Source: Arthrobacter liuii (lineage in GTDB: Bacteria > Actinomycetota > Actinomycetes > Actinomycetales > Micrococcaceae). Taken from it: a stretch of DNA of 64,000 nt. A program made the translations under genes and the position numbers. The stretch covers positions 124,001 to 188,000 of the forward strand of contig NZ_BMFW01000004.1 in the NCBI RefSeq assembly GCF_014639275.1. The letters are read 5' to 3'. Below are positions 1 to 64,000 of this stretch, piece by piece; the first letter of the stretch is position 1; every line of letters begins with the position of its first letter. A model generated the notes under the pieces. That model was not told the DNA's origin. It ran no database searches and worked only from the letters and a program-made list of their open reading frames with translations.

Positions 1-330
1 GCCCACCGTGGCGACGGTAAAGACGGCCGTGGTTCCCAATACCCGGCCGGCGTCAGGACCGGTGAAGAACGCCACGTAATTGTCCAGGCCGACGACGGTG
101 GCCGAGGCTGCACCCAGTGTCCAGTCCAATGTGGAGTAGTAAATGTTGTTGATCAGCGGCAGGTAGGTGAACGTCGCTATGAGGGCCAGGTTGGGCAGGG
201 CCAGGGCCAGGAACACCAGGCCGTCTCGGCGCGACCGGGAAGACCAGCGGCGTCGGCGAACGGGTGCGGGGGTTGGGGTCAAGGAATCAGCGGGCACGAC
301 GGCCCTTGGCTTTGTCAGATCAGCGGTCAT
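1..330 (-). CDS. Sugar ABC transporter permease, N-terminal part (cut by window edge)
   Basis: The gene begins at the ATG complementary to 328-330 and runs off the left edge, so about 110 residues are visible. After a short Pro/Arg-rich cytoplasmic tail there is a hydrophobic segment (LVFLALALPNLALIATF) followed by YLPLINNIYYS and then a GLDNYVAFF motif. This order is typical of MalF/UgpA-type permeases of carbohydrate uptake systems (binding-protein-dependent transport inner membrane family). The EAA loop lies outside the window. It is divergent from the P1 peptidase, with about 205 bases between the two starts. The substrate cannot be told from this fragment. Confidence 0.85.
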   Translation of the reverse strand, partial: MTADLTKPRAVVPADSLTPTPAPVRRRRWSSRSRRDGLVFLALALPNLALIATFTYLPLINNIYYSTLDWTLGAASATVVGLDNYVAFFTGPDAGRVLGTTAVFTVATVG

Positions 331-535
331 GGGTCTCTAACGGGAAAGGGTGGAAAGCCCGTGGACGGGGGAGCTGACTTTCACTTCACCACACGTGCCG
401 GGCCGGGTTCGCCGCAAAGCCGGATTCGCCAAGAGATTTGGCCCAGCCTTTAGTTTCTGTTCACGAAATGTTGGGGCGAACTAAACGCAAGGTTTTTGTC
501 GGGCCCATCAACAGCCCCGGAGGGAGAATGGGGGC

Positions 536-1456
536 ATGGGAACCATTACCGACGTCCCGGGCATCCGTGTGGGCCACGTCCAGAAGTCCGGCGGCGGCTG
601 GCTGACCGGGGTCACCGTGGTCCTTCCGCCACCGGGAACGGTGGGTTCGGTGGACGTCCAGGGCGGTGGGCCGGCCACGCATGAAACCGATGCACTCGAC
701 CCCACAACCCTTGTCAGCACCGTGGACGCCGTGGTGCTCACCGGCGGCAGTGCCTACGGGCTGGCGTCTGCGGCAGGAGCGCAGCGCTGGTGCGAGGAGA
801 ACGGCCGGGGCTTCGCCGTTCCCGGGGGAGTGGTGCCCATCGTCCCTGCCGCCGCGATCTTCGACCTGGGCAGGGGAGGCGACTTCTCCGCACGGCCTAC
901 GCCGGACATGGGCTACGCGGCAACAGCCGCCGCGGCAGCACAAACGGACGGGCACGACGTCGGACGCGGCAACGTTGGCGCCGGCACCGGCGCGCTCATC
1001 GGCAGGGGCCAGTTCAAGGGCGGAGTGGGAACAGCATCAATCACCCTGGAGAACGGCGTGGTGGTCGCAGCCCTGGCCATAGTCAACGCACTCGGGCTCC
1101 CGGCTGCTGGGTGGGAAACCAGTCACGGCGCCCCGCTCAACACAACTCTTGTCGTCGTGGCCACCGATGCCGTTCTCGACGTGGCTGAGTGCAAGCGGAC
1201 GGCCGCTGCGTCCCATGCCGGTATTGCCCGGGCTTTGAATCCGAGCCATACCCTGGCTGACGGAGACACTGTGTTTTGCCTCGCAACTGGCGCCGTGGCG
1301 CTCGACCGCTCGGACGATGCTGCCCGGCAACTGGGCCTCATCACCTTGCAAAGTGCGGCAGCCGACGTCGTCCGTTTGGCCATCCTGGACGGTGTTGCCA
1401 GTGCTGAAGCAGTGAGCACGCCAGCCGGCGAATATGGTGCGTACCGCACCGCGTAG
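536..1456 (+). CDS. P1 family peptidase (DmpA/S58-like)
   Basis: A 306-residue protein starting MGTITDVPGIRVGHV, the usual N-terminus of P1-family (DmpA/BapA-like) N-terminal-nucleophile aminopeptidases. Family landmarks are the VLTGGSAYGLASAAGAQRW stretch (about 70-87), the GNVGAGTGALIG loop (about 144-155) and GGVGTASI (about 162-169). In this family the precursor is cleaved near the last motif to create the catalytic N-terminal residue of the beta chain. Length matches the family. The ATG at 536 is chosen because it gives the conserved N-terminus and is preceded by a GGAGGGAG purine run. It stands alone between a divergent ABC permease and infA. Substrates are unknown; many members act on small N-terminal amino-acid amides or peptides. 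Confidence 0.85.
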   Translation: MGTITDVPGIRVGHVQKSGGGWLTGVTVVLPPPGTVGSVDVQGGGPATHETDALDPTTLVSTVDAVVLTGGSAYGLASAAGAQRWCEENGRGFAVPGGVVPIVPAAAIFDLGRGGDFSARPTPDMGYAATAAAAAQTDGHDVGRGNVGAGTGALIGRGQFKGGVGTASITLENGVVVAALAIVNALGLPAAGWETSHGAPLNTTLVVVATDAVLDVAECKRTAAASHAGIARALNPSHTLADGDTVFCLATGAVALDRSDDAARQLGLITLQSAAADVVRLAILDGVASAEAVSTPAGEYGAYRTA

Positions 1457-1627
1457 GCTACTATGGCCGATTTAACTTTTGCAGCGATCCAGAGTAGTGT
1501 TGTTTGTTGGTTGTCTGGACTGCCACGCCCTTTTGGGCCTGGAGACGGCAATCGATCCAACAAAAACGTTCGTGGTCATGCCCGGTGCAATCCGGCGGGG
1601 CTGCGGCAACAACAGTTAGCGGAGGGT

Positions 1628-1849
1628 ATGGCCAAGAAGGACGGGGTCATTGAGATCGAAGGCGTTGTGACCGAGGCGCTGCCTAACGCGATGTTTCGCG
1701 TTGAGCTCACCAACAAGCACATCGTTCTGGCACACATCTCTGGAAAGATGCGCCAGCACTACATCCGAATCCTCCCTGAGGACCGCGTAGTGGTGGAGCT
1801 GAGCCCGTACGACCTCACCCGTGGTCGTATCGTCTACCGCTACAAGTAA
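1628..1849 (+). CDS. infA: Translation initiation factor IF-1
   Basis: A 73-residue S1-like OB-fold protein, [19 protein letters not shown] at the start and RGRIVYRYK at the end, the standard IF-1 ends. It binds the A site of the 30S subunit and helps IF-2 and IF-3 place the initiator tRNA. The ATG at 1628 is preceded by GCGGAGGGT. It is the first gene of the infA-rpmJ-rpsM-rpsK-rpoA-rplQ cluster, the usual actinobacterial order. A 170-base non-coding stretch upstream presumably holds the promoter, although I could not pick a convincing -35/-10 pair there. Confidence 0.98.
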
Positions 1850-1919
1850 ATTGCTGGGCGGCGGCAGCGCAAGCTGACTGCTGCTCCAGTTGACCAACTG
1901 CTACACGCAAAGGAATGCC

Positions 1920-2033
1920 ATGAAGGTCAAGCCGAGCGTCAAGCAGATCTGCGAAAAGTGCAAAGTGATCCGCCGTAATGGCCGGGTCATGGTGATCTGC
2001 GAGAACCCGCGCCACAAGCAGCGCCAGGGCTAA
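1920..2033 (+). CDS. rpmJ: 50S ribosomal protein L36
   Basis: A 37-residue reading frame, [15 protein letters not shown]... ending NPRHKQRQG. It has the four zinc-ligand positions expected of the C+ form of L36 (CEKC, then VICENPRH). The ATG at 1920 follows CAAAGGAATGCC, which contains an AAGGA ribosome binding site. It lies 70 bases after infA and about 180 bases before rpsM. This short gene is easily missed by length filters. Confidence 0.97.
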
Positions 2034-2142
2034 TTTCCTTCCCTGAAGGAAATCCTGGGCTGTAACCCACGCAAGTAAATAAAGGCAGCACAAGCTGATC
2101 TGGAACATTGAGCTCGAAAGAGTCCGGACAGCTAACCCCCGG

Positions 2143-2194
2143 TCGGAGGCTGGGGCCGCACTGAACGTGCGGGTGTACTGCCTACGACCTCCGG
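2143..2194 (+). promoter_or_regulatory. Possible structured leader upstream of rpsM
   Basis: Between rpmJ and rpsM the RNA can fold: CCGCAC (2156-2161) pairs with GTGCGG (2167-2172), inside a wider CGGAGG (2144-2149) / CCTCCG (2188-2193) pairing. The AAGGAG ribosome binding site of rpsM lies just downstream. This could be a processing site or an autogenous control element for the S13-S11-alpha-L17 group. Folding is seen by eye only and the function is inference. Confidence 0.35.
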
Positions 2195-2216
2195 TTTATC
2201 AAGGAGCACTGCCACT

Positions 2217-2591
2217 ATGGCTCGTCTCGCTGGCGTAGACATTCCCCGCGAAAAGCGGCTGGAAATTGCGCTTACTTACATCTACGGCGTGGGCAAGACC
2301 CGTGCACACGAAACCCTGGCTGCCACTGGCATCAGCGCTGACGTTCGCGTCAAGGACCTGACTGACGCCCAGCTGGTAGAACTTCGTGACTACATTGAAG
2401 GCAACTACAAGGTTGAGGGTGACCTTCGCCGCGAAGTAGCAGCAGATATCCGCCGCAAGGTTGAAATCGGCAGCTACGAAGGTATCCGCCATCGCAAGGG
2501 CCTCCCAGTACGCGGACAGCGTACGAAGACGAACGCACGTACCCGCAAAGGCCCGAAGCGTACCGTGGCCGGCAAGAAGAAGGCCCGTTAA
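2217..2591 (+). CDS. rpsM: 30S ribosomal protein S13
   Basis: A 124-residue protein starting [21 protein letters not shown] and ending in the very basic tail [23 protein letters not shown]. The N-terminal helix-two-turn-helix and the [17 protein letters not shown] loop are typical of S13, which sits in the 30S head and contacts tRNA and the 50S subunit. A clear AAGGAG lies upstream of the ATG at 2217. rpsK follows after 54 bases. Confidence 0.98.
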
Positions 2592-2645
2592 AATCCCCGC
2601 TCGGGATTTACGGACTTTCCCCAATAACTTTCTGTAGGAGAAAAA

Positions 2646-3047
2646 ATGCCCCCGAAGACTCGTGGCGCGGTTCGCAAGCCGCGTAAGAAGGACAAGAAGA
2701 ATATCGCGCTTGGCCAGGCGCACATCAAGAGCACCTTTAACAACACCATCGTTTCCATCACGGATCCGAGCGGCGCTGTTATTTCCTGGGCTTCCTCCGG
2801 TGAGGTTGGCTTCAAGGGCTCGCGCAAGTCCACCCCGTTCGCTGCCCAGATGGCTGCCGAAGCCGCTGCCAAGCGTGCGCAGGAGCACGGCATGCGCAAG
2901 GTAGACGTTTTCGTCAAGGGACCGGGTTCCGGACGCGAAACCGCAATCCGTTCGCTGCAGGCCGCAGGCCTCGAGGTTGGCTCCATCCAGGACGTCACCC
3001 CCGCAGCGCACAACGGCTGCCGCCCGCCGAAGCGCCGCCGCGTCTAA
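2646..3047 (+). CDS. rpsK: 30S ribosomal protein S11
   Basis: A 133-residue protein with the S11 hallmarks [32 protein letters not shown] and the C-terminal [18 protein letters not shown]. It forms part of the 30S platform near the mRNA exit. GTAGGAG precedes the ATG at 2646. The length is typical for actinobacteria. It sits between rpsM and rpoA. Confidence 0.98.
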
Positions 3048-3176
3048 TTCTTTTCCGCAGCAGGAGCTTGCCCGGACCAGCGATGGCCCGGGCAAGCCCA
3101 GCGCGTTAAGTCTCAGACCGAATTTCCACCACCTGTGTTGCGTCATATAGCGGATGCTCGCCGAAAGGAAACCTAA

Positions 3177-4187
3177 GTGCTCATTGCACAGCGCCCCACC
3201 CTCTCCGAAGAGGTAGTCTCCGAAAACCGTTCGCGTTTCATCATTGAACCGCTGGAACCGGGCTTCGGCTACACCCTCGGAAACTCCCTCCGCCGTACCC
3301 TGCTCTCCTCCATCCCCGGTGCTGCCGTAACCAGCATCCGGATCGATGGTGTGCTGCACGAGTTCACCACGGTTCCGGGTGTCAAGGAAGATGTCACCGA
3401 GATCATCCTTAACATCAAGAGCCTGTCGGTTTCCTCCGAGCACGACGAGCCCGTCGTGGCTTACCTGCGCAAGCAGGGCCCCGGAGTCGTCACCGCCGCG
3501 GACATCGCTCCGCCGGCCGGCGTCGAATTCCACAACCCGGATCTGCACATCGCCACGCTGAACTCGAAGGGCAAGTTCGAACTCGAACTGACCATCGAGC
3601 GCGGCCGCGGCTACGTTTCGGCAGCTCAGAACAAGTCCGGCGACGCAGAGATCGGCCGTATCCCGGTCGACTCCATCTACTCGCCGGTCCTGAAGGTTAC
3701 TTTCCGCGTGGAAGCAACCCGTGTTGAGCAGCGCACCGACTTCGACAAGCTGATTGTCGACGTCGAGACCAAGCAGGCCATCGCCCCGCGCGATGCCGTC
3801 GCTTCCGCAGGCACCACCTTGGTGGAACTGTTCGGTCTGGCCCGTGAGCTGAACACCGCAGCTGAAGGTATCGAGATCGGCCCGTCGCCCACCGACGCTG
3901 CCCTGGCAGCCGACATGGCACTGCCGATCGAGGATCTGGACCTCACCGTCCGTTCCTACAACTGCCTCAAGCGTGAGGGCATCCACACCGTGGGTGAACT
4001 CGTTGCCCGCTCCGAGGCTGACCTGATGGACATCCGCAACTTCGGTGCCAAGTCCATTGACGAGGTCAAGGCAAAGCTGGTTGAACTGGGCCTGTCCCTC
4101 AAGGACTCGCCTCCCGGTTTTGACCTCGCAGCACGCGCCGCAGCAATCGAAGAGGACGACGCCGCGTTCGGCGACGACGAACTCTAA
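3177..4187 (+). CDS. rpoA: DNA-directed RNA polymerase alpha subunit
   Basis: A 336-residue alpha subunit with a GTG start at 3177 preceded by GAAAGGAAACCTAA. The N-terminal dimerisation domain (about 1-230) contains [22 protein letters not shown]. An acidic linker leads to the C-terminal domain (about 245-310), including [20 protein letters not shown] and [17 protein letters not shown], which bind UP-element DNA and activators. The tail [14 protein letters not shown] is acidic. It is followed by rplQ after 68 bases. Confidence 0.98.
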
Positions 4188-4255
4188 ACCAGACCTTGGC
4201 CGGCGGGCAGCACCATGGTGTGCCGCCCACGGCTTCCACATGAGGAGAAACAATT

Positions 4256-4828
4256 ATGCCTACCCCCACTAAGGGTCCGCGCCTCGGAGGCGGCCCGGCT
4301 CACGAGCGCCTCATGCTCGCGAACCTGGCAGCATCCCTGTTCGAGCACAAACGGATCACCACCACGGTGACCAAGGCCAAGCGCCTGAAGCCGTACGCAG
4401 AGCGCCTGGTCACCTTCGCCAAGCGCGGCGACCTCGCTTCCCGCCGCCGCGTTCTCGGCCTGATCAGCAACAAGGGCGTCGTCCACGAGCTGTTCAACGA
4501 CATCGCCCAGGCTGTGGAGAACCGCGACGGCGGCTACACCCGCATCACCAAGATCGGCAACCGCAAGGGCGACAACGCTCCCATGGCTGTCATCGAACTG
4601 GTCCTCGAGCCGGTTTCCGCAAAGCAGGCCGTCGTAGCCGAGGCTACCCAGGCCACCAAGCGCGACGCTGCCAAGGCTGCTCCGGCCGCCGAGGAAGCCC
4701 CCGAGGCTGAGGTCGTGGAGACCGAAGCTGCTGAGGCTCCTGTTGCTGAAGAAGCTGCAACCGAAGAGGCTCCGGCCGCTGAGGAAACTGCTGAAGCTCC
4801 CGCAGCCGAGGAGAAGGACGCGAAGTAA
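4256..4828 (+). CDS. rplQ: 50S ribosomal protein L17 with long Ala/Glu-rich tail
   Basis: A 190-residue L17. The conserved core (about 1-120) starts [21 protein letters not shown] and includes [21 protein letters not shown] and [20 protein letters not shown]. Residues from about 130 to 190 form a low-complexity acidic extension of repeated Ala, Glu and Pro ([17 protein letters not shown] and similar). Such tails are common in actinobacterial L17 and absent from the roughly 120-residue E. coli protein. A GAGGAGAAACAATT ribosome binding site lies before the ATG. A strong terminator follows, overlapping the proposed start of truA. Confidence 0.97.
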
Positions 4829-4860
4829 TTCGCTGATTCCCTTCGCATAGACTTAGGTCT

Positions 4861-5754
4861 GTGAACCACCAAAAACCCGCGGCCCCCGTTCCAGGGGGCG
4901 GCGGGTTTTTGCGTATCCGGCTTGATCTTTCGTACGACGGCGGCCCGTTCAGCGGGTGGGCACTGCAGCCAGGACGGCTGACCGTCCAGGGCGTCCTGGA
5001 GGAAGCGATCGAGCTCTTGGTCCGGCGCCCGGTCCGCGTGACCGTTGCCGGCCGCACCGACGCCGGGGTGCACGCCCGCGGCCAGGTGGTCCACCTTGAC
5101 CTGACCGAAGCCGAGTGGCTGGGACTGCCGCGCGGGCACGAACTGGATCCCGCCGTCGCCATGCTGCGCCGGCTCCGCGGCGCGTTGAGCCGCATCCTCG
5201 GGGACCTTACCGGCGCGGTGGAAGTGCACAGGATCTCCCTGGCACCCACCGGTTTCGACGCCCGTTTTTCCGCCCTTTGGCGGCGCTACAGTTACCGGAT
5301 CGCGGACGGGCCGGCGCTCTGGGATCCGTTGGAGCGATACTTCACGCTGTGGCACCGGAACCCGCTGGACGTATCCCTGCTCAACCAAGGGGCCTCGAAG
5401 CTCCTCGGGCTGCAGAACTTCCTGTCCTTCTGCAAGCCCCGGGAGGGCGCCACCACCGTCCGGGAACTCCAGCGCTTCGAGTTCAGGCGGGGCGAGGACG
5501 GCGTCATCGTGGCCACCGTCCAGGCCGACGCCTTCTGCCACAACATGGTGCGCGCACTGATCGGCTCCGCGCTCTACGTGGGTGAGGGGACCGAGGCGCC
5601 GGGCTGGCTGCACGAGCGGCTGCTGCTGCAGAAACGGGACGCCAAATCCGTCCTGGCCGCCCCGCACCCCCTGGTGCTGGAGGAAGTGGCCTACCCGTCG
5701 GACAGCGAACTATTGGCCCGCGCCGAACTAACCCGCGCCGTCCGCAAGTACTAA
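4861..5754 (+). CDS. truA: tRNA pseudouridine(38-40) synthase TruA
   Basis: A TruA-type pseudouridine synthase of up to 297 residues. The catalytic aspartate sits in GRTDAGVHARGQVVHLD, and the N-terminal LDLSYDGGPFSGWA and C-terminal FCHNMVRALIGSAL motifs are typical. It isomerises uridines 38-40 in the anticodon stem-loop. The longest frame uses GTG 4861, but its first 16 codons are exactly the arms of a terminator-like hairpin (4871-4910). The family core begins at LRIRLDLSYDG, and codon 17 (TTG 4909) is a possible alternative start lying just after the T-run. No good ribosome binding site is visible for either. It is convergent with the histidine kinase. Confidence 0.95.
   Translation: MNHQKPAAPVPGGGGFLRIRLDLSYDGGPFSGWALQPGRLTVQGVLEEAIELLVRRPVRVTVAGRTDAGVHARGQVVHLDLTEAEWLGLPRGHELDPAVAMLRRLRGALSRILGDLTGAVEVHRISLAPTGFDARFSALWRRYSYRIADGPALWDPLERYFTLWHRNPLDVSLLNQGASKLLGLQNFLSFCKPREGATTVRELQRFEFRRGEDGVIVATVQADAFCHNMVRALIGSALYVGEGTEAPGWLHERLLLQKRDAKSVLAAPHPLVLEEVAYPSDSELLARAELTRAVRKY
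4871..4910 (+). terminator. Rho-independent terminator of rplQ inside the truA 5' end
   Basis: AAAAACCCGCGGCCCCC (4871-4887) pairs with GGGGGCGGCGGGTTTTT (4894-4910), with one two-base mismatch and a run of five T. It ends the ribosomal-protein transcript. It is also in-frame coding DNA for residues 4-17 of the longest truA frame. Confidence 0.85.
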
Positions 5755-5759
5755 TCTTC

Positions 5760-5870
5760 ATCCATTGCTCCTTACTTGTCGTTTTGGGTCTGAAAACGAC
5801 ACGGGGCCCACACCGGCGAGGGCCCCGGCCCGAGCTTGCGAGGGTAGGGAGCCGGTGGGGAGCAATGGAT
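5760..5870. repeat. 111-bp nested palindromic element between convergent truA and kinase genes
   Basis: The outer arms ATCCATTGCTCC (5760-5771) and GGAGCAATGGAT (5859-5870) are a perfect 12-base inverted repeat. Inside are GTCGTTTT (5779-5786) pairing with AAAACGAC (5794-5801), GGGGCCC/GGGCCCC arms around 5804-5826, and CACCGGC pairing with GCCGGTG. It fills the whole gap between two convergent genes and may serve as a bidirectional terminator. The perfect outer arms also resemble a small mobile or REP-like repeat. No second copy is present in this window. Confidence 0.6.
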
Positions 5871-5874
5871 GGTT

Positions 5875-7542
5875 CTAAAACGCCGGCGGCGAGCCTTCGG
5901 CGGGAAGCGTAACCGTGAAGGTGCTGCCCTGGCCCTCGCCGCTCTGGCACATGATGCTGCCGCCGTGCCGTTCCACGATCATGCGGGTAATGGAAAGGCC
6001 CAGCCCGGCTCCGGGGATCGCCGCCCTTTGCGCGGACTCCGCCCGGAAGAACCGGTTGAAGGCCTTCGCCGCGTCGTCGGTGGACATGCCCATCCCGGTG
6101 TCCGTGACGCTGAGCCGGACCCACTGCTTGTCCGCTTCCGCGCTGATGCTGACCTTGCCGCCGTCGGGGGAGTATTTAATGGCGTTGGAGACCAGGTTGT
6201 CCAGCACCTGCCCGATGCGGAGCGGGTCGGCGTAGGCCCACAGGGGCGAGGGGATGTCGGCGGCGATCTCTACATGGGACCGCTGCGCCGAGGCCTGGGC
6301 CGAACTCAGGCTGGTTTCCACCAGGCTGGCCAGGTCGGTCCGCTTGGGGTGGACGTTCAGGGTGGTGGAGGCGGAGGCCGTCAGGTCGGCCACCAGGTCC
6401 AGCAGCCGCTCCGCATTGCGCTGGACCACCAGCAGGCGGTGCGCCACGTGCGGGGGCAGGCTTTCGGCGTCATCCAGCACCAGGTCCACGTTGCCGACGA
6501 TCGAGTTCAGCGGGTTCTTGAATTCGTGCGAGACATTCGAGATCAGTTCCTGGTTGGCAGCCAGGGATTCCACCCAGCCGGTGACGTCGCTGTAGACCAC
6601 CACTGCCCCGGTGAGGCGACCGTCCTCGCTGACCAACGGGCGGGCGGCGGTAGAGACGGCGCGCTGCTCCGGGCCTTCGCCCGCCCACACCAGGTAGTCG
6701 GCGAAGGACTCCCCGGCCATGGCACGGATGATAGGCCTGCGGTCCGGTGGGAGCAGGGTGCGGCGGTCCTGGCCGAAGATGAGCTGGTGCCCCTGCCCGG
6801 GAATGGCCTCATCGGCACCCGTGGCCCGGCGGAAGTTGCGCTGGCGGCTGTTGGACACCAGGAAGTGGCCGGAACGGTCGACGGCGGCAATACCGACGTC
6901 AGTGGCGTCCAGTACGGTTTCGAGCAGCTTCTCCCGTTCCCGGCTTGAGTCCAGCAGGTTCCGGAGCTCACGGTCCTTCTCCGCCAGTTCACGCTGCTGC
7001 AGCCGGAGATGCACGCTTGCGAAGCGGATGGCCAGGGACACGGCGAGCATCATGACGGGGAAGAGAACGACAGTGGTGAGGTCCGCGGCGGTTTCCGACG
7101 GGAAGTGATCCACGGCCGTGGGGAGCATGATCAGGAACGGCCCCAGGAAGCTCAGCACCAGGCTGCTGCGCGCCAGCATGCCGGACGCGGAGAGCCAGAT
7201 GACCGGGAAGACCACCAGGACGGCCAGGCCCGGCAGGAGCGGTGCCGCACCGTTGCGCAGGAACCCGATCGCGGCGAAGTCCAGCACTGGAATCAGCAGG
7301 TACGGACGGTGCGCCAACCGTTCCCAGGGAACCAGGAAGCAGGCAAGGAACAGCAGCCCGTGAAGGACAAGGCCGGCCATGTACAGCGGGCTGTGCAGGA
7401 GCGAGGGCCAGGCAAACGGGCTGGCGACGGCAATGACAGCCACAATGAGGGTGAGGGGGAGCTGGCACAACGCCACTTGGGCGCGGGGCCCCAGCCGGCG
7501 GAAGATGCGGCCGGGTCCACGGTGGAACAACGGCTCAGCCAT
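5875..7542 (-). CDS. Membrane sensor histidine kinase with PAS domain
   Basis: With the ATG at 7542 the protein has 555 residues. Residues about 22-175 hold six or so hydrophobic segments (a multi-pass sensor without a large extracellular loop). A short coiled coil (LQQRELAEKDRELRNLLDS, 181-199) and a PAS domain (about 203-325) follow. The HisKA dimerisation domain has SHEFKNPLNSIVG with the phospho-accepting His339. The C-terminal ATPase has the N box QVLDNLVSNAIKYSPDGG, VTDTGMGMS and GAGLGLSI. An upstream in-frame GTG at 7647 would add 35 residues, which look non-membrane and poorly family-like. It is divergent from the response regulator at 7796, its likely partner. The signal is unknown. 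Confidence 0.9.
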   Translation of the reverse strand: MAEPLFHRGPGRIFRRLGPRAQVALCQLPLTLIVAVIAVASPFAWPSLLHSPLYMAGLVLHGLLFLACFLVPWERLAHRPYLLIPVLDFAAIGFLRNGAAPLLPGLAVLVVFPVIWLSASGMLARSSLVLSFLGPFLIMLPTAVDHFPSETAADLTTVVLFPVMMLAVSLAIRFASVHLRLQQRELAEKDRELRNLLDSSREREKLLETVLDATDVGIAAVDRSGHFLVSNSRQRNFRRATGADEAIPGQGHQLIFGQDRRTLLPPDRRPIIRAMAGESFADYLVWAGEGPEQRAVSTAARPLVSEDGRLTGAVVVYSDVTGWVESLAANQELISNVSHEFKNPLNSIVGNVDLVLDDAESLPPHVAHRLLVVQRNAERLLDLVADLTASASTTLNVHPKRTDLASLVETSLSSAQASAQRSHVEIAADIPSPLWAYADPLRIGQVLDNLVSNAIKYSPDGGKVSISAEADKQWVRLSVTDTGMGMSTDDAAKAFNRFFRAESAQRAAIPGAGLGLSITRMIVERHGGSIMCQSGEGQGSTFTVTLPAEGSPPAF

Positions 7543-7660
7543 GTTTCTGACTCGTACCCCTTCACGTCTGGAATGCAGGTTGCGCCGGAGTGATTCAATT
7601 CCCCCCGGATGCCCGGCACTTACCCATTCCTGCCCCATATTGCACACGTCTTGTCATAGT

Positions 7661-7676
7661 AATTGACTTTTCAATT
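7661..7676. promoter_or_regulatory. Palindrome in the divergent kinase/regulator promoter region
   Basis: AATTGA-CTTT-TCAATT is a perfect six-base inverted repeat with a four-base spacer, in an A/T-rich patch between the divergent kinase and response-regulator genes. It may be an operator, perhaps autoregulatory. A TATAAA at 7721-7726 could be a -10 element for the rightward gene. Both roles are inference. Confidence 0.35.
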
Positions 7677-7795
7677 TTTAGCGCGGATTCAGGTGTCATC
7701 AGGCAGGCTTACAAGTAGCGTATAAATGGTTGGAGCGGGAATGGCATTGGCGCTGGGCCAATGGGGGGCCATCTCCGCCTGGCACAGGGATAGCA

Positions 7796-8578
7796 ATGGA
7801 CGATCTTGGTATAGCTGTAGTAATCGAAGATGACGCAGACGTACGCAACCTCCTTGAAGGTGTATTGACCCAGGCGGGCTTCGAAGTACATACAGCGGTT
7901 GATGGGCGGGCCGGGGTTGAGGTGGTCCGCAGTAAGCAGGCCAACGTTGTAACGCTCGATATCGGCTTGCCGGATATTGACGGGTTCGAGGTTTTACGGC
8001 GAATCCGGAATTTCAGCAATGCATATGTGGTGATGCTGACGGGCCGGACGGAGGAGCCGGACCTGTTGTCTGCACTCAATGCGGGCGCGGACGATTACAT
8101 CGCCAAACCCTTCAGGCCAAGGGAGCTCCGGGCCCGGGTGTCGGCGATGATGCGCAGGCCCCGGCATGAGATAGCGGGGGAGGAACCGTCAACCGCGCAC
8201 TGGGGACAGCCCCCGGCTCCGCCCGCGCCGGGCGATCCGGGGGTGCTGCGGCACAACGGACTCCAGCTGAACCACCGCACACGCACGGTGGAGGTCAAGG
8301 GTCAGCCGCTGGGCCTGACCCGCAGCGAGTTCGACCTGCTGCATGTGCTGCTGAAGGGCGGCGGCGCCGTATGCACCAGGGCTGACCTGGTACGGGCCGT
8401 GCGGGGCGACTTCTATGACCATGACACTTACATAAGCGAGGCCGATGAGCGTGCAGTGGAGGTCCATGTGGGAAACCTCCGGCGCAAGCTTAAGGAAGAC
8501 CAGTTGTCGCCGCGCTGGCTGCAGACGGTGCGCGGTGTGGGGTACCGGCTGGCGCCCCGGCGGCCCGACGACGCGTAG
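7796..8578 (+). CDS. OmpR/PhoB-type response regulator
   Basis: A 260-residue regulator. The receiver domain has acidic residues E11-D12-D13, phospho-acceptor D55 (TLDIGLPD), T82 (MLTGRT) and K104 (IAKPF). The C-terminal winged helix (about 155-255) shows LTRSEFDLLHVLLKGGGAVCTRADLV and VEVHVGNLRRKL...VRGVGYRL. A Pro/Gly-rich linker joins the domains. The ATG at 7796 is chosen over an upstream in-frame ATG at 7730 because AGGGA lies at the right distance and the receiver fold begins immediately. It is divergent from the sensor kinase and ends 3 bases from the convergent Hpt-like gene. It probably responds to that kinase; its targets are unknown, but the neighbouring Tad locus is a candidate. 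Confidence 0.93.
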   Translation: MDDLGIAVVIEDDADVRNLLEGVLTQAGFEVHTAVDGRAGVEVVRSKQANVVTLDIGLPDIDGFEVLRRIRNFSNAYVVMLTGRTEEPDLLSALNAGADDYIAKPFRPRELRARVSAMMRRPRHEIAGEEPSTAHWGQPPAPPAPGDPGVLRHNGLQLNHRTRTVEVKGQPLGLTRSEFDLLHVLLKGGGAVCTRADLVRAVRGDFYDHDTYISEADERAVEVHVGNLRRKLKEDQLSPRWLQTVRGVGYRLAPRRPDDA

Positions 8579-8581
8579 GCT

Positions 8582-9064
8582 TCAGCCCTTCTCCAGGATG
8601 TAGGTTGACTGCAGCTCGGATACTGTCCGTGCCCCGTCCTGGGCTACTCCGGCCATCATGGCCTGGCCCTGGACAAAGTCGCCGCGCCGGATCAGGTCTT
8701 CGAGGAGTTCGGCGAGCCTGGCCAGGCGGACCCCGCCCACCATGGCGGAACTGATCTTGAGGCTGATGACGGCGTCCAGGGCAGACGCCTTGTCTTCGCT
8801 GTCCACCGCCGTTCCCAGCCGGGTCAGGCGCAGGTCCCACATGGCGGCATAGTCACGGGCGAACCGCTGGGCCAGGCCGGATCCTGCCACTTCGTCCTCG
8901 AGTTCGTCCAGCACAGCTGCATCAATCAATGGCAAGAGACCCGCCGCCTTCAGCGAGTGGTCCGCGCTGGCGGCCGGGACGAAAACGGAGGGTACTGCGA
9001 CCCCGGCCAGCGGTGAGTCCGCAGCGGGGCTCTTTCCACTCGAACCGTGATCGTGACTGTGCAT
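8582..9064 (-). CDS. Hpt-domain-like protein lacking the phospho-accepting histidine
   Basis: A 160-residue soluble protein. Residues about 45-150 are helical and match a histidine phosphotransfer domain: LIDAAVLDELEDEV, RFARDYAAMWDLRL, then ALDAVISLKISSAMVGGVRL. In true Hpt domains the latter reads xxHxLKGSSxxxG; here the histidine position is Ile100, while the Leu-Lys and Ser-Ser-Gly framework remains. So the protein probably cannot carry a phosphate there and may act as a binding or inhibitory pseudo-phosphotransferase. The first 40 residues are low complexity with a His-rich start (MHSHDHG). It lies between the two-component pair and Tad locus 1. Family assignment is by pattern only. Confidence 0.7.
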   Translation of the reverse strand: MHSHDHGSSGKSPAADSPLAGVAVPSVFVPAASADHSLKAAGLLPLIDAAVLDELEDEVAGSGLAQRFARDYAAMWDLRLTRLGTAVDSEDKASALDAVISLKISSAMVGGVRLARLAELLEDLIRRGDFVQGQAMMAGVAQDGARTVSELQSTYILEKG

Positions 9065-9158
9065 TGTTCAAGGCTACTTCCTGGAATTCGTGCGGTGTCT
9101 TATTTCGGGTCATCCTGTGTAAACCTTGAGGCAACCTTGCCACGGTGCTGAGCGTGCT

Positions 9159-10043
9159 TCACTGCCCGGTGAAAGTGGCAATCGTGTTGATCACGGCCGG
9201 CCCCAGAATGGCGATGAAGAGGACCGGAAAGATAAAGAACAGCAACGGGAAAAGGATCATGACGGGCAGCTTCATCGCCTTTTCCTCGGCCCGTTGGCGC
9301 CGCTTGACCCGCATCACCTTGGCCTGCACGCGCAGGACCCGGCTGATGGCGATGCCGTACGTGTCGGCCTGGACCACGGCCTGCACAAAGCTGCGAAGCT
9401 CCGGGATGTTGGTCCGTTCAGCCAGGGCGATGTAGGACTCCCGGCGGCTGCGTCCCACCTGCATGTCCTGCAGGGTGCGGACCAGTTCCTCGGCCAGGGG
9501 GCCCTTGCCGTTCTCGCCGGCCCGGGCCATGGCGCCTTCAAAGCCCAGGCCGGCTTCCACGGAAATGAGCATCTGGTCCAGGGTGTTGGCGAGTTCCAGC
9601 TGCATGGCCTTCTGCCGCTCCTGCCCCTTGCTGTAGAGGAGGAGGTCCGGGATGAAGTAGCCAAGGAACAGGACGAAGATCCCGGCCAGCTTCATCACAG
9701 GGCTGCTGCCGATGGCCGCCAGGTAGCCGCCCATGGCCACGCCGGCCACGCCGAGGGCCAGCTTTGACCCCAGCACCTTCCCCAGCGGCATGGAGGCCGG
9801 GCGGCCGGCGAGGGACAGGAGGCGGTCAAGGAACGCAACATAGGCAGGGGGAGTGAGGCGCCTGCCGACGGCTTCGAGCAGTCCCGGCGCTGCGGCAGCA
9901 GCGGTGGCAACAGGCGTGCCGCCGCGGGAGAGCAGGTCGTTGACAGCCACGCGGCCTTGCTTGTCCACCGTCAGGACGGACCACGCCAGAGCCGCCACGG
10001 GCACGCAGACCAGCAGGACGGAGAGGAGGACGATCAGGTTCAT
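9159..10043 (-). CDS. tadC: Tad pilus inner-membrane platform protein TadC (locus 1)
   Basis: A 294-residue type II secretion system F-domain protein. The N-terminus has a membrane segment (NLIVLLSVLLVCVPVAALAW), a second hydrophobic pair follows at about 120-165, and the cytoplasmic T2SSF domain (LANTLDQMLISVEAGLGFEGAM, RTLQDMQVGRSRRESYIALAERT) ends with two C-terminal membrane helices. With TadB it forms the platform on which the CpaF motor turns. It is the last gene of Tad locus 1 and is closely similar to the locus 2 gene at 23687 (same LDQMLISV.AGLGFE and LQD.QVGRSR motifs). Confidence 0.92.
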   Translation of the reverse strand: MNLIVLLSVLLVCVPVAALAWSVLTVDKQGRVAVNDLLSRGGTPVATAAAAAPGLLEAVGRRLTPPAYVAFLDRLLSLAGRPASMPLGKVLGSKLALGVAGVAMGGYLAAIGSSPVMKLAGIFVLFLGYFIPDLLLYSKGQERQKAMQLELANTLDQMLISVEAGLGFEGAMARAGENGKGPLAEELVRTLQDMQVGRSRRESYIALAERTNIPELRSFVQAVVQADTYGIAISRVLRVQAKVMRVKRRQRAEEKAMKLPVMILFPLLFFIFPVLFIAILGPAVINTIATFTGQ

Positions 10044-10050
10044 GTGATCC

Positions 10051-10983
10051 TCAGAACTTCAGGTCGATGATCTTGCGCATCCAGAGCGCACCGATGGTCA
10101 TCAGGACAAAGGACGCACCGATCATTGCCCAGCCCAGGGGATGGGTGAACATCGAGTTCATGTAGCTCGGGCTCACCGCGAGCAGCATGGCCACGATGCC
10201 GAACGGCATGGCGATCAGGATGTAGGCAGAGAACTTGCCTTCAGCGGCCAGGGCCTTGATGTGCCCCTTGATCTCCGCGCGCTCGCGGATGGTCTCGTTC
10301 ACCTGGTCCAGCACCTCCGCCAGGTTGCCGCCCACCTCGCGGTTGATCTGGATGGCCTGTGAGATCCATACGAAGTCCTCGTTCTTCATCCGGTCGGCGG
10401 TGTCGTTCAGGGCCGCCAGCAGGTCACGCCCCAGACTGGTTTCGGTAATCACGCGCCGCATTTCCTCCGACGTCGGCTTCTGGGACTCGGCGGCGGCGGC
10501 GTCGATGGCGCGCAGGATGCTGTGCCCAGCCCGCAGGCCGCCGGAGAGCAGCTGCAGGGTGTCGCCGAGCTGGCTGTCGAAAGCGGTGCGGCGCTTGCCG
10601 GCCAGGAAGCCGAGGACCAGCTTGCCCGCGAAGGGGGCCAGCAGGGCAAGCAGCAGTCCCATCAGGAGGCCCACGGTGGCCAACCCAACCAGCATGCCGA
10701 GGCAGGCGCCGATGCCCACCAGCAGGAAGAATTCGGCCTGGCTGAGGCGCAGGCCGGCGTTCTCCAGTTCGGCGCGGGAGAAGAGCCTGACGTTCCGGCC
10801 GGCGAGGAGCCGTTCGAAGGACCGCACGCCGGAGAGCGCCAAACGCGTTATGGATGACGGTGGCTCGGGTTCAAATGGACGACGGCGGTCCAGCGGCACG
10901 GCGGGGGCGCTCGGCAGGAGCACGGCCACGCCGAGGAGGCAGATGGCAGAGAGGAGGATGACGCTTCCGATGGCGATGATCAT
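10051..10983 (-). CDS. tadB: Tad pilus inner-membrane platform protein TadB (locus 1)
   Basis: A 310-residue type II secretion F-domain protein. An N-terminal membrane helix is followed by a cytoplasmic stretch (FLLVGIGACLGML membrane pair at about 85-130). The F domain shows DTLQLLSGGLRAGHSILRAID, AAESQKPTSEEMRRVI and REVGGNLAEVLDQVNETIRER, and two C-terminal helices complete it. It pairs with TadC (7-base gap) and lies 10 bases after cpaF, consistent with one operon. The paralogue is at 24572-25522. Confidence 0.92.
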   Translation of the reverse strand: MIIAIGSVILLSAICLLGVAVLLPSAPAVPLDRRRPFEPEPPSSITRLALSGVRSFERLLAGRNVRLFSRAELENAGLRLSQAEFFLLVGIGACLGMLVGLATVGLLMGLLLALLAPFAGKLVLGFLAGKRRTAFDSQLGDTLQLLSGGLRAGHSILRAIDAAAAESQKPTSEEMRRVITETSLGRDLLAALNDTADRMKNEDFVWISQAIQINREVGGNLAEVLDQVNETIRERAEIKGHIKALAAEGKFSAYILIAMPFGIVAMLLAVSPSYMNSMFTHPLGWAMIGASFVLMTIGALWMRKIIDLKF

Positions 10984-10993
10984 GGCTGCGTCC

Positions 10994-12477
<1,484 letters not shown>

Positions 12478-12478
<1 letters not shown>

Positions 12479-13674
12479 CAGATGACCACCCTTCGGTGAA
12501 GCTTCCGCTGTGCCTGGGCACGCCATGCGGGGTTGAAGCGCTCCACGAGCTGGCGGAGGCTTTTGACGGCGGGGTCCTTTTTGGAGTCCTGGAGGACGGG
12601 GATGCCGCGGTTGGTGGACAGCGCCACGGCACGGGAGCGGGGGACGCTGACGTCCACCGGGGCTCCGATGGTGGACTCGACGTCCTGGACGTTCAGGCCG
12701 GTTTTGCTGTCCGCCATGTTCAGGACCACGTGCCGGGATTCGGGCTCGATCTCGAGCTGGCGGAGGACTTCCAGGCCGGAGCGCAGGCCGCGGAGGCTGG
12801 GGATGTCCATGGCGCTGACCCATACAGCGTCGGTGCACTGTTCCATGGCGGCGAGGCCGATTTCCTGCATGCCGGGGGCGGTGTCGATCACCACGTACTG
12901 GAATTCCTGAGCGAGCTGGTCCAGCAGGTGGCTGATCTGGTCCGGGGTGATGTGGTCCGCGTCCACGGGGTTGGGCGGGGCGCAGAGGGCGTAGATGCCG
13001 GCGGGGTGGACGGTGAGGAAGGCCTTGAGGACCAGGGAGTCCTGGGCCGCTGCCGGCGTGACGGCGTCGGTGACCGTGTGTTCCGGGTTGAGGTAGAGGC
13101 CGGAGGCGACGTCCCCGAACTGTAGGTCAAGGTCCACGATGACCACGCTCATGGGCGCGATCTGGCCCAGGCCGATGGCGATGTTGGTGGCCAGGGTGGT
13201 TTTGCCCACGCCGCCCTTGGGGGAGAAGACGCCGATGACCAGGCCCTTGCCGCCGTTCTCCGTTTGGTGGGTTTCGGGGCCGCGGTTGCGGGTGGCGAAG
13301 GACTGGCAGGCGCGTTCCAGCAGCACCCTGATTTCCGCGGCGTCGGCCTGCGGGTTGAGGATGTCGCGGATGCCGGCGCGCATGGCGTGGAGGAGAAAAT
13401 CCGGGTCCACGTCGCTGACCAGGACCAGGCTGAGGCCGGGGAACTGGACGTCGAAGACCTTGGCGAACCTCAGGGCCTCTTCATACGGGACGTCCGGGCC
13501 GATGATGAGCACTTCCGGTTGTTCCTGGTTGAGGAGGGCGAACAGTTCCTGGGGGCCCGCGGGGAGGATGTCACTTGCGATGGTCTGGACGCTGCCGCGC
13601 AGGCCGTGGGCGACGGCGGCGCGCAGCTTCTGGTCGAACTCGCCGTTGGGGGAGAGGAGGACGAAGCGGCTCAT
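12478..13674 (-). CDS. cpaE: Tad pilus localisation ATPase CpaE/TadZ (locus 1)
   Basis: A 398-residue protein with an N-terminal receiver-like (atypical) domain (about 1-130) and a C-terminal ParA/MinD-type ATPase. The deviant Walker A is GVFSPKGGVGKTTLATNIAIG, followed by VDLDLQFGDVASGL and VIDTAPG. Such proteins place the Tad machine, often at a pole. The receiver-like part lacks the usual acidic pocket. The start MSRFVLLSPNGEFD at 13674 matches its paralogue MSRFVLITPNAEFE at 28208. It overlaps cpaB by four bases (ATGA). Confidence 0.93.
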
Positions 13675-14426
13675 TTGTACACGTTGTCCTTCCTGGCGAT
13701 GAAGCCGCCGTTGTCCTGGGCGTCGAGGGGTTCCTTGGTGAGCCAAAGGCTGCCATTGATCGTGGTGAAGATGATCTTGTTTGCATCCACGTCGCTCACC
13801 GCGACAGTGACCATTAAGGAACCTTGGGGAAGGGTGGTGTCCTGGGGGTTTGTGCCGTCGGTAGGCTTGGCAGTTGGCGTTGCCTGGGGTGCCCGCTGGA
13901 CGGCTGTGACCAGGACCTTGCGGAGGGCGAGTTGAGTGGTGGGTTCGCCGGGTTTGCTCTTGTCCGCGCCAGCAGGAAAGCTGAATCCGATTGCAACATG
14001 GTCGCCGGCTTCAAGACGGCCACCGACCACCATTTTTGGTTCCAGCTCGAAGGTGACTTCCTGGAGACCTGCCGGCACCTTGGCTGCGCTGCTGCTCTTG
14101 GCGTCCTGAGGGGCCACGAGGCGTTCGGCCAGGAGCTGTTCGCCGGGGACCAGGTCAACAGCGGCGACGGTTCCGGCTTCGTTGTCCAGCGTGTTCAACG
14201 CGGTCTTCGCAATGGCTGTGCCGGGCAGCTGCTGAAGTGACACCGAAGCCTTCACCACATCGACCGAGGACCCCGACGGTACGGCTTTGGTGACCACGAG
14301 CACGCCCGTGGGATTCATGTCGGCGACTGCTCGCTGGTCGGCACCGTTTGCGTAGGTGATGATTAAGACCGCCCCGATGATGGCCAGCACTACTGCTGCT
14401 ACACCGGCCAACATACGTGACTTCAC
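13671..14426 (-). CDS. cpaB: Tad pilus assembly protein CpaB/RcpC (SAF domain, locus 1)
   Basis: A 251-residue protein. A single N-terminal membrane helix (MLAGVAAVVLAIIGAVLIITY) is followed by a SAF domain (VLVVTKAVPSGSSVDVVKASVSLQ ... AAVDLVPGEQLLAERL) and an RcpC-type C-terminal part. It is the CpaB family member found with Tad systems, where it supports pilus biogenesis outside the membrane; Gram-positive loci have no secretin, so its role there is less clear. It lies between tadG and cpaE, overlapping cpaE by 4 bases. Confidence 0.9.
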   Translation of the reverse strand: MKSRMLAGVAAVVLAIIGAVLIITYANGADQRAVADMNPTGVLVVTKAVPSGSSVDVVKASVSLQQLPGTAIAKTALNTLDNEAGTVAAVDLVPGEQLLAERLVAPQDAKSSSAAKVPAGLQEVTFELEPKMVVGGRLEAGDHVAIGFSFPAGADKSKPGEPTTQLALRKVLVTAVQRAPQATPTAKPTDGTNPQDTTLPQGSLMVTVAVSDVDANKIIFTTINGSLWLTKEPLDAQDNGGFIARKDNVYK

Positions 14427-14453
14427 TAACTGCTCCTGTGGACTTGCTGATTC

Positions 14454-15425
14454 TTACGGGGTGAGACGGACGATTGAGGCCTCGTAATTGGGGACGTTGC
14501 CAAGTTCGAATGCCTGGGCGAGCGAAACGAATTTCACGAAGTACCCGCGAATCGTCTTGTTTTGGACATTTCCCCCGGCCGTCCACGAATAGTTCGCGAA
14601 CTGATAGCCAGTGACGTGAAAGGCGGCGAAGCCCTTGACGTAGAACTTGCCGGAAGAACCCGTTCCCGTCGCTACGTCGTAGAGCGGTAGGAGAACTGTT
14701 TGGTCGTTCATCTGGCTGAAGTCCGCGGCGGTGCAGATAGTCGGGGCGCTGGCACCGGGGTCGCTGGCGAACCATATGCCGGGGTTGTTGGCCTGGCCGG
14801 CCGTCATGGTGACCGAGCACTGTGAGCCACTGGTAGTGATCCAGCCGAAACCACCTGGTAGCCCGCCGCAGCCGTTCACCGACTGCTCAAGCACCTGTAC
14901 GCTTCCCGTTGTTCCACCGGCCGGGATGTCCAGTTTGCAGTAGGCAATGGCCAGTGGAAGGATCGCCGGGCCCTTGGACGGTGTGCCCCACTGTGCTGAA
15001 GCGCTTGCGTTCACTTCCGCAGAGGAGATCCCCAGAGCCCGCGCGAAGAACAGAGACACTTGGTTTGGAACGCCGCCTGCTTCCTGTGCGCCGGCCGTAA
15101 CGGCCACAGTTCTTCCGGTCTGATCGATCGTGACCGACTTCAAATTGCTGAGGCCGTCATTGGCGTTCTTGTTTGCAAGACCTGCTGCCAGCGACGACGT
15201 GCTGATGCAGTCGGCGTCAGCCGTTGATTTGGCACATTTTTGGGCTATAGCCAAGGCAGCGGCGTCGGCTCCATTGTGAAGCTGGGTGCGTTCTGCATAC
15301 ATCATCGAAACATCCACAGCGATGGCTGCGAAGCCGAGGAGCGCCACAAGCATGACGGCCACGATCACGCTCACAGCGCCTCGTTCGTCGCTTTGCGAAC
15401 CGTTGACCTGAACTAGCCCCCGCAC
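14454..15425 (-). CDS. tadG: TadG-like pilus-associated protein (locus 1)
   Basis: A 323-residue protein from the GTG at 15425. The N-terminus has DERGAVSVIVAVMLVALLGFAAIAVDVSMMYAERTQLHNGADAAALA, the TadG-type prepilin-like helix plus the TadG N domain motif. The remainder is extracellular, with paired cysteines (CAKSTADADC, SQCSV, TICTA). The start overlaps the end of tadE by 13 bases. The same 13-base overlap is kept in locus 2 (30011-30023), which supports this choice over upstream extensions. Function is not well known; it is regarded as a minor pilin or surface-anchoring factor. Confidence 0.88.
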   Translation of the reverse strand: MRGLVQVNGSQSDERGAVSVIVAVMLVALLGFAAIAVDVSMMYAERTQLHNGADAAALAIAQKCAKSTADADCISTSSLAAGLANKNANDGLSNLKSVTIDQTGRTVAVTAGAQEAGGVPNQVSLFFARALGISSAEVNASASAQWGTPSKGPAILPLAIAYCKLDIPAGGTTGSVQVLEQSVNGCGGLPGGFGWITTSGSQCSVTMTAGQANNPGIWFASDPGASAPTICTAADFSQMNDQTVLLPLYDVATGTGSSGKFYVKGFAAFHVTGYQFANYSWTAGGNVQNKTIRGYFVKFVSLAQAFELGNVPNYEASIVRLTP

Positions 15426-15802
15426 AACATGGCTCCTTGGCCTGTCATAGCGAACGGTCCAGCAATTCCTGTCATCGTGGAGAGGCTGTACGTGATGGTG
15501 ACCGTCATTCGGTTGCCCGGCGCGCAAGTTGAGGCGCCTGTATCAAGGTTTTTGAACGCAATATTGCCGTCAACCAACGCTGGCTGGAGGGATACTGCAG
15601 TGTTCTCTGCGGCAGATCTGGCCCCGTTGGGATCGTTCGAGATTGCCATAACGCGGACGCCTTCGCGGGCTGCGGCCGAAAGCGATGCTTGGGCGTTGTA
15701 GGCCCGGCTGAATTCCATGATGCCAAGGAGCAGCATGATGAGGACAGGCACGACGATGGCGAACTCAACGGCCGCCGCCCCGCGTTCTGATGGCCTCACC
15801 AT
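15413..15802 (-). CDS. tadE: TadE-like pseudopilin (locus 1)
   Basis: A 129-residue protein starting MVRPSERGAAAVEFAIVVPVL. The G|AAAVEF site, with Glu at +5, followed by a hydrophobic helix (IVVPVLIMLLLGIMEF) is the TadE pseudopilin signature and a substrate for a TadV-type prepilin peptidase. Two cysteines near the C-terminus (STCAPG, MLCGG) may form a disulphide. It is the same length as its locus 2 counterpart. It follows the flp genes, from which a strong hairpin separates it. Confidence 0.9.
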   Translation of the reverse strand: MVRPSERGAAAVEFAIVVPVLIMLLLGIMEFSRAYNAQASLSAAAREGVRVMAISNDPNGARSAAENTAVSLQPALVDGNIAFKNLDTGASTCAPGNRMTVTITYSLSTMTGIAGPFAMTGQGAMLCGG

Positions 15803-15861
15803 GTGCTGCGTTCCTCTCGAATCACTGTTGCTGCGATGCGTCGATTTGTACACGTGAAACA

Positions 15862-15896
15862 GTTTGTGCGGTGCAGTTGAGCTGCACCGCACAAAC
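15862..15896 (-). terminator. Strong hairpin between flp and tadE (locus 1)
   Basis: GTTTGTGCGGTGCAG (15862-15876) and CTGCACCGCACAAAC (15882-15896) form a perfect 15-base stem with a five-base loop. There is no clear T-run on the minus strand, so it may attenuate or protect the 3' end of the flp mRNA. Either would give more pilin than assembly proteins. Similar hairpins follow both locus 2 pilin genes. Confidence 0.6.
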
Positions 15897-15939
15897 AGCC
15901 GGCGTGATGGGGCCTGGGGTCTTGCTTCAGGGGCCGGCT

Positions 15940-16131
15940 TCAGAGATTGGCTGTGACTCCGGTGAACATCGTGTTCAGCTGGCCACCCAGGGTGCTTACA
16001 GCGACGATGATGACGACTGCGATGAGTCCGACCATGATGCCGTATTCGACAGCTGTTGCGCCCTTTTCGTCGTGGAAGCGGTTCTTGAGGTTGAGGCCGA
16101 CGGTCTGAAGGGTGGCGATGAGAGAAAGCAT
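15940..16131 (-). CDS. flp: Flp family type IVb pilin (locus 1, downstream copy)
   Basis: A 63-residue prepilin. A short leader MLSLIATLQTVGLNLKNRFH is followed by the cleavage motif DEKG|ATAVEYG with Glu+5 and Tyr+6, then the hydrophobic IMVGLIAVVIIVAVSTLG helix and a short tail. It is the major structural subunit type of Tad pili. CAGGAG lies before the ATG. It differs from the copy at 16556 at only two residues (V/L in the leader, N/K near the C-terminus), and the sequences upstream of both genes are also duplicated. Confidence 0.93.
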   Translation of the reverse strand: MLSLIATLQTVGLNLKNRFHDEKGATAVEYGIMVGLIAVVIIVAVSTLGGQLNTMFTGVTANL

Positions 16132-16349
16132 AATGAACTCCTGAGCGAGTGGTTTTTGGCCGGCCCTGCACCAGCACTACGACGAAGTTAGCAACGCTTG
16201 ATGCGGTGTTGACCGGGTCTTGCAGGATCGTGTGCAAAGGCATTTCAAGGTGTACCTTTCCCGCGCGATCACGTGGAAAACCCTGCGAAACCGGTCGCTT
16301 GCAGATCGGGAAGGCGAAGCGGGCACCGGGAACGGATGTGTTCTCTGCT

Positions 16350-16372
16350 GTGACCGCTGTTGTTGCGGTCAC
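16350..16372. promoter_or_regulatory. Conserved dyad upstream of flp copy 1
   Basis: GTGACCGC (16350-16357) and GCGGTCAC (16365-16372) form a perfect 8-base inverted repeat with a 7-base spacer. The same element at the same distance lies upstream of flp copy 2 (16967-16989). It may be a regulator binding site or an RNA hairpin; it lies about 220 bases before the flp start. Confidence 0.4.
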
Positions 16373-16555
16373 GCCGGCGTACGCCCTGCGGAAACGTCGC
16401 CTGGTCGCCTGTACCGTTCTCGTCGCGGGAACCTGTTTCTTGGGCGATGGTCCTGCGTAAGTACAAGTGCCCAACGCAACGGATTCTCCGCTTCGGTCGC
16501 TTCAACGGGGTGGGTTCGGCGACGTCGAGCAGACAGTACCGGCCCTTCGTCCGGG

Positions 16556-16747
16556 CTAGAGCTTGGCTGTGACTCCGGTGAACATGGTGTTCAGCTGGCC
16601 ACCCAGGGTGCTTACAGCGACGATGATGACGACTGCGATGAGTCCGACCATGATGCCGTATTCGACAGCTGTTGCGCCCTTTTCGTCGTGGAAGCGGTTC
16701 TTGAGGTTGAGGCCGAGGGTCTGAAGGGTGGCGATGAGAGAAAGCAT
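16556..16747 (-). CDS. flp: Flp family type IVb pilin (locus 1, upstream copy)
   Basis: A 63-residue prepilin almost identical to the gene at 15940: leader MLSLIATLQTLGLNLKNRFH, site DEKG|ATAVEYG, the same hydrophobic helix and tail GQLNTMFTGVTAKL. It is the first intact gene of Tad locus 1. The near-identity of the coding and leader DNA points to a recent tandem duplication or ongoing gene conversion. A further, broken copy lies upstream at 17934. Confidence 0.93.
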   Translation of the reverse strand: MLSLIATLQTLGLNLKNRFHDEKGATAVEYGIMVGLIAVVIIVAVSTLGGQLNTMFTGVTAKL

Positions 16748-16966
16748 AATGAACTCCTGAGCGAGTGGTTTTTGGCTGGCCCTGCACCAGCACTACGACG
16801 AAGTTAGCAAGGCTTGATGCGGTGTTGACCGGGTCTTGCAGTATCCTGTGCAAAGGCTTTTCAAGGTGTACCTTTCCTGCGCAATTGCGTGGAAAACCCT
16901 GCGAAAACCGGACGCCTGCAGATGGGGGAGGCCAACCGGGCACCGGGAACGGATGTGTTCTCTGCT

Positions 16967-16989
16967 GTGACCGCTGTTGTTGCGGTCAC
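16967..16989. promoter_or_regulatory. Conserved dyad upstream of flp copy 2
   Basis: GTGACCGC (16967-16974) and GCGGTCAC (16982-16989), identical to the dyad in front of flp copy 1 and at the same distance from the gene. Conservation is expected from the duplication itself, so it is weak evidence for function. Confidence 0.4.
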
Positions 16990-17005
16990 GCCGGCGTACG
17001 CCCTG

Positions 17006-17831
17006 TGGCGGCCCATCCGTCGAGCATGGTGCGGTTGAACCGCTCGACTTTACCGTTGGTCTGTGGCAGGTAGGGGCGGGTTCGCTTGTGCCTGATTCCC
17101 GGGCCCAAGGCGTCCTTGAAGGCGTAGGAGCGGTAGCAGGAGCCGTCGTCGGTCAGGACCCGGCTCACCGTGGTCCCGGCGGCGTTGAACGCGGCATTTG
17201 CCCGCTCCCAGAAACCGCCGGCGTTTTCCTTCTTCTCATCGGTCAGGATCTCGGTGTACGCGAACGGGGAATGGTCATCGACGACGTTGTGCAGGTACGC
17301 GTACCCGGGCCGTTGGTTGGCCTCGGTCCCGGTCTTGTTCTCGTCTTCCACGGCCCGGCCGGAGACCCGGTGCCCGCCACCGTCGGGGATCCTGCCGAGT
17401 TTCTTGATATCCACATGGACCAGGACCCCCGGCTTGTCGTGCTCGTCGCGGCGGATCACCCGGCCCATGGCCCGGTCCAGCCAGGACAACCTGGCCAGAC
17501 GCTACCGGGATAGGACTTTGAGCACTGTCGAGGGGTGGATGCCCAAGAGGTAACCGATCCGTTCCGGCCCCCCAGCGGCGCTTGAGCGGACGGGCAATGA
17601 TCCGCCGATAAGGCCGGAGCGGGCCCCGGCGCGGGGACCGTGCAGGGCGGCTGGACAAGTCCCCCAAACTGTTCTCGCCGAGCTCCCGGTACCGTCGGGC
17701 CCACGGCGACGCAGTAGCAACAGAAACCTGAAATCGCTCCGCGGCCCTCCGCAGCGGCCAACCCTCATCAACTACACAACGCGCCAGCGCGAGACGGCCA
17801 CGAGGGCTCAGAAAACATTGGGGTGGGACAT
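17006..17831 (-). pseudogene. IS481 family transposase remnant (frameshifted, C-terminus lost)
   Basis: The pieces lie in three frames. An N-terminal helix-turn-helix part (RGRLALARCVVDEGWPLRRAAERF, 17600-17830), a middle part reaching IGYLLGIHPSTVLKVL (about 17510-17600), and the DDE core (LVHVDIKKLGRIPDGGG, VVDDHSPFAYTEI, RVLTDDGSCYRS) ending at NGKVERFNRTMLDGWA. The original ATG complementary to 17829-17831 is out of frame with the following helix-turn-helix. The frame stops being IS-like at 17006, so roughly the last 45 residues of a normal IS481 transposase and one IS end are missing. The element is dead. Confidence 0.88.
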
Positions 17832-17933
17832 TGAAGACCTCCGTTTGTGGAACAGGACTCTTAGACAAGCCCCACTCCACTCGGAGGTCTTCTTCATGTC
17901 ACCACACTACGCCGACCGTCACCAACGTCTGTG
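17832..17933. mobile_element. IS end and insertion-sequence debris
   Basis: Read on the minus strand, TGTCTAAGAGTCCTGTTCC (about 17849-17867) followed by ACAAACGGAGGTCTTC looks like the promoter-proximal end of the IS481-type element. Beyond it a second GGAGGTCTTC occurs in the opposite orientation (17882-17891), followed by an ATG with a 13-codon frame that stops at TGGTAA. This looks like the end of another, inverted IS remnant. The exact ends cannot be fixed without related elements. Confidence 0.5.
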
Positions 17934-18110
17934 GTAATACAGCTGAGCTTGGCTGTGACGCCGGTGAAGTTGGTGTTGAGCCGGCCACCCAACACGCTCA
18001 CGAAGTCAGCAACGCATTCCGCGCGCTGTCGCGCACCTTGGCACATCCCGCCCAAGGCCTTTCAGGCTGGGTTCTTCCTGCGAAGTTCCCGGCAACCATG
18101 CGGTACAGCT
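17934..18110 (-). pseudogene. Third flp pilin unit, decayed (C-terminal codons joined to leader remnant)
   Basis: Minus-strand translation gives GGRLNTNFTGVTAKL, matching the C-terminus GGQLNTMFTGVTAKL of the intact flp genes, but the stop codon is gone. Immediately upstream the homology jumps to the flp leader: CACGAAGTCAGCAACGC matches CGAAGTTAGCAACGC, and the following 90 bases match loosely. So an internal deletion removed the start, the cleavage site and the hydrophobic helix. This shows that the flp unit once existed in three copies, with the IS element between copies two and three. Confidence 0.8.
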
Positions 18111-18155
18111 CAGTCCCAAAAGAAAGAGCTGTGCCCAAATGCGATCTTTCCGCCG

Positions 18156-20081
18156 TTACGGCAGCAGGTTGTAGTATTGGGCGCCGACAATTTGCTCGGC
18201 GTGGTAGTGGCTTCTAACCCAGTCCACGATTCGTGCCGACTCTCCGCGGCCTTCAAGGGTAAGTGGCGGCAGATCCTGAACCACTACGCAGGCCACCTGA
18301 TGGTCGGTGACCATTCGCTGAAACTGCTCCAAGGTTGGGAATGGATCGGTGCCGTCAAATCCGCCCAGCGGCAGCACCGATCGCTTGCTGGCCAACTGAT
18401 AGTTGGCTGCTGTCTCAGAGCCCACAGTGGCCGCCGCCCATTTGGTAGTGGACGGAGTCGCGCGGAGGCGCGAAACGATTCCGGATTCAGGCACGTTGCC
18501 GAACATTACTTCAATGAAACTGGCTGGCACTTCGGGGCCCATCTGCTGACGGTCGGGATGATCCGTGCGTATGCCGAGGATACTGGGACCAGCCACGACG
18601 CCTGCCCCCTCATGGGAACTCAGAACTGTATTGATGGACCACACCAACGGACCGACCAATAGCGCCACTGCCAAAAGTCCTGTTGTCATTTTCCGAAGGG
18701 CTGGAAAAGGCGGTGGGACCACAAGAAAGGTGATGGCCACGGACCAAACCAGAAGCGCCACCAAAGGACCCAGCGGGAAATCAGCGGTTGAGCGACTCGC
18801 GGTTAGGAAGGCCAGCACCATTGTTATTAAGAGCGTCCCAACCAGCATCCAGCGTGCGTTTCGTCGTCTACTAAGCCTGTATAGGTGCAGCAAGCCCGTC
18901 CCTGCGAGGCAGCATAGCGGTGGTACAACAGTTAGGCAGTAATACGGATGGACTATGCCAGACATGAACGCCAAAACCGTTGAGGCGGAGAGAAACCAAA
19001 GAACGCACAGACTAAGGAAGGCCCGGTATCGCCGACTGCCGCTCTGCCGCTTGATATGCCAGACGGCAATGCACATTCCTGCTACGGCCAGGGGCAGGAA
19101 CCAGCCGAACTGGCCCGAGAATTGCGGTTGAAGGAAACGCTGGAAGCCTGGATCCAGTTTTTCCGCAAGGCTCGCCGTACTGGGAGACATCGTCCGGCTG
19201 GCGTCCTCTCCGGTAAGGCGGTCCAGACCGTTGTAGCCCAAGCTTAATTCCACCGCGCTGTTGAGACGGGATCCTCCGACGAATGGCCGGCTGGCCGCCG
19301 GGACCATTTGCACCAGGACAAACCACCACCCGCCGGTAACCAGTGCAGCGAGCAGGGCGACCGAGACGTGCGTTATGCGCTTCAGGACTGGTCCACGGGC
19401 AAAGGCCAGATAGGTAACAGCGACGGCGGGCAGCAGCAGCGCGATTTGAAGCTGCTTCGTCAGCAGGGCAGCACCCGTGAGCGCACCGGCGAGAATCAGC
19501 CACCGTAGCTTGTCGCGGCGGATTGACTCCAATGCGGTGTAGGCCACGCCGATCATCAGCAGGGTAAGCAGTGCATCTGGGTTGTTGTAGCGGAACATCA
19601 CCACGGCAACTGGGGTTATGGCGAAAAATGTCGCCGCGAGAAGTGCTGCGGCGCTCCCGACATAAGTGCGAACCATCCTGTAAAGCAGGTAGACGCTGGT
19701 AATTCCCATAAGGGCCTGCGGCACCAGGATGCTCCAGGGGCTTAGCCCGAAAGCGCGTACGGAAGCCGACATTACCCACAGGCTGAGCGGTGGCTTGTCG
19801 ACGCTAATGGCGTTGCCTGGATCCGAGGAAGAAAAGAAGAATGCGGTCCAATCCTGTGAGCCGGCCATGGCTGCAGCAGAATAATACGAGTTGGCCCATC
19901 CGTTTCGATCCAGGCCCCAAAGATAGAGCACAGCAGTTAGGGCCAAAAGGGCCCACAGCGCCAATGTTTCCCGCCGACGGCCTAAGTATGGTGAGGATGG
20001 CGCACCGCCGGTTTGGCGCAAACGAAGCCCCCCGGCTGGAAGCTCAGAGGGGTCCCATGGGTCTGGTGCCGCGGGCTTCAA
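18156..20081 (-). CDS. Multi-membrane glycosyltransferase, GT39/ArnT-like
   Basis: A 641-residue membrane protein from the TTG at 20081. It has about 12 hydrophobic segments after a 45-residue cytoplasmic tail. The first extracytoplasmic loop carries GLDRNGWANSYYSAAAMAG and ISVDKPPLSLWVM, typical of an actinobacterial GT39-type family that uses a polyprenyl-phosphate sugar donor. The C-terminal soluble part includes LPLGGFDGTDPFPTLEQF. The TTG overlaps the TGA stop of the upstream GT2-GtrA gene (TTGA), exactly as in the paralogous pair at 37170; no in-frame ATG lies near. Acceptor and sugar are unknown. Longer upstream extensions run over the GT2 gene and are unlikely. Confidence 0.85.
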   Translation of the reverse strand: MKPAAPDPWDPSELPAGGLRLRQTGGAPSSPYLGRRRETLALWALLALTAVLYLWGLDRNGWANSYYSAAAMAGSQDWTAFFFSSSDPGNAISVDKPPLSLWVMSASVRAFGLSPWSILVPQALMGITSVYLLYRMVRTYVGSAAALLAATFFAITPVAVVMFRYNNPDALLTLLMIGVAYTALESIRRDKLRWLILAGALTGAALLTKQLQIALLLPAVAVTYLAFARGPVLKRITHVSVALLAALVTGGWWFVLVQMVPAASRPFVGGSRLNSAVELSLGYNGLDRLTGEDASRTMSPSTASLAEKLDPGFQRFLQPQFSGQFGWFLPLAVAGMCIAVWHIKRQSGSRRYRAFLSLCVLWFLSASTVLAFMSGIVHPYYCLTVVPPLCCLAGTGLLHLYRLSRRRNARWMLVGTLLITMVLAFLTASRSTADFPLGPLVALLVWSVAITFLVVPPPFPALRKMTTGLLAVALLVGPLVWSINTVLSSHEGAGVVAGPSILGIRTDHPDRQQMGPEVPASFIEVMFGNVPESGIVSRLRATPSTTKWAAATVGSETAANYQLASKRSVLPLGGFDGTDPFPTLEQFQRMVTDHQVACVVVQDLPPLTLEGRGESARIVDWVRSHYHAEQIVGAQYYNLLP

Positions 20082-21319
20082 GAGGCCTGCGCCGTTTGGG
20101 CACCTGAGATCACAACGCGGCTGGCTGCTGCATCGGCCCTGGGAACACGGAAAACCCAGACCCGCAACATGACGAAGCGCATAAGCGTCGCGAGGATATT
20201 CGCCGCGGTAAGTGTCACGAGCTCCATCGTAGGGGACGAGTGCGGTGCAGAAGCGTGCAAAATCAACAGCGACGATGATGTTATTGACCAAGCCAGTGTA
20301 AAGACAACAAGTCCTTGGAACTGTTGGGTGAAGAGCTTCTCCGGGCCGTTCATCCCGAAGGTAAAACGGCGGTTAGCGGCCGTATTGCCCACCGCTGTCA
20401 GGAGGAGGGCGAGGAAGTTGGCCGGCTGTGCGCCAAAAGGCTCCTGGAACAGCACATAGAGCAGGGCGAAGGCCACCGTTGATATGGCTCCGACAACGCC
20501 GAACCGAATAACTTGCCCAAAGAAGCTGGGCCTCGACTGTGGAACCACAGGGCGCCGCCCCAGCTCCGCATAAATCGCTTGAACGGGAATCGACCCCTTT
20601 ACGAGGGAACCAGCAACCCGAATGAGACCGCGAATGTCATCAACTGCAGTCTGCATGATGTCCACTCGACTGTCAGGATCGTCCACCCAGTCCACCGGGA
20701 TTTCATGGATCCGAAGGCCCGAGCGCTCCGCGATGATGAGGAGTTCCGTGTCGAAGAACCATCCGTTGTCCTCCACATGAGGAAGGAGCTTCTTCGCGAC
20801 GTCAGCCCGGATGGCCTTGAAACCGCACTGGGCATCGGAGAATCGAACCTGCATGGTGCGCTTCAGCAGAAAATTGTAGGAGCGGGAAATGAACTCACGC
20901 TGCGGGCCACGGCTAACGCGGGAGCTCTGGCCAAGCCTCGTGCCAATGGAGATATCCGAATGGCCGGACAATAACGGCGCAACCAATGGCGGAAGTGCCG
21001 CCAGATCCGTGGAGAGGTCCACGTCCACATACGCCAAGACTTCCGCGTCGGAGGAACCCCAGGCGTCACGAAGTGCCCACCCGCGGCCCTTCAGGTCTAG
21101 CCGACGGTACGCGACGTTTGGCATACGATCGGCCAGGTTGGCCCCAATCAGGGGGGTGCTGTCAGTGCTTGCGTTGTCGGCGATGGTAATCTGCCACGTC
21201 ACCGCAAATTCGCTATGGAGATAATTTGCGAGTTCAGTGATGCTTTTTTCGAGTACCGATTCCTCATTGAAGACCGGTACCACAATTTCAAGCGCCAGGC
21301 CCCCGTGGCTAAGTTTCAT
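20078..21319 (-). CDS. GT2 polyprenyl-phosphate glycosyltransferase fused to GtrA-like domain
   Basis: A 413-residue protein. Residues 1-250 are a DPM1/Alg5-type GT2 domain: LEIVVPVFNEESVLEKS, IADNASTDST, the metal-binding YVDVDLSTD, GTRLGQSSRVSRG and QCGFKAIRADVA. Residues about 268-395 form a four-helix GtrA-like domain (VIRFGVVGAISTVAFALLYVLF, NTAANRRFTFG, TLMRFVMLRVWVF). The family makes lipid-linked monosaccharides on the inner face of the membrane, and GtrA-type domains are linked to their flipping. The downstream GT39 enzyme would be the consumer. The paralogue at 37170-38408 has the same architecture and near-identical motifs. Confidence 0.9.
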   Translation of the reverse strand: MKLSHGGLALEIVVPVFNEESVLEKSITELANYLHSEFAVTWQITIADNASTDSTPLIGANLADRMPNVAYRRLDLKGRGWALRDAWGSSDAEVLAYVDVDLSTDLAALPPLVAPLLSGHSDISIGTRLGQSSRVSRGPQREFISRSYNFLLKRTMQVRFSDAQCGFKAIRADVAKKLLPHVEDNGWFFDTELLIIAERSGLRIHEIPVDWVDDPDSRVDIMQTAVDDIRGLIRVAGSLVKGSIPVQAIYAELGRRPVVPQSRPSFFGQVIRFGVVGAISTVAFALLYVLFQEPFGAQPANFLALLLTAVGNTAANRRFTFGMNGPEKLFTQQFQGLVVFTLAWSITSSSLLILHASAPHSSPTMELVTLTAANILATLMRFVMLRVWVFRVPRADAAASRVVISGAQTAQAS

Positions 21320-21394
21320 GCTATGTATGCTATGGACGGCTTGGGGGCCGAATGTAGAAACTTGGGGAATACTGATGAACTACTTGGGGAATCC

Positions 21395-23341
21395 TTGATC
21401 TCTTGGCTTGCGGCACTGCCGGGCTTTTGTGTTGCGGGTGCTGTACTCCTGCTGCCCGGACTGGTTTTTGGCTGGGCCCTAGGGTTACGGCGGATCTGGA
21501 TGATTTCGCTTGCCCCGGTCCTGACAGCATCACTTGTTGCCGTCTCTACACTTGTTTGCTGGTGGTTGCACGTTGACTGGCAGCTTGGCGTTTTCACCTT
21601 TGCCACAGTGGTGTGTGCCGGAGTTACGCTCGGTCTGGTCCGTGCAGGGGCGAGACGGTGGCCGAAGTTCTTCTCATGGGATCAAAGAGAACAGTCGGTG
21701 GGCCGTGCATACTGGATTGCACTGCTCACCAGCGGGATCCTCCTCTCTCTGAGATACGCCCAGATTGTCGAGGACCCGGCCAATATCAACCAAGGCATAG
21801 ACACGCCATTCCACCTCAACCTGGTACAGCAGATCATCGATTCCCGTGACGGATCACCTTTCTCTGTACGTGGGCTCATGGGTGAGTCCGGAGGGTTTTA
21901 CCCACAAATCTGGCACGCACTTGCCGCACTTATTGCCGAGGCAACCGGGTTACCGGTGGTTGACGCAGCGAACGCCTTAAACTTCGCTGTTGTAGCCATA
22001 GCTTGGCCGATCGGTGTACTTTCCTTGGTCAACGTCGTTGTGGGCCCCAAGATGGTCGCTTTGCTATCTGCCGGTATTGCGAGCGCCGGTTTCTTCGCGT
22101 TCCCGTTCACTGTCATGCAGAGCCAAAAGAGCGACTTTGGTCCGCTGTTCCCCTACATGCTTGCAGTCACGTTCTTGACTCCCCTGGTGGCGGTTGTGGC
22201 CTCGCTACTTGGATTTGGCCGCACGTCACCGGTTCCTTGGCCGCTGGGCCTCACAACGCTCCTTGCCGGACTGCCAGGGCTGGTTGTCACGCACATGTCG
22301 GCTTTGGTAGCCCTTGTGGGTCTTACATCGGGCTTCACCGCCATGGCCGCTGTGCGGTCTTTCAGGAAAATCAAACAGATGCGGTCCGGTCCTTTTCCGT
22401 ACCTGCAATGGACAGCACTTTGGACCAGCGTCTTCACATTCGGCTTGATAGTTTGGGCCGGAGTGCGGCCTTTTACCACTACTTGGGATCCAATTGACAC
22501 TTTTCCAGCGGCCGTTCGAAGCGTTCTCGAAGTAGCTCCCACACACGGGGGCGTAAGCTGGGGCCTTGCGGCGCTCACTCTGCTGGGCACCGCGGTCATA
22601 TTCGGTCGCGCAAGTGAACGGTGGTTTCTGGCTGCGTATGCAGGCGCCGTCGCGCTTTACCTTGTTGCGGCGGCGCTGCCGCAGCCACTGTTGAGGCAAA
22701 TCATTATTGGTGCGTGGTACGGGGACCCACCCAGGCTCGCTGCCCTCCTGCCGATGTTCTGGGCCGTCTTTGTCGGCGTAGCGGCGACCTGGTTCGTTGA
22801 AAGCGTGGTCTCACGCTTCCGTATCAAATGGCTTGGGGCCGTTGCCATCACGGCGGTCGCGGTAACGACCGTATTGTGGCCAACAAATTCGCAAACGACA
22901 CCAGGAAGGGAACGCACCTACGCTCTGGCAAGTGACTCGCCACTGGTGCGTCCCGATGAACTCGAATTGCTGGGACGGCTTAGTGCCGAAGTGCCTGAGG
23001 GCGCAGTGATGGCTAATAACCCGTGGGACGGCAGTTCTACGGCGTTTGCGATCGCGAACCGGCGTGTACTCTTCCCGCACGCGTACACCGGGTCGAACGC
23101 GGACCGTCTGCTCCTGGCCAAGACGCTAAACGAAGCCACACCTGGCTCTGAGGCTTGTGCGGCGGCAAAAAGGGAGAAGGTTGGATTCCTCCTCGACTTT
23201 GGCCAGCATTACATTGACCAGCTGCGTGCCGAGGTCAATGATTTTCCGGGGCTTAGTGTGCCGGCTAATTCGCCAGCGTTTGTGAAAGTGGACCAACAAG
23301 GGTCTGCGGTCTTATATCGCTTCGTGGGTTGCGACCTGTAG
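21395..23341 (+). CDS. Large multi-pass membrane protein, DUF6541-like
   Basis: An open frame runs from 21215, but its first part overlaps the divergent GT2 gene, so the true start is probably TTG 21395 (GGGGA four bases before), giving LISWLAALPGFCVAGAVLLLPG and about 648 residues. An ATG at 21323 is possible. There are about a dozen hydrophobic segments, then a C-terminal soluble part with NNPWDGSSTAFAIANRRVLFPH and EKVGFLLDFGQHYID. I believe it belongs to the DUF6541 actinobacterial membrane family, from memory of the family pattern. Its role is unknown; the glycosyltransferase neighbours and GT-C-like topology suggest cell-surface glycan work. Confidence 0.75.
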   Translation: MISWLAALPGFCVAGAVLLLPGLVFGWALGLRRIWMISLAPVLTASLVAVSTLVCWWLHVDWQLGVFTFATVVCAGVTLGLVRAGARRWPKFFSWDQREQSVGRAYWIALLTSGILLSLRYAQIVEDPANINQGIDTPFHLNLVQQIIDSRDGSPFSVRGLMGESGGFYPQIWHALAALIAEATGLPVVDAANALNFAVVAIAWPIGVLSLVNVVVGPKMVALLSAGIASAGFFAFPFTVMQSQKSDFGPLFPYMLAVTFLTPLVAVVASLLGFGRTSPVPWPLGLTTLLAGLPGLVVTHMSALVALVGLTSGFTAMAAVRSFRKIKQMRSGPFPYLQWTALWTSVFTFGLIVWAGVRPFTTTWDPIDTFPAAVRSVLEVAPTHGGVSWGLAALTLLGTAVIFGRASERWFLAAYAGAVALYLVAAALPQPLLRQIIIGAWYGDPPRLAALLPMFWAVFVGVAATWFVESVVSRFRIKWLGAVAITAVAVTTVLWPTNSQTTPGRERTYALASDSPLVRPDELELLGRLSAEVPEGAVMANNPWDGSSTAFAIANRRVLFPHAYTGSNADRLLLAKTLNEATPGSEACAAAKREKVGFLLDFGQHYIDQLRAEVNDFPGLSVPANSPAFVKVDQQGSAVLYRFVGCDL

Positions 23342-23391
23342 GCCGCGACTGCCCGTGGTGATTGGTAAGGCCCTCGCCTTTGAACGTAAAA

Positions 23392-23426
23392 CGGACCCCC
23401 TCGGTTCTGGGTGCCGAGGGGGTCCG
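23392..23426. terminator. Bidirectional hairpin between convergent genes
   Basis: CGGACCCCCTCGG (23392-23404) and CCGAGGGGGTCCG (23414-23426) form a perfect 13-base stem with a 9-base loop. It lies between the DUF6541-like gene and the convergent end of Tad locus 2, so it probably ends transcription from both sides, although T-runs are weak. Confidence 0.8.
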
Positions 23427-23461
23427 GACTATGGGCGCAAGTTGCGCCTTGGGTAGGGGGA

Positions 23462-23677
23462 TCAGGGGATTCCCAGAGCCGAGCTCAATGTTGTCGCGAG
23501 GTTCTGGTACTGGAGGTTCAGGGCCTGACCAAATGCGGTGATGCCGATAACCAGAGCCATTGCTAGGAATGCGACCAATATCCCGTATTCGGTAGCTGTC
23601 GCTCCGCGTTGGTCCATCGTTAACGTACGTAGAGCTTCGGCGCGTCGGTTTATAAAACCTGGGATCCAATTCAACAT
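23462..23677 (-). CDS. Flp-like pilin at the 3' end of Tad locus 2
   Basis: A 71-residue prepilin-like protein: leader MLNWIPGFINRRAEALRTLT, processing site MDQRG|ATATEYG with Glu+5, then the hydrophobic ILVAFLAMALVIGITAFG and a tail ending SSALGIP. The helix resembles the locus 2 pilins, but the leader and tail differ. Its position after tadC, at the far end from the other pilin genes, suggests a minor or specialised subunit. It lies 9 bases after tadC, so it is probably co-transcribed. Confidence 0.85.
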   Translation of the reverse strand: MLNWIPGFINRRAEALRTLTMDQRGATATEYGILVAFLAMALVIGITAFGQALNLQYQNLATTLSSALGIP

Positions 23678-23686
23678 GGCTGCCCC

Positions 23687-24562
23687 CTAGGAGAAAACTG
23701 CCATGATCTGGAGGACAGCGGGCCCGAGCAAAATGATGAAGAGCGTCGGGAGAATGAAGAAGATCAGCGGGAAGAGCATCTTGACCGGCATCTTCATGGC
23801 GTGTTCTTCGGCCATCTGCCTGCGTTTGATGCGCATGTCTTTTGCCTGTGTCTTCAACACACCGGCGATAGCTATGCCGTAGGTATCGGCCTGTACCACG
23901 GCCCGGACGAACGTCCGCACTGCGGGTACATCAACTCGTTCCGAGAGAGCCAGGTACGCCTCCTTGCGGGAGCGCCCTACCTGAATGTCTTGAAGGGTCC
24001 TGATTAGTTCATCCGCCAAGGGACCCCTGCCATTCTCTCCGGCACGTCCCATGGCGGTTTCGAACCCCAAGCCCGCTTGAACCGAAATCAGCATCTGGTC
24101 CAAGGCATTCGGAAGCTCCAACCTGATTGCTTCCCGGCGCTTTTGGGCAAAGTTCCGCAAGAGGATGTCGGGAAGGAAATAGGCCAGTGCGACAATGACA
24201 AAGGCGATGAAGAACCTCCCCGCCGAGGGTGAGCCCATGAAGACCAGAAGGCCCAGGAGTGCGCCGCCGAAGGCCAGCATTGGCTTGATCATGAGGATCC
24301 GGGAAAGCGGCCACTGTTTTGGCCGACCCGCGCCCGACAATTGTTTGTCAAGCCAGGCCTCGTAGCCGCGGGGTGTAATCCGTTTGGACAAGCTCGAGAA
24401 TTGTTGGCTGATGTTGAGCGACTGTGATGCCTGTGCGGAGCGGCCGCCCAGATTCGCCTTGATGCGCCGCAGGGCAGCCCGGTCGCCTGTGAAGGACAAC
24501 CAAACCATGCCCGAAATCGGCACGACAATGGCCAATATTGCAGCTAGTGCGATGGGTTGCAT
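23687..24562 (-). CDS. tadC: Tad pilus inner-membrane platform protein TadC (locus 2)
   Basis: A 291-residue T2SSF-domain protein. N-terminal membrane helix (LAAILAIVVPISGMVWLSF), middle hydrophobic pair at about 95-150, F domain LPNALDQMLISVQAGLGFETAMGRAGENGRGPLADELIRT (quoted in parts), and LFPLIFFILPTLFIILLGPAVL at the end. It matches locus 1 TadC motif for motif but differs more in the N-terminal third. It lies 9 bases after tadB and is part of the same minus-strand operon. Confidence 0.92.
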   Translation of the reverse strand: MQPIALAAILAIVVPISGMVWLSFTGDRAALRRIKANLGGRSAQASQSLNISQQFSSLSKRITPRGYEAWLDKQLSGAGRPKQWPLSRILMIKPMLAFGGALLGLLVFMGSPSAGRFFIAFVIVALAYFLPDILLRNFAQKRREAIRLELPNALDQMLISVQAGLGFETAMGRAGENGRGPLADELIRTLQDIQVGRSRKEAYLALSERVDVPAVRTFVRAVVQADTYGIAIAGVLKTQAKDMRIKRRQMAEEHAMKMPVKMLFPLIFFILPTLFIILLGPAVLQIMAVFS

Positions 24563-24571
24563 GTCATCCCC

Positions 24572-25522
24572 CTAGTACTTCGGTTTTATGATGCGGCTGA
24601 GCCAGAGGCCGCCGACGGACAAGAGGATGATCGCCGCGCCCAACATCGCGAATCCAATGAATGTCGTGGTGAAGACCCGCGAGTAGGTTGGGTTGAACAG
24701 CACGAGGCCGATGAACATCAGGATCGGCAGGGCCATGAGGACCAATGCCGAGATCCGCCCTTCTGCGCTGAGTGCCCTGACTTGGCCTTTGACTTGGTTT
24801 CGGTCGCGGATGGTCTCACCCACGTGGTCCAGAACTTCCGCCAGGTCCCCACCAACTTCACGGTGGATTTCAATGGCTTGTGCTATCCAGTAAAAGTCCT
24901 CGCTTGCAGTTCTCCGAGAGACATCCGCCATCGATTCACCCAAGTCGCGGCCGATCCTGGTTTCGTTGACGATGCGCGTGAGCTCCACAGCCATCGGTCC
25001 ATCATTTTCCTGCGCTGCCGCGTCGATGGCCCTCAGGAGGCTGTGCCCGGCCCGAAGACCGCCGGAGAACATTTGCAGCGTGTCCGGGACCTGAGCGTCG
25101 AACGCCTTTCTGCGCCGGGAAATAAGGAAATTTAGGCCTAGATACAGGAGGAAAGGCGTGACAATGAAAGCCAGGATGCTCATGCCGAGGCCACCGAGGA
25201 GGAATGCTGCGACCGTTGTCACCAAAGTGACTGTTCCGGCGATCAGGAGGTAATCCCCGGGCTCCTTGTTTAGGCCTGCCTGCTCCAACTTGTCGCGGTT
25301 GAAGATCGAGGTGGGGCGCTTCTTGAGGCCACGGTTCAAGGCACCCACAGCTTGATTGGTAAGGCGTGTCAGGCTGGAGGATTGTTGCACAATCTCAGGG
25401 CGTCGCCTGGAAAGGGGGACGCCCTGGCGTCCCTTCCAAACGAAGACGAAAAATAGCGCGAGAGACGTGTAGACCAGGAACAGGCCCGTCATGAAGAGGG
25501 CGACTGGCACGGACGGCGTCAT
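24572..25522 (-). CDS. tadB: Tad pilus inner-membrane platform protein TadB (locus 2)
   Basis: A 316-residue T2SSF-domain protein with VPDTLQMFSGGLRAGHSLLRAID, TRIVNETRIGRDLGESM and EIHREVGGDLAEVLDHVGETI. The N-terminus has one membrane helix (FMTGLFLVYTSLALFFVFVW), a hydrophobic pair lies in the middle, and two helices are at the C-terminus. It starts 2 bases after the cpaF stop, so coupling is likely. It is the paralogue of 10051-10983. Confidence 0.92.
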   Translation of the reverse strand: MTPSVPVALFMTGLFLVYTSLALFFVFVWKGRQGVPLSRRRPEIVQQSSSLTRLTNQAVGALNRGLKKRPTSIFNRDKLEQAGLNKEPGDYLLIAGTVTLVTTVAAFLLGGLGMSILAFIVTPFLLYLGLNFLISRRRKAFDAQVPDTLQMFSGGLRAGHSLLRAIDAAAQENDGPMAVELTRIVNETRIGRDLGESMADVSRRTASEDFYWIAQAIEIHREVGGDLAEVLDHVGETIRDRNQVKGQVRALSAEGRISALVLMALPILMFIGLVLFNPTYSRVFTTTFIGFAMLGAAIILLSVGGLWLSRIIKPKY

Positions 25523-25524
25523 GG

Positions 25525-27006
25525 CTATCTACCTCGGCCCGTTTCAGCGCCGAAGATGTGTGGTGAAACGTGGATGCCAAGGTCTGCGAAACGGTCCGTG
25601 AACCGTGGCCGAACGCCGGTTGGAACTGGCTTACCGAGGAACCTTCCGTTCGAGTCAACTCCCGCAGCAAAATCGAAGACAAACGCATCCTGAAGGGTGA
25701 CGATATCGCCCTCCATGCCCTGCACTTCGGTGATGTGCGTCACTCGCCGGGTGCCGTCCCTCAGCCTGGAGATGTGAACGATAAGGTTCACCGCGGACGC
25801 AACCTGCTCGCGTACTGCGCGGAGCGGAAGATCCATCCCGGCCATCAATACCAAAGTCTCAAGGCGGGCTATGGCATCGCGGGGCGAATTGGCGTGGACT
25901 GTGGAGAGGGAGCCGTCGTGGCCGGTGTTCATGGCCTGCAACATGTCAAGGCATTCGCCGCCGCGCACTTCGCCGACCACTATACGATCCGGCCGCATGC
26001 GGAGCGAGTTTCGCACGAGGTCGCGAATGGCAATCTCGCCTTTTCCTTCGATGTTCGCCGGCCGGCTTTCCAGCCTCACCACATGGTCCTGCTGAAGCTG
26101 GAGTTCTACTGCGTCCTCAATCGTGACGATGCGGTCCGAGGCAGGAATGAAGGAAGACAACGCGTTGAGCAGTGTGGTCTTGCCCGTACCAGTACCACCG
26201 GAAACGATGATGTTCATCCGGGCTAGGACGCACGCTTGAAGCAACTCGGCCATCTCGGGTGAGAGGCTGCCGAACGCAATGAGCTTCTGGACGGTCAGAG
26301 CATCACCGCCGAACTTTCGGATGGTCAGGGCGGGTCCGTTGACAGCCAATGGCGGGATGATGGCGTTGACGCGGGATCCGTCAGCCAAACGTGCGTCGAC
26401 AAGAGGAGAGGATTCGTCGATCCGGCGTCCGACCTTTGACACTATGCGCTCGATCACCCTCCTCAGGGCGTCGTCGGAGGCGAACTTGGTGTCAGTCAAT
26501 GTCAACTTGCCGGCCCGTTCAACGTAAACCTGGTCGAACCGATTGACCATTACTTCTGTGACGGAGGGATCATCCAGGAATCGTTGGATCGGACCGTGGC
26601 CAAGAACGTCATCGATAATTTCTCGGATAAGGCGCTGGCGCTCGGACGGGGTCAGCGGAACCTGTTCCTCGTCGACAACTATCTTCAGCTCATCCTTGAC
26701 GTACTGGTGGAGCTCAACTTCTTCCAGAGAAGAATCAGTGATGCGGGCACCAAGCCGCTCATAGAGCGCGTGGCTTGCGCGTTCCTTGAGTGCGCTCAAC
26801 GCACCGCTCGCTACGGCCGCAGTTGGGCTCAGCTCGATGACTTCGGACGCTTGCGCCGTTTCTGCGGTTTTGGCGTCACGAATGCGGCCCAAGGTCGCGG
26901 GTTCAACTGCGTCCTTGGTCAGCATAAACGGATCGTGATTTTCTTCCACCACTGCCAAACTTGGCTCCGTGCCTCGTGCCTTTTCGAGTCTGCGTGAGAG
27001 GTTCAC
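25525..27006 (-). CDS. cpaF: Tad pilus motor ATPase CpaF/TadA (locus 2)
   Basis: A 493-residue ATPase with Walker [39 protein letters not shown], Walker [17 protein letters not shown] and the His box [17 protein letters not shown]. From the N domain to the C-terminus ([19 protein letters not shown]) it parallels locus 1 CpaF closely; only the N-terminal 70 residues are unlike. It overlaps cpaE by four bases. The high conservation of the catalytic half against divergent tails suggests two separate machines rather than one spare copy. Confidence 0.95.
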
Positions 27007-28208
27007 TGGACTACCGCCCTTCTGTGCAACTTCTTGTGGGGTCTTGCTTCCCAGCTCGGCTTAAACCGCTCCACAAGTTGCCGCAGACCCTTCTGCGCGG
27101 GATCCCTGCTGCCGTCCTGGAGGAGCGGGATTCCTTTATTGGTAGAGAAAGGGAGGGTCCTGGAACGGGGGAGCACTACATCGACCGGAGCGCCGATAGT
27201 TGCTTCTACATCCTGGAGCGTCAGCCCGCTACGGCGGTCTGCCATGTTGAGGACTACGTGGCGAACTTCCGGCAAGAGGTTCAGCTCGGAAAGAATCTGG
27301 TTGCCAGAGCGAAGGCCTCGTATGCTCGGAACATCCATGCCGCAAATCCATACAGCGTCGGAAGCCAAGTCAAGGGTTGCCAGGACATGTTCACCGAGCC
27401 CCGGCGCCGTATCGACCACGACGTACTGGAACTCCTGCCGCAGCTGGGTAAGCAGATGGCTGACGTTCTCTCCCGTGATCCGGTCCATCTCCACCGGGTT
27501 CTTTGGGGCACACAGGGCGTAGATACCGGCAGGGTGCACGGTCAGGTACGTCTTGAGGACCATGGAGTCTTGGCTCGCGGCACCGACAACGGCGTCCGTG
27601 ATGGTGTGGTCGGGTTCCAGCATCAGCCCGCTGGCGACGTCTCCAAACTGCAGATCCAGGTCCACGATGACCACCCCCATTGGAGCGATCTTTCCCAGCC
27701 CCACGGCCAGGTTCGTGGCAACGGTCGTCTTGCCTACCCCTCCCTTGGGGGAGATGACGGCGATGATTCGACCCCCCGCTGCGTGCTCGTGATGCTCGGA
27801 GCTGCTTGGGGACAAACCCCGTCGCCGCCCGGCCGAGGCAAGGCTGGCCCGCTCGACGATGATCCGGATGTGGTCCACTTCTGCTGCCGGATCCAGAAGA
27901 TCCCGGATGCCGGCCCGCATCGCCTTGATTGCCACTTCGGAGGATTCGTCGGTCACCAGGATCATGCTGATCTCCGGATACTGTAGATCCATCACTGCGG
28001 CGAACTTCAAGGTCTCGTCAGCCGGCAGCCCGGGTCCCAGGATGAAGACTTCAGGAGGTTCCCCGAGGAGTTGCGTCAAGACTTCCTCGGGACCCTGGGG
28101 GAGATAGTCAGCCTGGAAGTATTGAAGGGTTCCCGGCATGGCTGCAGTAGCCAGACGAACTTTGCGCTCGAATTCCGCGTTAGGGGTGATCAGGACAAAG
28201 CGGCTCAT
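27003..28208 (-). CDS. cpaE: Tad pilus localisation ATPase CpaE/TadZ (locus 2)
   Basis: A 401-residue protein. The N-terminal receiver-like domain (MSRFVLITPNAEFERKV ... ILGPGLPADE) is followed by a MinD/ParA-type ATPase with ISPKGGVGKTTVATNLAVGL, VDLDLQFGDVASGLML and VVVDTAPGLGEHV. The C-terminus (LRQLVERFKPSWEAR...KLHRRAVVQ) is conserved with locus 1. It is expected to place the pilus machine in the cell. It overlaps both neighbours by 4 bases. Confidence 0.93.
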   Translation of the reverse strand: MSRFVLITPNAEFERKVRLATAAMPGTLQYFQADYLPQGPEEVLTQLLGEPPEVFILGPGLPADETLKFAAVMDLQYPEISMILVTDESSEVAIKAMRAGIRDLLDPAAEVDHIRIIVERASLASAGRRRGLSPSSSEHHEHAAGGRIIAVISPKGGVGKTTVATNLAVGLGKIAPMGVVIVDLDLQFGDVASGLMLEPDHTITDAVVGAASQDSMVLKTYLTVHPAGIYALCAPKNPVEMDRITGENVSHLLTQLRQEFQYVVVDTAPGLGEHVLATLDLASDAVWICGMDVPSIRGLRSGNQILSELNLLPEVRHVVLNMADRRSGLTLQDVEATIGAPVDVVLPRSRTLPFSTNKGIPLLQDGSRDPAQKGLRQLVERFKPSWEARPHKKLHRRAVVQ

Positions 28209-28984
28209 CGGAATACCTTCGTCTTGTCCACAACGCCTGTGGTGCCCTCCGTAGCCCCGGTGGGCTCTTTCGACATGTAGATCTTGCCGAATTCTGCTGC
28301 GTACACCAGGCGTTCGGCGTCAACTGAGTTCCGGGCGACCGTGATCAGGTAGATTCCGTCGCTTTGTGCATTGCTGCCGGAGCTGAGGGATCCATCCGAC
28401 TTTTGGGTCGAATCCTGCTGAGCCGGATTGCCGTTGCTCAACTGGGTGGCAGTGACAAGGACTTTGTGGAAGGTGAGCTGGGTGCCCGCCGATTGCGTAG
28501 CCGTTTGTCCAGCCCCGTTGGTGGATGACTCGGTGAGGGAGATGAAGATGCCCACAGTGTCACCGGCGGAAATCTTTCCGCCGACTACGCGTTCGATGGG
28601 GAGCTTGAGTGAAATCTCCTGCATGCCGTCAGGGACAGCGACTCGTGACGGCCCGAGGAATGACTGCTTTTCCACCAGCCGGCTCGAGAGCAGTTGTTCT
28701 CCTGGAACCAGGGCAACGGCGGTGACCTTTGACCCCAAGGAGTTTAGATCGGTCACACTATCCGCGGTGAGTGCTGACTTTGGGAGCGGCTTCTTGGCTA
28801 CTGACCCTCCCAAATCGCTGACTGCTGTTCCTGCAGGAACGGCGGCCTGAACCACAAAGACTTCCGATGTCTCGGTTCCGGCCATGGCACGGGCATCCGC
28901 GCTCTGTACGTAGGTAATAAGAAGGACTGTGCCGCTTATCGCGATGACTAGCGCGGCGATGCCTCCCAGTAGGCGTGCTTTCAC
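28205..28984 (-). CDS. cpaB: Tad pilus assembly protein CpaB/RcpC (SAF domain, locus 2)
   Basis: A 259-residue protein with an N-terminal helix (LLGGIAALVIAISGTVLLITY), a SAF domain (VFVVQAAVPAGTAVSDLGGSV ... TAVALVPGEQLLSSRL) and an RcpC-like C-terminus. A Ser/Asn/Gln-rich insert occurs around residues 190-225 (NGNPAQQDSTQKSDGSLS), longer than in the locus 1 protein. It lies 22 bases after tadG and overlaps cpaE. Confidence 0.9.
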   Translation of the reverse strand: MKARLLGGIAALVIAISGTVLLITYVQSADARAMAGTETSEVFVVQAAVPAGTAVSDLGGSVAKKPLPKSALTADSVTDLNSLGSKVTAVALVPGEQLLSSRLVEKQSFLGPSRVAVPDGMQEISLKLPIERVVGGKISAGDTVGIFISLTESSTNGAGQTATQSAGTQLTFHKVLVTATQLSNGNPAQQDSTQKSDGSLSSGSNAQSDGIYLITVARNSVDAERLVYAAEFGKIYMSKEPTGATEGTTGVVDKTKVFR

Positions 28985-29006
28985 TTTCTTCCCCTTAGTC
29001 GTTGCT

Positions 29007-30023
29007 TTACTTGATCAGCCCGATGACAATGACGTTGCCATTGGGTGTGGTGGAACCTCCGGTGAAGAGGTTGGGGTCCGCGGAGTATCCGACGAACGTT
29101 CCGTAGAGGCCCTTTTGACTCCCGGTGAAAACGTTGGTTGGGTCATATTTGGCCTGACCAGTAAAGTTCCATGCCTGGAGCTTGAACCCGGCCCACTTTT
29201 CGATGTAGTACTGGACGCTGGATCCATTGCATGAGCCGAACTGGGCTGCGGGCATTCCCGCGCAGGTGTACTTGTAGACCGGAAGCGCAACGGTGGAGTT
29301 GGCGAGTGACGGATTAAGTGTCGGGTTGAACAGGTCCATGCATCCGTTTGGAACGGCACCTCCTGCGCTTGTCATGCTCCACTGCCCAACTTCAGCGGTA
29401 ACTTTGCATCCAGTGCTGCTGTCGGGATTCAGCCAAGCGAACCCACCTGGAATGATTTGATTCGACGGGTTAAGCCCGTTGCAATCTTGTGCGCCTGCGC
29501 CCCCACCCTGGGTGAGGATCTTGTGGGGCAGCCCGTCATCTGTGAATTCGCAAGTAGCGAAAGTCAACGGGAGGATGGAAATACCTTTAGTGACGTACTT
29601 CCACTTCGCCGTTGCTGTAGCACCTACCGTCACGGGTGGAGCGTTGAGTGCGCTGGCAAACATCTTGGTCAGGAAGCCGGCGTTTGTGGCGCCATCCTTT
29701 GTAGAGGTGGTTACGGAGACCTGGCCCGCGACGGAAAGATCAACTGACTGAACTGTTGACTGCGAGTCCAGGGAATTGCCGTTCGCAAGTGACGAGGCAA
29801 GGGCAACAGCGCTGGCTTGGGAGCAGCCTGAGGCTGCGCAAAGGTCCACCGCAGCCAGAGCCCCGGCGTCTGCGGCATTCTGCAGCTGTGCCCGTTCCGC
29901 GTATATCTGGCCTGTGTCGACCGCGAGGGCGCCAGCACCTAATAGAACCAACATCATCACAGCCACTAGGACACCAGCGGCACCCCGCTCGGCGGCTTCG
30001 CGATTCAGATTCATCCGCCGCAT
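29007..30023 (-). CDS. tadG: TadG-like pilus-associated protein (locus 2)
   Basis: A 338-residue protein: MRRMNLNREAAERGAAGVL then a hydrophobic helix (VAVMMLVLLGAGALAVDTG), the TadG motif IYAERAQLQNAADAGALAAVD, and a secreted remainder with several cysteines (LCAASGC, CKVTAEV, CMDLF, CAGMP). An internal ATG would give MNLNRE; the ATG at 30023 keeps the 13-base overlap with tadE seen in locus 1. Distribution of cysteines and length differ from the locus 1 protein, so the exposed surface is not conserved. Confidence 0.87.
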   Translation of the reverse strand: MRRMNLNREAAERGAAGVLVAVMMLVLLGAGALAVDTGQIYAERAQLQNAADAGALAAVDLCAASGCSQASAVALASSLANGNSLDSQSTVQSVDLSVAGQVSVTTSTKDGATNAGFLTKMFASALNAPPVTVGATATAKWKYVTKGISILPLTFATCEFTDDGLPHKILTQGGGAGAQDCNGLNPSNQIIPGGFAWLNPDSSTGCKVTAEVGQWSMTSAGGAVPNGCMDLFNPTLNPSLANSTVALPVYKYTCAGMPAAQFGSCNGSSVQYYIEKWAGFKLQAWNFTGQAKYDPTNVFTGSQKGLYGTFVGYSADPNLFTGGSTTPNGNVIVIGLIK

Positions 30024-30400
30024 CGCATGGCTCCTACTCCGGTCAATCCGACTGACGATCCAAACAGGCCTGTCATCGTTGGCGCGCTGTAGGTAATCGT
30101 TACCTTCATCGTGGTGTCCGGTGTGCAGGCCGTGGGGGAGAACGTGTAGCTGAACGGGCCGCTAAGACCCGGCGCCCCGGCGACTGCGGCGGCTTTTGCG
30201 TCGGTTTGACTGTTCTTGACAGCCATAGTCCTCGCGGCCTCGCGAGCGGCTTGGGTTACGGAAATCTGGGCGTTATAGGCATTGGCGAACTCGACGATGC
30301 CTACTACGACGGCCAGGAGGATGGGAGCCACCAGCGCGAACTCCACAGCAACGGCGCCACGACTTTTGTGTTCCGTGTTTTCTTTGCGGATCTTCTTCAA
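30011..30400 (-). CDS. tadE: TadE-like pseudopilin (locus 2)
   Basis: A 129-residue pseudopilin from the TTG at 30400, preceded by GGGGGATCCG. It carries HKSRG|AVAVEFALVAPILLAVVVG, the TadE cleavage motif and helix, then NAYNAQISVTQAAREAARTMA as in locus 1 (NAYNAQASLSAAAREGVRVMA). Cysteines near the end (TACTPD, AMRCGG) match those of the locus 1 protein. The length equals that of the locus 1 gene, which supports the TTG start over a longer frame that runs through the flp gene. Confidence 0.87.
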   Translation of the reverse strand: MKKIRKENTEHKSRGAVAVEFALVAPILLAVVVGIVEFANAYNAQISVTQAAREAARTMAVKNSQTDAKAAAVAGAPGLSGPFSYTFSPTACTPDTTMKVTITYSAPTMTGLFGSSVGLTGVGAMRCGG

Positions 30401-30424
30401 CGGATCCCCCGAAGTTGATTGCGA

Positions 30425-30461
30425 TTTCGGACGTGCCGCAATTGGTGCGGCACATCCGAAA
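30425..30461 (-). terminator. Hairpin between flp and tadE (locus 2)
   Basis: TTTCGGACGTGCCGCA (30425-30440) pairs with TGCGGCACATCCGAAA (30446-30461), one internal mismatch, five-base loop. The A/T ends give a short U-rich tail on either strand. It occupies the same place as the hairpin in locus 1 and probably reduces read-through from pilin into assembly genes. Confidence 0.65.
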
Positions 30462-30471
30462 ATTGGGGTGG

Positions 30472-30672
30472 CTACCAGGTGCCGACTGTCGAGCCCAGGC
30501 TGGAGAACCAGTTGTTCAGCGCTGTGCCGAAGGCAGTAACGCCGATGATGATGAGGAGTGCGATGAACGCCACGAGGAGCGAATACTCTGTCGCGGTTGC
30601 ACCCTTTTCCGAGGAGATGCGCTCCTTGCAGCTCGCGACGAAGGCGAGTACGGAGACCATGAATGAAGTCAT
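30472..30672 (-). CDS. flp: Flp family type IVb pilin (locus 2, downstream copy)
   Basis: A 66-residue prepilin: leader MTSFMVSVLAFVASCKERIS, site SEKG|ATATEYS, helix LLVAFIALLIIIGVTAFG and tail NNWFSSLGSTVGTW. The leader contains a cysteine. It is closely related to the copy at 30830 (most differences lie in the leader) and distinct from the locus 1 pilins, whose tail is GQLNTMFTGVTA. A longer frame to 30738 lacks support; GTTTTAGGGACAGAA lies before the ATG. Confidence 0.92.
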   Translation of the reverse strand: MTSFMVSVLAFVASCKERISSEKGATATEYSLLVAFIALLIIIGVTAFGTALNNWFSSLGSTVGTW

Positions 30673-30775
30673 TTCTGTCCCTAAATTCTTGTTTTGGCAC
30701 GGTCGCTGATGCGCCGGCTGATCGCCCCAGGCGATCACTAAGTCGCAGCCGGAGAATGCTGTCCGGCTACCAAGA

Positions 30776-30815
30776 AGTGCGCCGCGCCCGCTGGGCTACA
30801 GGGACGCGGCGCACT
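30776..30815 (-). terminator. Hairpin between the two locus 2 flp genes
   Basis: AGTGCGCCGCG (30776-30786) pairs perfectly with CGCGGCGCACT (30805-30815) around an 18-base loop. It follows the first flp gene of locus 2. Together with 15862-15896 and 30425-30461 it shows a repeated gene-then-hairpin pattern after pilin genes. Confidence 0.6.
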
Positions 30816-30829
30816 GTTGAGGCGGCCAA

Positions 30830-31030
30830 CTACCAGGTGCCGACCTTGGATCCCAGGCTCGAGAACCAGGTGTTGAGGGCACCGCCAAAGGCGGTGACGC
30901 CGACGATAATGAGCAAAGCAATGAACGCGACGAGCAGCGAGTACTCCGTGGCGGTCGCTCCCTTTTCAGAGGAGAAACGATCCTTGACGCCGGCAACGAA
31001 TGCCATCATCGAGACCATGAGAGAAGTCAT
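30830..31030 (-). CDS. flp: Flp family type IVb pilin (locus 2, upstream copy)
   Basis: A 66-residue prepilin: leader MTSLMVSMMAFVAGVKDRFS, site SEKG|ATATEYS, helix LLVAFIALLIIVGVTAFG, tail NTWFSSLGSKVGTW. It is the first pilin gene of locus 2 and is preceded by AAGGAAAATACA and an A/T-rich leader. It is likely to be the most highly expressed gene of the locus. Confidence 0.93.
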   Translation of the reverse strand: MTSLMVSMMAFVAGVKDRFSSEKGATATEYSLLVAFIALLIIVGVTAFGGALNTWFSSLGSKVGTW

Positions 31031-31308
31031 TGTATTTTCCTTAATTCGGTGAAATTGAATTGATTTTTATTTCAACGAATTTCCAGCTGCCCCCATGAAT
31101 CCTTAGCGGCTGGACTTCGCTAAGAAGAGATTGTCATTTACGCCGGAGGGCAACAATGCGTAGTGGTACTCGACTTTTAGGCGGCGCGCCGAAAGGACGT
31201 ACTCGAATACTCGGAAAGGTACCTAGGGTGCGATCACCCTGCTCCATCGACTACTTGGATGGGCGCGCTTCAACCCGAGCGCAAGGAGTCGCTCGGCTGC
31301 AGTTCCTG
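31031..31308 (-). promoter_or_regulatory. Leader/promoter region of Tad locus 2
   Basis: A 278-base gap between the prepilin peptidase gene and the first locus 2 pilin. Next to the pilin it is unusually A/T-rich for this genome (about 31030-31080). A short palindrome, CTTAGCG (31104-31110) with CGCTAAG (31119-31125), lies further upstream. It probably holds the pilin promoter, but I cannot assign -35/-10 boxes with confidence. I see no gene in it. Confidence 0.4.
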
Positions 31309-31974
31309 CTACTGGATGAGCAGGGCAGTGAGGGCCAGGGCGCCAAGCATGGCGGGGCCGTGCGGCACTTCCTTGGCCGTATTCCGGCGTTTTCCGCCGA
31401 GGAACACCGCTGTGGTGACCCCGTTCACGATGAAGCCCAGAAGGCCTCCATAGAGCAGTTGGCTCCAACCTAGGTACCCGAGGTAAAGGCCGACGGGTGC
31501 CGCCAGTTTCACATCGCCCATGCCGATGCCGCCAGGGGAAATCAACGCCAAAATAAGGTAGACGGCAAACAAAATGACCGCGCTGAAGAGGGCGCGGACG
31601 AAGTCATCAGGTTGCTGACTAAATATGAGGGGAGCTCCCAACAGGACAATGCCGGCGACTAAGAGAATGAATACGAGCTGGTTGGGCAATAAATGCAGCG
31701 CAATATCCACCCTGGCAAGTTGAACGCCGAGTACTGCAAGGAGGATTAGGGCCGACAGGCCCGGTGGAGTGCCAAAGCGCAGGACGAAGGCGACGCAGGC
31801 GCCGCCGGTGACTGCCGCCGTCGTGATCCGCGCGCGCGGCGTTGGGAGGCCGCCCAGCCGCGGGAGCAGCCTGGCAATGAGGATCTCAGCCACGGGGGAG
31901 AGGAGGCACCCCAGGAGGCCAAGGGAAACGACCATGAGCAAACCGGCCGAGCCGCCGCCCCCTGCTGATACCAC
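31309..31974 (-). CDS. Prepilin peptidase, A24 family (TadV/CpaA)
   Basis: A 221-residue membrane protein with about six hydrophobic segments. The two catalytic aspartates of the GXGD family are visible: the first in LARVDIALHLLPNQ and the second in GGIGMGDVKLAAPVG. It cleaves Flp prepilins and TadE/TadG-type pseudopilins at the G|xxxxE site. Only one such gene is present in the window, so it may serve both Tad loci. The GTG at 31974 gives a Gly-rich start; ATG 31935 (MVVSLGLLGC) is a plausible alternative. It lies upstream of locus 2 on the same strand. Confidence 0.88.
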   Translation of the reverse strand: MVSAGGGGSAGLLMVVSLGLLGCLLSPVAEILIARLLPRLGGLPTPRARITTAAVTGGACVAFVLRFGTPPGLSALILLAVLGVQLARVDIALHLLPNQLVFILLVAGIVLLGAPLIFSQQPDDFVRALFSAVILFAVYLILALISPGGIGMGDVKLAAPVGLYLGYLGWSQLLYGGLLGFIVNGVTTAVFLGGKRRNTAKEVPHGPAMLGALALTALLIQ

Positions 31975-32268
31975 TGCGCCCCCTCGGTTGGTCGGGCCGA
32001 CGCGCGATGTGCTGGCCGTCTGCTACCCCATTTTGACCCTGAACCCCCTGACGCGCTAATCTTGGTAGTCGTTGTGCGTGTCCTATTCCGATGGTGCGTG
32101 CCCGCTTGAGAATCCGGTTGCAGGATAGCTACTCAACGTGCACATTCGGAACTTCAGGATGACTGGTTACATGGAGCCCTCACCTCTGTTCCGGTAGCGC
32201 GCAGACAGTAGGTGCGCGAGCTAGCGACACCTAAACAAGAACGCCAGAACAAGAACGAGGCAAACACC

Positions 32269-32712
32269 GTGCGTACGTACACCCCGAAGCCCGGCGATAT
32301 CAACCGCCAGTGGCACGTCATTGACGCCACCGACGTTGTCCTTGGTCGTCTTGCAAGCCAGACCGCAATCCTGCTGCGCGGCAAGCACAAGGCCACTTTC
32401 GCATCCCACATGGACATGGGCGACTTTGTCATCATCATCAACGCTGAGAAGGTAGCCCTGACCGGCGCCAAGCTGGAGCAGAAGCGCGCATACCGCCACT
32501 CCGGCTACCCGGGCGGCCTGACCTCCGTCAACTACGCGGAACTCCTGGAATCCAACCCGGTCCGCGCCGTTGAGAAGGCCATCAAGGGCATGCTCCCCAA
32601 GAACTCCCTCGCTGCCCAGCAGCTGGGCAAGCTGAAGGTGTACCGCGGTGCAGAGCACCCCCACGCCGCCCAGCAGCCCAAGACTTTCGAAATCACCCAG
32701 GTCGCCCAGTAG
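32269..32712 (+). CDS. rplM: 50S ribosomal protein L13
   Basis: A 147-residue L13 from the GTG at 32269 ([20 protein letters not shown]), with [21 protein letters not shown] and [26 protein letters not shown] lies at a normal distance before the GTG. A 19-codon extension to 32212 exists but is non-conserved. It heads the rplM-rpsI pair. The 294 bases upstream contain no gene I can support and should hold the promoter. Confidence 0.97.
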
Positions 32713-32750
32713 TCCTGGCCACCAAACAACTTATCTATACAAGGAGAATC

Positions 32751-33254
32751 GTGGCTCAGAACGAAGAGACCACCGAGGTCGTCGAGGCCGAGGAAAACCT
32801 GACCAGCTACACCTCTGAAAGCTCAGCTGCCGAAGCTGCGCCGAAGAAGGAGCGCCCGGCCCTGACCGTCGCCGGCGCAGCCGTTGGCCGCCGCAAGGAA
32901 GCCGTGGCACGCGTCCGCGTTGTGCCCGGCTCGGGCAAGTGGACCATCAACGGCCGTGCGCTGGACAACTACTTCCCAAACAAGCTGCACCAGCAGGACG
33001 TCAACGAGCCCTTCAAGATCCTGGATCTCGAAGGCGCCTACGATGTCATCGCCCGCATCCACGGTGGCGGCATCTCCGGTCAGGCCGGTGCACTGCGCCT
33101 CGGCATCGCCCGTTCGCTGAACGAGATCGACGTCGAGAACAACCGCGCCACGCTGAAGAAGGCCGGTTACCTGTCCCGCGACGCCCGTGTCATCGAGCGT
33201 AAGAAGGCCGGTCTCAAGAAGGCCCGCAAGGCCCAGCAGTACTCCAAGCGCTAA
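32751..33254 (+). CDS. rpsI: 30S ribosomal protein S9
   Basis: A 167-residue S9 from the GTG at 32751, preceded by AAGGAGAATC. The first 40 residues are a Glu-rich extension ([17 protein letters not shown]) common in actinobacteria. The core has [23 protein letters not shown] and the C-terminal [18 protein letters not shown] reaching the P site. In related genomes it is normally followed by glmM; here a 6.4-kb insert separates them. Confidence 0.97.
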
Positions 33255-33267
33255 ACCCGCTTGCACA

Positions 33268-33303
33268 GAAGCCCGTCCCGCCACTTGGCGGGGCGGGCTT
33301 TTC
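33268..33303 (+). terminator. Rho-independent terminator of rplM-rpsI
   Basis: GAAGCCCGTCCCGCCA (33268-33283) pairs with TGGCGGGGCGGGCTT (from 33286), followed by TTTT. A strong G+C-rich stem and T-run placed 13 bases after the rpsI stop. Confidence 0.9.
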
Positions 33304-33374
33304 TGCGCGCCGGACATCCTTGAGACGATCCACCGGATCGCGAGTCCGGCAGCAGACGCATCAAGCCCCTCGAC

Positions 33375-33391
33375 TAGAATAGGTTTTAGTG
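33375..33391 (+). promoter_or_regulatory. Orphan -10 box and GTG, possible relic of the glmM promoter
   Basis: TAGAAT (33375-33380) is followed after eight bases by a GTG (33389), the layout seen before leaderless genes elsewhere in this window. The reading frame stops after three codons (GTG CTC ACA TGA). The sequence lies exactly where glmM would start if the island were absent, and AAGCCCCT before it recurs before glmM at 39735. It may be the ancestral glmM promoter cut off by the insertion. Confidence 0.4.
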
Positions 33392-33392
33392 C

Positions 33393-35252
33393 TCACATGA
33401 TGCGTTTGGACAGGTCGTAAATGCCCTGTCCATTTATCACCTCGAGGTCAAAATGCCTTTTTACCCAGTCTGAAATGTCACTCACCGTGCTTGCCTTTGA
33501 CTGTGTTGCCAAAAACTCGTCCTGGGGCAGGAAGTAGCAGATCTTTCCGTCCTCTACGTGGTCTTTGAAAGCCTGGAGGGTGGGTGACGGGTCTGTCCCG
33601 GCGAATCCACCGAGCGGCATGACCGGTCGGCCAGCCTCAAGCTGGAGTCGTGCGGCTGTCTGCGAGGCTGTGGTGGCGGCCGCCCAAAGGCACGTTCCAG
33701 AAGAAGCCGTAAGTTTGTCGAGAATGGCGGTGTTTGGCGTCTGGCCAAAGGCAACGTCATACGCCCAAGCGGGGTTCCCATGTTTCATGTCATCCAGAAA
33801 GCGATTGATGCTCGTTTGGCTCTTCGTCAGCTGCCCGGAAACGGGGTTGGAACCGTTCTGTGGGAGTGTTGTATTGAGGGCTGATGTAAGGAGGGGCCCC
33901 GCCAACATGGCCGCCACCGCTACGCTTGCCGCCCCCACCTCAAGCCAGCGGGCCGGGGGCCGGACAACCGACAGCGCTGCGCCGAGAGCTCCTAGGAGCA
34001 TGATTCCATTGTCAAGCCACTCCGGCCAGCCAACCACGCTGCTCAGGATGAGCCAAGTGCACACCGCCGTAGCCAGGATGCCAGCCGCTGCTACCACTCT
34101 GACCACAATCAGCCGGTGGTGCTGCAAATAGATTGCGCTGGCAACACCGAGGGTGAGGGCCAGCGGCGCCGAGAGCGCCTCCGTGTAGTAGGTGTGGATC
34201 TGATTTCCCATAAAGCTCAGGACGAGGTAGGTGCCCAGGAACCAAGTGATGGCCACAAAGGCCAAGGCCCTTGCTCCACCTTCGCGGGGTAGCAACCTCC
34301 AGCTAAAAGCTGTCAAAAGTGCGCCGATAATCGCGGCAGGCAGCATCCATCCGATTTCCTGGCCGTAGTTCGCATTAAGAAGCCGCGTAAGCCCAGCGTC
34401 CGAATCCACCTGCCTGAACTGTTCGGGTATCAGGTTTGCGACTGGACCAGCGTCGGTCCCCACTATGCGGTCCACCCCGTTGTAGGCCCAAGTCAGTTCC
34501 AGCACGCTGTTGGACTGTGAGCCTCCGACGTAAGGCCGCTTTCCCGCAGGGATCAGGTCTACTAACGTCATCCAGAAACCGCCGGTAAAAACCATCACAG
34601 CACCTGAAATGGCGAAATTCTTCAGCCTCCTGGACCAGGCCGCGTTGCCCCAGAACAGATACGCAACACTTACGCTCGGGAGGACCAAGAGCCCTTGAAG
34701 CTGTTTGGTCATGAAAGCCAGACCCACCGCGACGCCGGTGAGGATGAGATACCTCAACCGGTTCGACTCGATCGCATGCTGTACCGCATACACGGAGACA
34801 AGCATCAGCAGAAGCATGAGAGGATCCGGGTTGTTATACCGAGACATCAAGACCACGATCGGCGTGGTGAAGAATACGGCGGCAGCAAAAAGTGCAGGTA
34901 TCGCCGGAAAATTCTTACGAACGATGACGTAAATGAGCAGTGTAGATGTAACGCCCATAATTGCTTGTGGCGCCAATATTCCGATGGGCGTAAATCCGAA
35001 CATCTTCGTGGAAATCTCCATAACCCACAAGCTGAGTGGCGGCTTGTCAACGGTAATGGAATTGCCCCAGTCCGAGGACCCGAAAAATGCGGAACCCAAG
35101 TTCTGCGTGCCGGACTGGACTGCTGCACTGTAGAAGTAGTTAGCCCAGCCGTTGATTCCCAGGTTCCAAAAGTGGAAAATCCCGTTCAACACCAAAATGA
35201 GCAGCAACGCCGGCCGCTCCCACACTGGATTTTGGGGACGTCCCCTTATCAC
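33393..35252 (-). CDS. Multi-membrane glycosyltransferase, GT39/ArnT-like (second of tandem pair)
   Basis: About 619 residues from a GTG at 35252. The frame extends upstream over the preceding gene, so the start must lie near 35250-35290. AAAGAGGAGG at 35273-35282 is an excellent ribosome binding site, but no common start codon lies at ideal distance, leaving the start uncertain. Roughly 12 membrane helices; first loop GINGWANYFYSAAVQSG and ITVDKPPLSLWVMEIS; later SRYNNPDPLMLLLML and VDLIPAGKRPYVGGSQSNS; soluble end MPLGGFAGTDPSPTLQAF. Same family as the genes at 18156 and 35287, but the loop has Asn where the others have Asp (GINGWAN against LDRNGWAN). Confidence 0.82.
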   Translation of the reverse strand: MIRGRPQNPVWERPALLLILVLNGIFHFWNLGINGWANYFYSAAVQSGTQNLGSAFFGSSDWGNSITVDKPPLSLWVMEISTKMFGFTPIGILAPQAIMGVTSTLLIYVIVRKNFPAIPALFAAAVFFTTPIVVLMSRYNNPDPLMLLLMLVSVYAVQHAIESNRLRYLILTGVAVGLAFMTKQLQGLLVLPSVSVAYLFWGNAAWSRRLKNFAISGAVMVFTGGFWMTLVDLIPAGKRPYVGGSQSNSVLELTWAYNGVDRIVGTDAGPVANLIPEQFRQVDSDAGLTRLLNANYGQEIGWMLPAAIIGALLTAFSWRLLPREGGARALAFVAITWFLGTYLVLSFMGNQIHTYYTEALSAPLALTLGVASAIYLQHHRLIVVRVVAAAGILATAVCTWLILSSVVGWPEWLDNGIMLLGALGAALSVVRPPARWLEVGAASVAVAAMLAGPLLTSALNTTLPQNGSNPVSGQLTKSQTSINRFLDDMKHGNPAWAYDVAFGQTPNTAILDKLTASSGTCLWAAATTASQTAARLQLEAGRPVMPLGGFAGTDPSPTLQAFKDHVEDGKICYFLPQDEFLATQSKASTVSDISDWVKRHFDLEVINGQGIYDLSKRIM

Positions 35253-35286
35253 TCCACGAAGAAACCGTATGGCCTCCTCTTTATAG

Positions 35287-37173
35287 TCAGCCCCGAAGGT
35301 TGTAGATAGTGACGCCGTCAACGTTCTCCCCCTTGAAGTTCGACTGAACCCACTCCGTGGTAGCGGCGGCGTCCCGGCCGAGGGGTATACCGTCAACGAT
35401 TGTTTGCTGCCAGATGAAATAGGCGATGCGCTTACTCGACACCAAGGATTTGAACTGGTCAAGAGTCGGAGCGGGGTCGGTGCCCAGCCAACCTCCCAGT
35501 GCGATTACCGGGCGCTGCGATGACAATTGATATTGCGCTGCGTTCTGGGCTGTGTAGGTGGCTGCGGCCCATTCGGACTCCGTCGCGTTCTGCAGCAGCG
35601 CAGTCACTGCCGGCGATGGTTCTGCACCAAACCCAAGTTGGCGGGCAAGAGGCGGATCGCCGCGGCGCGCGGCGTCAAGGTGTGCTGAGAGTGTTCCCGG
35701 ATTGTTGCTCACGGGCCCGGACAAAGGGTTTGTCCCAAAGTGGGGTGTGGAAAGCGTGATCGTGTCCGTTGCCAGCGGACCCCAAATCAGTACGAGCCCG
35801 ATGAGCACCAGCGTGAGCCGGACTTGAATCCTGGATTCAGCCAGGAGCCAGCCTGCCGCCGCCAAAAGCGTTATCGCGATTGCGCTGACTGGCCAGCTGC
35901 CCCAACCGTTACTGTATTCAAAAATCCGTGTCGCCACGTAGCCTGTTCCCAACAACAAGACAACGCCCATTGCCCGAGGGATCAACCGGCCACGGAGTGT
36001 CCACAACAGGGCGACGCCCATCGGGATGACCAGCGCTATCGGGGCGGCCAGGGAAAATACGTAGTACGTATGTGTCATGGTGCCCATGAAGCTCAATACG
36101 GTATAGGTGGTTGCGAGCCAGGTGACGGAGATCGTCAATAATCCGGTCTTTGACTTCGAAACGTGGCCCGACTCTCGCCACAACATCACCAAGGCGAGCG
36201 TGCACGTGAGGGCAGTAAACAGCAGCCATGCCCCCTCCGGGGCAAAGTTTGCATTGAACAGCCGGCTGAGTCCGCCGTCGTAGGAACTCGGTGAGAGGTC
36301 TTCAGGTGTCGGTGTAGCGCCCGTCGCGGGATTGGTGCTGAAACGCAGGAACCTGGCCAGTCCGTTGTAGTCGATGGTGAGTTCGAGCATGCTGTTCGTA
36401 GCAGAACCGCCGATATACGGCCTGCTTCCTGCGGGGATGAGGTCGACCACTATGAGCCACCAGCCGCCGCTGACGATTAGAGCACCGAGGAAACCCAGGA
36501 GCCGCCATATCCGTGATCCGATTGTTCCCGCGCCGCAGAGAACGATCGCCAGGACAAAGGCGGGAATTGGCAGGAAGGCTTGGATCTGTTTCGCCATGAA
36601 TCCAAGCCCCAAAGCCGTTCCTGACAGGAGAAACCATGACCAGCGGTTGCTTTCGTTGGCGCGGACGATGAAGTACGTTGCGGCGACCGTCAGCAGGCCC
36701 ATGAGGGGTTCTGGGTTGTTGTACCTGGACATGAGGACGACTACCGGCGTGGTCGCATAAATTAGGCCGCCCAGCAGTGCCGGCGCGGCCGCATGGTTTC
36801 GGCGGATGATCTTGTAGATAAGCCACGTGGTGGCTATGCCCATCAGGGCTTGCGGCACAAGAAGAGACCAGGAATTGAGGCCAAAAAGCCGGACCGACAA
36901 CGCCATGATCCAGATGCTCAGCGGCGGCTTGTCAACGGTGATGAGGTTCCCCGCGTCGAGGGAACCGAAGAAGAAGGCCTTCCAGTCTTGGGACCCGGCC
37001 AGCGCTGCGGCGGAATAGTAAGGATTGGCCCATCCATTGCGGTCCAAGGCCCAGAGGAAAGACGTGGCGGTCGCGGCCAACAACCCGGCCAAGGCCATGC
37101 GCTCCCACCTTGCGTGATTCCGGGCAATCGGGCCGGCGGGGGCAAGAACCCGGTTCGCCTCTTTGATGCTCAA
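35287..37173 (-). CDS. Multi-membrane glycosyltransferase, GT39/ArnT-like (first of tandem pair)
   Basis: A 628-residue membrane protein from the TTG at 37173 (TTGAGCATCAAAG), whose start overlaps the stop of the upstream GT2-GtrA gene. The first loop has ALDRNGWANPYYSAAALAG and ITVDKPPLSIWIMALS; later motifs are SRYNNPEPLMGLL, KQIQAFLPIPAF and VDLIPAGSRPYIGGSATNS; the soluble C-terminus has VIALGGWLGTDPAPTLDQF. It is the closest counterpart of 18156-20081. The predicted donor is a polyprenyl-phosphate sugar made by the coupled GT2. Acceptor unknown. Confidence 0.85.
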   Translation of the reverse strand: MSIKEANRVLAPAGPIARNHARWERMALAGLLAATATSFLWALDRNGWANPYYSAAALAGSQDWKAFFFGSLDAGNLITVDKPPLSIWIMALSVRLFGLNSWSLLVPQALMGIATTWLIYKIIRRNHAAAPALLGGLIYATTPVVVLMSRYNNPEPLMGLLTVAATYFIVRANESNRWSWFLLSGTALGLGFMAKQIQAFLPIPAFVLAIVLCGAGTIGSRIWRLLGFLGALIVSGGWWLIVVDLIPAGSRPYIGGSATNSMLELTIDYNGLARFLRFSTNPATGATPTPEDLSPSSYDGGLSRLFNANFAPEGAWLLFTALTCTLALVMLWRESGHVSKSKTGLLTISVTWLATTYTVLSFMGTMTHTYYVFSLAAPIALVIPMGVALLWTLRGRLIPRAMGVVLLLGTGYVATRIFEYSNGWGSWPVSAIAITLLAAAGWLLAESRIQVRLTLVLIGLVLIWGPLATDTITLSTPHFGTNPLSGPVSNNPGTLSAHLDAARRGDPPLARQLGFGAEPSPAVTALLQNATESEWAAATYTAQNAAQYQLSSQRPVIALGGWLGTDPAPTLDQFKSLVSSKRIAYFIWQQTIVDGIPLGRDAAATTEWVQSNFKGENVDGVTIYNLRG

Positions 37174-38408
37174 CGGACTGACTGTCCAACAGGCCGGAAA
37201 GCCAGATGGGCCGAATGTCCGTCACTGCGACGAACCCTGAACACCCAAAGGCGAAGAAGCACGAACCGCAGCAATGTGGCGAAGACGTTGGCGGCGGTCA
37301 GGACCAAGAGTTCGGTGCTTGGGGCTGGGTCCAAATTCACCGTGTGCAGGACCAGCAGTGCCGAGGACGTAATAGCCCACGCCAGAAGGAAGACCACAAG
37401 GCCCTGGAACTGTTGGGTAAACAGCTTCACTGGGCCGCTAATGCCGAAGGTGAACCGCCTGTTCGCGGCAGTGTTGCCAACGGCCGTCAGCAACAGGGCA
37501 AGGAAATTGGCCTGTTGTGCGCCAAAGGGTCCTTGGAGAACCAAATACAACAATGCGAACGCAAGGGTTGAAATAACGCCAACGAGGCCGAACCTGACCA
37601 CTTGGCCGAAAAAGCTGGGACGGCCCGGTGGGACTATCGGCCCGCGACCGAGTTCGGCATAGATTGCCTGGACGGGAATCGAACCTCTCACCAGAGAACC
37701 AGCGACGCGAACCATCCCGCGAAGATCATCCAGGGCAGTTTGTTTGATGTTGACCCGGCTATCGGGGTCATCAATCCAGTCGACCGGGATTTCGTGGATC
37801 CGCAGCCCCGAGCGTTCAGCGATGATCAACAACTCAGTATCGAAGAACCAGCCGTTATCTTCCACATGCGGGAGCAAACGCTTAGCGACGTCGGCCCGTA
37901 TTGCCTTAAATCCGCATTGCGCATCGGAGAACCGGACCTGCATCGTCCGGCGGAGCAGGAAGTTATAGGAGCGCGAAATAAATTCCCGCTTCGGACCGCG
38001 ACTGACGCGTGAGCTCTGACCCAGCCTTGTACCGATGGAAAGGTCCGAATGCCCCGACAGCAGGGGCGCTACAAGCGGCGGGAGTGCGGCAAGATCCGTG
38101 GACAGGTCCACGTCCAAGTAGGCCAAGACCTTTGCCTCCGAAACGCTCCAAGCATCGCGAAGCGCGAAACCACGCCCTTTGACCTCGAGGCGGCGATACT
38201 CGACATTTGGCAGTTGCTCGCTGAGCCGGGCAGCAATCGCCGGAGTCCTGTCGGTGCTTGCGTTGTCGGCAATGGTTATCTTCCATGTCGACGGCATTTC
38301 CTGTGAGAGATATTCGGAGAGCCTTAAGATGCTGTGTTCGAGTACGGCTTCCTCATTGAAAACCGGTACTACAATTTCGAGCGCCAAGCCCCCATAGCTA
38401 GGTGTCAT
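37170..38408 (-). CDS. GT2 polyprenyl-phosphate glycosyltransferase fused to GtrA-like domain (second copy)
   Basis: A 412-residue paralogue of 20078-21319 with the same two-domain layout. GT2 part: LEIVVPVFNEEAVLEHS, YLDVDLSTDLAALPPLVAPL, GTRLGQSSRVSRG, SDAQCGFKAIRADVAKR. GtrA part: VVRFGLVGVISTLAFALLYLVL, NTAANRRFTFG, LLRFVLLRLWVFRV. Long identical stretches suggest duplication together with the downstream GT39 gene. It is divergent from the acyltransferase at 38567, sharing a 158-base gap. Confidence 0.9.
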   Translation of the reverse strand: MTPSYGGLALEIVVPVFNEEAVLEHSILRLSEYLSQEMPSTWKITIADNASTDRTPAIAARLSEQLPNVEYRRLEVKGRGFALRDAWSVSEAKVLAYLDVDLSTDLAALPPLVAPLLSGHSDLSIGTRLGQSSRVSRGPKREFISRSYNFLLRRTMQVRFSDAQCGFKAIRADVAKRLLPHVEDNGWFFDTELLIIAERSGLRIHEIPVDWIDDPDSRVNIKQTALDDLRGMVRVAGSLVRGSIPVQAIYAELGRGPIVPPGRPSFFGQVVRFGLVGVISTLAFALLYLVLQGPFGAQQANFLALLLTAVGNTAANRRFTFGISGPVKLFTQQFQGLVVFLLAWAITSSALLVLHTVNLDPAPSTELLVLTAANVFATLLRFVLLRLWVFRVRRSDGHSAHLAFRPVGQSVR

Positions 38409-38566
38409 GCATCAGAGATTAGGGCTGGCCAACGCCGGCCGCGAGTCCTTTTGGTAAAGACACGTACCGGACAGAAGAATCAAGTAGTCTACCTAGCCAG
38501 CCATACTTTGAAGCAGGTAGCTACTACTGGGGCCCGCCCACCACCGCACCACTACGATCAGGGCGC

Positions 38567-39703
38567 ATGGGGGATGAAGAAGCGAATCGCGGGTCTACCC
38601 GCTACGGCGCACTTGACGGGCTAAGGGGACTGGCCGCCGCAGTAGTGGTGATTCACCACTGCTTCCTGGTCTCACCGAGCCTTTCCCTCGCCGTTGCCCG
38701 TGTGGACACGGAACACATTGAACCGTGGGTATGGTGGATGACCTTCACGCCCCTGCATTTGCTATGGGCGGGCACCGAGGCGGTTTACGTTTTTTTTATT
38801 CTTTCCGGATTTGTTCTCACGCTCCCCTTCATGGGAGTTTCACAGCCAACCTGGCGGGCGTACTATGCAAAGCGATTTGTCCGGATCTACCTTCCAGTCT
38901 GGGCGTCTTTGGCCGTTGCGGTGCTCTTGGCGTGGATCGTTCCGCGCACGGGAAGTCCGGACCTTAGCGCCTGGCTGCTCATTCATGATGAGTCTCCGAA
39001 TGTGTTTGTTGACGGCGTCCTCCTTGGTGGTGCAGACTCACTCAATTCGCCACTCTGGTCACTGCAGTGGGAAATGTTGTTCTCCTTAACGCTCCCTCTT
39101 TATGTGGTTTTGGTGTTGCGGATTAGAAATGCTTGGCTGCCGTGCCTTCTGACGCTTTTTTCGTTGATCGCTGTCGGAACGGTCACCTATCTCCCGGCCA
39201 TCGTTTACATGTCCATGTTCGGCATCGGTGTACTCATGGCCGTGCGGAGGAACTCGCTGGAACAATTCGGACGCACTCTCAGTCGAGTCAAATGGATTGG
39301 CCTCATTGCGTCCTCATTGCTGCTCCTGGCCTCGCGGTGGCTATTCCCGCAACTTCCCACGGTGATATGCATGGCGTGCATCGGGGGTTCGCTATTGGTG
39401 TTCGCCTTCATTGCCTGCCCGCCCGTAGCCAGTGCAGGCAACCATCGAATCCTGCAATGGATTGGCACCCGATCCTTCAGCCTGTATTTGGTTCACGAGC
39501 CGATCGTGGTATCGATCGGCTTCGTCTCTCATATTTCGAACCCGTTGCTCCTTACGGCCTTGGCCGTTCCACCCTCATTGGCTGCGACCGAATTATTCTT
39601 TCGGTTTGCCGAACGGCCGGCCCACATACTTGCTGGACGCGTCGGCCATCTTGTGGGCAGCAAGGTTCGCCGAGCGCCGCAGCTTCTGACGGCCCGGCCG
39701 TAG
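38567..39703 (+). CDS. Acyltransferase 3 family membrane protein (OafA-like)
   Basis: A 378-residue membrane protein with about ten helices. Family landmarks: YGALDGLRGLAAAVVVIHHC with the conserved histidine, YVFFILSGFVLTLPFMG, YYAKRFVRIYLPVW and SFSLYLVHEPIVV near the C-terminus. Such enzymes transfer acetyl or other acyl groups to surface polysaccharides and glycans. Its place beside glycosyltransferases suggests it decorates their product. The ATG at 38567 is chosen because it leads straight into the family N-terminus; its ribosome binding site is weak. Confidence 0.85.
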   Translation: MGDEEANRGSTRYGALDGLRGLAAAVVVIHHCFLVSPSLSLAVARVDTEHIEPWVWWMTFTPLHLLWAGTEAVYVFFILSGFVLTLPFMGVSQPTWRAYYAKRFVRIYLPVWASLAVAVLLAWIVPRTGSPDLSAWLLIHDESPNVFVDGVLLGGADSLNSPLWSLQWEMLFSLTLPLYVVLVLRIRNAWLPCLLTLFSLIAVGTVTYLPAIVYMSMFGIGVLMAVRRNSLEQFGRTLSRVKWIGLIASSLLLLASRWLFPQLPTVICMACIGGSLLVFAFIACPPVASAGNHRILQWIGTRSFSLYLVHEPIVVSIGFVSHISNPLLLTALAVPPSLAATELFFRFAERPAHILAGRVGHLVGSKVRRAPQLLTARP

Positions 39704-39755
39704 ATAGATCGCCGCCCTTGAAGGACCCGCCCCCAAAGCCCCTGCACCCATCCTC

Positions 39756-39767
39756 TAGACTTGTCCG
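39756..39767 (+). promoter_or_regulatory. -10 box directly before glmM (leaderless layout)
   Basis: TAGACT at 39756-39761 lies six bases before the GTG start of glmM, so transcription would begin at or next to the start codon. No ribosome binding site is present, which supports a leaderless mRNA. A -35 box is not obvious. Confidence 0.5.
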
Positions 39768-41129
39768 GTGTCTAGATTATTTGGAACTGATGGTGTCCGG
39801 GGCTTGGCCAACGGCCTGCTGACAGCGGAGCTGGCCCTGCAGCTGGCCCAGGCGGCCGCCGTCGTGCTCGGCCACGACCGCAACTCCAACGATTCAAGGC
39901 CCCGTGCCGTGCTGGCCCGTGACCCGCGCGCCAGCGGCGAATTCATCGCCGCTGCGGTGGAGGCCGGCCTCTCCAGCTCGGGTATCGACGTCTATGACGC
40001 AGGCGTCCTGCCCACGCCCGCCGCCGCCTACCTCGTGGCGGACCTGGATGCCGACTTCGGCGTCATGATCTCCGCGTCCCACAACCCGGCACCGGACAAC
40101 GGCATCAAGTTCTTTGCCCGCGGCGGCCAGAAGCTGCCCGACGAGGTGGAGGACGCCATCGAAGCCCAGATGGGCAAGGAAGCAGTCCGCCCCACCGGCG
40201 CCGACGTGGGCCGCATCCAGCGCTTCTCCGACGCAGAGGACCGCTACATCGTCCACCTGCTCCGCACCCTTCCGCACCGCCTGGACGGCCTCACGGTGGT
40301 GCTGGACTGCGCCAACGGCGCCGCGAGCGGCTGCTCGCCCCAGCTCTTCAAGGACGCCGGCGCCGACGTCATCGTTATCGGCGCGGATCCTGACGGCCTG
40401 AACATCAACGACGGTGTGGGCTCCACCCACCTGGGCCCCCTCAAGGAATCCGTGGTGAAGTACGGCGCGGACCTGGGAATCGCGCACGACGGCGACGCCG
40501 ACCGCTGCCTGGCCGTGGATCACGAGGGCAATGAAGTGGACGGCGACCAGATCATGGCCATCCTCGCTGTCGCCTTGAAAAAGTCCGGCAGGCTCAAGGA
40601 CGACGTCCTGGTAGCCACCGTCATGAGCAACCTGGGCCTCAAGATCGCCCTCCGCGACGCCGGCATCACCATCCTGGAAACAGCAGTGGGGGACCGCTAC
40701 GTCCTCGAAGGCATGCGCGACGGCGGCTACAACCTGGGCGGCGAACAGTCCGGCCACGTTATCTTCTCCGACCATGCCACGACCGGCGACGGCCTCCTCA
40801 CCGGGCTGCAGCTCGCCGCGCAGGTGGCCCTGACCAAGAAGCCGCTCAAGGAACTGGCCACGGTCATGACCAAGCTCCCGCAGGTCCTCATCAACGTCAA
40901 GGGCGTTGACCGCAGCAGGGTGGGCAGCAGCGACGTCCTGGCTCAGGCCGTTGCGGCGGCGGAAGCAGCGCTCGGCGAAACCGGCCGCGTCCTGCTCCGG
41001 CCGTCCGGCACCGAGCCGGTTGTGCGCGTGATGGTGGAGGCAGCGGACGAAGAGACCGCCCAGTCCATCGCCGAACACCTGGCCCACGTGGTCCGGACCG
41101 AACTCGCGCTGGAGCTGGCCTCAAGCTAG
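39768..41129 (+). CDS. glmM: Phosphoglucosamine mutase
   Basis: A 453-residue alpha-D-phosphohexomutase from the GTG at 39768 ([14 protein letters not shown]). The phospho-serine loop is [17 protein letters not shown], the magnesium loop is [13 protein letters not shown], the sugar-binding loop [10 protein letters not shown], and the phosphate-binding loop [16 protein letters not shown]. It converts glucosamine-6-phosphate to glucosamine-1-phosphate for UDP-GlcNAc and cell-wall synthesis. GlmS, the preceding pathway enzyme, is encoded nearby at 43608. Confidence 0.97.
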
Positions 41130-41160
41130 GCGAACCGCAGCAATCCAACCCAAGCGCAGA

Positions 41161-41192
41161 GTGGCCCGCCTCCCAACAAGGAGCCGGGCCAC
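41161..41192. terminator. Bidirectional hairpin between glmM and mscL
   Basis: GTGGCCCGCCTCC (41161-41173) pairs with GGAGCCGGGCCAC (41180-41192) with one internal mismatch, between two convergent genes. It presumably ends both transcripts. Confidence 0.75.
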
Positions 41193-41211
41193 TTCGCGGG
41201 TAACAAACGGC

Positions 41212-41616
41212 CTAGAGCGCGCGCTCCTTCAGCGCATCCCGGATCTCGGTCAGGAGCGCAACCTGCGGATCCTCGGCGGCATCCTTCTTCACGTCGTTGT
41301 TGATTCCCAGCCTGCGGTTGCGTCGCTCGATCATGATGTTCATCGGCATCACCACCACAAAGTAGATGGCCGCGGCAATCAGCAGGAAATTCACTATTGC
41401 GGTCAGCAGCACCCCGAACTCGATGGCGTTGCCGTTCATCTGCACCCTTGCGAAGCTGTCGAAGTTGGGCGCGCCAACCAGCCCGGAGATGAATGGCATC
41501 AGCACCTTGTTCACCAGCGCCGTCACCACCGCGCCGAACGCAGTACCCATGACAACGGCGACGGCAAGGTCAACCACATTGCCCTTCATGATGAAGTTCT
41601 TGAATCCAGTCAGCAT
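41212..41616 (-). CDS. mscL: Large-conductance mechanosensitive channel
   Basis: A 134-residue protein with the MscL pattern: N-terminal MLTGFKNFIMKGNVVDLAVAV, first helix VVMGTAFGAVVTALVNKVLMP, a periplasmic loop, second helix IVNFLLIAAAIYFVVVMPMN and a charged C-terminal helix (ALLTEIRDALKER). It opens under osmotic downshock to release solutes. The ATG at 41616 is set by the conserved N-terminal helix; longer upstream frames overlap the VanY-like gene. Confidence 0.96.
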   Translation of the reverse strand: MLTGFKNFIMKGNVVDLAVAVVMGTAFGAVVTALVNKVLMPFISGLVGAPNFDSFARVQMNGNAIEFGVLLTAIVNFLLIAAAIYFVVVMPMNIMIERRNRRLGINNDVKKDAAEDPQVALLTEIRDALKERAL

Positions 41617-41639
41617 GGAATCCAACCTAGCGCACGCCC

Positions 41640-42482
41640 CTACGGATACCCCGGCGCCGCTTCGAGCCCGAAGTATTCCTCCAGCGTCCCGATCCCGCGG
41701 TTCAACATATCCGTGGCCGCCTCCACCCCCACGTACCGCAGGTGCCACGGCTCGTAGTAGTACCCCGTGATGGGGTGCAGCATCCACGGGTACCGCACCA
41801 CGAACCCGAACCGGTTCGCGTTCGCCTTCGCCCAGGTGGCTGCCGGCTGGTCGGCGAAACACGGCTGGAAACTGCAGGCGCCACCGCCGTCCCCGATGTC
41901 GAACGCCCACCCGGTCTGGTGCTCCGAATGGCCGGGACGCGCACTGGCGGTGTCGGCGTCGGCCTGTCCCCGTGCGGCGACGTACCCGTTGTAGGTGGTC
42001 ACCTGCGTGGTGTACGAGCGGTAGCCGCTGGCCAGCACCATCGCCACGCCGTCCCGCCCGGCCGCCGCGAACATCGCCTCGGCGGCCGCCGCCGTCGTGC
42101 TGTTCAACAGCGCCGCCTCACCCGCAGCGGAAATGGCGACGGCGGGACGCACCAAATCGGCCGGCACATAGTCCGCCGGCTTCAGGGGCCGGTGCTTGTT
42201 GACGATGACCCACTGGCTGGTCGGGTCGTCAAGCGAAAACTGCCGCGCCAGCGTGGCCGAAGGCGACGGGGACGGCGCCTCCGGTGACGAGCCCACGGTG
42301 GCGACCTCCGGGGTCGCGCCCGGGGAATCAGTAACGGCGGCAGGGGAGGAAGAAGCAGCGGACGACGACGGCACCACCTTGGGCGCCTCGGGCGTGCAGG
42401 CTGACAGGACAGTCAGCCCGGCCCCCGCTGCGAGGAAGCGCGTGAAGCTGCGCCGGGTGGAGGACCCGCATTGGTAGCACAC
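41640..42482 (-). CDS. VanY-like D-alanyl-D-alanine carboxypeptidase lipoprotein
   Basis: A 280-residue protein from the GTG at 42482. The N-terminus has a twin-arginine motif (TRRSFTRF), a hydrophobic stretch and the lipobox LSAC, so a Tat-exported lipoprotein is likely. A Ser/Pro/Ala-rich linker (about 40-85) follows. The M15B/VanY domain shows GYRSYTTQ, the zinc ligands in SARPGHSEHQTGWAFDIG, and EPWHLRYVG. The family trims the terminal D-Ala of peptidoglycan stem peptides. It starts 5 bases after coaA, suggesting co-transcription. Confidence 0.88.
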   Translation of the reverse strand: MCYQCGSSTRRSFTRFLAAGAGLTVLSACTPEAPKVVPSSSAASSSPAAVTDSPGATPEVATVGSSPEAPSPSPSATLARQFSLDDPTSQWVIVNKHRPLKPADYVPADLVRPAVAISAAGEAALLNSTTAAAAEAMFAAAGRDGVAMVLASGYRSYTTQVTTYNGYVAARGQADADTASARPGHSEHQTGWAFDIGDGGGACSFQPCFADQPAATWAKANANRFGFVVRYPWMLHPITGYYYEPWHLRYVGVEAATDMLNRGIGTLEEYFGLEAAPGYP

Positions 42483-42487
42483 CTGTG

Positions 42488-43453
42488 CTACACCTTCCGG
42501 AGGAGCATGCGCCGGATGGAGTGGTCCGCCTCTTTGGTCAGCACCAGCTGGGCCCGGCCGCGCGTGGGCAGGACGTTCTCCTCCAGGTTGGGCTCGTTGA
42601 TCCGCTTCCAGATATCCCGGGCGGTGCTCTCGGCCTCCTCGTCGGAGAGGGTGGCGTAACGGTGGAAGTAGGACTCCGGCTGCGCGAACGCGGTGCTCCG
42701 CAGCTTCCGGAACCGGTCCACGTACCACTCCTCGATGTAGGAGGTCTTGGCGTCCACGTAGATGGAGAAGTCGAAAAAGTCGCTCAAGGCCAAGCCCTGC
42801 CGGCCGTCCTGCCGGGGACGGGCAGGGGCCAGCACGTTCAGGCCCTCCACGATCAGCACGTCCGGGCGGCGGACCACTACCTCCCTGCCGGGAACAATGT
42901 CGTAGGTGACGTGGGAATACCAGGGCGCCCGCACTTCCTCGGCACCGCCCTTGATCTCACTCACGAAGCGCAGCAGCGCCCGGCGGTCGTAGGACTCCGG
43001 GAAACCCTTCCGGTCCAGCAGCTGACGGCGCTTCAGCTCAGCCAGGGGGTAGAGGAACCCGTCGGTGGTGATCAGCTCCACATTGGGTGTGCCGGGCCAG
43101 CGGCGAAGCATCTCGCGCAGCACGCGGGCAATGGTGGACTTGCCCACGGCAACGGAACCGGCAACCCCGATCACGAAAGGGGTGCGCTGGGTCTGCTCGC
43201 CCAGGAACGTAGTGGTGGCCGCGTGTAGCTGCCCGGCAGCCTCCACATACAGATGCAGGAGACGGGACAGCGGCAGGTACACATCCCTGACTTCTTTGAT
43301 GTCCAGGGGGTCGCCAAGCCCGCGAAGGCGCAGCACGTCCTCTTCATTAAGGGGCTGTTCCATCTGGGCTGCGAGCCGGGACCAGGTGTGCCGGTCCAGC
43401 TCCACGAACGGCGAGGCACCCTCCCCGTTCGCTTCATTGCGTTGCGAAGTCAC
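42488..43453 (-). CDS. coaA: Type I pantothenate kinase
   Basis: About 321 residues from the GTG at 43453 ([16 protein letters not shown]); an ATG at 43483 would add ten residues. The P-loop is [21 protein letters not shown], with [26 protein letters not shown], a VIVEGLNVL Walker B-like strand, and [17 protein letters not shown], all typical of PanK-I. It catalyses the first step of coenzyme A synthesis. It is followed by the VanY-like gene after 5 bases, and its start lies 155 bases from the divergent glmS. Confidence 0.95.
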
Positions 43454-43594
43454 GCTAAAGATTCTGCCCCGGGTCCGCCCCATCGCGAAATGACGCCCCT
43501 GCTCAGTGGGTCGGCAACAGCCCAGCGCGGGGGCGCCGGTCCCGGATGCCCGGAAGCGCGGCCTTCCCGTTTAGAGCAACAGGCACGCTGCCGA

Positions 43595-43607
43595 TAGTCT
43601 TGTGCTT
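43595..43607 (+). promoter_or_regulatory. -10 box directly before glmS (leaderless layout)
   Basis: TAGTCT at 43595-43600 is seven bases before the ATG of glmS, leaving no room for a ribosome binding site. Consistent with a leaderless transcript. Confidence 0.45.
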
Positions 43608-45500
43608 ATGTGTGGAATCGTGGGTTACGTAGGCCGTTCGGTTGACGGTGGGATTAATGGTCACAGTGCGCTGGACGTAGTCCTGGAGGGACTGCGCCGT
43701 CTGGAGTACCGCGGTTATGACTCTGCCGGTGTGGCTGTGGTGTCCGATGGGGCTATCGAGTCGCGGAAGAAGTCCGGGAAGCTGAGCAACCTCATTAATG
43801 AGCTGGAGGCCCGGCCGCTGCCTGAGACCCTGACTGGTATCGGCCACACGCGCTGGGCCACGCACGGCGGCCCGACGGACCGCAACGCGCACCCGCACCT
43901 GGCTGACGGCGGCAAGCTCGCGGTGATCCACAACGGCATCATCGAAAACTTCGCCGAGCTCAAGCAGGAGCTGCTGGAAAAGGGCGTCACCTTCCTGTCC
44001 GAGACGGACACCGAGGTCGCTGCCGCGTTGCTGGCTGACATCCTCCGCAACCAGCTGGGCGGCGACCCGGCCAACGGCGGCCTCACCCGCGCCATGGAGC
44101 TGGCCTGCCAGCGCCTGGAGGGCGCCTTTACCCTGCTGGCGGTGCACGCGGACCAGCCCGACGTCGTCGTGGCCGCCCGCCGCAACTCACCGCTGGTGGT
44201 GGGCCTGGGCGAGGGGGAGAACTTCCTGGGCTCTGACGTGTCCGGGTTCATCGACTACACCCGCCGCGCCGTGGAGCTGGGCCAGGACCAGATCGTCACG
44301 ATCACCGCTGACAGTGTGGCGATCACCGATTTCTTCGGCAACCCGGCCCAGGGCAAGGAATACCACGTGGACTGGGACCCGGCCTCGGCTGAAAAGGGCG
44401 GTTTCTCCTCCTTCATGGAGAAGGAAATCAATGACCAGCCCGACGCCGTGGCGCAGACCCTGCTGGGCCGGTCTGACCTGGACGGCAAGCTGACCCTGGA
44501 TGAGCTGCGGATCGATCCTGAGCTGCTGAAGCAGGTCAACAAGATCATCGTGCTGGCCTGCGGCACCGCCGCGTACGCCGGGACCGTGGCCAAGTACGCG
44601 ATCGAGAACTGGTGCCGGATTCCCACCGAGGTGGAGCTCGCGCACGAGTTCCGCTACCGGGACCCGATCCTGGACGAGAACACCCTGGTGGTCTCCATCA
44701 GCCAGTCCGGCGAGACCATGGACACCCTGATGGCCGTCCGGTACGCCCGGGAACAGGGCGCCAAGACCATCTCGATCTGCAACACCAACGGCTCCACCAT
44801 CCCGCGGGAATCCGACGCCGTGCTGTACACGCACGCCGGCCCCGAGATCGCGGTGGCCTCCACCAAGGCGTTCCTGGCCCAGATCACCGCCGCGTACCTG
44901 CTGGGCCTGTACCTGGCTCAGCTGCGCGGGAACATCTTCTCAGGCCAGATCAAGGACGTCCTGGCGGACCTGAACAAGATCCCCGCCAAGATCCAGACCA
45001 TCCTGGACAGCGCCGGCCCGCTGCGCGAACTGGCCCGGTCCATGGCCAACGAGAAATCGGTGCTGTTCCTGGGCCGCCACGTGGGCTACCCCGTGGCCCT
45101 GGAAGGCGCGCTGAAGCTCAAGGAAATCGCGTACATCCACGCCGAAGGCTTCGCCGCCGGTGAGCTCAAGCACGGCCCCATCGCCCTTATCGACGACGGC
45201 CAGCCGGTGTTCGTGGTGGTCCCGTCCCCGCGCGGCCGCGACTCGCTGCACGCCAAGGTGGTCTCCAACATCCAGGAAGTCCGCGCCCGCGGTGCCCGGA
45301 CCCTGGTCATCGCCGAGGAAGGCGACGAAGCCGTCAAGGCCTACGCCGAGTACGTCTTCTACGTCCCGGAAACCCCCACCCTGCTCATGCCCCTGCTGAC
45401 CACCGTCCCGCTGCAGATCTTCGCCGCCGAACTCGCAGCAGCCAAGGGCTACGACGTGGACCAGCCCCGCAACCTCGCCAAGAGCGTCACCGTCGAATAG
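43608..45500 (+). CDS. glmS: Glutamine--fructose-6-phosphate aminotransferase (isomerizing)
   Basis: A 630-residue enzyme from the ATG at 43608. Cys2 (Cys1 after Met removal; CGIVGYVG) is the glutaminase nucleophile; RRLEYRGYDSAG and GIGHTRWATHG complete the glutaminase domain (1 to about 230). Two SIS domains follow with ACGTAAYAG, SISQSGETMDTL and ALEGALKLKEIAYIHAEGF, ending in the conserved PRNLAKSVTVE. It makes glucosamine-6-phosphate, the entry to UDP-GlcNAc, with GlmM acting next. The frame could begin two codons earlier, but the Met-Cys start is required. Confidence 0.98.
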   Translation: MCGIVGYVGRSVDGGINGHSALDVVLEGLRRLEYRGYDSAGVAVVSDGAIESRKKSGKLSNLINELEARPLPETLTGIGHTRWATHGGPTDRNAHPHLADGGKLAVIHNGIIENFAELKQELLEKGVTFLSETDTEVAAALLADILRNQLGGDPANGGLTRAMELACQRLEGAFTLLAVHADQPDVVVAARRNSPLVVGLGEGENFLGSDVSGFIDYTRRAVELGQDQIVTITADSVAITDFFGNPAQGKEYHVDWDPASAEKGGFSSFMEKEINDQPDAVAQTLLGRSDLDGKLTLDELRIDPELLKQVNKIIVLACGTAAYAGTVAKYAIENWCRIPTEVELAHEFRYRDPILDENTLVVSISQSGETMDTLMAVRYAREQGAKTISICNTNGSTIPRESDAVLYTHAGPEIAVASTKAFLAQITAAYLLGLYLAQLRGNIFSGQIKDVLADLNKIPAKIQTILDSAGPLRELARSMANEKSVLFLGRHVGYPVALEGALKLKEIAYIHAEGFAAGELKHGPIALIDDGQPVFVVVPSPRGRDSLHAKVVSNIQEVRARGARTLVIAEEGDEAVKAYAEYVFYVPETPTLLMPLLTTVPLQIFAAELAAAKGYDVDQPRNLAKSVTVE

Positions 45501-45519
45501 CAGGCTCTTCGCAGGACAT

Positions 45520-45552
45520 GGAAGCCCCAGGCCCAAGCGGCCTGGGGCTTCC
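45520..45552 (+). terminator. Rho-independent terminator of glmS
   Basis: GGAAGCCCCAGGCC (45520-45533) pairs perfectly with GGCCTGGGGCTTCC (45539-45552) around a short loop, 20 bases after the stop. The downstream tail is only weakly T-rich. Confidence 0.8.
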
Positions 45553-45728
45553 GTTCTGACACCGCCAGCCGAACGGGTTTGCGTAACATTTGGCACGCCT
45601 CAGCCACGGAAGCCCCGGGATTTCAGGGTGCGCTTCGCGCGATCAGCCTAAAAGTCACGCTTTTCCGCTGATGGCGGACAGCACGGGTGACCGGTGTGCA
45701 TGCCGGCTTCCAGTCGGGGGCACCCCCG

Positions 45729-45741
45729 TAGAATGAACCGC
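45729..45741 (+). promoter_or_regulatory. -10 box directly before acpS (leaderless layout)
   Basis: TAGAAT at 45729-45734 lies seven bases before ATG 45742. An alternative ATG at 45733 overlaps the box itself, so the box favours the 45742 start. Confidence 0.5.
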
Positions 45742-46089
45742 ATGATCGTTGGCATTGGGGTAGACGTAGTAGACATCGAGCGCTTCGGCCGCCAGCTGGA
45801 ACGGACGCCGGGCCTGAGGGACCGCCTGTTCGTGCCCGCGGAACGGGAACTGAACACCCGGTCCCTGGCCGCCAGGTTCGCCGCAAAGGAAGCTGTGGCC
45901 AAAGTCCTAGGTGCGCCTGCCGGCATGAACTGGCAGGACTGCTGGATCGGCCTCGACCAGAACGGGCCCACCGTCCAGGTCAAAGGCACCGTCCTGGCGG
46001 TTGCCGAGGCCAAGGGCGTCAAACGCTGGCACCTGTCCATCAGCCACGACGGCGGCATCGCCACCGCCACGGTCCTGGCCGAGGGCTGA
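45742..46089 (+). CDS. acpS: Holo-[acyl-carrier-protein] synthase
   Basis: A 115-residue phosphopantetheinyl transferase. [16 protein letters not shown] holds the magnesium aspartate and [13 protein letters not shown] the catalytic glutamate/lysine; [15 protein letters not shown] closes the fold. It loads the 4'-phosphopantetheine arm of CoA onto acyl carrier protein. Start 45742 is preferred to 45733 because of the -10 box. It is followed after 15 bases by nnrD, a neighbour often seen in bacteria. Confidence 0.95.
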
Positions 46090-46104
46090 CCCGGCCGCCG
46101 CCGC

Positions 46105-47688
46105 ATGATCAGCGCCTACACCGGAACACAGGTCCGGGCAGCCGAGGAACCCCTCATGGCCGCCGGGCTGGGCGACGTGCTCATGCACCGCGCCGCGCAC
46201 GGCCTGGCCAAAGCCGTCGTCCACGAACTCAAGTCCCACCGGGACCGCCTGAACGGCGCCAGTGTGGTGGTGCTGGTGGGCACGGGCAACAACGGCGGTG
46301 ACGGGCTCTACGCCGCCTCCTTCCTGGCCGCCCGCGGAATGCGTACGACGGCGGTACTCACCGGGAATGCCGCGCATCCGGCGGGCCTGGCAGCGTTTGA
46401 GCGCGCCGGCGGCCGGGTGCACCGGCTCACCGAAGCGGCACTCCCGGGACTCGCAGCGGAAGCCGCAGGGGCCGACGTCGTAATTGACGCCGTGCTGGGC
46501 ACGGGCGCCAAAGGCGGCCTGCGGGAGAATGCGGCGGACCTGGTCCGCGCTATCACTGACAAGGACAGGCAGGGCGTGGTGGTGGCCTGCGACCTCCCCA
46601 GCGGCGTGGACGCCGATACCGGGGCGGCGGTGGCTCCGGTCCTGCCGGCCGACCTGACCGTGACTTTCGGGGGAGCCAAAGCCGGCCTCCTGGCCGATCC
46701 CGGGGCAGACCATGCCGGCCGCGTCCTGATTGTGCCGATCGGAATCGACGAGCACCTGCCGCAGCCGTCCCTGCGCCGGCTTGAGGATGCCGACATTGCC
46801 CGCCTCCTGCCGCATCCCGCCAGGCGGGCGCAGAAGTACTCCCGTGGCGTGCTGGGGGTGGTGGCCGGATCCGAGGATTACCCTGGCGCCGCCGTGCTCG
46901 CGTGCCGTGGCGCGCTGGCCGCAGGCGTGGGCATGGTCAGGTACCTCGGCCCGCCGTCGGTGGCCCACCTGGTCCGGCTGTCCTGCCCGGAGGTTGTCTG
47001 CAGCACGGGAACCGTGGCTGAAAACCGCGTGCAGGCCTGGCTGGTGGGCTCGGGCATGGGGCCACGGGACCACGAACAACTGACCCGCGCACGGGAAGCG
47101 ATTGCGTCGGACCTTCCCGTCGTGGCCGACGCCGGTGCGCTGCCCGCGCTGCCCGCCATGCTCGCCCCGCACGTGGTGCTGACCCCGCACGCCGGCGAGC
47201 TCGCGTCGCTGTTCCAGCGACTGGGCCACGGGGAGGACCGGGAGGCGGTGGAAGCCGGAACGCTGGGTGCTGTCCGCCATGCGGCCGAGCGCACCGGGGC
47301 CACCGTCCTGCTCAAGGGCGCCACCACCCTCGTGTCCGCACCCTGGGGCACCACCTTCAGCCAGGCGGACGGCACGGCCTGGCTCGCCACGGCCGGCAGC
47401 GGGGATGTGCTGGCAGGCGTCATCGGTGCGTTGCTTGCCCAGACGGGGTCCGACGTCGGCCGCTTCAGTAAGGCGGGCATCGCTGCGGACGGGCGGTGGG
47501 CTGCCATCGCCGCGCTGGGGACTGCTTTGCATGGCCGGGCCGGGAGGGCGGCGTCGGAGGCCGTGTCCGGCGGGCCGATCACCGCGGGCCGCATTGCGGA
47601 TGCCCTACCCGAAATCTGGGGTAAAGTCAGCATGCTTAGTAACTCTGGAGCCTGGAAACGTAATAGTCACAGCCAACCACTACGGTAG
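46105..47688 (+). CDS. nnrD: Bifunctional NAD(P)H-hydrate epimerase / dehydratase
   Basis: A 527-residue fusion. The N-terminal YjeF-N epimerase domain (about 1-220) contains VVVLVGTGNNGGDGLYAASFLA and VIDAVLGTGAKGGLR. The C-terminal ADP/ATP-dependent dehydratase (about 230-515) contains KYSRGVLGVVAGSEDYPGAAVL, VLTPHAGELASLF and LATAGSGDVLAGVIGALLAQ. Together they repair hydrated NAD(P)H. The last 20 residues (SMLSNSGAWKRNSHSQPLR) are atypical and may reflect a recent loss of the native stop. The start at 46105 is a good match to the epimerase N-terminus. Confidence 0.93.
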   Translation: MISAYTGTQVRAAEEPLMAAGLGDVLMHRAAHGLAKAVVHELKSHRDRLNGASVVVLVGTGNNGGDGLYAASFLAARGMRTTAVLTGNAAHPAGLAAFERAGGRVHRLTEAALPGLAAEAAGADVVIDAVLGTGAKGGLRENAADLVRAITDKDRQGVVVACDLPSGVDADTGAAVAPVLPADLTVTFGGAKAGLLADPGADHAGRVLIVPIGIDEHLPQPSLRRLEDADIARLLPHPARRAQKYSRGVLGVVAGSEDYPGAAVLACRGALAAGVGMVRYLGPPSVAHLVRLSCPEVVCSTGTVAENRVQAWLVGSGMGPRDHEQLTRAREAIASDLPVVADAGALPALPAMLAPHVVLTPHAGELASLFQRLGHGEDREAVEAGTLGAVRHAAERTGATVLLKGATTLVSAPWGTTFSQADGTAWLATAGSGDVLAGVIGALLAQTGSDVGRFSKAGIAADGRWAAIAALGTALHGRAGRAASEAVSGGPITAGRIADALPEIWGKVSMLSNSGAWKRNSHSQPLR

Positions 47689-47757
47689 GCATTAGTTCGC
47701 ACCAGCAGTAGGGGCGTTCGGATGTCCTCTGCTGCTGACCAATAAATGAGGAGCACG

Positions 47758-49998
47758 ATGGAAGTCTGGCCTGGAACCGCCTACCCGCTGGGAGCTACCT
47801 TTGACGGCACCGGCACCAATTTCGCCCTGTTCAGCGAACGGGCCGAGCGGGTCGAACTCTGCCTCCTGGCCGATGACATGACCGAAACCCGGATCGAACT
47901 GACCGAGGTGGACGGCTACGTGTGGCACTGCTACCTGCCGCACATCCAGCCCGGCCAGAAGTACGGTTACCGGGTCCACGGACCGTACGATCCCGCGAGC
48001 GGTAACCGATTCAACCCGAACAAGCTGCTCATGGACCCCTACGCCAAGGCCATCCAGGGCCAGATCGACTGGGACCCTTCGCTCTTCTCCTACGAATTCG
48101 GCGATCCCGACTCCCGCAACGACGCCGACTCCGCGCCGCACACCATGCACGGCGTGGTCATCAACCCGTTCTTCGAATGGGACGGCGACCGCCAGCTCAA
48201 GATCCCGTACCACGAGTCAGTCATCTACGAAGCCCACGTCAAGGGCCTCACTGAGCTGCACCCGGAAATCCCCGAAGAGCAGCGCGGCACCTACGCCGGT
48301 GTGGCGCACCCCGCGGTCATCGAGCACATGAAGAAGCTCGGCGTCACCGCCATTGAGCTCATGCCCGTCCACCAGTTCGTCAACGACGGCACCCTGGTGG
48401 AGAAGGGGCTCAACAACTACTGGGGCTACAACACCATCGGTTTCTTCGCCCCGCAGAACACCTACAGCGCAACCGGCGACGTGGGGCACCAGGTCCAGGA
48501 ATTCAAGGCCATGGTCCGCGACCTGCACCGCGCCGGCATCGAAGTGATCCTCGACGTCGTCTACAACCACACCGCCGAAGGCAACCACCTGGGCCCCACG
48601 CTGTCCTTCAAGGGCATCGACAACCAGGCCTACTACCGCCTGGTGGACAACGACCTCAAGCACTACATGGACTACACCGGCACCGGAAACTCGCTGAACG
48701 TGCGCCACCCCCACTCCCTGCAGCTGCTGATGGATTCCCTCCGGTACTGGGTCACCGAGATGCACGTGGACGGGTTCCGCTTCGACCTCGCCTCCACCCT
48801 GGCCCGCGAGTTCTACGACGTGGACAAGCTCTCCACCTTCTTCGAACTCATCCAGCAGGACCCGGTAGTTTCCCAGGTCAAGCTGATCGCCGAGCCGTGG
48901 GACGTGGGCCCCGGTGGCTACCAGGTGGGCAACTTCCCGCCGCAGTGGACGGAATGGAACGGCAAGTACCGCGACACCGTCCGCGACTTCTGGCGCGGCG
49001 AGCCTTCCACCCTGGGCGAATTCGCGTCCCGCCTGACCGGCTCCGCCGACCTCTACGAGAGCTCCGCCCGGCGCCCGGTGGCCTCGATCAACTTCGTCAC
49101 CGCCCACGACGGCTTCACCATGCGTGACCTGGTCTCGTACAACGAGAAGCACAACGACGCCAACGGCGAAGGCAACAACGACGGCGAATCGCACAACCGC
49201 TCGTGGAACTGCGGCGTTGAAGGCGACACCGATGACGACAAGGTCCTGACGCTGCGGGCCCGCCAGCAGCGCAACTTCATTGCCACGCTGCTGCTCTCCC
49301 AGGGCGTCCCTATGCTGCTGCACGGCGACGAACTGGGCCGTACCCAGCAGGGCAACAACAACACGTACTGCCAGGACTCCGAGCTCAGCTGGATTCACTG
49401 GGAAGCCATGGACCAGCCGCTGGTGGAGTTCACCGCCTTCGTCAACAAGCTCCGGCACGACCACCCCACATTCCGCCGCAGCCGGTTCTTCGACGGCCGG
49501 CCCGTACGCCGTGGTGAAGGCGAGAAGCTGCCGGACATCGTCTGGCTGAAGACCGACGGCACCGAAATGCTGCCCGAGGACTGGGGGAGCGGTTTCGGCC
49601 GGACCATCGGTGTGTTCTACAACGGAGACGGCATCCAGGAGCAGGATTCCCGCGGCCGCCGGATCACCGACGACAGCTTCATCATGGCCTTCAACGCGCA
49701 CGACGACGTTGTGGACTTCTGCCTGCCCGCTGACGAGTACTCGCAGTACTGGGAGGTCCAGTTCGACACCGCAGCCCAGGCTGACGACTACGAACCGCTC
49801 AAGGCCGGCGCCACGCTGAAGCTTGAGGCAAAGTCGATGGTGGTGCTGCGCGCCTACTCCGGCCCCGAGGCAGAGGTTGACTACTCCGCTGCGGCTTCCC
49901 TGGCCTCCATGGCCGAGCACGAGGAAGCCCAGGAGGAGATGGTGGAGGCCCAGACCAAAGCGGCGGAAGCGAGCGAGGCAAAGGCAACCAAGGCATGA
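47758..49998 (+). CDS. glgX: Glycogen debranching protein GlgX
   Basis: A 746-residue GH13 enzyme starting [17 protein letters not shown] with GAGGAGCACG before the ATG. CBM48-like N domain, then the GH13 barrel with [11 protein letters not shown] (nucleophile Asp), [16 protein letters not shown] (acid Glu) and [11 protein letters not shown] (third Asp). The last 40 residues are an Ala/Glu-rich low-complexity tail ([18 protein letters not shown]). It removes alpha-1,6 branches of glycogen, giving linear maltodextrins for TreY, whose gene overlaps its stop by 4 bases. Confidence 0.96.
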
Positions 49999-52322
49999 GG
50001 ACCCCGGTCTCCACATACCGTTTGCAGATCCGCAGCAGCTTCACCCTGTTCGACGCCGCCGAAAAGGTTCCGTACCTGAAGGACCTCGGTGTGGACTGGG
50101 TGTACTTGTCACCCATCCTCACCGCGGAGAAGGGCTCGGACCACGGCTACGACGTGACCGATCCCTCCGCCGTGGACCCGGACCGCGGCGGCCCGGAAGG
50201 CCTGCTGGCCCTGTCCAGGGCGGCCCGCGAGCACGGCATGGGCGTCCTGGTGGACATTGTGCCCAACCACGTGGGCGTGGCTTCCCCGCCGCAGAACCCG
50301 TGGTGGTGGTCCCTGCTTCGTGACGGGCGGGGCTCGCCCTACGCCGAAGCCTTCGACGTCGACTGGGACCTGGGCGGCGGAAAGGTCCGGCTGCCCATGC
50401 TGGGCTCGGACGCCGACCTGGACAAGCTCGAGGTCAAGGACGGCGAACTGCGCTACTACGACCACCGCTTCCCTCTGGCCGAGGGCACCTACACCGAGGG
50501 TGACTCCCCGCAGGACGTCCACAGCCGCCAGCACTACCAGCTGATGGACTGGCGCCGTGCCGACGCCGAGCTGAACTACCGGCGCTTCTTTGCCGTCACC
50601 ACGCTCGCCGGCATCCGGGTGGAGGAGCCCTCGGTCTTCCAGGAGGCTCATGCCGAAGTGGGCCGCTGGTTCACCGAGGACCTGGTGGACGGGCTCCGCG
50701 TGGACCACCCGGACGGGCTGGCCGATCCCGCCGGCTACCTCCGCTGGCTCAAGGACCTCAGCGGCGGCGCGTACGTCCTGGTGGAAAAGATCCTTGAACC
50801 AGGCGAGGTCCTGCCCCAGGAGTTCGCCTGCGAAGGCACCACCGGATATGACGCGCTGGCGGACGTGGACCGGGTCTTCGTGGACCCGGCAGGGCAGCAG
50901 GCCCTGGACGCACTGGACGCCTCGTTGCGGGGGACTGCCGAACCCGCGGACTACGCAGGCATGATTCGGGGCACCAAGCGCATGATTGCCGACGGCATCC
51001 TGCGCTCGGAGGTGCTGCGGCTGGCCCGGCTGGTTCCCGAGTCCCACGGACTCAGCGTGGACCAGGCAGCGGACGGCGTCGCGGAAATCATCGCATCCTT
51101 CCCGGTGTACCGGTCGTACCTGCCGGTCGGCGCCGACGTCCTCAAGGAGGCCTGCGAGTCCGCCGCGGCGCACCGGCCGGACCTGGAAGTGGCGGTGGGA
51201 ACCCTCCTTCCGCTGCTGCTGGACCCTGCCAATCCCATCGCCATCCGGTTCCAGCAGACCTCCGGCATGGTCATGGCCAAGGGTGTGGAGGACACCGCGT
51301 TCTACCGCTACACACGCCTGGGCACCCTGACCGAGGTGGGCGCCGAACCCACCGAGTTCGCCGTGGCGCCGGAGGCATTCCACCAGCGGATGCAGCGGCG
51401 CCAGCAGGAGCTGCCGTTGTCCATGACCACGCTGTCCACCCATGACACCAAGCGCAGCGAGGACGCCCGGGCCCGGATCTCGGTTATCGCCGAACTGCCG
51501 CAGGAGTGGGCGGAAACACTGGAGACGCTCCGTGGCCTGGCGCCCATTCCGGACGGTCCGTACGAAAACCTGCTGTGGCAGGCGATCGTCGGGGCCTGGC
51601 CGGCAAGCCGGGAACGGCTGCAGGGCTATGCGGAAAAGGCTGCCCGGGAAGCAGGCAACTCCACGACGTGGACCGAACCCAACGAAGACTTTGAGTCCAA
51701 GGTGAAGGCTGCCGTTGATGCAGTCTTCGACGACGCCAAGGTTTCCAAGGTGGTTGACGATTTCGTGGCCCGCATCGACGCCCTCTCCGCCACCAACTCG
51801 GTGTCCGCCAAACTGGTCCAGCTGACCATGCCCGGCGTCCCTGACGTGTACCAAGGCAGCGAGTTCTGGGAACGGTCCCTGACCGACCCGGACAACCGCC
51901 GCCCCGTGGACTTCGGCGCACGTCAGGCTGAGCTGGCAAAGCTCGACGCCGGAACGTTGCCGGCCGCGGGCACCGAGGCCAGCAAGCTTCTGGTCACCTC
52001 CCGGGCACTGCGCCTGCGCCGGGACCGGCCCGAGCTGTTCCAGGGGTACGCGCCCGTGGCAGCCACCGGCGCGGCCGCCGCGCACCTGCTTGCGTTCGCC
52101 CGCGGAACCGATGCCTCCTCCGGCGCCCTCACGCTTGCAACCCGGCTCCCCGCCGGACTGGAAGCCGGCGGCGGATGGCGGGACACCGCCGTCGACCTTT
52201 CCACTGCCATGCGCGACGAACTCACCGGAGCCACTCACGGCCCCGGCCAGGTTTCGGTGGCAGAGGTCCTGGGTACCTACCCGGTGGCCCTGCTGGCACC
52301 CGTGGACGGAGAGAAAGCATGA
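49995..52322 (+). CDS. treY: Maltooligosyl trehalose synthase
   Basis: A 775-residue GH13 enzyme: [62 protein letters not shown] and [20 protein letters not shown] holding the nucleophile. [22 protein letters not shown] and [21 protein letters not shown] are TreY signatures. It turns the reducing end of a maltodextrin into a trehalosyl unit by intramolecular transglycosylation. It overlaps glgX and treZ by 4 bases each (ATGA), one coupled operon. Confidence 0.97.
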
Positions 52323-54088
52323 CCCTGGTCAACGTTGGCCCCGAACGCTTCGACGTGTGGGCGCCGGACGCTTCATCGGTGGTGCTGCTGGCCGACGGCA
52401 GGCAGTACACCATGCAGAAGAAGGAAACAGCGCCGGGAACCGAAGGATGGTGGACGGCGCCCGACGCCCCGGCGGACGGCGACGTTGACTACGGCTACCT
52501 GCTGGACGGGGACACCACCCCCATCCCGGACCCGCGGTCCCGCAGGCTCCCCGCCGGGGTGCACGAGCAGTCCCGGACCTACGATCCCGCCGCCTACGCG
52601 TGGCAGGATTCCGGCTGGGGCGGCAAGGACCTGCAGGGTGCTGTGATCTACGAGCTCCACGTAGGAACCTTCACGCCCGAGGGAACCCTGGACGCCGCCG
52701 TGGAGAAGCTGGGCTACCTGGCGGACCTGGGCATCGACTTCGTGGAACTGCTGCCGGTCAACGGATTCAACGGGACCCACAACTGGGGCTACGACGGCGT
52801 CCAGTGGTACACCGTGCACGAAGGCTACGGGGGCCCGGCTGCGTACCAGCGGTTCGTTGATGCCGCGCACGCAGCGGGGCTCGGCGTCATCCAGGACGTG
52901 GTCTATAACCACCTGGGACCCAGCGGCAACTACCTCCCCAAGTTCGGCCCGTACCTCAAGCAGGGCGACGCCAACACCTGGGGCGATTCCGTGAACCTGG
53001 ACGGGCCCGGCTCGGATGTGGTGCGCGAGTACATCCTGGACAATCTGGCCCTCTGGCTCAGGGACTACCACGTGGACGGGCTCCGCCTCGACGCGGTGCA
53101 CGCACTCCGGGACGAGCGGGCCGTGCACATCCTGGAGGACATGGGGGCTTTGGGCGACGCCGTTGCGGCTGAGACAGGTCTGCCCAAGACCCTGATCGCG
53201 GAGTCGGATCTGAACAATCCGCGGCTCATCTACCCGCGGGACGCCAACGGGTACGGCCTGGCAGGGCAGTGGAGCGACGACTTCCACCACGCAGTCCATG
53301 TCAGCGTCAGCGGCGAAACCACCGGCTACTACTCGGACTTCGAATCCCTTGCGGTGCTGGCCAAGGTGCTGAAGGACGGGTTCCTGCACGACGGCAGCTA
53401 CTCAAGCTTCCGCGGGCGGCACCACGGCCGGCCCATCAACGCCTCGCTGGTCCACCCGGCAGCATTGGTGGTCTGCAACCAGAACCACGACCAGATCGGC
53501 AACCGGGCCACCGGCGACAGGCTTTCGCAGTCCCTGTCCTACGGGCAGCTGGCAGTGGCCGCGGTCCTCACGTTGACCTCGCCGTTCACTCCCATGCTGT
53601 TCATGGGCGAGGAATACGGCGCCTCCACACCGTGGCAGTTCTTCACGTCCCACCCCGAACCGGAGCTCGGAAAGGCCACCGCGGAAGGGCGCATCAGGGA
53701 GTTTGAGCGCATGGGGTGGGATCCCGCCGTCGTGCCCGACCCCCAGGACCCGGAAACCTTCCGCCGGTCCAAGCTGGACTGGGCCGAGGCATCTACGGGT
53801 GACCACGCGCGGCTCCTGGAGTTGTACCGGTCGCTGACGGCGCTGCGCCGCGAGCATCCCGACCTGGCGGGGCTCGGCTTCGGCGAGACAGAGGTTTCGT
53901 CCGACGACGACGCGGGCTGGTTGCGGTTCCGGCGCGGATCCGTTGAGGTGCTGGTGAACTTCTCGGACTCGAAGGCCCGGCTGGAGGAGGCTGCCGGCAG
54001 CGTCCTCCTGGCCACTGATGAGGGGACCGCGCTGGACGGCGCGGCCCTCGCACTGGCGCCCTGGAGCGCCGCCATCCTCAAGTCCTGA
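52319..54088 (+). CDS. treZ: Malto-oligosyltrehalose trehalohydrolase
   Basis: A 589-residue GH13 enzyme from the ATG at 52319 ([18 protein letters not shown]). It has an N-terminal CBM48-like domain, then [57 protein letters not shown] with the nucleophile, [13 protein letters not shown] with the acid/base Glu, and [16 protein letters not shown]. It releases trehalose from maltooligosyltrehalose. A longer frame starting at 52175 lies inside treY and is not used. With GlgX and TreY it completes glycogen-to-trehalose conversion. Confidence 0.97.
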
Positions 54089-54109
54089 AACGACGGAAGA
54101 GAGAACTTT

Positions 54110-55150
54110 ATGACGTACGTTGCAGCGGACAACCGCTACGAATCCATGCCCTACCGCCGGGTGGGCCGCAGTGGGCTCAAGCTTCCGGCCATCTCCCTTG
54201 GCCTGTGGCACAACTTCGGCGACGACAAGCGCTTCGAGGAACAGCGGGACATCCTCCGCCGCGCCTTCGACCTTGGCGTGAACCACTTCGACCTCGCCAA
54301 CAACTACGGGCCGCCGGACGGGTCTGCGGAAACCAATTTTGGCCGGCACCTGCGGGACGACTTCAGGCCCTACCGCGATGAACTGGTGATTTCCACCAAG
54401 GCGGGCTACTACATGTGGCCTGGGCCGTATGGTGAGTGGGGTTCGCGCAAGTACCTGATTTCCAGCCTGGACCAGTCGCTGGAGCGGATGGGCCTGGAGT
54501 ACGTGGACATCTTCTACAGCCACCGGCCGGATCCGGAAACGCCCCTGGAAGAGACCATGGGAGCCCTGGACTACGCTGTCCGGTCCGGAAAAGCACTGTA
54601 CGCCGGCATCTCCTCCTACACCCCGGAGCAGACCCTCGAGGCCGCGCGCATCCTCAAGGAACTGGGCACGCCGCTGCTGATCCACCAGCCCAGCTACTCC
54701 ATGCTCAACCGCTGGACCGAGGACGGTTCGCCGAACCTGTACGAGGTACTGGACCAGGTGGGCGCCGGTTCGATCGCTTTCTCGCCCCTCGCGCAGGGCA
54801 TGCTCACCGACCGCTACCTCCACGGCATCCCCGCCGACTCGCGTGCGGCCAAGGCACGGTTCCTGTCCGAGGATTCAATTACCGACGAGAAGCTGGACCG
54901 GGTCCGCGGCCTGCGGAAGATCGCCGAGGGCCGCGGACAGTCCCTCGCCCAGATGGCCATCGCCTGGATCCTGCGCGACCAGCCCAAGGGTTCACCCGTC
55001 ACGTCGGCTTTGGTGGGTGCCTCCAGCGTCCGGCAGTTGGAGGACACGCTGTCCGCCATCAACAACCTCAGCTTCTCTGATGAGGAACTGACAGCGATTG
55101 ACGAATTCGCGGTGGAATCAGACATCAACCTCTGGAAGCAGGACGCCTGA
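54110..55150 (+). CDS. Aldo/keto reductase (YghZ/Mgr-like)
   Basis: A 346-residue (alpha/beta)8 oxidoreductase: YRRVGRSGLKLPAISLGLWHNFG, the catalytic Asp/Tyr stretch HFDLANNYGPPDGSAE, Lys in ISTKAGYYMWPGPYG, His in IFYSHRPDPETPLEE, and the nicotinamide-binding FSPLAQGMLTDRY. It is closest to the L-glyceraldehyde-3-phosphate reductase (YghZ) group, which lacks a narrow known substrate. GGAAGAGAGAAC precedes the ATG, 21 bases after treZ, so it may share the trehalose transcript. Confidence 0.92.
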   Translation: MTYVAADNRYESMPYRRVGRSGLKLPAISLGLWHNFGDDKRFEEQRDILRRAFDLGVNHFDLANNYGPPDGSAETNFGRHLRDDFRPYRDELVISTKAGYYMWPGPYGEWGSRKYLISSLDQSLERMGLEYVDIFYSHRPDPETPLEETMGALDYAVRSGKALYAGISSYTPEQTLEAARILKELGTPLLIHQPSYSMLNRWTEDGSPNLYEVLDQVGAGSIAFSPLAQGMLTDRYLHGIPADSRAAKARFLSEDSITDEKLDRVRGLRKIAEGRGQSLAQMAIAWILRDQPKGSPVTSALVGASSVRQLEDTLSAINNLSFSDEELTAIDEFAVESDINLWKQDA

Positions 55151-55172
55151 TTTTCGTCCCTCCCATTCAAAA

Positions 55173-55203
55173 GGCGGGACGGGGAACAAGCCCCCATCCC
55201 GCC
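55173..55203 (+). terminator. Terminator-like hairpin after the aldo/keto reductase gene
   Basis: GGCGGGACGGGG (55173-55184) pairs with CCCCATCCCGCC (55192-55203), one mismatch. It lies 22 bases after the stop and probably closes the glgX-treY-treZ-reductase unit. Confidence 0.65.
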
Positions 55204-55221
55204 GTGTTGGGTAATATGTAA

Positions 55222-55290
55222 AGGCGCCGCGCGGCGCCGTGCCAGCCGGCCGCCGTCGTACTTTCTGCGTAGCAAACCCGGCCGGCTGAC
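55222..55290 (+). promoter_or_regulatory. Structured leader upstream of ino1
   Basis: After a TAATAT at 55211-55216 that could be a -10 box, the leader holds GGCGCCGCGCGGCGCC (55222-55237), a perfect palindrome, and a longer pairing of CAGCCGGCC (55242-55250) with GGCCGGCTG (55281-55289). The ribosome binding site AAGGAG follows at 55300. The leader could be a control element for inositol/mycothiol supply; this is inference. Confidence 0.4.
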
Positions 55291-55309
55291 ATTTGTCCTA
55301 AGGAGTTCT

Positions 55310-56395
55310 GTGTCTTCACATCCGATCCGTGTTGCAATCGTTGGCGTGGGTAACTGCGCTGCCTCGCTGGTGCAGGGCGTCCAGTATTACAAGGATGCCA
55401 ATCCGGCCGATACTGTTCCGGGCTTGATGCATGTTGAGTTTGGCCAGTACCACGTGGGTGACGTTGAGTTCGTCGCCGCGTTTGATGTGGACGGCAAGAA
55501 GGTGGGCCATGACCTGTCTGCGGCGATCCTGGCGAGCGAGAACAACACGATCAAGATTGCGGATGTCCCGCCAACCGGTGTCACGGTCCAGCGTGGCCAC
55601 ACCCTGGACGGGCTGGGCAAGTACTACCTTGAGACCATCGAGCAGTCCACCGAAGAGCCCGTGGACGTTGTCCAGGCTTTGAAGGACGCCAAGGTTGATG
55701 TCATGGTCTGCTACCTGCCGGTCGGTTCGCAGGAGGCTGCCGAGTTTTACGCCCAGTGCGCGATTGACGCAGGGGTGGCGTTCGTGAATGCACTGCCGGT
55801 GTTTATTGCCGGGACGAAGGAGTGGGCTGACAAGTTCACGGCTGCTGGGGTGCCGATCGTGGGTGACGACATCAAGAGCCAGATCGGTGCGACCATTACG
55901 CACCGGGTGATGGCGAAGCTGTTCGAGGACCGGGGTGTGACCCTGGACCGGACGTACCAGCTGAACGTTGGTGGAAACATGGATTTCAAGAACATGCTGG
56001 AGCGTGACCGGCTGGAGTCCAAGAAGATTTCCAAGACCCAGGCGGTGACGTCCAACGTTGAGGCTGAGCTGGCTGCCAAGGATGTCCACATTGGCCCGTC
56101 AGATTATGTGCAGTGGCTTGATGATCGGAAGTGGGCGTTTGTCCGCCTTGAAGGCCGGAACTTTGGTGACGCGCCGGTGTCCCTGGAGTACAAGCTGGAG
56201 GTTTGGGATTCGCCGAACTCTGCCGGTGTGATCATCGACGCGATCCGTGCGGCGAAGATCGGCCTGGACCGTGGGATCGGCGGGCCGCTGCTGTCGGCGT
56301 CGAGCTACTTCATGAAGTCCCCGCCGGAGCAGTTCAACGACGACCTCGCCCGCGAAAAGGTCGAGGCCTTCATCCGCGGCGACCTGGAGCGCTAA
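55310..56395 (+). CDS. ino1: Inositol-3-phosphate synthase
   Basis: A 361-residue enzyme from the GTG at 55310. The Rossmann motif is [42 protein letters not shown] and [22 protein letters not shown] are hallmark motifs of the actinobacterial form. It converts glucose-6-phosphate to inositol-1-phosphate (1L-myo-inositol 3-/1-phosphate), needed for mycothiol and phosphatidylinositol. MshA, which uses the product, is encoded close by at 57798. AAGGAGTTCT before the GTG is a good ribosome binding site. Confidence 0.97.
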
Positions 56396-56398
56396 ACC

Positions 56399-56434
56399 TG
56401 ACGCTCCCTCACCCTCCGGGGTGGGGGAGCGTTT
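56399..56434 (+). terminator. Terminator of ino1
   Basis: ACGCTCCC...CACC (56401-56414) pairs with GGTG...GGGGAGCGT (56420-56432), followed by TTTCCCCTT. Close to the ino1 stop. Confidence 0.75.
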
Positions 56435-56443
56435 CCCCTTAAC

Positions 56444-56530
56444 ACGCCCGCTCACCTTCGAAGGGTATTTCCGAAACGCGCGCTCACTTTTGACGGGTTT
56501 TTCAGGAACGCCCGCTCACCTGAAGTGGCA
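56444..56530. repeat. 32-base tandem repeat, about 2.5 copies
   Basis: Units start ACGCCCGCTCACCTT (56444), ACGCGCGCTCACTTT (56476) and ACGCCCGCTCACCTG (56508), spaced exactly 32 bases. The second half of each unit resembles GACGGGTTTTTCNGGA. The third unit is partial. No gene overlaps it. It lies between the ino1 terminator and the 3' end of the chimeric gene. Confidence 0.8.
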
Positions 56531-56669
56531 TCCTTCCCAGCGTCCCTCAGAATGATCGGGGCGGGGATGGATCTGGCTTGTCCAGGTCGAGGTCTGCCCA
56601 TGGGGGCCAAACGCGAGAGCTTGGCGGCGGGACCAGAAGCCCAAAGATCCCACGCATGGACCGCTGCAA

Positions 56670-57689
56670 CTAGCAGCTGCTGACGAAACCCGCCGTGACC
56701 GTGGATTCCGACAAAGAACTTCTCAGGGCCCGCCTGATCTTCTTGATGGCGGCCGCGAAGTTGTCTTCCTGATCGGCTTTGTCGATGATGACGACAGTCC
56801 ATCCCGCTGCTTCAAAAGACCTGTCCCTTCTCCGGTCGCTTATACGCTGCGGTTCCAGAAGGTGGTGCCCGCCGTCGTACTGGATGGCAATTCTTTGCCT
56901 GCCGTAGCCTAGATCGGCCGACGGTGACCGAGGGTCTCCAGGCCGAAGTTTCAGCTGCAACTCAGGCGCAGGAAGGTTTGAGTCCATCATGGCCAATCGA
57001 AGGAAGGTCTCAGGAGCAGAGTCGGACCCCACCCGCACCAGTTCCAGTGCCTGTCTGGCACGCACAACGCCTTGGAGATTCGGATGGCGGGTAATGAGCG
57101 CCCGCAGTTCCCCAATCGTTGAGTGAGGGCTGTCCCTGTCCTCGAAGTCGAGCCGAGGCTGACGGACTAATTCGTCTCCCATGGCCACCAAGTCGCCCAG
57201 GGGTAACTGCCTTGCCATGATGTTCAGCGCGTTGCCCTGGTAGATGTGGTTGTCCACCAGTGCCATCAGGGCGTTGTTGGCCGAAGTGATCGCATGGAAG
57301 TCCCCGGTGAAGTGCAGGTTGATCTCATTCATGGGGAGCACCTGCGAATAACCCCCGCCGGTGGCGCCGCCCTTCATGCCCAGGACCGGGCCCAGCGACG
57401 GCTCCCGCAGCGCGATCATCACCTTGTGGCCGGCCCGGGCCAGCGAGTCGGCCAACCCCACAGTGGTGGTGGACTTGCCCTCGCCGGCCGGGGTGGGGGA
57501 CATGGCCGAGACCAGCACCACCTTGCCGTGCGGAGCCGGCGCCGTAAGCCTGGCCGGATCGATTTTCGCCTTGTACCGCCCGTACTGTTCCAGCGCGTCA
57601 GAATTGACCCCCGCCGCGGCCGCGATCTCCCCAATGGGCCGGATCCGGGCAGCCCTGGCTATCTCAAGATCAGAAGGAAGCGCAGACAT
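56670..57689 (-). CDS. Chimeric ORF: truncated formate-tetrahydrofolate ligase joined to endonuclease-like domain
   Basis: A 339-residue in-frame chimera. Residues 1-157 are the N-terminus of Fhs: MSALPSDLEIARAARIRPIG, the ATP loop TPAGEGKSTTTVGLADSLARAG, GMKGGATGGGYSQVLPMNEINL (quoted in parts) and NHIYQGNALNI. A complete Fhs has about 550 residues, so most of the enzyme is missing. From about residue 158 (near 57218) the sequence changes to a DUF559/very-short-patch-repair-like protein tail: TIGELRALITRHPNLQG, LVRVGSDSAPETFLRLAMMD, IAIQYDGGHHLLEPQRISDRRRDR and AAGWTVVIIDKAD. The AAGGACAAGG ribosome binding site belongs to fhs. Ligase activity is almost certainly lost; nuclease function is unproven. 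Confidence 0.8.
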   Translation of the reverse strand: MSALPSDLEIARAARIRPIGEIAAAAGVNSDALEQYGRYKAKIDPARLTAPAPHGKVVLVSAMSPTPAGEGKSTTTVGLADSLARAGHKVMIALREPSLGPVLGMKGGATGGGYSQVLPMNEINLHFTGDFHAITSANNALMALVDNHIYQGNALNIMARQLPLGDLVAMGDELVRQPRLDFEDRDSPHSTIGELRALITRHPNLQGVVRARQALELVRVGSDSAPETFLRLAMMDSNLPAPELQLKLRPGDPRSPSADLGYGRQRIAIQYDGGHHLLEPQRISDRRRDRSFEAAGWTVVIIDKADQEDNFAAAIKKIRRALRSSLSESTVTAGFVSSC

Positions 57690-57797
57690 CCTTGTCCTTT
57701 CCCGCACCGGCAGGCGCCGGACACCTGCCCCTAAGCTAACAGCACGCCGGGCGGAGAACGAAGGGCCGCGCACGAATGAACAAAGCTGGAAGGAAAT

Positions 57798-59063
57798 TCA
57801 GGAGGCAGGAACCACCGGCGCCAGGCGGCGGCCCACAAAGGTGTCGACGGCGGCGTGGTAGCTTTCCAGCGTGATCGCGGCAGTGCGCTGCCAGCCGGAG
57901 TTTTGGGCGCGGATGGCGGCGGCGCGGCCCAGGTCCTCGCGGGTGGCGGGGTCGTCGTACAGGGCTTCCAGCGCATCCGCCCAGTCTGCCGCGTGATGGC
58001 CGTCCACCAGAAGGCCGGTGCGGCCATGGAAGATGGCCCGGGAAAGCCCGCCGACGCGGGTGGCCACCACGGGCGTGCCGCAGGCCTGCGCCTCAAGGGC
58101 CACCAGCCCGAAGGATTCGCTGAAGGAAGGCATCACCACAACGTCCGCCGCCCGGAACCAGGACGCAAGCTCAGGCGCCTTCACCGGCGGAAGCTGCGTG
58201 ACGACGTCGTCCATTCCTGCCTCCGCCACCAGGCAGCGGAGGTTGAATTCCTTGTTGCCGCTCAATGCGCCCAGGACGGTGACGCGCAGGTCGATGTCCG
58301 GGCGGCGTTTCCGCAGCAGCGCGGCAGCCTTGACCAGGACCTGCGGGCCCTTCAGCCGCTGGATGCGGCCCGCGAACACCAGATGGAAGGTGTCGGGGCT
58401 GACGCCGTGCTCCGCTCTGGAGCGTGCCCGGAATGCGGGGGTGAACGTGGCGAGGTCCACGCCGGGCGGCGCGATGTCGATCCGGTCGTAGGCGGCGCCG
58501 TAGTGGGACACCAATTCGGCGGCCTCCGAGCTGGTGTTGGCGATGAGCCGGGCCGCGCCGTCCACGATGCGGTGTTCGCCCACCTCGCGCCGCCGGGGCT
58601 CGGGCTGTTCGCCGGACTCCAGCAGCAGGTTCTTGACCTTGGCCATGGTGTGCATGGTGTGCACCAGGGGCACGCCCCACAGCTGGGACAACTCCAGCCC
58701 GGCGATCCCGGACACCCAGTAATGCGAATGGATGACGTCGTACCGGCCGTGGGGCTGGCGGCGGCGGATCTGCTCGATCTCAGCAACCATGGCGTGCAGC
58801 AGGCCGGGAAGTTCCTCTTTGGGGATCTTTTGGGGCGGGCCGGCGAGGACGTTGTGCACGCACACGCCGGGATCCGGGTGCTCGACGGCGGGCTGGTCGG
58901 CCGAGGTGGCACGCGTAAAGATCTCCACCTCCACGCCCGCCTCGGCCAGTGCTGAAGCCAGCTCGCGGATATAGACGTTCATTCCGCCGGCATCGCCGGA
59001 GCCCGGCTGTTCCATGGGCGAGGTGTGGAGGGAGAGCAAAGCGACCCTGCGGATCAGTGCCAT
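57798..59063 (-). CDS. mshA: D-inositol-3-phosphate glycosyltransferase (mycothiol synthesis)
   Basis: A 421-residue GT4 enzyme with MshA signatures: RVALLSLHTSPMEQPGSGDAGGMNVYIRE (quoted here in part by its motifs SPMEQPG and GDAGGMNVYI), HSHYWVSGIAGLEL, TMHTMAKVKN, VFAGRIQRLKGPQVL and MPSFSESFGLVALEAQACGTPVV (E-x7-E). It transfers GlcNAc from UDP-GlcNAc to inositol-3-phosphate, the first step of mycothiol synthesis. The start MALIRRVALLS at 59063 is preceded by GGAAGGAGGTCCC, an excellent site. Ino1, its substrate supplier, lies just beyond the chimeric gene. Confidence 0.95.
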   Translation of the reverse strand: MALIRRVALLSLHTSPMEQPGSGDAGGMNVYIRELASALAEAGVEVEIFTRATSADQPAVEHPDPGVCVHNVLAGPPQKIPKEELPGLLHAMVAEIEQIRRRQPHGRYDVIHSHYWVSGIAGLELSQLWGVPLVHTMHTMAKVKNLLLESGEQPEPRRREVGEHRIVDGAARLIANTSSEAAELVSHYGAAYDRIDIAPPGVDLATFTPAFRARSRAEHGVSPDTFHLVFAGRIQRLKGPQVLVKAAALLRKRRPDIDLRVTVLGALSGNKEFNLRCLVAEAGMDDVVTQLPPVKAPELASWFRAADVVVMPSFSESFGLVALEAQACGTPVVATRVGGLSRAIFHGRTGLLVDGHHAADWADALEALYDDPATREDLGRAAAIRAQNSGWQRTAAITLESYHAAVDTFVGRRLAPVVPAS

Positions 59064-59148
59064 GGGACCTCCTTCCGGCCGCCGGCGCGTGTCAGGGTAG
59101 CCGGCTCAGTGCGCATCCGATAAAACACTACTCCTTCCCCTAACGCCC

Positions 59149-60561
59149 TCAGCCCTCCCACATCTTCCCCAAAGCCGGAAATGCCCGCTCATAACCGGCC
59201 AGAAGCTGCGCGGCGAGATCCACAGAATCCACGAGCGGATGCCGTGCGAAGGCTTCCAGGGCGGCTGCACGGTTGCCGGTGGTGGCGGCCTGGACGGTGA
59301 GCCGCTCCACCTCCTTGACCCGCTGGAGCAGCCCAAGTTGCTGGCCGGCCGGCAGCTGCTGGGGCAGCGGGACGGCGCCGTTGGCCGTGACCGTGCAAGG
59401 GACTTCGACGACGGCGTCCGCGGGCAGGCCGGGAAGGGCGGGTTGGGCAGGGCCTGGGGTAGCCGTGGGCGGCGCGGGTGCGGCAGGCCCCACTGTGGCC
59501 GGCAGCGCGTTCCGCGTGTTGAGGATCAGTTGGGTGTCCCCGCCGCCGGCAAGGGCCCGCATGGCCGCCAGCGCCACCCGCTCATAGCCGCCCCCGGCCA
59601 GGTCCTCCTCATCCCGGCGCTCGCCCCCGCGCCGCGCCTCGGCCAGGTACCCCTCTTCGCGGGAGCGCCGCGCCTCCTCCCACAGCCGGTATGCCTCCGG
59701 CCCCGCAGCTGCCAGCCGCGGATACAGCTCCTGCTGCTGGCTGTGGATGGTCTCGCCGCGGGTCCGTGCCATTGCCTGCATCGCCTGCCGGGCGGCATCC
59801 CGTTGGTAGTAGTAATACAGGTACTCGTTGGGGAGCAGGCCCAGGCTGGCCAGGAACGGCTGCGGGAAGAGCCTGCCCTCCTCGAACGATTGCAGGGCCC
59901 CAGCGTCAGCAAGCAGGCCAGGCAGCACGTCCCGGCCGCCGGACTCCAGCCGGTATAGCCAGCCCAGATGGTTCAGGCCGTAGTAGCCCACGCCGTCGAG
60001 CCGTCCCTCCGCCAACGGAAAGCCGGCAGCGCCCGCGGCCCGGTGCACCAGCCCGCCCGCGGAGTCGCAGATCCCGATGGCGCGGTGCCCCAGGACGGGG
60101 AGCAGCGCCTCAGTAACCATTCCGGCCGGGTTGGTGAAATTGATCAGCCACGCGTCCGGGCAGCGATCGCGCATCAGCCGGGCAAGGTCCAGCATGTAAG
60201 GAATGGTCCGCAAAGCATAGGAGATCCCGCCAGCCCCGGTGGTTTCCTGCCCCAGCAGCCCAAGGTCCTGCGCCACCCTTTCATCCGCAACGCGTCCTGC
60301 CGTGCCGCCGGGCCGGATCGCGGCGAACACCATGGTGGTGCCGGCCAGGGCGCCGGCAAGGTCGGTGGTGGCGTGGACCGGAAGGTGCGCTCCCTGGCCT
60401 CCGGGCATACTGCGGAGCACGTGGGTGACGGCTCCGAGGCGGCCGGGATCGACGTCGTACAGCACCAGTTCGGTGACCAGCCCGGAAAAACGCCCGGACA
60501 CCAATGCCCGGTATATCAGCGGCACCCGGAAACCCCCGCCGCCGGCAATCAGAAGCCGCAT
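59149..60561 (-). CDS. Glycoside hydrolase family 4 (6-phospho-beta-glucosidase-like)
   Basis: A 470-residue NAD/Mn-dependent GH4 enzyme from the ATG at 60561 (MRLLIAGGGGFRVPLIYRAL). The Rossmann loop, FTNPAGMVTEALLP, a metal-binding cysteine in GICDSAGGLVHR and histidine in GLNHLGWLYRL are visible. An extra Ala/Pro-rich insert (about residues 380-400) is unusual. Likely acts on phosphorylated or plain beta-glucosides, although the substrate cannot be told. A short upstream frame extension to 60636 is not supported. It is divergent from the PfkB kinase, 92 bases apart, so they may work on the same sugar. Confidence 0.88.
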   Translation of the reverse strand: MRLLIAGGGGFRVPLIYRALVSGRFSGLVTELVLYDVDPGRLGAVTHVLRSMPGGQGAHLPVHATTDLAGALAGTTMVFAAIRPGGTAGRVADERVAQDLGLLGQETTGAGGISYALRTIPYMLDLARLMRDRCPDAWLINFTNPAGMVTEALLPVLGHRAIGICDSAGGLVHRAAGAAGFPLAEGRLDGVGYYGLNHLGWLYRLESGGRDVLPGLLADAGALQSFEEGRLFPQPFLASLGLLPNEYLYYYYQRDAARQAMQAMARTRGETIHSQQQELYPRLAAAGPEAYRLWEEARRSREEGYLAEARRGGERRDEEDLAGGGYERVALAAMRALAGGGDTQLILNTRNALPATVGPAAPAPPTATPGPAQPALPGLPADAVVEVPCTVTANGAVPLPQQLPAGQQLGLLQRVKEVERLTVQAATTGNRAAALEAFARHPLVDSVDLAAQLLAGYERAFPALGKMWEG

Positions 60562-60640
60562 ACCATGCAGTCTAGGACCGGCCTCTGACAGCCTGTCCAC
60601 ACCCCTTTCAATACCCCTACCGGAGTGCTGCGGCACAGCG

Positions 60641-60653
60641 TATTGTGCCGATC
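60641..60653 (+). promoter_or_regulatory. -10-like box directly before the PfkB kinase gene
   Basis: TATTGT at 60641-60646 is seven bases before ATG 60654. Weaker than the others but with the same spacing as the leaderless-type genes in this window. Confidence 0.35.
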
Positions 60654-61745
60654 ATGGACGCGATTCCGGCACGCCCCTTCGACCCCCTGGCTGGCGTCCG
60701 CTCGCCCGTCGAACCGGGGTTCGACCTCCTGCTGGCAGGAACCGTGTTCCAGGACATCATCTTTACCGGCCTGCCCCACGGGCCCGAACCCGGCACGGAA
60801 GTCTGGAGCGACGGCATGGGCAGCTGTCCCGGCGGGGTGGCGAACCAGGCCATCGCCGCTGCAAGGCTGGGGCTGCGTACCGGGCTGGCAGCAGCTTTCG
60901 GCGACGACGGGTATGGGGACTTCAACTGGAAGATCCTCTCCGGGCAGGAACATGTGGACCTCAGCCTTTCCCGCCGCGTTCCGGGCTGGCACTCACCGGT
61001 GACCGTGTCCCTCTGCGTCGACCAGGACCGCTCCCTGGTGACCCACGGGCACTCGGCGCCGGTGTCAAACTCCGAGCTGATCGGCAAGCCGCCCAAGGCG
61101 CTCGCCGGCATCGCGGAGGTGGGGATGGAGATGGAACCGTGGGCCGGGGCGGCCCATGCTGCCGGGGTGAAGCTGTTTGGGGATGTGGGGTGGGATCCCA
61201 GCGGGGAGTGGGCGCCGGTGCGGCTCGAAAACCTGCAGTACTTTTACGCTTTCCTGCCCAACCAGCGCGAGGCCATGGCGTTCACGGGCAAGGACAATCC
61301 GTGGAGTGCCCTCTATGCGCTGGCGGACCGGGTGCCGGTGGCCGTCGTAACCCTTGGAGCGCAGGGCGCCATGGCGGTGGACTCGGAAACCGGGGAGGAG
61401 GAGTGGGTCCCGTCCCTTCCCGTCAAGGCCCATGACCCCACCGGAGCCGGAGACTGCTTCGACGCGGCCTTCATCGTGGGCACCCTGGCCGGCTGGCCGC
61501 TGGGGGACAGGCTGCGGTTCGCCAACCTGTGCGCGTCCCTGGCCGTGCAGGAGGTGGGCGGATCGCTGGCAGCCCCGGGATGGGGGGATATCGCCGACTG
61601 GTGGAAACGCGCCAACGCCCGCCCGGAGCGGCAGATGAGCCAATGGCTGCGGCGGTTCGGGTTCCTTGCGGACATCATCGAGGATGTGCCGCTGGCAGCC
61701 CAGCGCAGGGCTGCGGCCACCATCGCGCACCTATCGGACGCCTGA
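60654..61745 (+). CDS. PfkB family carbohydrate kinase
   Basis: A 363-residue ribokinase-like protein from the ATG at 60654 (a GTG three codons earlier is possible). The substrate loop GSCPGGVANQAIAAARLG and GLAAAFGDDGYGDF are present, and the ATP-site signature HDPTGAGDCFDAAFIVGTLAG contains the catalytic aspartate. It phosphorylates a sugar or related alcohol; the substrate is unknown. The divergent GH4 glycosidase next door makes a glucoside-derived sugar plausible. Confidence 0.9.
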   Translation: MDAIPARPFDPLAGVRSPVEPGFDLLLAGTVFQDIIFTGLPHGPEPGTEVWSDGMGSCPGGVANQAIAAARLGLRTGLAAAFGDDGYGDFNWKILSGQEHVDLSLSRRVPGWHSPVTVSLCVDQDRSLVTHGHSAPVSNSELIGKPPKALAGIAEVGMEMEPWAGAAHAAGVKLFGDVGWDPSGEWAPVRLENLQYFYAFLPNQREAMAFTGKDNPWSALYALADRVPVAVVTLGAQGAMAVDSETGEEEWVPSLPVKAHDPTGAGDCFDAAFIVGTLAGWPLGDRLRFANLCASLAVQEVGGSLAAPGWGDIADWWKRANARPERQMSQWLRRFGFLADIIEDVPLAAQRRAAATIAHLSDA

Positions 61746-61787
61746 GGGGGAAGAGTGCCCTGATTATTCGGTGCGAAGCGCCCGCAC

Positions 61788-61799
61788 TAGAATCAATTG
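61788..61799 (+). promoter_or_regulatory. -10 box directly before alr (leaderless layout)
   Basis: TAGAAT at 61788-61793 is six bases before GTG 61800. This supports the GTG and not the TTG at 61797 as the start, and a leaderless mRNA. Confidence 0.5.
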
Positions 61800-63038
61800 G
61801 TGACCTACCCCGCAACAACCGGTGAATTCAGTGCTGCTTCCCGGCAGGACCCCCGCCATGAGCGGTCCGCCGTGATCGACCTGGACGCCATCCGGCACAA
61901 CGTCCGCCGGCTTGCCGACGCTGCTTCCCCCGCGAAAGTCATGGCCGTCGTCAAGGCCGACGCCTACGGGCACGGCGCCGTTCCCGTGGCCCGCGCAGCC
62001 CTGCAGGCAGGCGCATCCTGGCTTGGCGTTGCCCATATTTCCGAGGCCCTCTCGCTGCGCGCCGCCGGCATCGACGCGCCGCTTCTCGCGTGGCTGCACA
62101 CCACGGACAGCAATTTCGGCGCTGCGGTGGCTGCCGGCGTCGACATCGGCTGCTCAGGGTGGGAGCTGGAACGCATCGTTGCCGCCGCCCGTGAGCAGGA
62201 GCGGCCGGCGCGGGTGCACCTCAAGGTGGACACCGGGCTGGGCCGCAACGGAGCCACCCCCGAGACGTGGGACCGGCTGGTGGGGGAAGCCGTGGAATAC
62301 CAGGACCAGGGTTTGCTGCGCGTGGTGGGCATCTTCTCCCACCTGGCTGTCGCCGACGAACCGGACCGCCCCGAAACGGACCACCAGGTGGCGGCATTCC
62401 GGGAGGCGCTGGCCATCGCGGAGGACGCGGGAGTGGATCCCGAGGTGCGGCACCTGGCCAACACCCCCGCCACCCTCTCCCGGCCGGACACCCACTTCGA
62501 CCTGGTCAGGGTTGGCCTGGGCATCTACGGGCTTTCGCCGTTTGACGGCCAGACGTCCGCGGAGCTCGGCCTCCGCCCCGCCATGACGCTGCGCACGCTG
62601 GTGTCCCAGTGCAAGGAAGTGCCGGAGGGGCAGGGCGTCTCCTACGGGTTGCACTACCGCACCCGGAATGCCAGCACCTTGGCGCTGATACCGATGGGCT
62701 ATGCCGACGGCGTCCCGCGGATCGCCACGGGCGGCCCTGTCCGCGTGGCCGGAAAGACCTACCCCGTGGTGGGCCGCATCGCCATGGACCAGATGGTCAT
62801 CGACCTTGGAGCGGAACACGCCGGAGCCGGCCTGCAAGGCGCGGAAGCGGTGCTGTTTGGGGACGGTGCCGACGGCGGGCCCACAGCCGAAGACTGGGCA
62901 CGCGCCGCCGGAACCATCAACTATGAAATCGTGACCAGGATCAGCCCCCGTGTTCCCCGCCGCTTCATCAACGAGGACCAACCGGCGGCCAATGGCCAGG
63001 GTTCGCTGGGCGTGCCAGGCAAGGCAGGGGCCGCATGA
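61800..63038 (+). CDS. alr: Alanine racemase
   Basis: A 412-residue PLP enzyme. The catalytic lysine is in VMAVVKADAYGHGAVPVAR; VKVDTGLGRNG, GIYGLSPF, GVSYGLHYRTRN with the catalytic Tyr, PMGYADGVPR and VGRIAMDQMVIDLG follow in family order. It makes D-alanine for peptidoglycan. It overlaps tsaE by 4 bases (ATGA), the usual alr-tsaE-tsaB order in actinobacteria. Confidence 0.97.
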   Translation: MTYPATTGEFSAASRQDPRHERSAVIDLDAIRHNVRRLADAASPAKVMAVVKADAYGHGAVPVARAALQAGASWLGVAHISEALSLRAAGIDAPLLAWLHTTDSNFGAAVAAGVDIGCSGWELERIVAAAREQERPARVHLKVDTGLGRNGATPETWDRLVGEAVEYQDQGLLRVVGIFSHLAVADEPDRPETDHQVAAFREALAIAEDAGVDPEVRHLANTPATLSRPDTHFDLVRVGLGIYGLSPFDGQTSAELGLRPAMTLRTLVSQCKEVPEGQGVSYGLHYRTRNASTLALIPMGYADGVPRIATGGPVRVAGKTYPVVGRIAMDQMVIDLGAEHAGAGLQGAEAVLFGDGADGGPTAEDWARAAGTINYEIVTRISPRVPRRFINEDQPAANGQGSLGVPGKAGAA

Positions 63039-63649
63039 GCGCGCCGGAGCAGTTGGCCTCCAACTGGGAAAAGACCTGCACGGCGACGACGGCGGAACAG
63101 ACGCACGCGTTCGGTGCCCGTTTGGCGGAGCTACTGCAGGCAGGTGACCTGGTGGTGCTGTCCGGCGAGCTGGGTGCCGGGAAAACCACGTTCACCCAGG
63201 GCCTCGGCGAGGGCCTGGGCGTCCGCGCCGGCATCATCTCGCCCACGTTCGTCCTGGTCCGGATCCATCCCAACCTGCCGGACGGACCACGTCCGGGCGG
63301 CCCGGACCTGGTGCACGTGGACGCCTACCGGCTGGGCTCGGCGGCGGAAATTGACGACATCGACCTCGAAAACACCATGGATTCGTCCGTGACGGTGGTG
63401 GAGTGGGGGCATGAGCGGGTGGAGCACCTGAGCGACAGCCGCTTGGAGATCGACCTGCACCGTGCCATCGGGCTCGGTGCAACGGGGGAGTACCGCGGGA
63501 GCCTGGACTTCGACGGCGACGACACGGACGAGCCCCGAGCCATCGTGCTGCGCGGGTACGGGCCCCGGTGGGCAGCCGCCCCCGAACTGGGCAGCACCGA
63601 GTCGGGCAGCACCGAACTGGACGGCCCCGGAGGGGAAACGGAATGCTGA
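63035..63649 (+). CDS. tsaE: tRNA threonylcarbamoyladenosine biosynthesis ATPase TsaE
   Basis: A 204-residue protein with the P-loop SGELGAGKTTFTQGLGEGLG, ISPTFVLVRIH, VHVDAYRLGSAAEIDDIDLE and VVEWGHERVEHL. The core is about 150 residues; the C-terminal 50 form an acidic Gly/Ser-rich extension (GSLDFDGDDTDEP, GSTESGSTEL). It helps TsaB/TsaC/TsaD make t6A37 of tRNA. It overlaps tsaB by 7 bases. Confidence 0.95.
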   Translation: MSAPEQLASNWEKTCTATTAEQTHAFGARLAELLQAGDLVVLSGELGAGKTTFTQGLGEGLGVRAGIISPTFVLVRIHPNLPDGPRPGGPDLVHVDAYRLGSAAEIDDIDLENTMDSSVTVVEWGHERVEHLSDSRLEIDLHRAIGLGATGEYRGSLDFDGDDTDEPRAIVLRGYGPRWAAAPELGSTESGSTELDGPGGETEC

Positions 63650-64000
63650 TCCTCACGATCGATACGTCGGCCGTGGCCAGCGCGGCGCTCGTGTCGGATG
63701 ACGCCCCGGAAAGCGTGCTGGCCAGTTTCTCGACCGAGGACACCCGCAGCCACGCCGAAGTACTTGCCCCCGGAATCAACGCGATGCTGGCCGGGGCAGG
63801 AGTGGCTGGGCAGGACGTCGACGCCCTGGTGGTGGGCGTGGGTCCCGGCCCGTTCACCGGGCTCCGGTCAGGCATCGCCACCGCCCGGACCCTGGCCTTC
63901 GTCTGGGGCAAGCCCCTGCACGGGCTGATGAGCCTGGATGCCGTCGCGCTGGAGGTGGCCGAGTCCACCGCAGCCGTTCCGGAATTCCTGGTGGTCACGG
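63643..64000 (+). CDS. tsaB: tRNA threonylcarbamoyladenosine biosynthesis protein TsaB (cut by window edge)
   Basis: The ATG at 63643 opens MLILTIDTSAVASAALVSDD, the ASKHA-fold start of TsaB, followed by RSHAEVLAPGINAMLAGAG and VGVGPGPFTGLRSGIATA, the family signature. About 119 residues are visible before the window ends. It dimerises with TsaD for t6A synthesis. Confidence 0.93.
   Translation, partial: MLILTIDTSAVASAALVSDDAPESVLASFSTEDTRSHAEVLAPGINAMLAGAGVAGQDVDALVVGVGPGPFTGLRSGIATARTLAFVWGKPLHGLMSLDAVALEVAESTAAVPEFLVVT

Follow-up and report, generated by a model that had tools for sequence, protein, structure and literature searches.

In Arthrobacter liuii, the only formate-THF ligase gene (fhs) of the genome has very probably been inactivated by a recent deletion that fused it in frame to the gene behind it, leaving a nuclease-like domain perhaps expressible under the fhs signals. 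The fusion lies in a stretch of 64,000 nucleotides, hereafter the window. A single and probably recent deletion would have removed about 1.8 kb of DNA between codon 157 of fhs and codon 138 of the gene that follows, with the ends presumably joined without notable homology. The new frame would be read from the fhs start signals, its product would be devoid of ligase activity, and 10-formyl-THF would then be supplied by FolD. Decay is the more likely course for the nuclease-like domain, although it may still be produced in a form lacking the AbiEi-like N-terminus. The locus is a clean example of a chimeric frame born by deletion between two neighbours.

The chimeric frame and its two halves

The fusion begins with the ATG at 57689 and stops at 56670 on the minus strand; the list of open reading frames gives a longer version, reaching 367 aa from a GTG at 57773. 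The start at 57689 was favoured because the conserved GGAAAGGAC stands immediately ahead of its ATG (table 1). In detail, the leader TGTTAGCTTAGGGGCAGG is whole in five of the six relatives compared, and the stretch of the sixth (L024) begins inside it. A search of positions 56380-58000 gave no match to a sigma-70-type promoter. The original prediction of an in-frame hybrid, whose first 157 residues including the ATP loop are Fhs and whose remainder is nuclease-like, agrees with what was found: a frame of 339 aa with Fhs residues 1-157 and then 182 residues of another protein, the first part being recognized by the ends of the blastn matches, by Pfam FTHFS and by the motif PTPAGEGKST. Since a random deletion preserves the frame about one time in three, the open frame of the fusion is unremarkable by itself.

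Table 1. Features of the fusion locus, in positions of the window.
Feature	Position	Strand	Remark
Chimeric open frame, 339 aa + stop	56670..57689	-	Without internal stop
Fhs codons 1-157, with P-loop PTPAGEGKST and REPSLGP segment	57219..57689	-	blastn, Pfam FTHFS, alignment to solved FTHFS 1fp7
Neighbour gene from codon 138 to end (L022 numbering), including nuclease-like core (fusion residues ~230-325)	56670..57218	-	
Deletion junction	57218..57219	-	One base (C) ambiguous
Retained fhs leader	57690..57741	-	GGAAAGGAC ahead of start in 6/6 relatives compared
Glycosyltransferase-like flank upstream of fhs	57798..59063	-	Conserved neighbour
Inositol-phosphate-synthase-like flank, converging on fusion	55310..56395	+	Conserved neighbour

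In all 14 relatives' loci (L022-L035), the blastn alignment of the Fhs part reaches query base 470 or 471 and goes no further. Pfam FTHFS covers fusion residues 6-177 (E 7.8e-70, profile positions 2-176 of 556); because the DNA comparison ends Fhs at residue 157, the last part of this match is read as a chance extension into the tail. Eight distinct solved-structure sequences of FTHFS match this half. Compared with Fhs proteins (PF01268, NF010030), fusion residues 1-157 are 98.1% identical in protein to those of Arthrobacter sp. ISL-85 (L070), and the P-loop is kept and aligned to 1fp7, whereas about 400 C-terminal residues of the intact enzyme are missing. The fusion remains below the cut-off of the FTHFS equivalog profile (251 vs 652 bits, profile 3-177 of 557), and the intact Fhs protein of L022 reaches 893.3 bits with the same profile. 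Most of the folate-binding part of FTHFS lies in the segment absent from the fusion. With about 400 of some 560 residues gone, including most of this part, the sequence indicates that the ligase function has very likely been lost.

The tail is closest to L023 among the relatives (73% identical). Compared with the AbiEi-like/DUF559 proteins located beside fhs in Arthrobacter, which are near MTES_1575 (PF18741) and DUF559 (PF04480), the fusion keeps the C-terminal 182 residues and has lost the AbiEi-like N-terminus (137 residues in L022). Its scores are under the curated Pfam cut-offs of MTES_1575 and DUF559 (21.9 vs 38.2 and 16.3 vs 20.6 bits, respectively), and so are those of the two intact parents tested. 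The AbiEi-like region of the intact neighbour comprises residues 16-141 of L022. Models of AbiEi, an abortive infection antitoxin, match 36 of the 37 members of an alignment (A3) of 36 parents and the fusion, and the fusion scanned alone gave no AbiEi match. E227, D259, D272, H275, H276 and D285 are among the nearly invariant columns shared by the fusion and ten parental tails, and Q270 is also kept; many DUF559 proteins have E where the family of the fusion has Q.

The model of the L022 parent is similar to the Vsr-like nuclease fold of I-Bth0305I (3r3p), with a weak E-value: its C-terminal part matched 3r3p_B in Foldseek with probability 1.00, TM 0.72 by target length, E 0.045 and 13% identity. 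Two mitoribosome chains were placed above it (E 0.012, low TM-scores), and no PDB structure matched the model at E 0.001 or better. The break at parent residue 137/138 corresponds to the end of a helix linking the AbiEi-like and nuclease-like parts, and the core is modelled at ~205-305; with a break at this position, the fusion retains the nuclease-like core and its conserved columns. In the model of the fusion (overall mean pLDDT 48.5), the core shows block pLDDT 63-92 and the Fhs half 23-41, the latter carrying little weight since only three relatives of the Fhs half entered the alignment. In another species (L058, G116), an AbiEi-like/DUF559 neighbour is 5'-shortened (3224-3940, 238 aa from a TTG start) and follows directly after an intact fhs frame. 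This short form, together with the fusion, suggests that the N-terminus of the neighbour has apparently been lost repeatedly within the genus.

Deletion junction and distribution in relatives

The relatives' loci derive from Arthrobacter and Pseudarthrobacter, records of the window's own genome being excluded. In L022 and L024, a glycosyltransferase gene is followed by fhs (~560 codons), a gene of 318-319 codons on the fhs strand and a converging inositol-phosphate-synthase-like gene, with fhs and its neighbour intact and adjacent. Both flanking genes are retained in the window in unchanged order; the upstream one we take to be mshA, glycosyltransferase-like, and the other is presumably inositol-phosphate-synthase-like. 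Relatives carry, side by side and in the same order, the two genes that a deletion had been proposed to join. The position proposed for the junction, 57218, and the loss of about 400 fhs codons with the start of the neighbour also stood, 137 neighbour codons being absent relative to L022. Compared with the loci whose tails are most similar, the loss amounts to 1827 (L022), 1827 (L023) and 1850 bases (L024), and the tail offset in four more distant loci is 1739-1801 bases; L032 was left out of this comparison because its tail alignment was misplaced.

The junction reads CTGAACATC/ATGGCA, the slash marking the break. The fhs-derived and neighbour-derived ends have a single C in common, too little for meaningful microhomology, and comparison of the junction with the relatives' loci revealed no repeat at the breakpoint. 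Ku has one match in the own genome, and the presence of this gene makes non-homologous end joining a fitting route. A repeat-mediated deletion was rejected: intergenic short repeats exist in L022 and L023, yet the breakpoints fall within coding regions. Short repeats on GTGAGCGGGCGT also lie in the spacer that separates the fusion from the converging gene (window 56440-56521); they occur at 11 places in the own genome (at most one mismatch) against none for the reversed control, and similar ones, inverted, are found between fhs and the neighbour in L022 and L023.

Among the matches listed, 22 of the 36 genomes of the genus carry a homologue of the tail on the fhs strand, ~2.0-2.4 kb downstream of the fhs start; in the remaining ones listed, either fhs was not detected or the tail lies at another site, on a different contig or in inverted orientation. 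The fetched loci (n=141; L003-L145 without L066 and L067, duplicates included and many with short flanks) contain the Fhs part in 133 cases, the tail in 89 and both on one strand in 78. In none of these 78 are the parts fused, and 1212 to 1955 bases separate them. A junction-spanning query found matches in 203 of the 206 genus genomes (own included). Among the matches listed, only the window's own covers query 1-231 and the others end at base 112 or before; the same fusion was seen in no other genus genome among these matches, and no second genome of the species was among the genomes compared. Two candidates were rejected. L130, which seemed to cross the junction (132-338), has fhs and the neighbour in separate frames ~1.76 kb apart, and L139, apparently with the same truncation (residue 153), has fhs continuing in another frame, that is, a frameshift. 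The latter (4001-5676) is the fhs of Arthrobacter nitrophenolicus SJCon, split near codon 153, where a sequencing error is possible. In a plasmid collection the junction query matched 23 records, each over less than 80% of the query length, and in the best 8 of the 23 the fhs side alone is covered. In the literature, no report of this Fhs/nuclease-like fusion was found among titles and abstract openings.

Selective constraint and competing explanations

Neither half of the fusion contains a stop or frameshift. Measured against its eight nearest sequences, the Fhs half shows a median dN/dS of 0.050, compared with a median of 0.093 for 107 other sequences, of which 91 are at or above the value of the window. 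No unique residue occurs in this half at columns at least 95% conserved, and 4 nonsynonymous and 38 synonymous differences separate it from L070. If branches are equal and the Fhs half has been neutral since the deletion, the neutral share of the branch would be at most ~15% (L070), 17% (L068) or 25% (L090). The tail shows a dN/dS of 0.171 (median 0.145; 29 of the 78 others at or above 0.171) and one unique residue at a conserved column, G263; 20 of the 78 others have at least one such residue. By relative-rate counts, neither half has changed markedly more in the window (largest chi-square 2.13). The normal purifying constraint of the Fhs half (dN/dS ~0.05) would indicate either that the deletion occurred recently on its branch or that the piece is still used; as far as these sequence figures go, they are compatible with a recent deletion and equally with a retained protein.

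It is unlikely that the fusion is a functional new two-domain protein, in which an Fhs fragment bearing the P-loop replaces the AbiEi-like N-terminus and places the nuclease-like protein under the fhs expression signals. Such a protein would fit the open frame, the position of the break, 137/138, close to where the AbiEi-like match ends (16-141, L022) and ahead of the modelled core (~205-305), the preservation of E227, D259, Q270, D272, H275, H276 and D285, and the low dN/dS of the Fhs half. Indeed, the lack of stops and frameshifts in both halves, as expected of a retained protein too, and a constraint of the Fhs half no looser than in relatives are points against decay. However, a recent loss would give the low dN/dS just as readily, Fhs is cut inside the enzyme, its half is modelled at low confidence (three relatives in the alignment), and other genus genomes lack the fusion among the matches listed. 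With most of Fhs gone and no fusion among the listed matches of other genomes, the fresh pseudogene pair that the original prediction had offered as one of two options is better supported than its other option, a new two-domain protein. Quite unlikely, in turn, is a young chimera with the nuclease domain, in which the AbiEi-like (regulatory) part has been swapped for the Fhs nucleotide-binding fragment under the fhs signals and one-carbon metabolism depends wholly on FolD.

An assembly error, with both genes intact and 1.8 kb dropped by the assembler, is very unlikely. The draft state of the genome (99 contigs) would allow it, but the junction has no repeat, with one base shared, the site lies inside a contig of 315 kb and no piece of FTHFS is present on the other contigs.

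Loss of fhs and one-carbon metabolism

The genome (4.82 Mb, completeness given as 100%) has the 157-codon fragment as its sole FTHFS match, and neither a second fhs copy nor scattered pieces were detected at E 0.001 on any of its contigs; the proviso that fhs is lost unless another copy exists is thereby answered in favour of loss. This loss is apparently rare in the genus, as 204 of the 206 genomes have an FTHFS match, a count that includes the own fragment and the weaker-scoring G160, G093, G029, G104, G127 and G188. The match is absent from G018 and G026, neither being a clear loss. G026 has a completeness of 68%. In G018 an assembly gap is as likely as a second loss of fhs, since the contig (L152, end of C12) ends 544 bases past the nuclease-like tail match.

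Two FolD matches and six matches of the formyl-transferase type were found in the own genome. The two folD genes, as recognized by sequence, would probably buffer the loss of Fhs, with 10-formyl-THF still makeable. In a study on Listeria, strains lacking fhs showed no defect that could be observed as long as they had FolD (PMC10653936); a point against harmless loss is that fhs is described, in another study, as essential in some strains of Streptococcus pneumoniae and not in others (PMC9519441). Tolerance in the one and essentiality in the other make the loss of fhs plausible, and not sure to be cost-free. If further strains of the species are found, they would provide a natural test of the dispensability of Fhs beside two folD genes. 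The folD-type genes are located at C11 6805-7278 and C1 368545-369051, and a gene of the formyl-transferase type lies ~3.6 kb from the one on C11.
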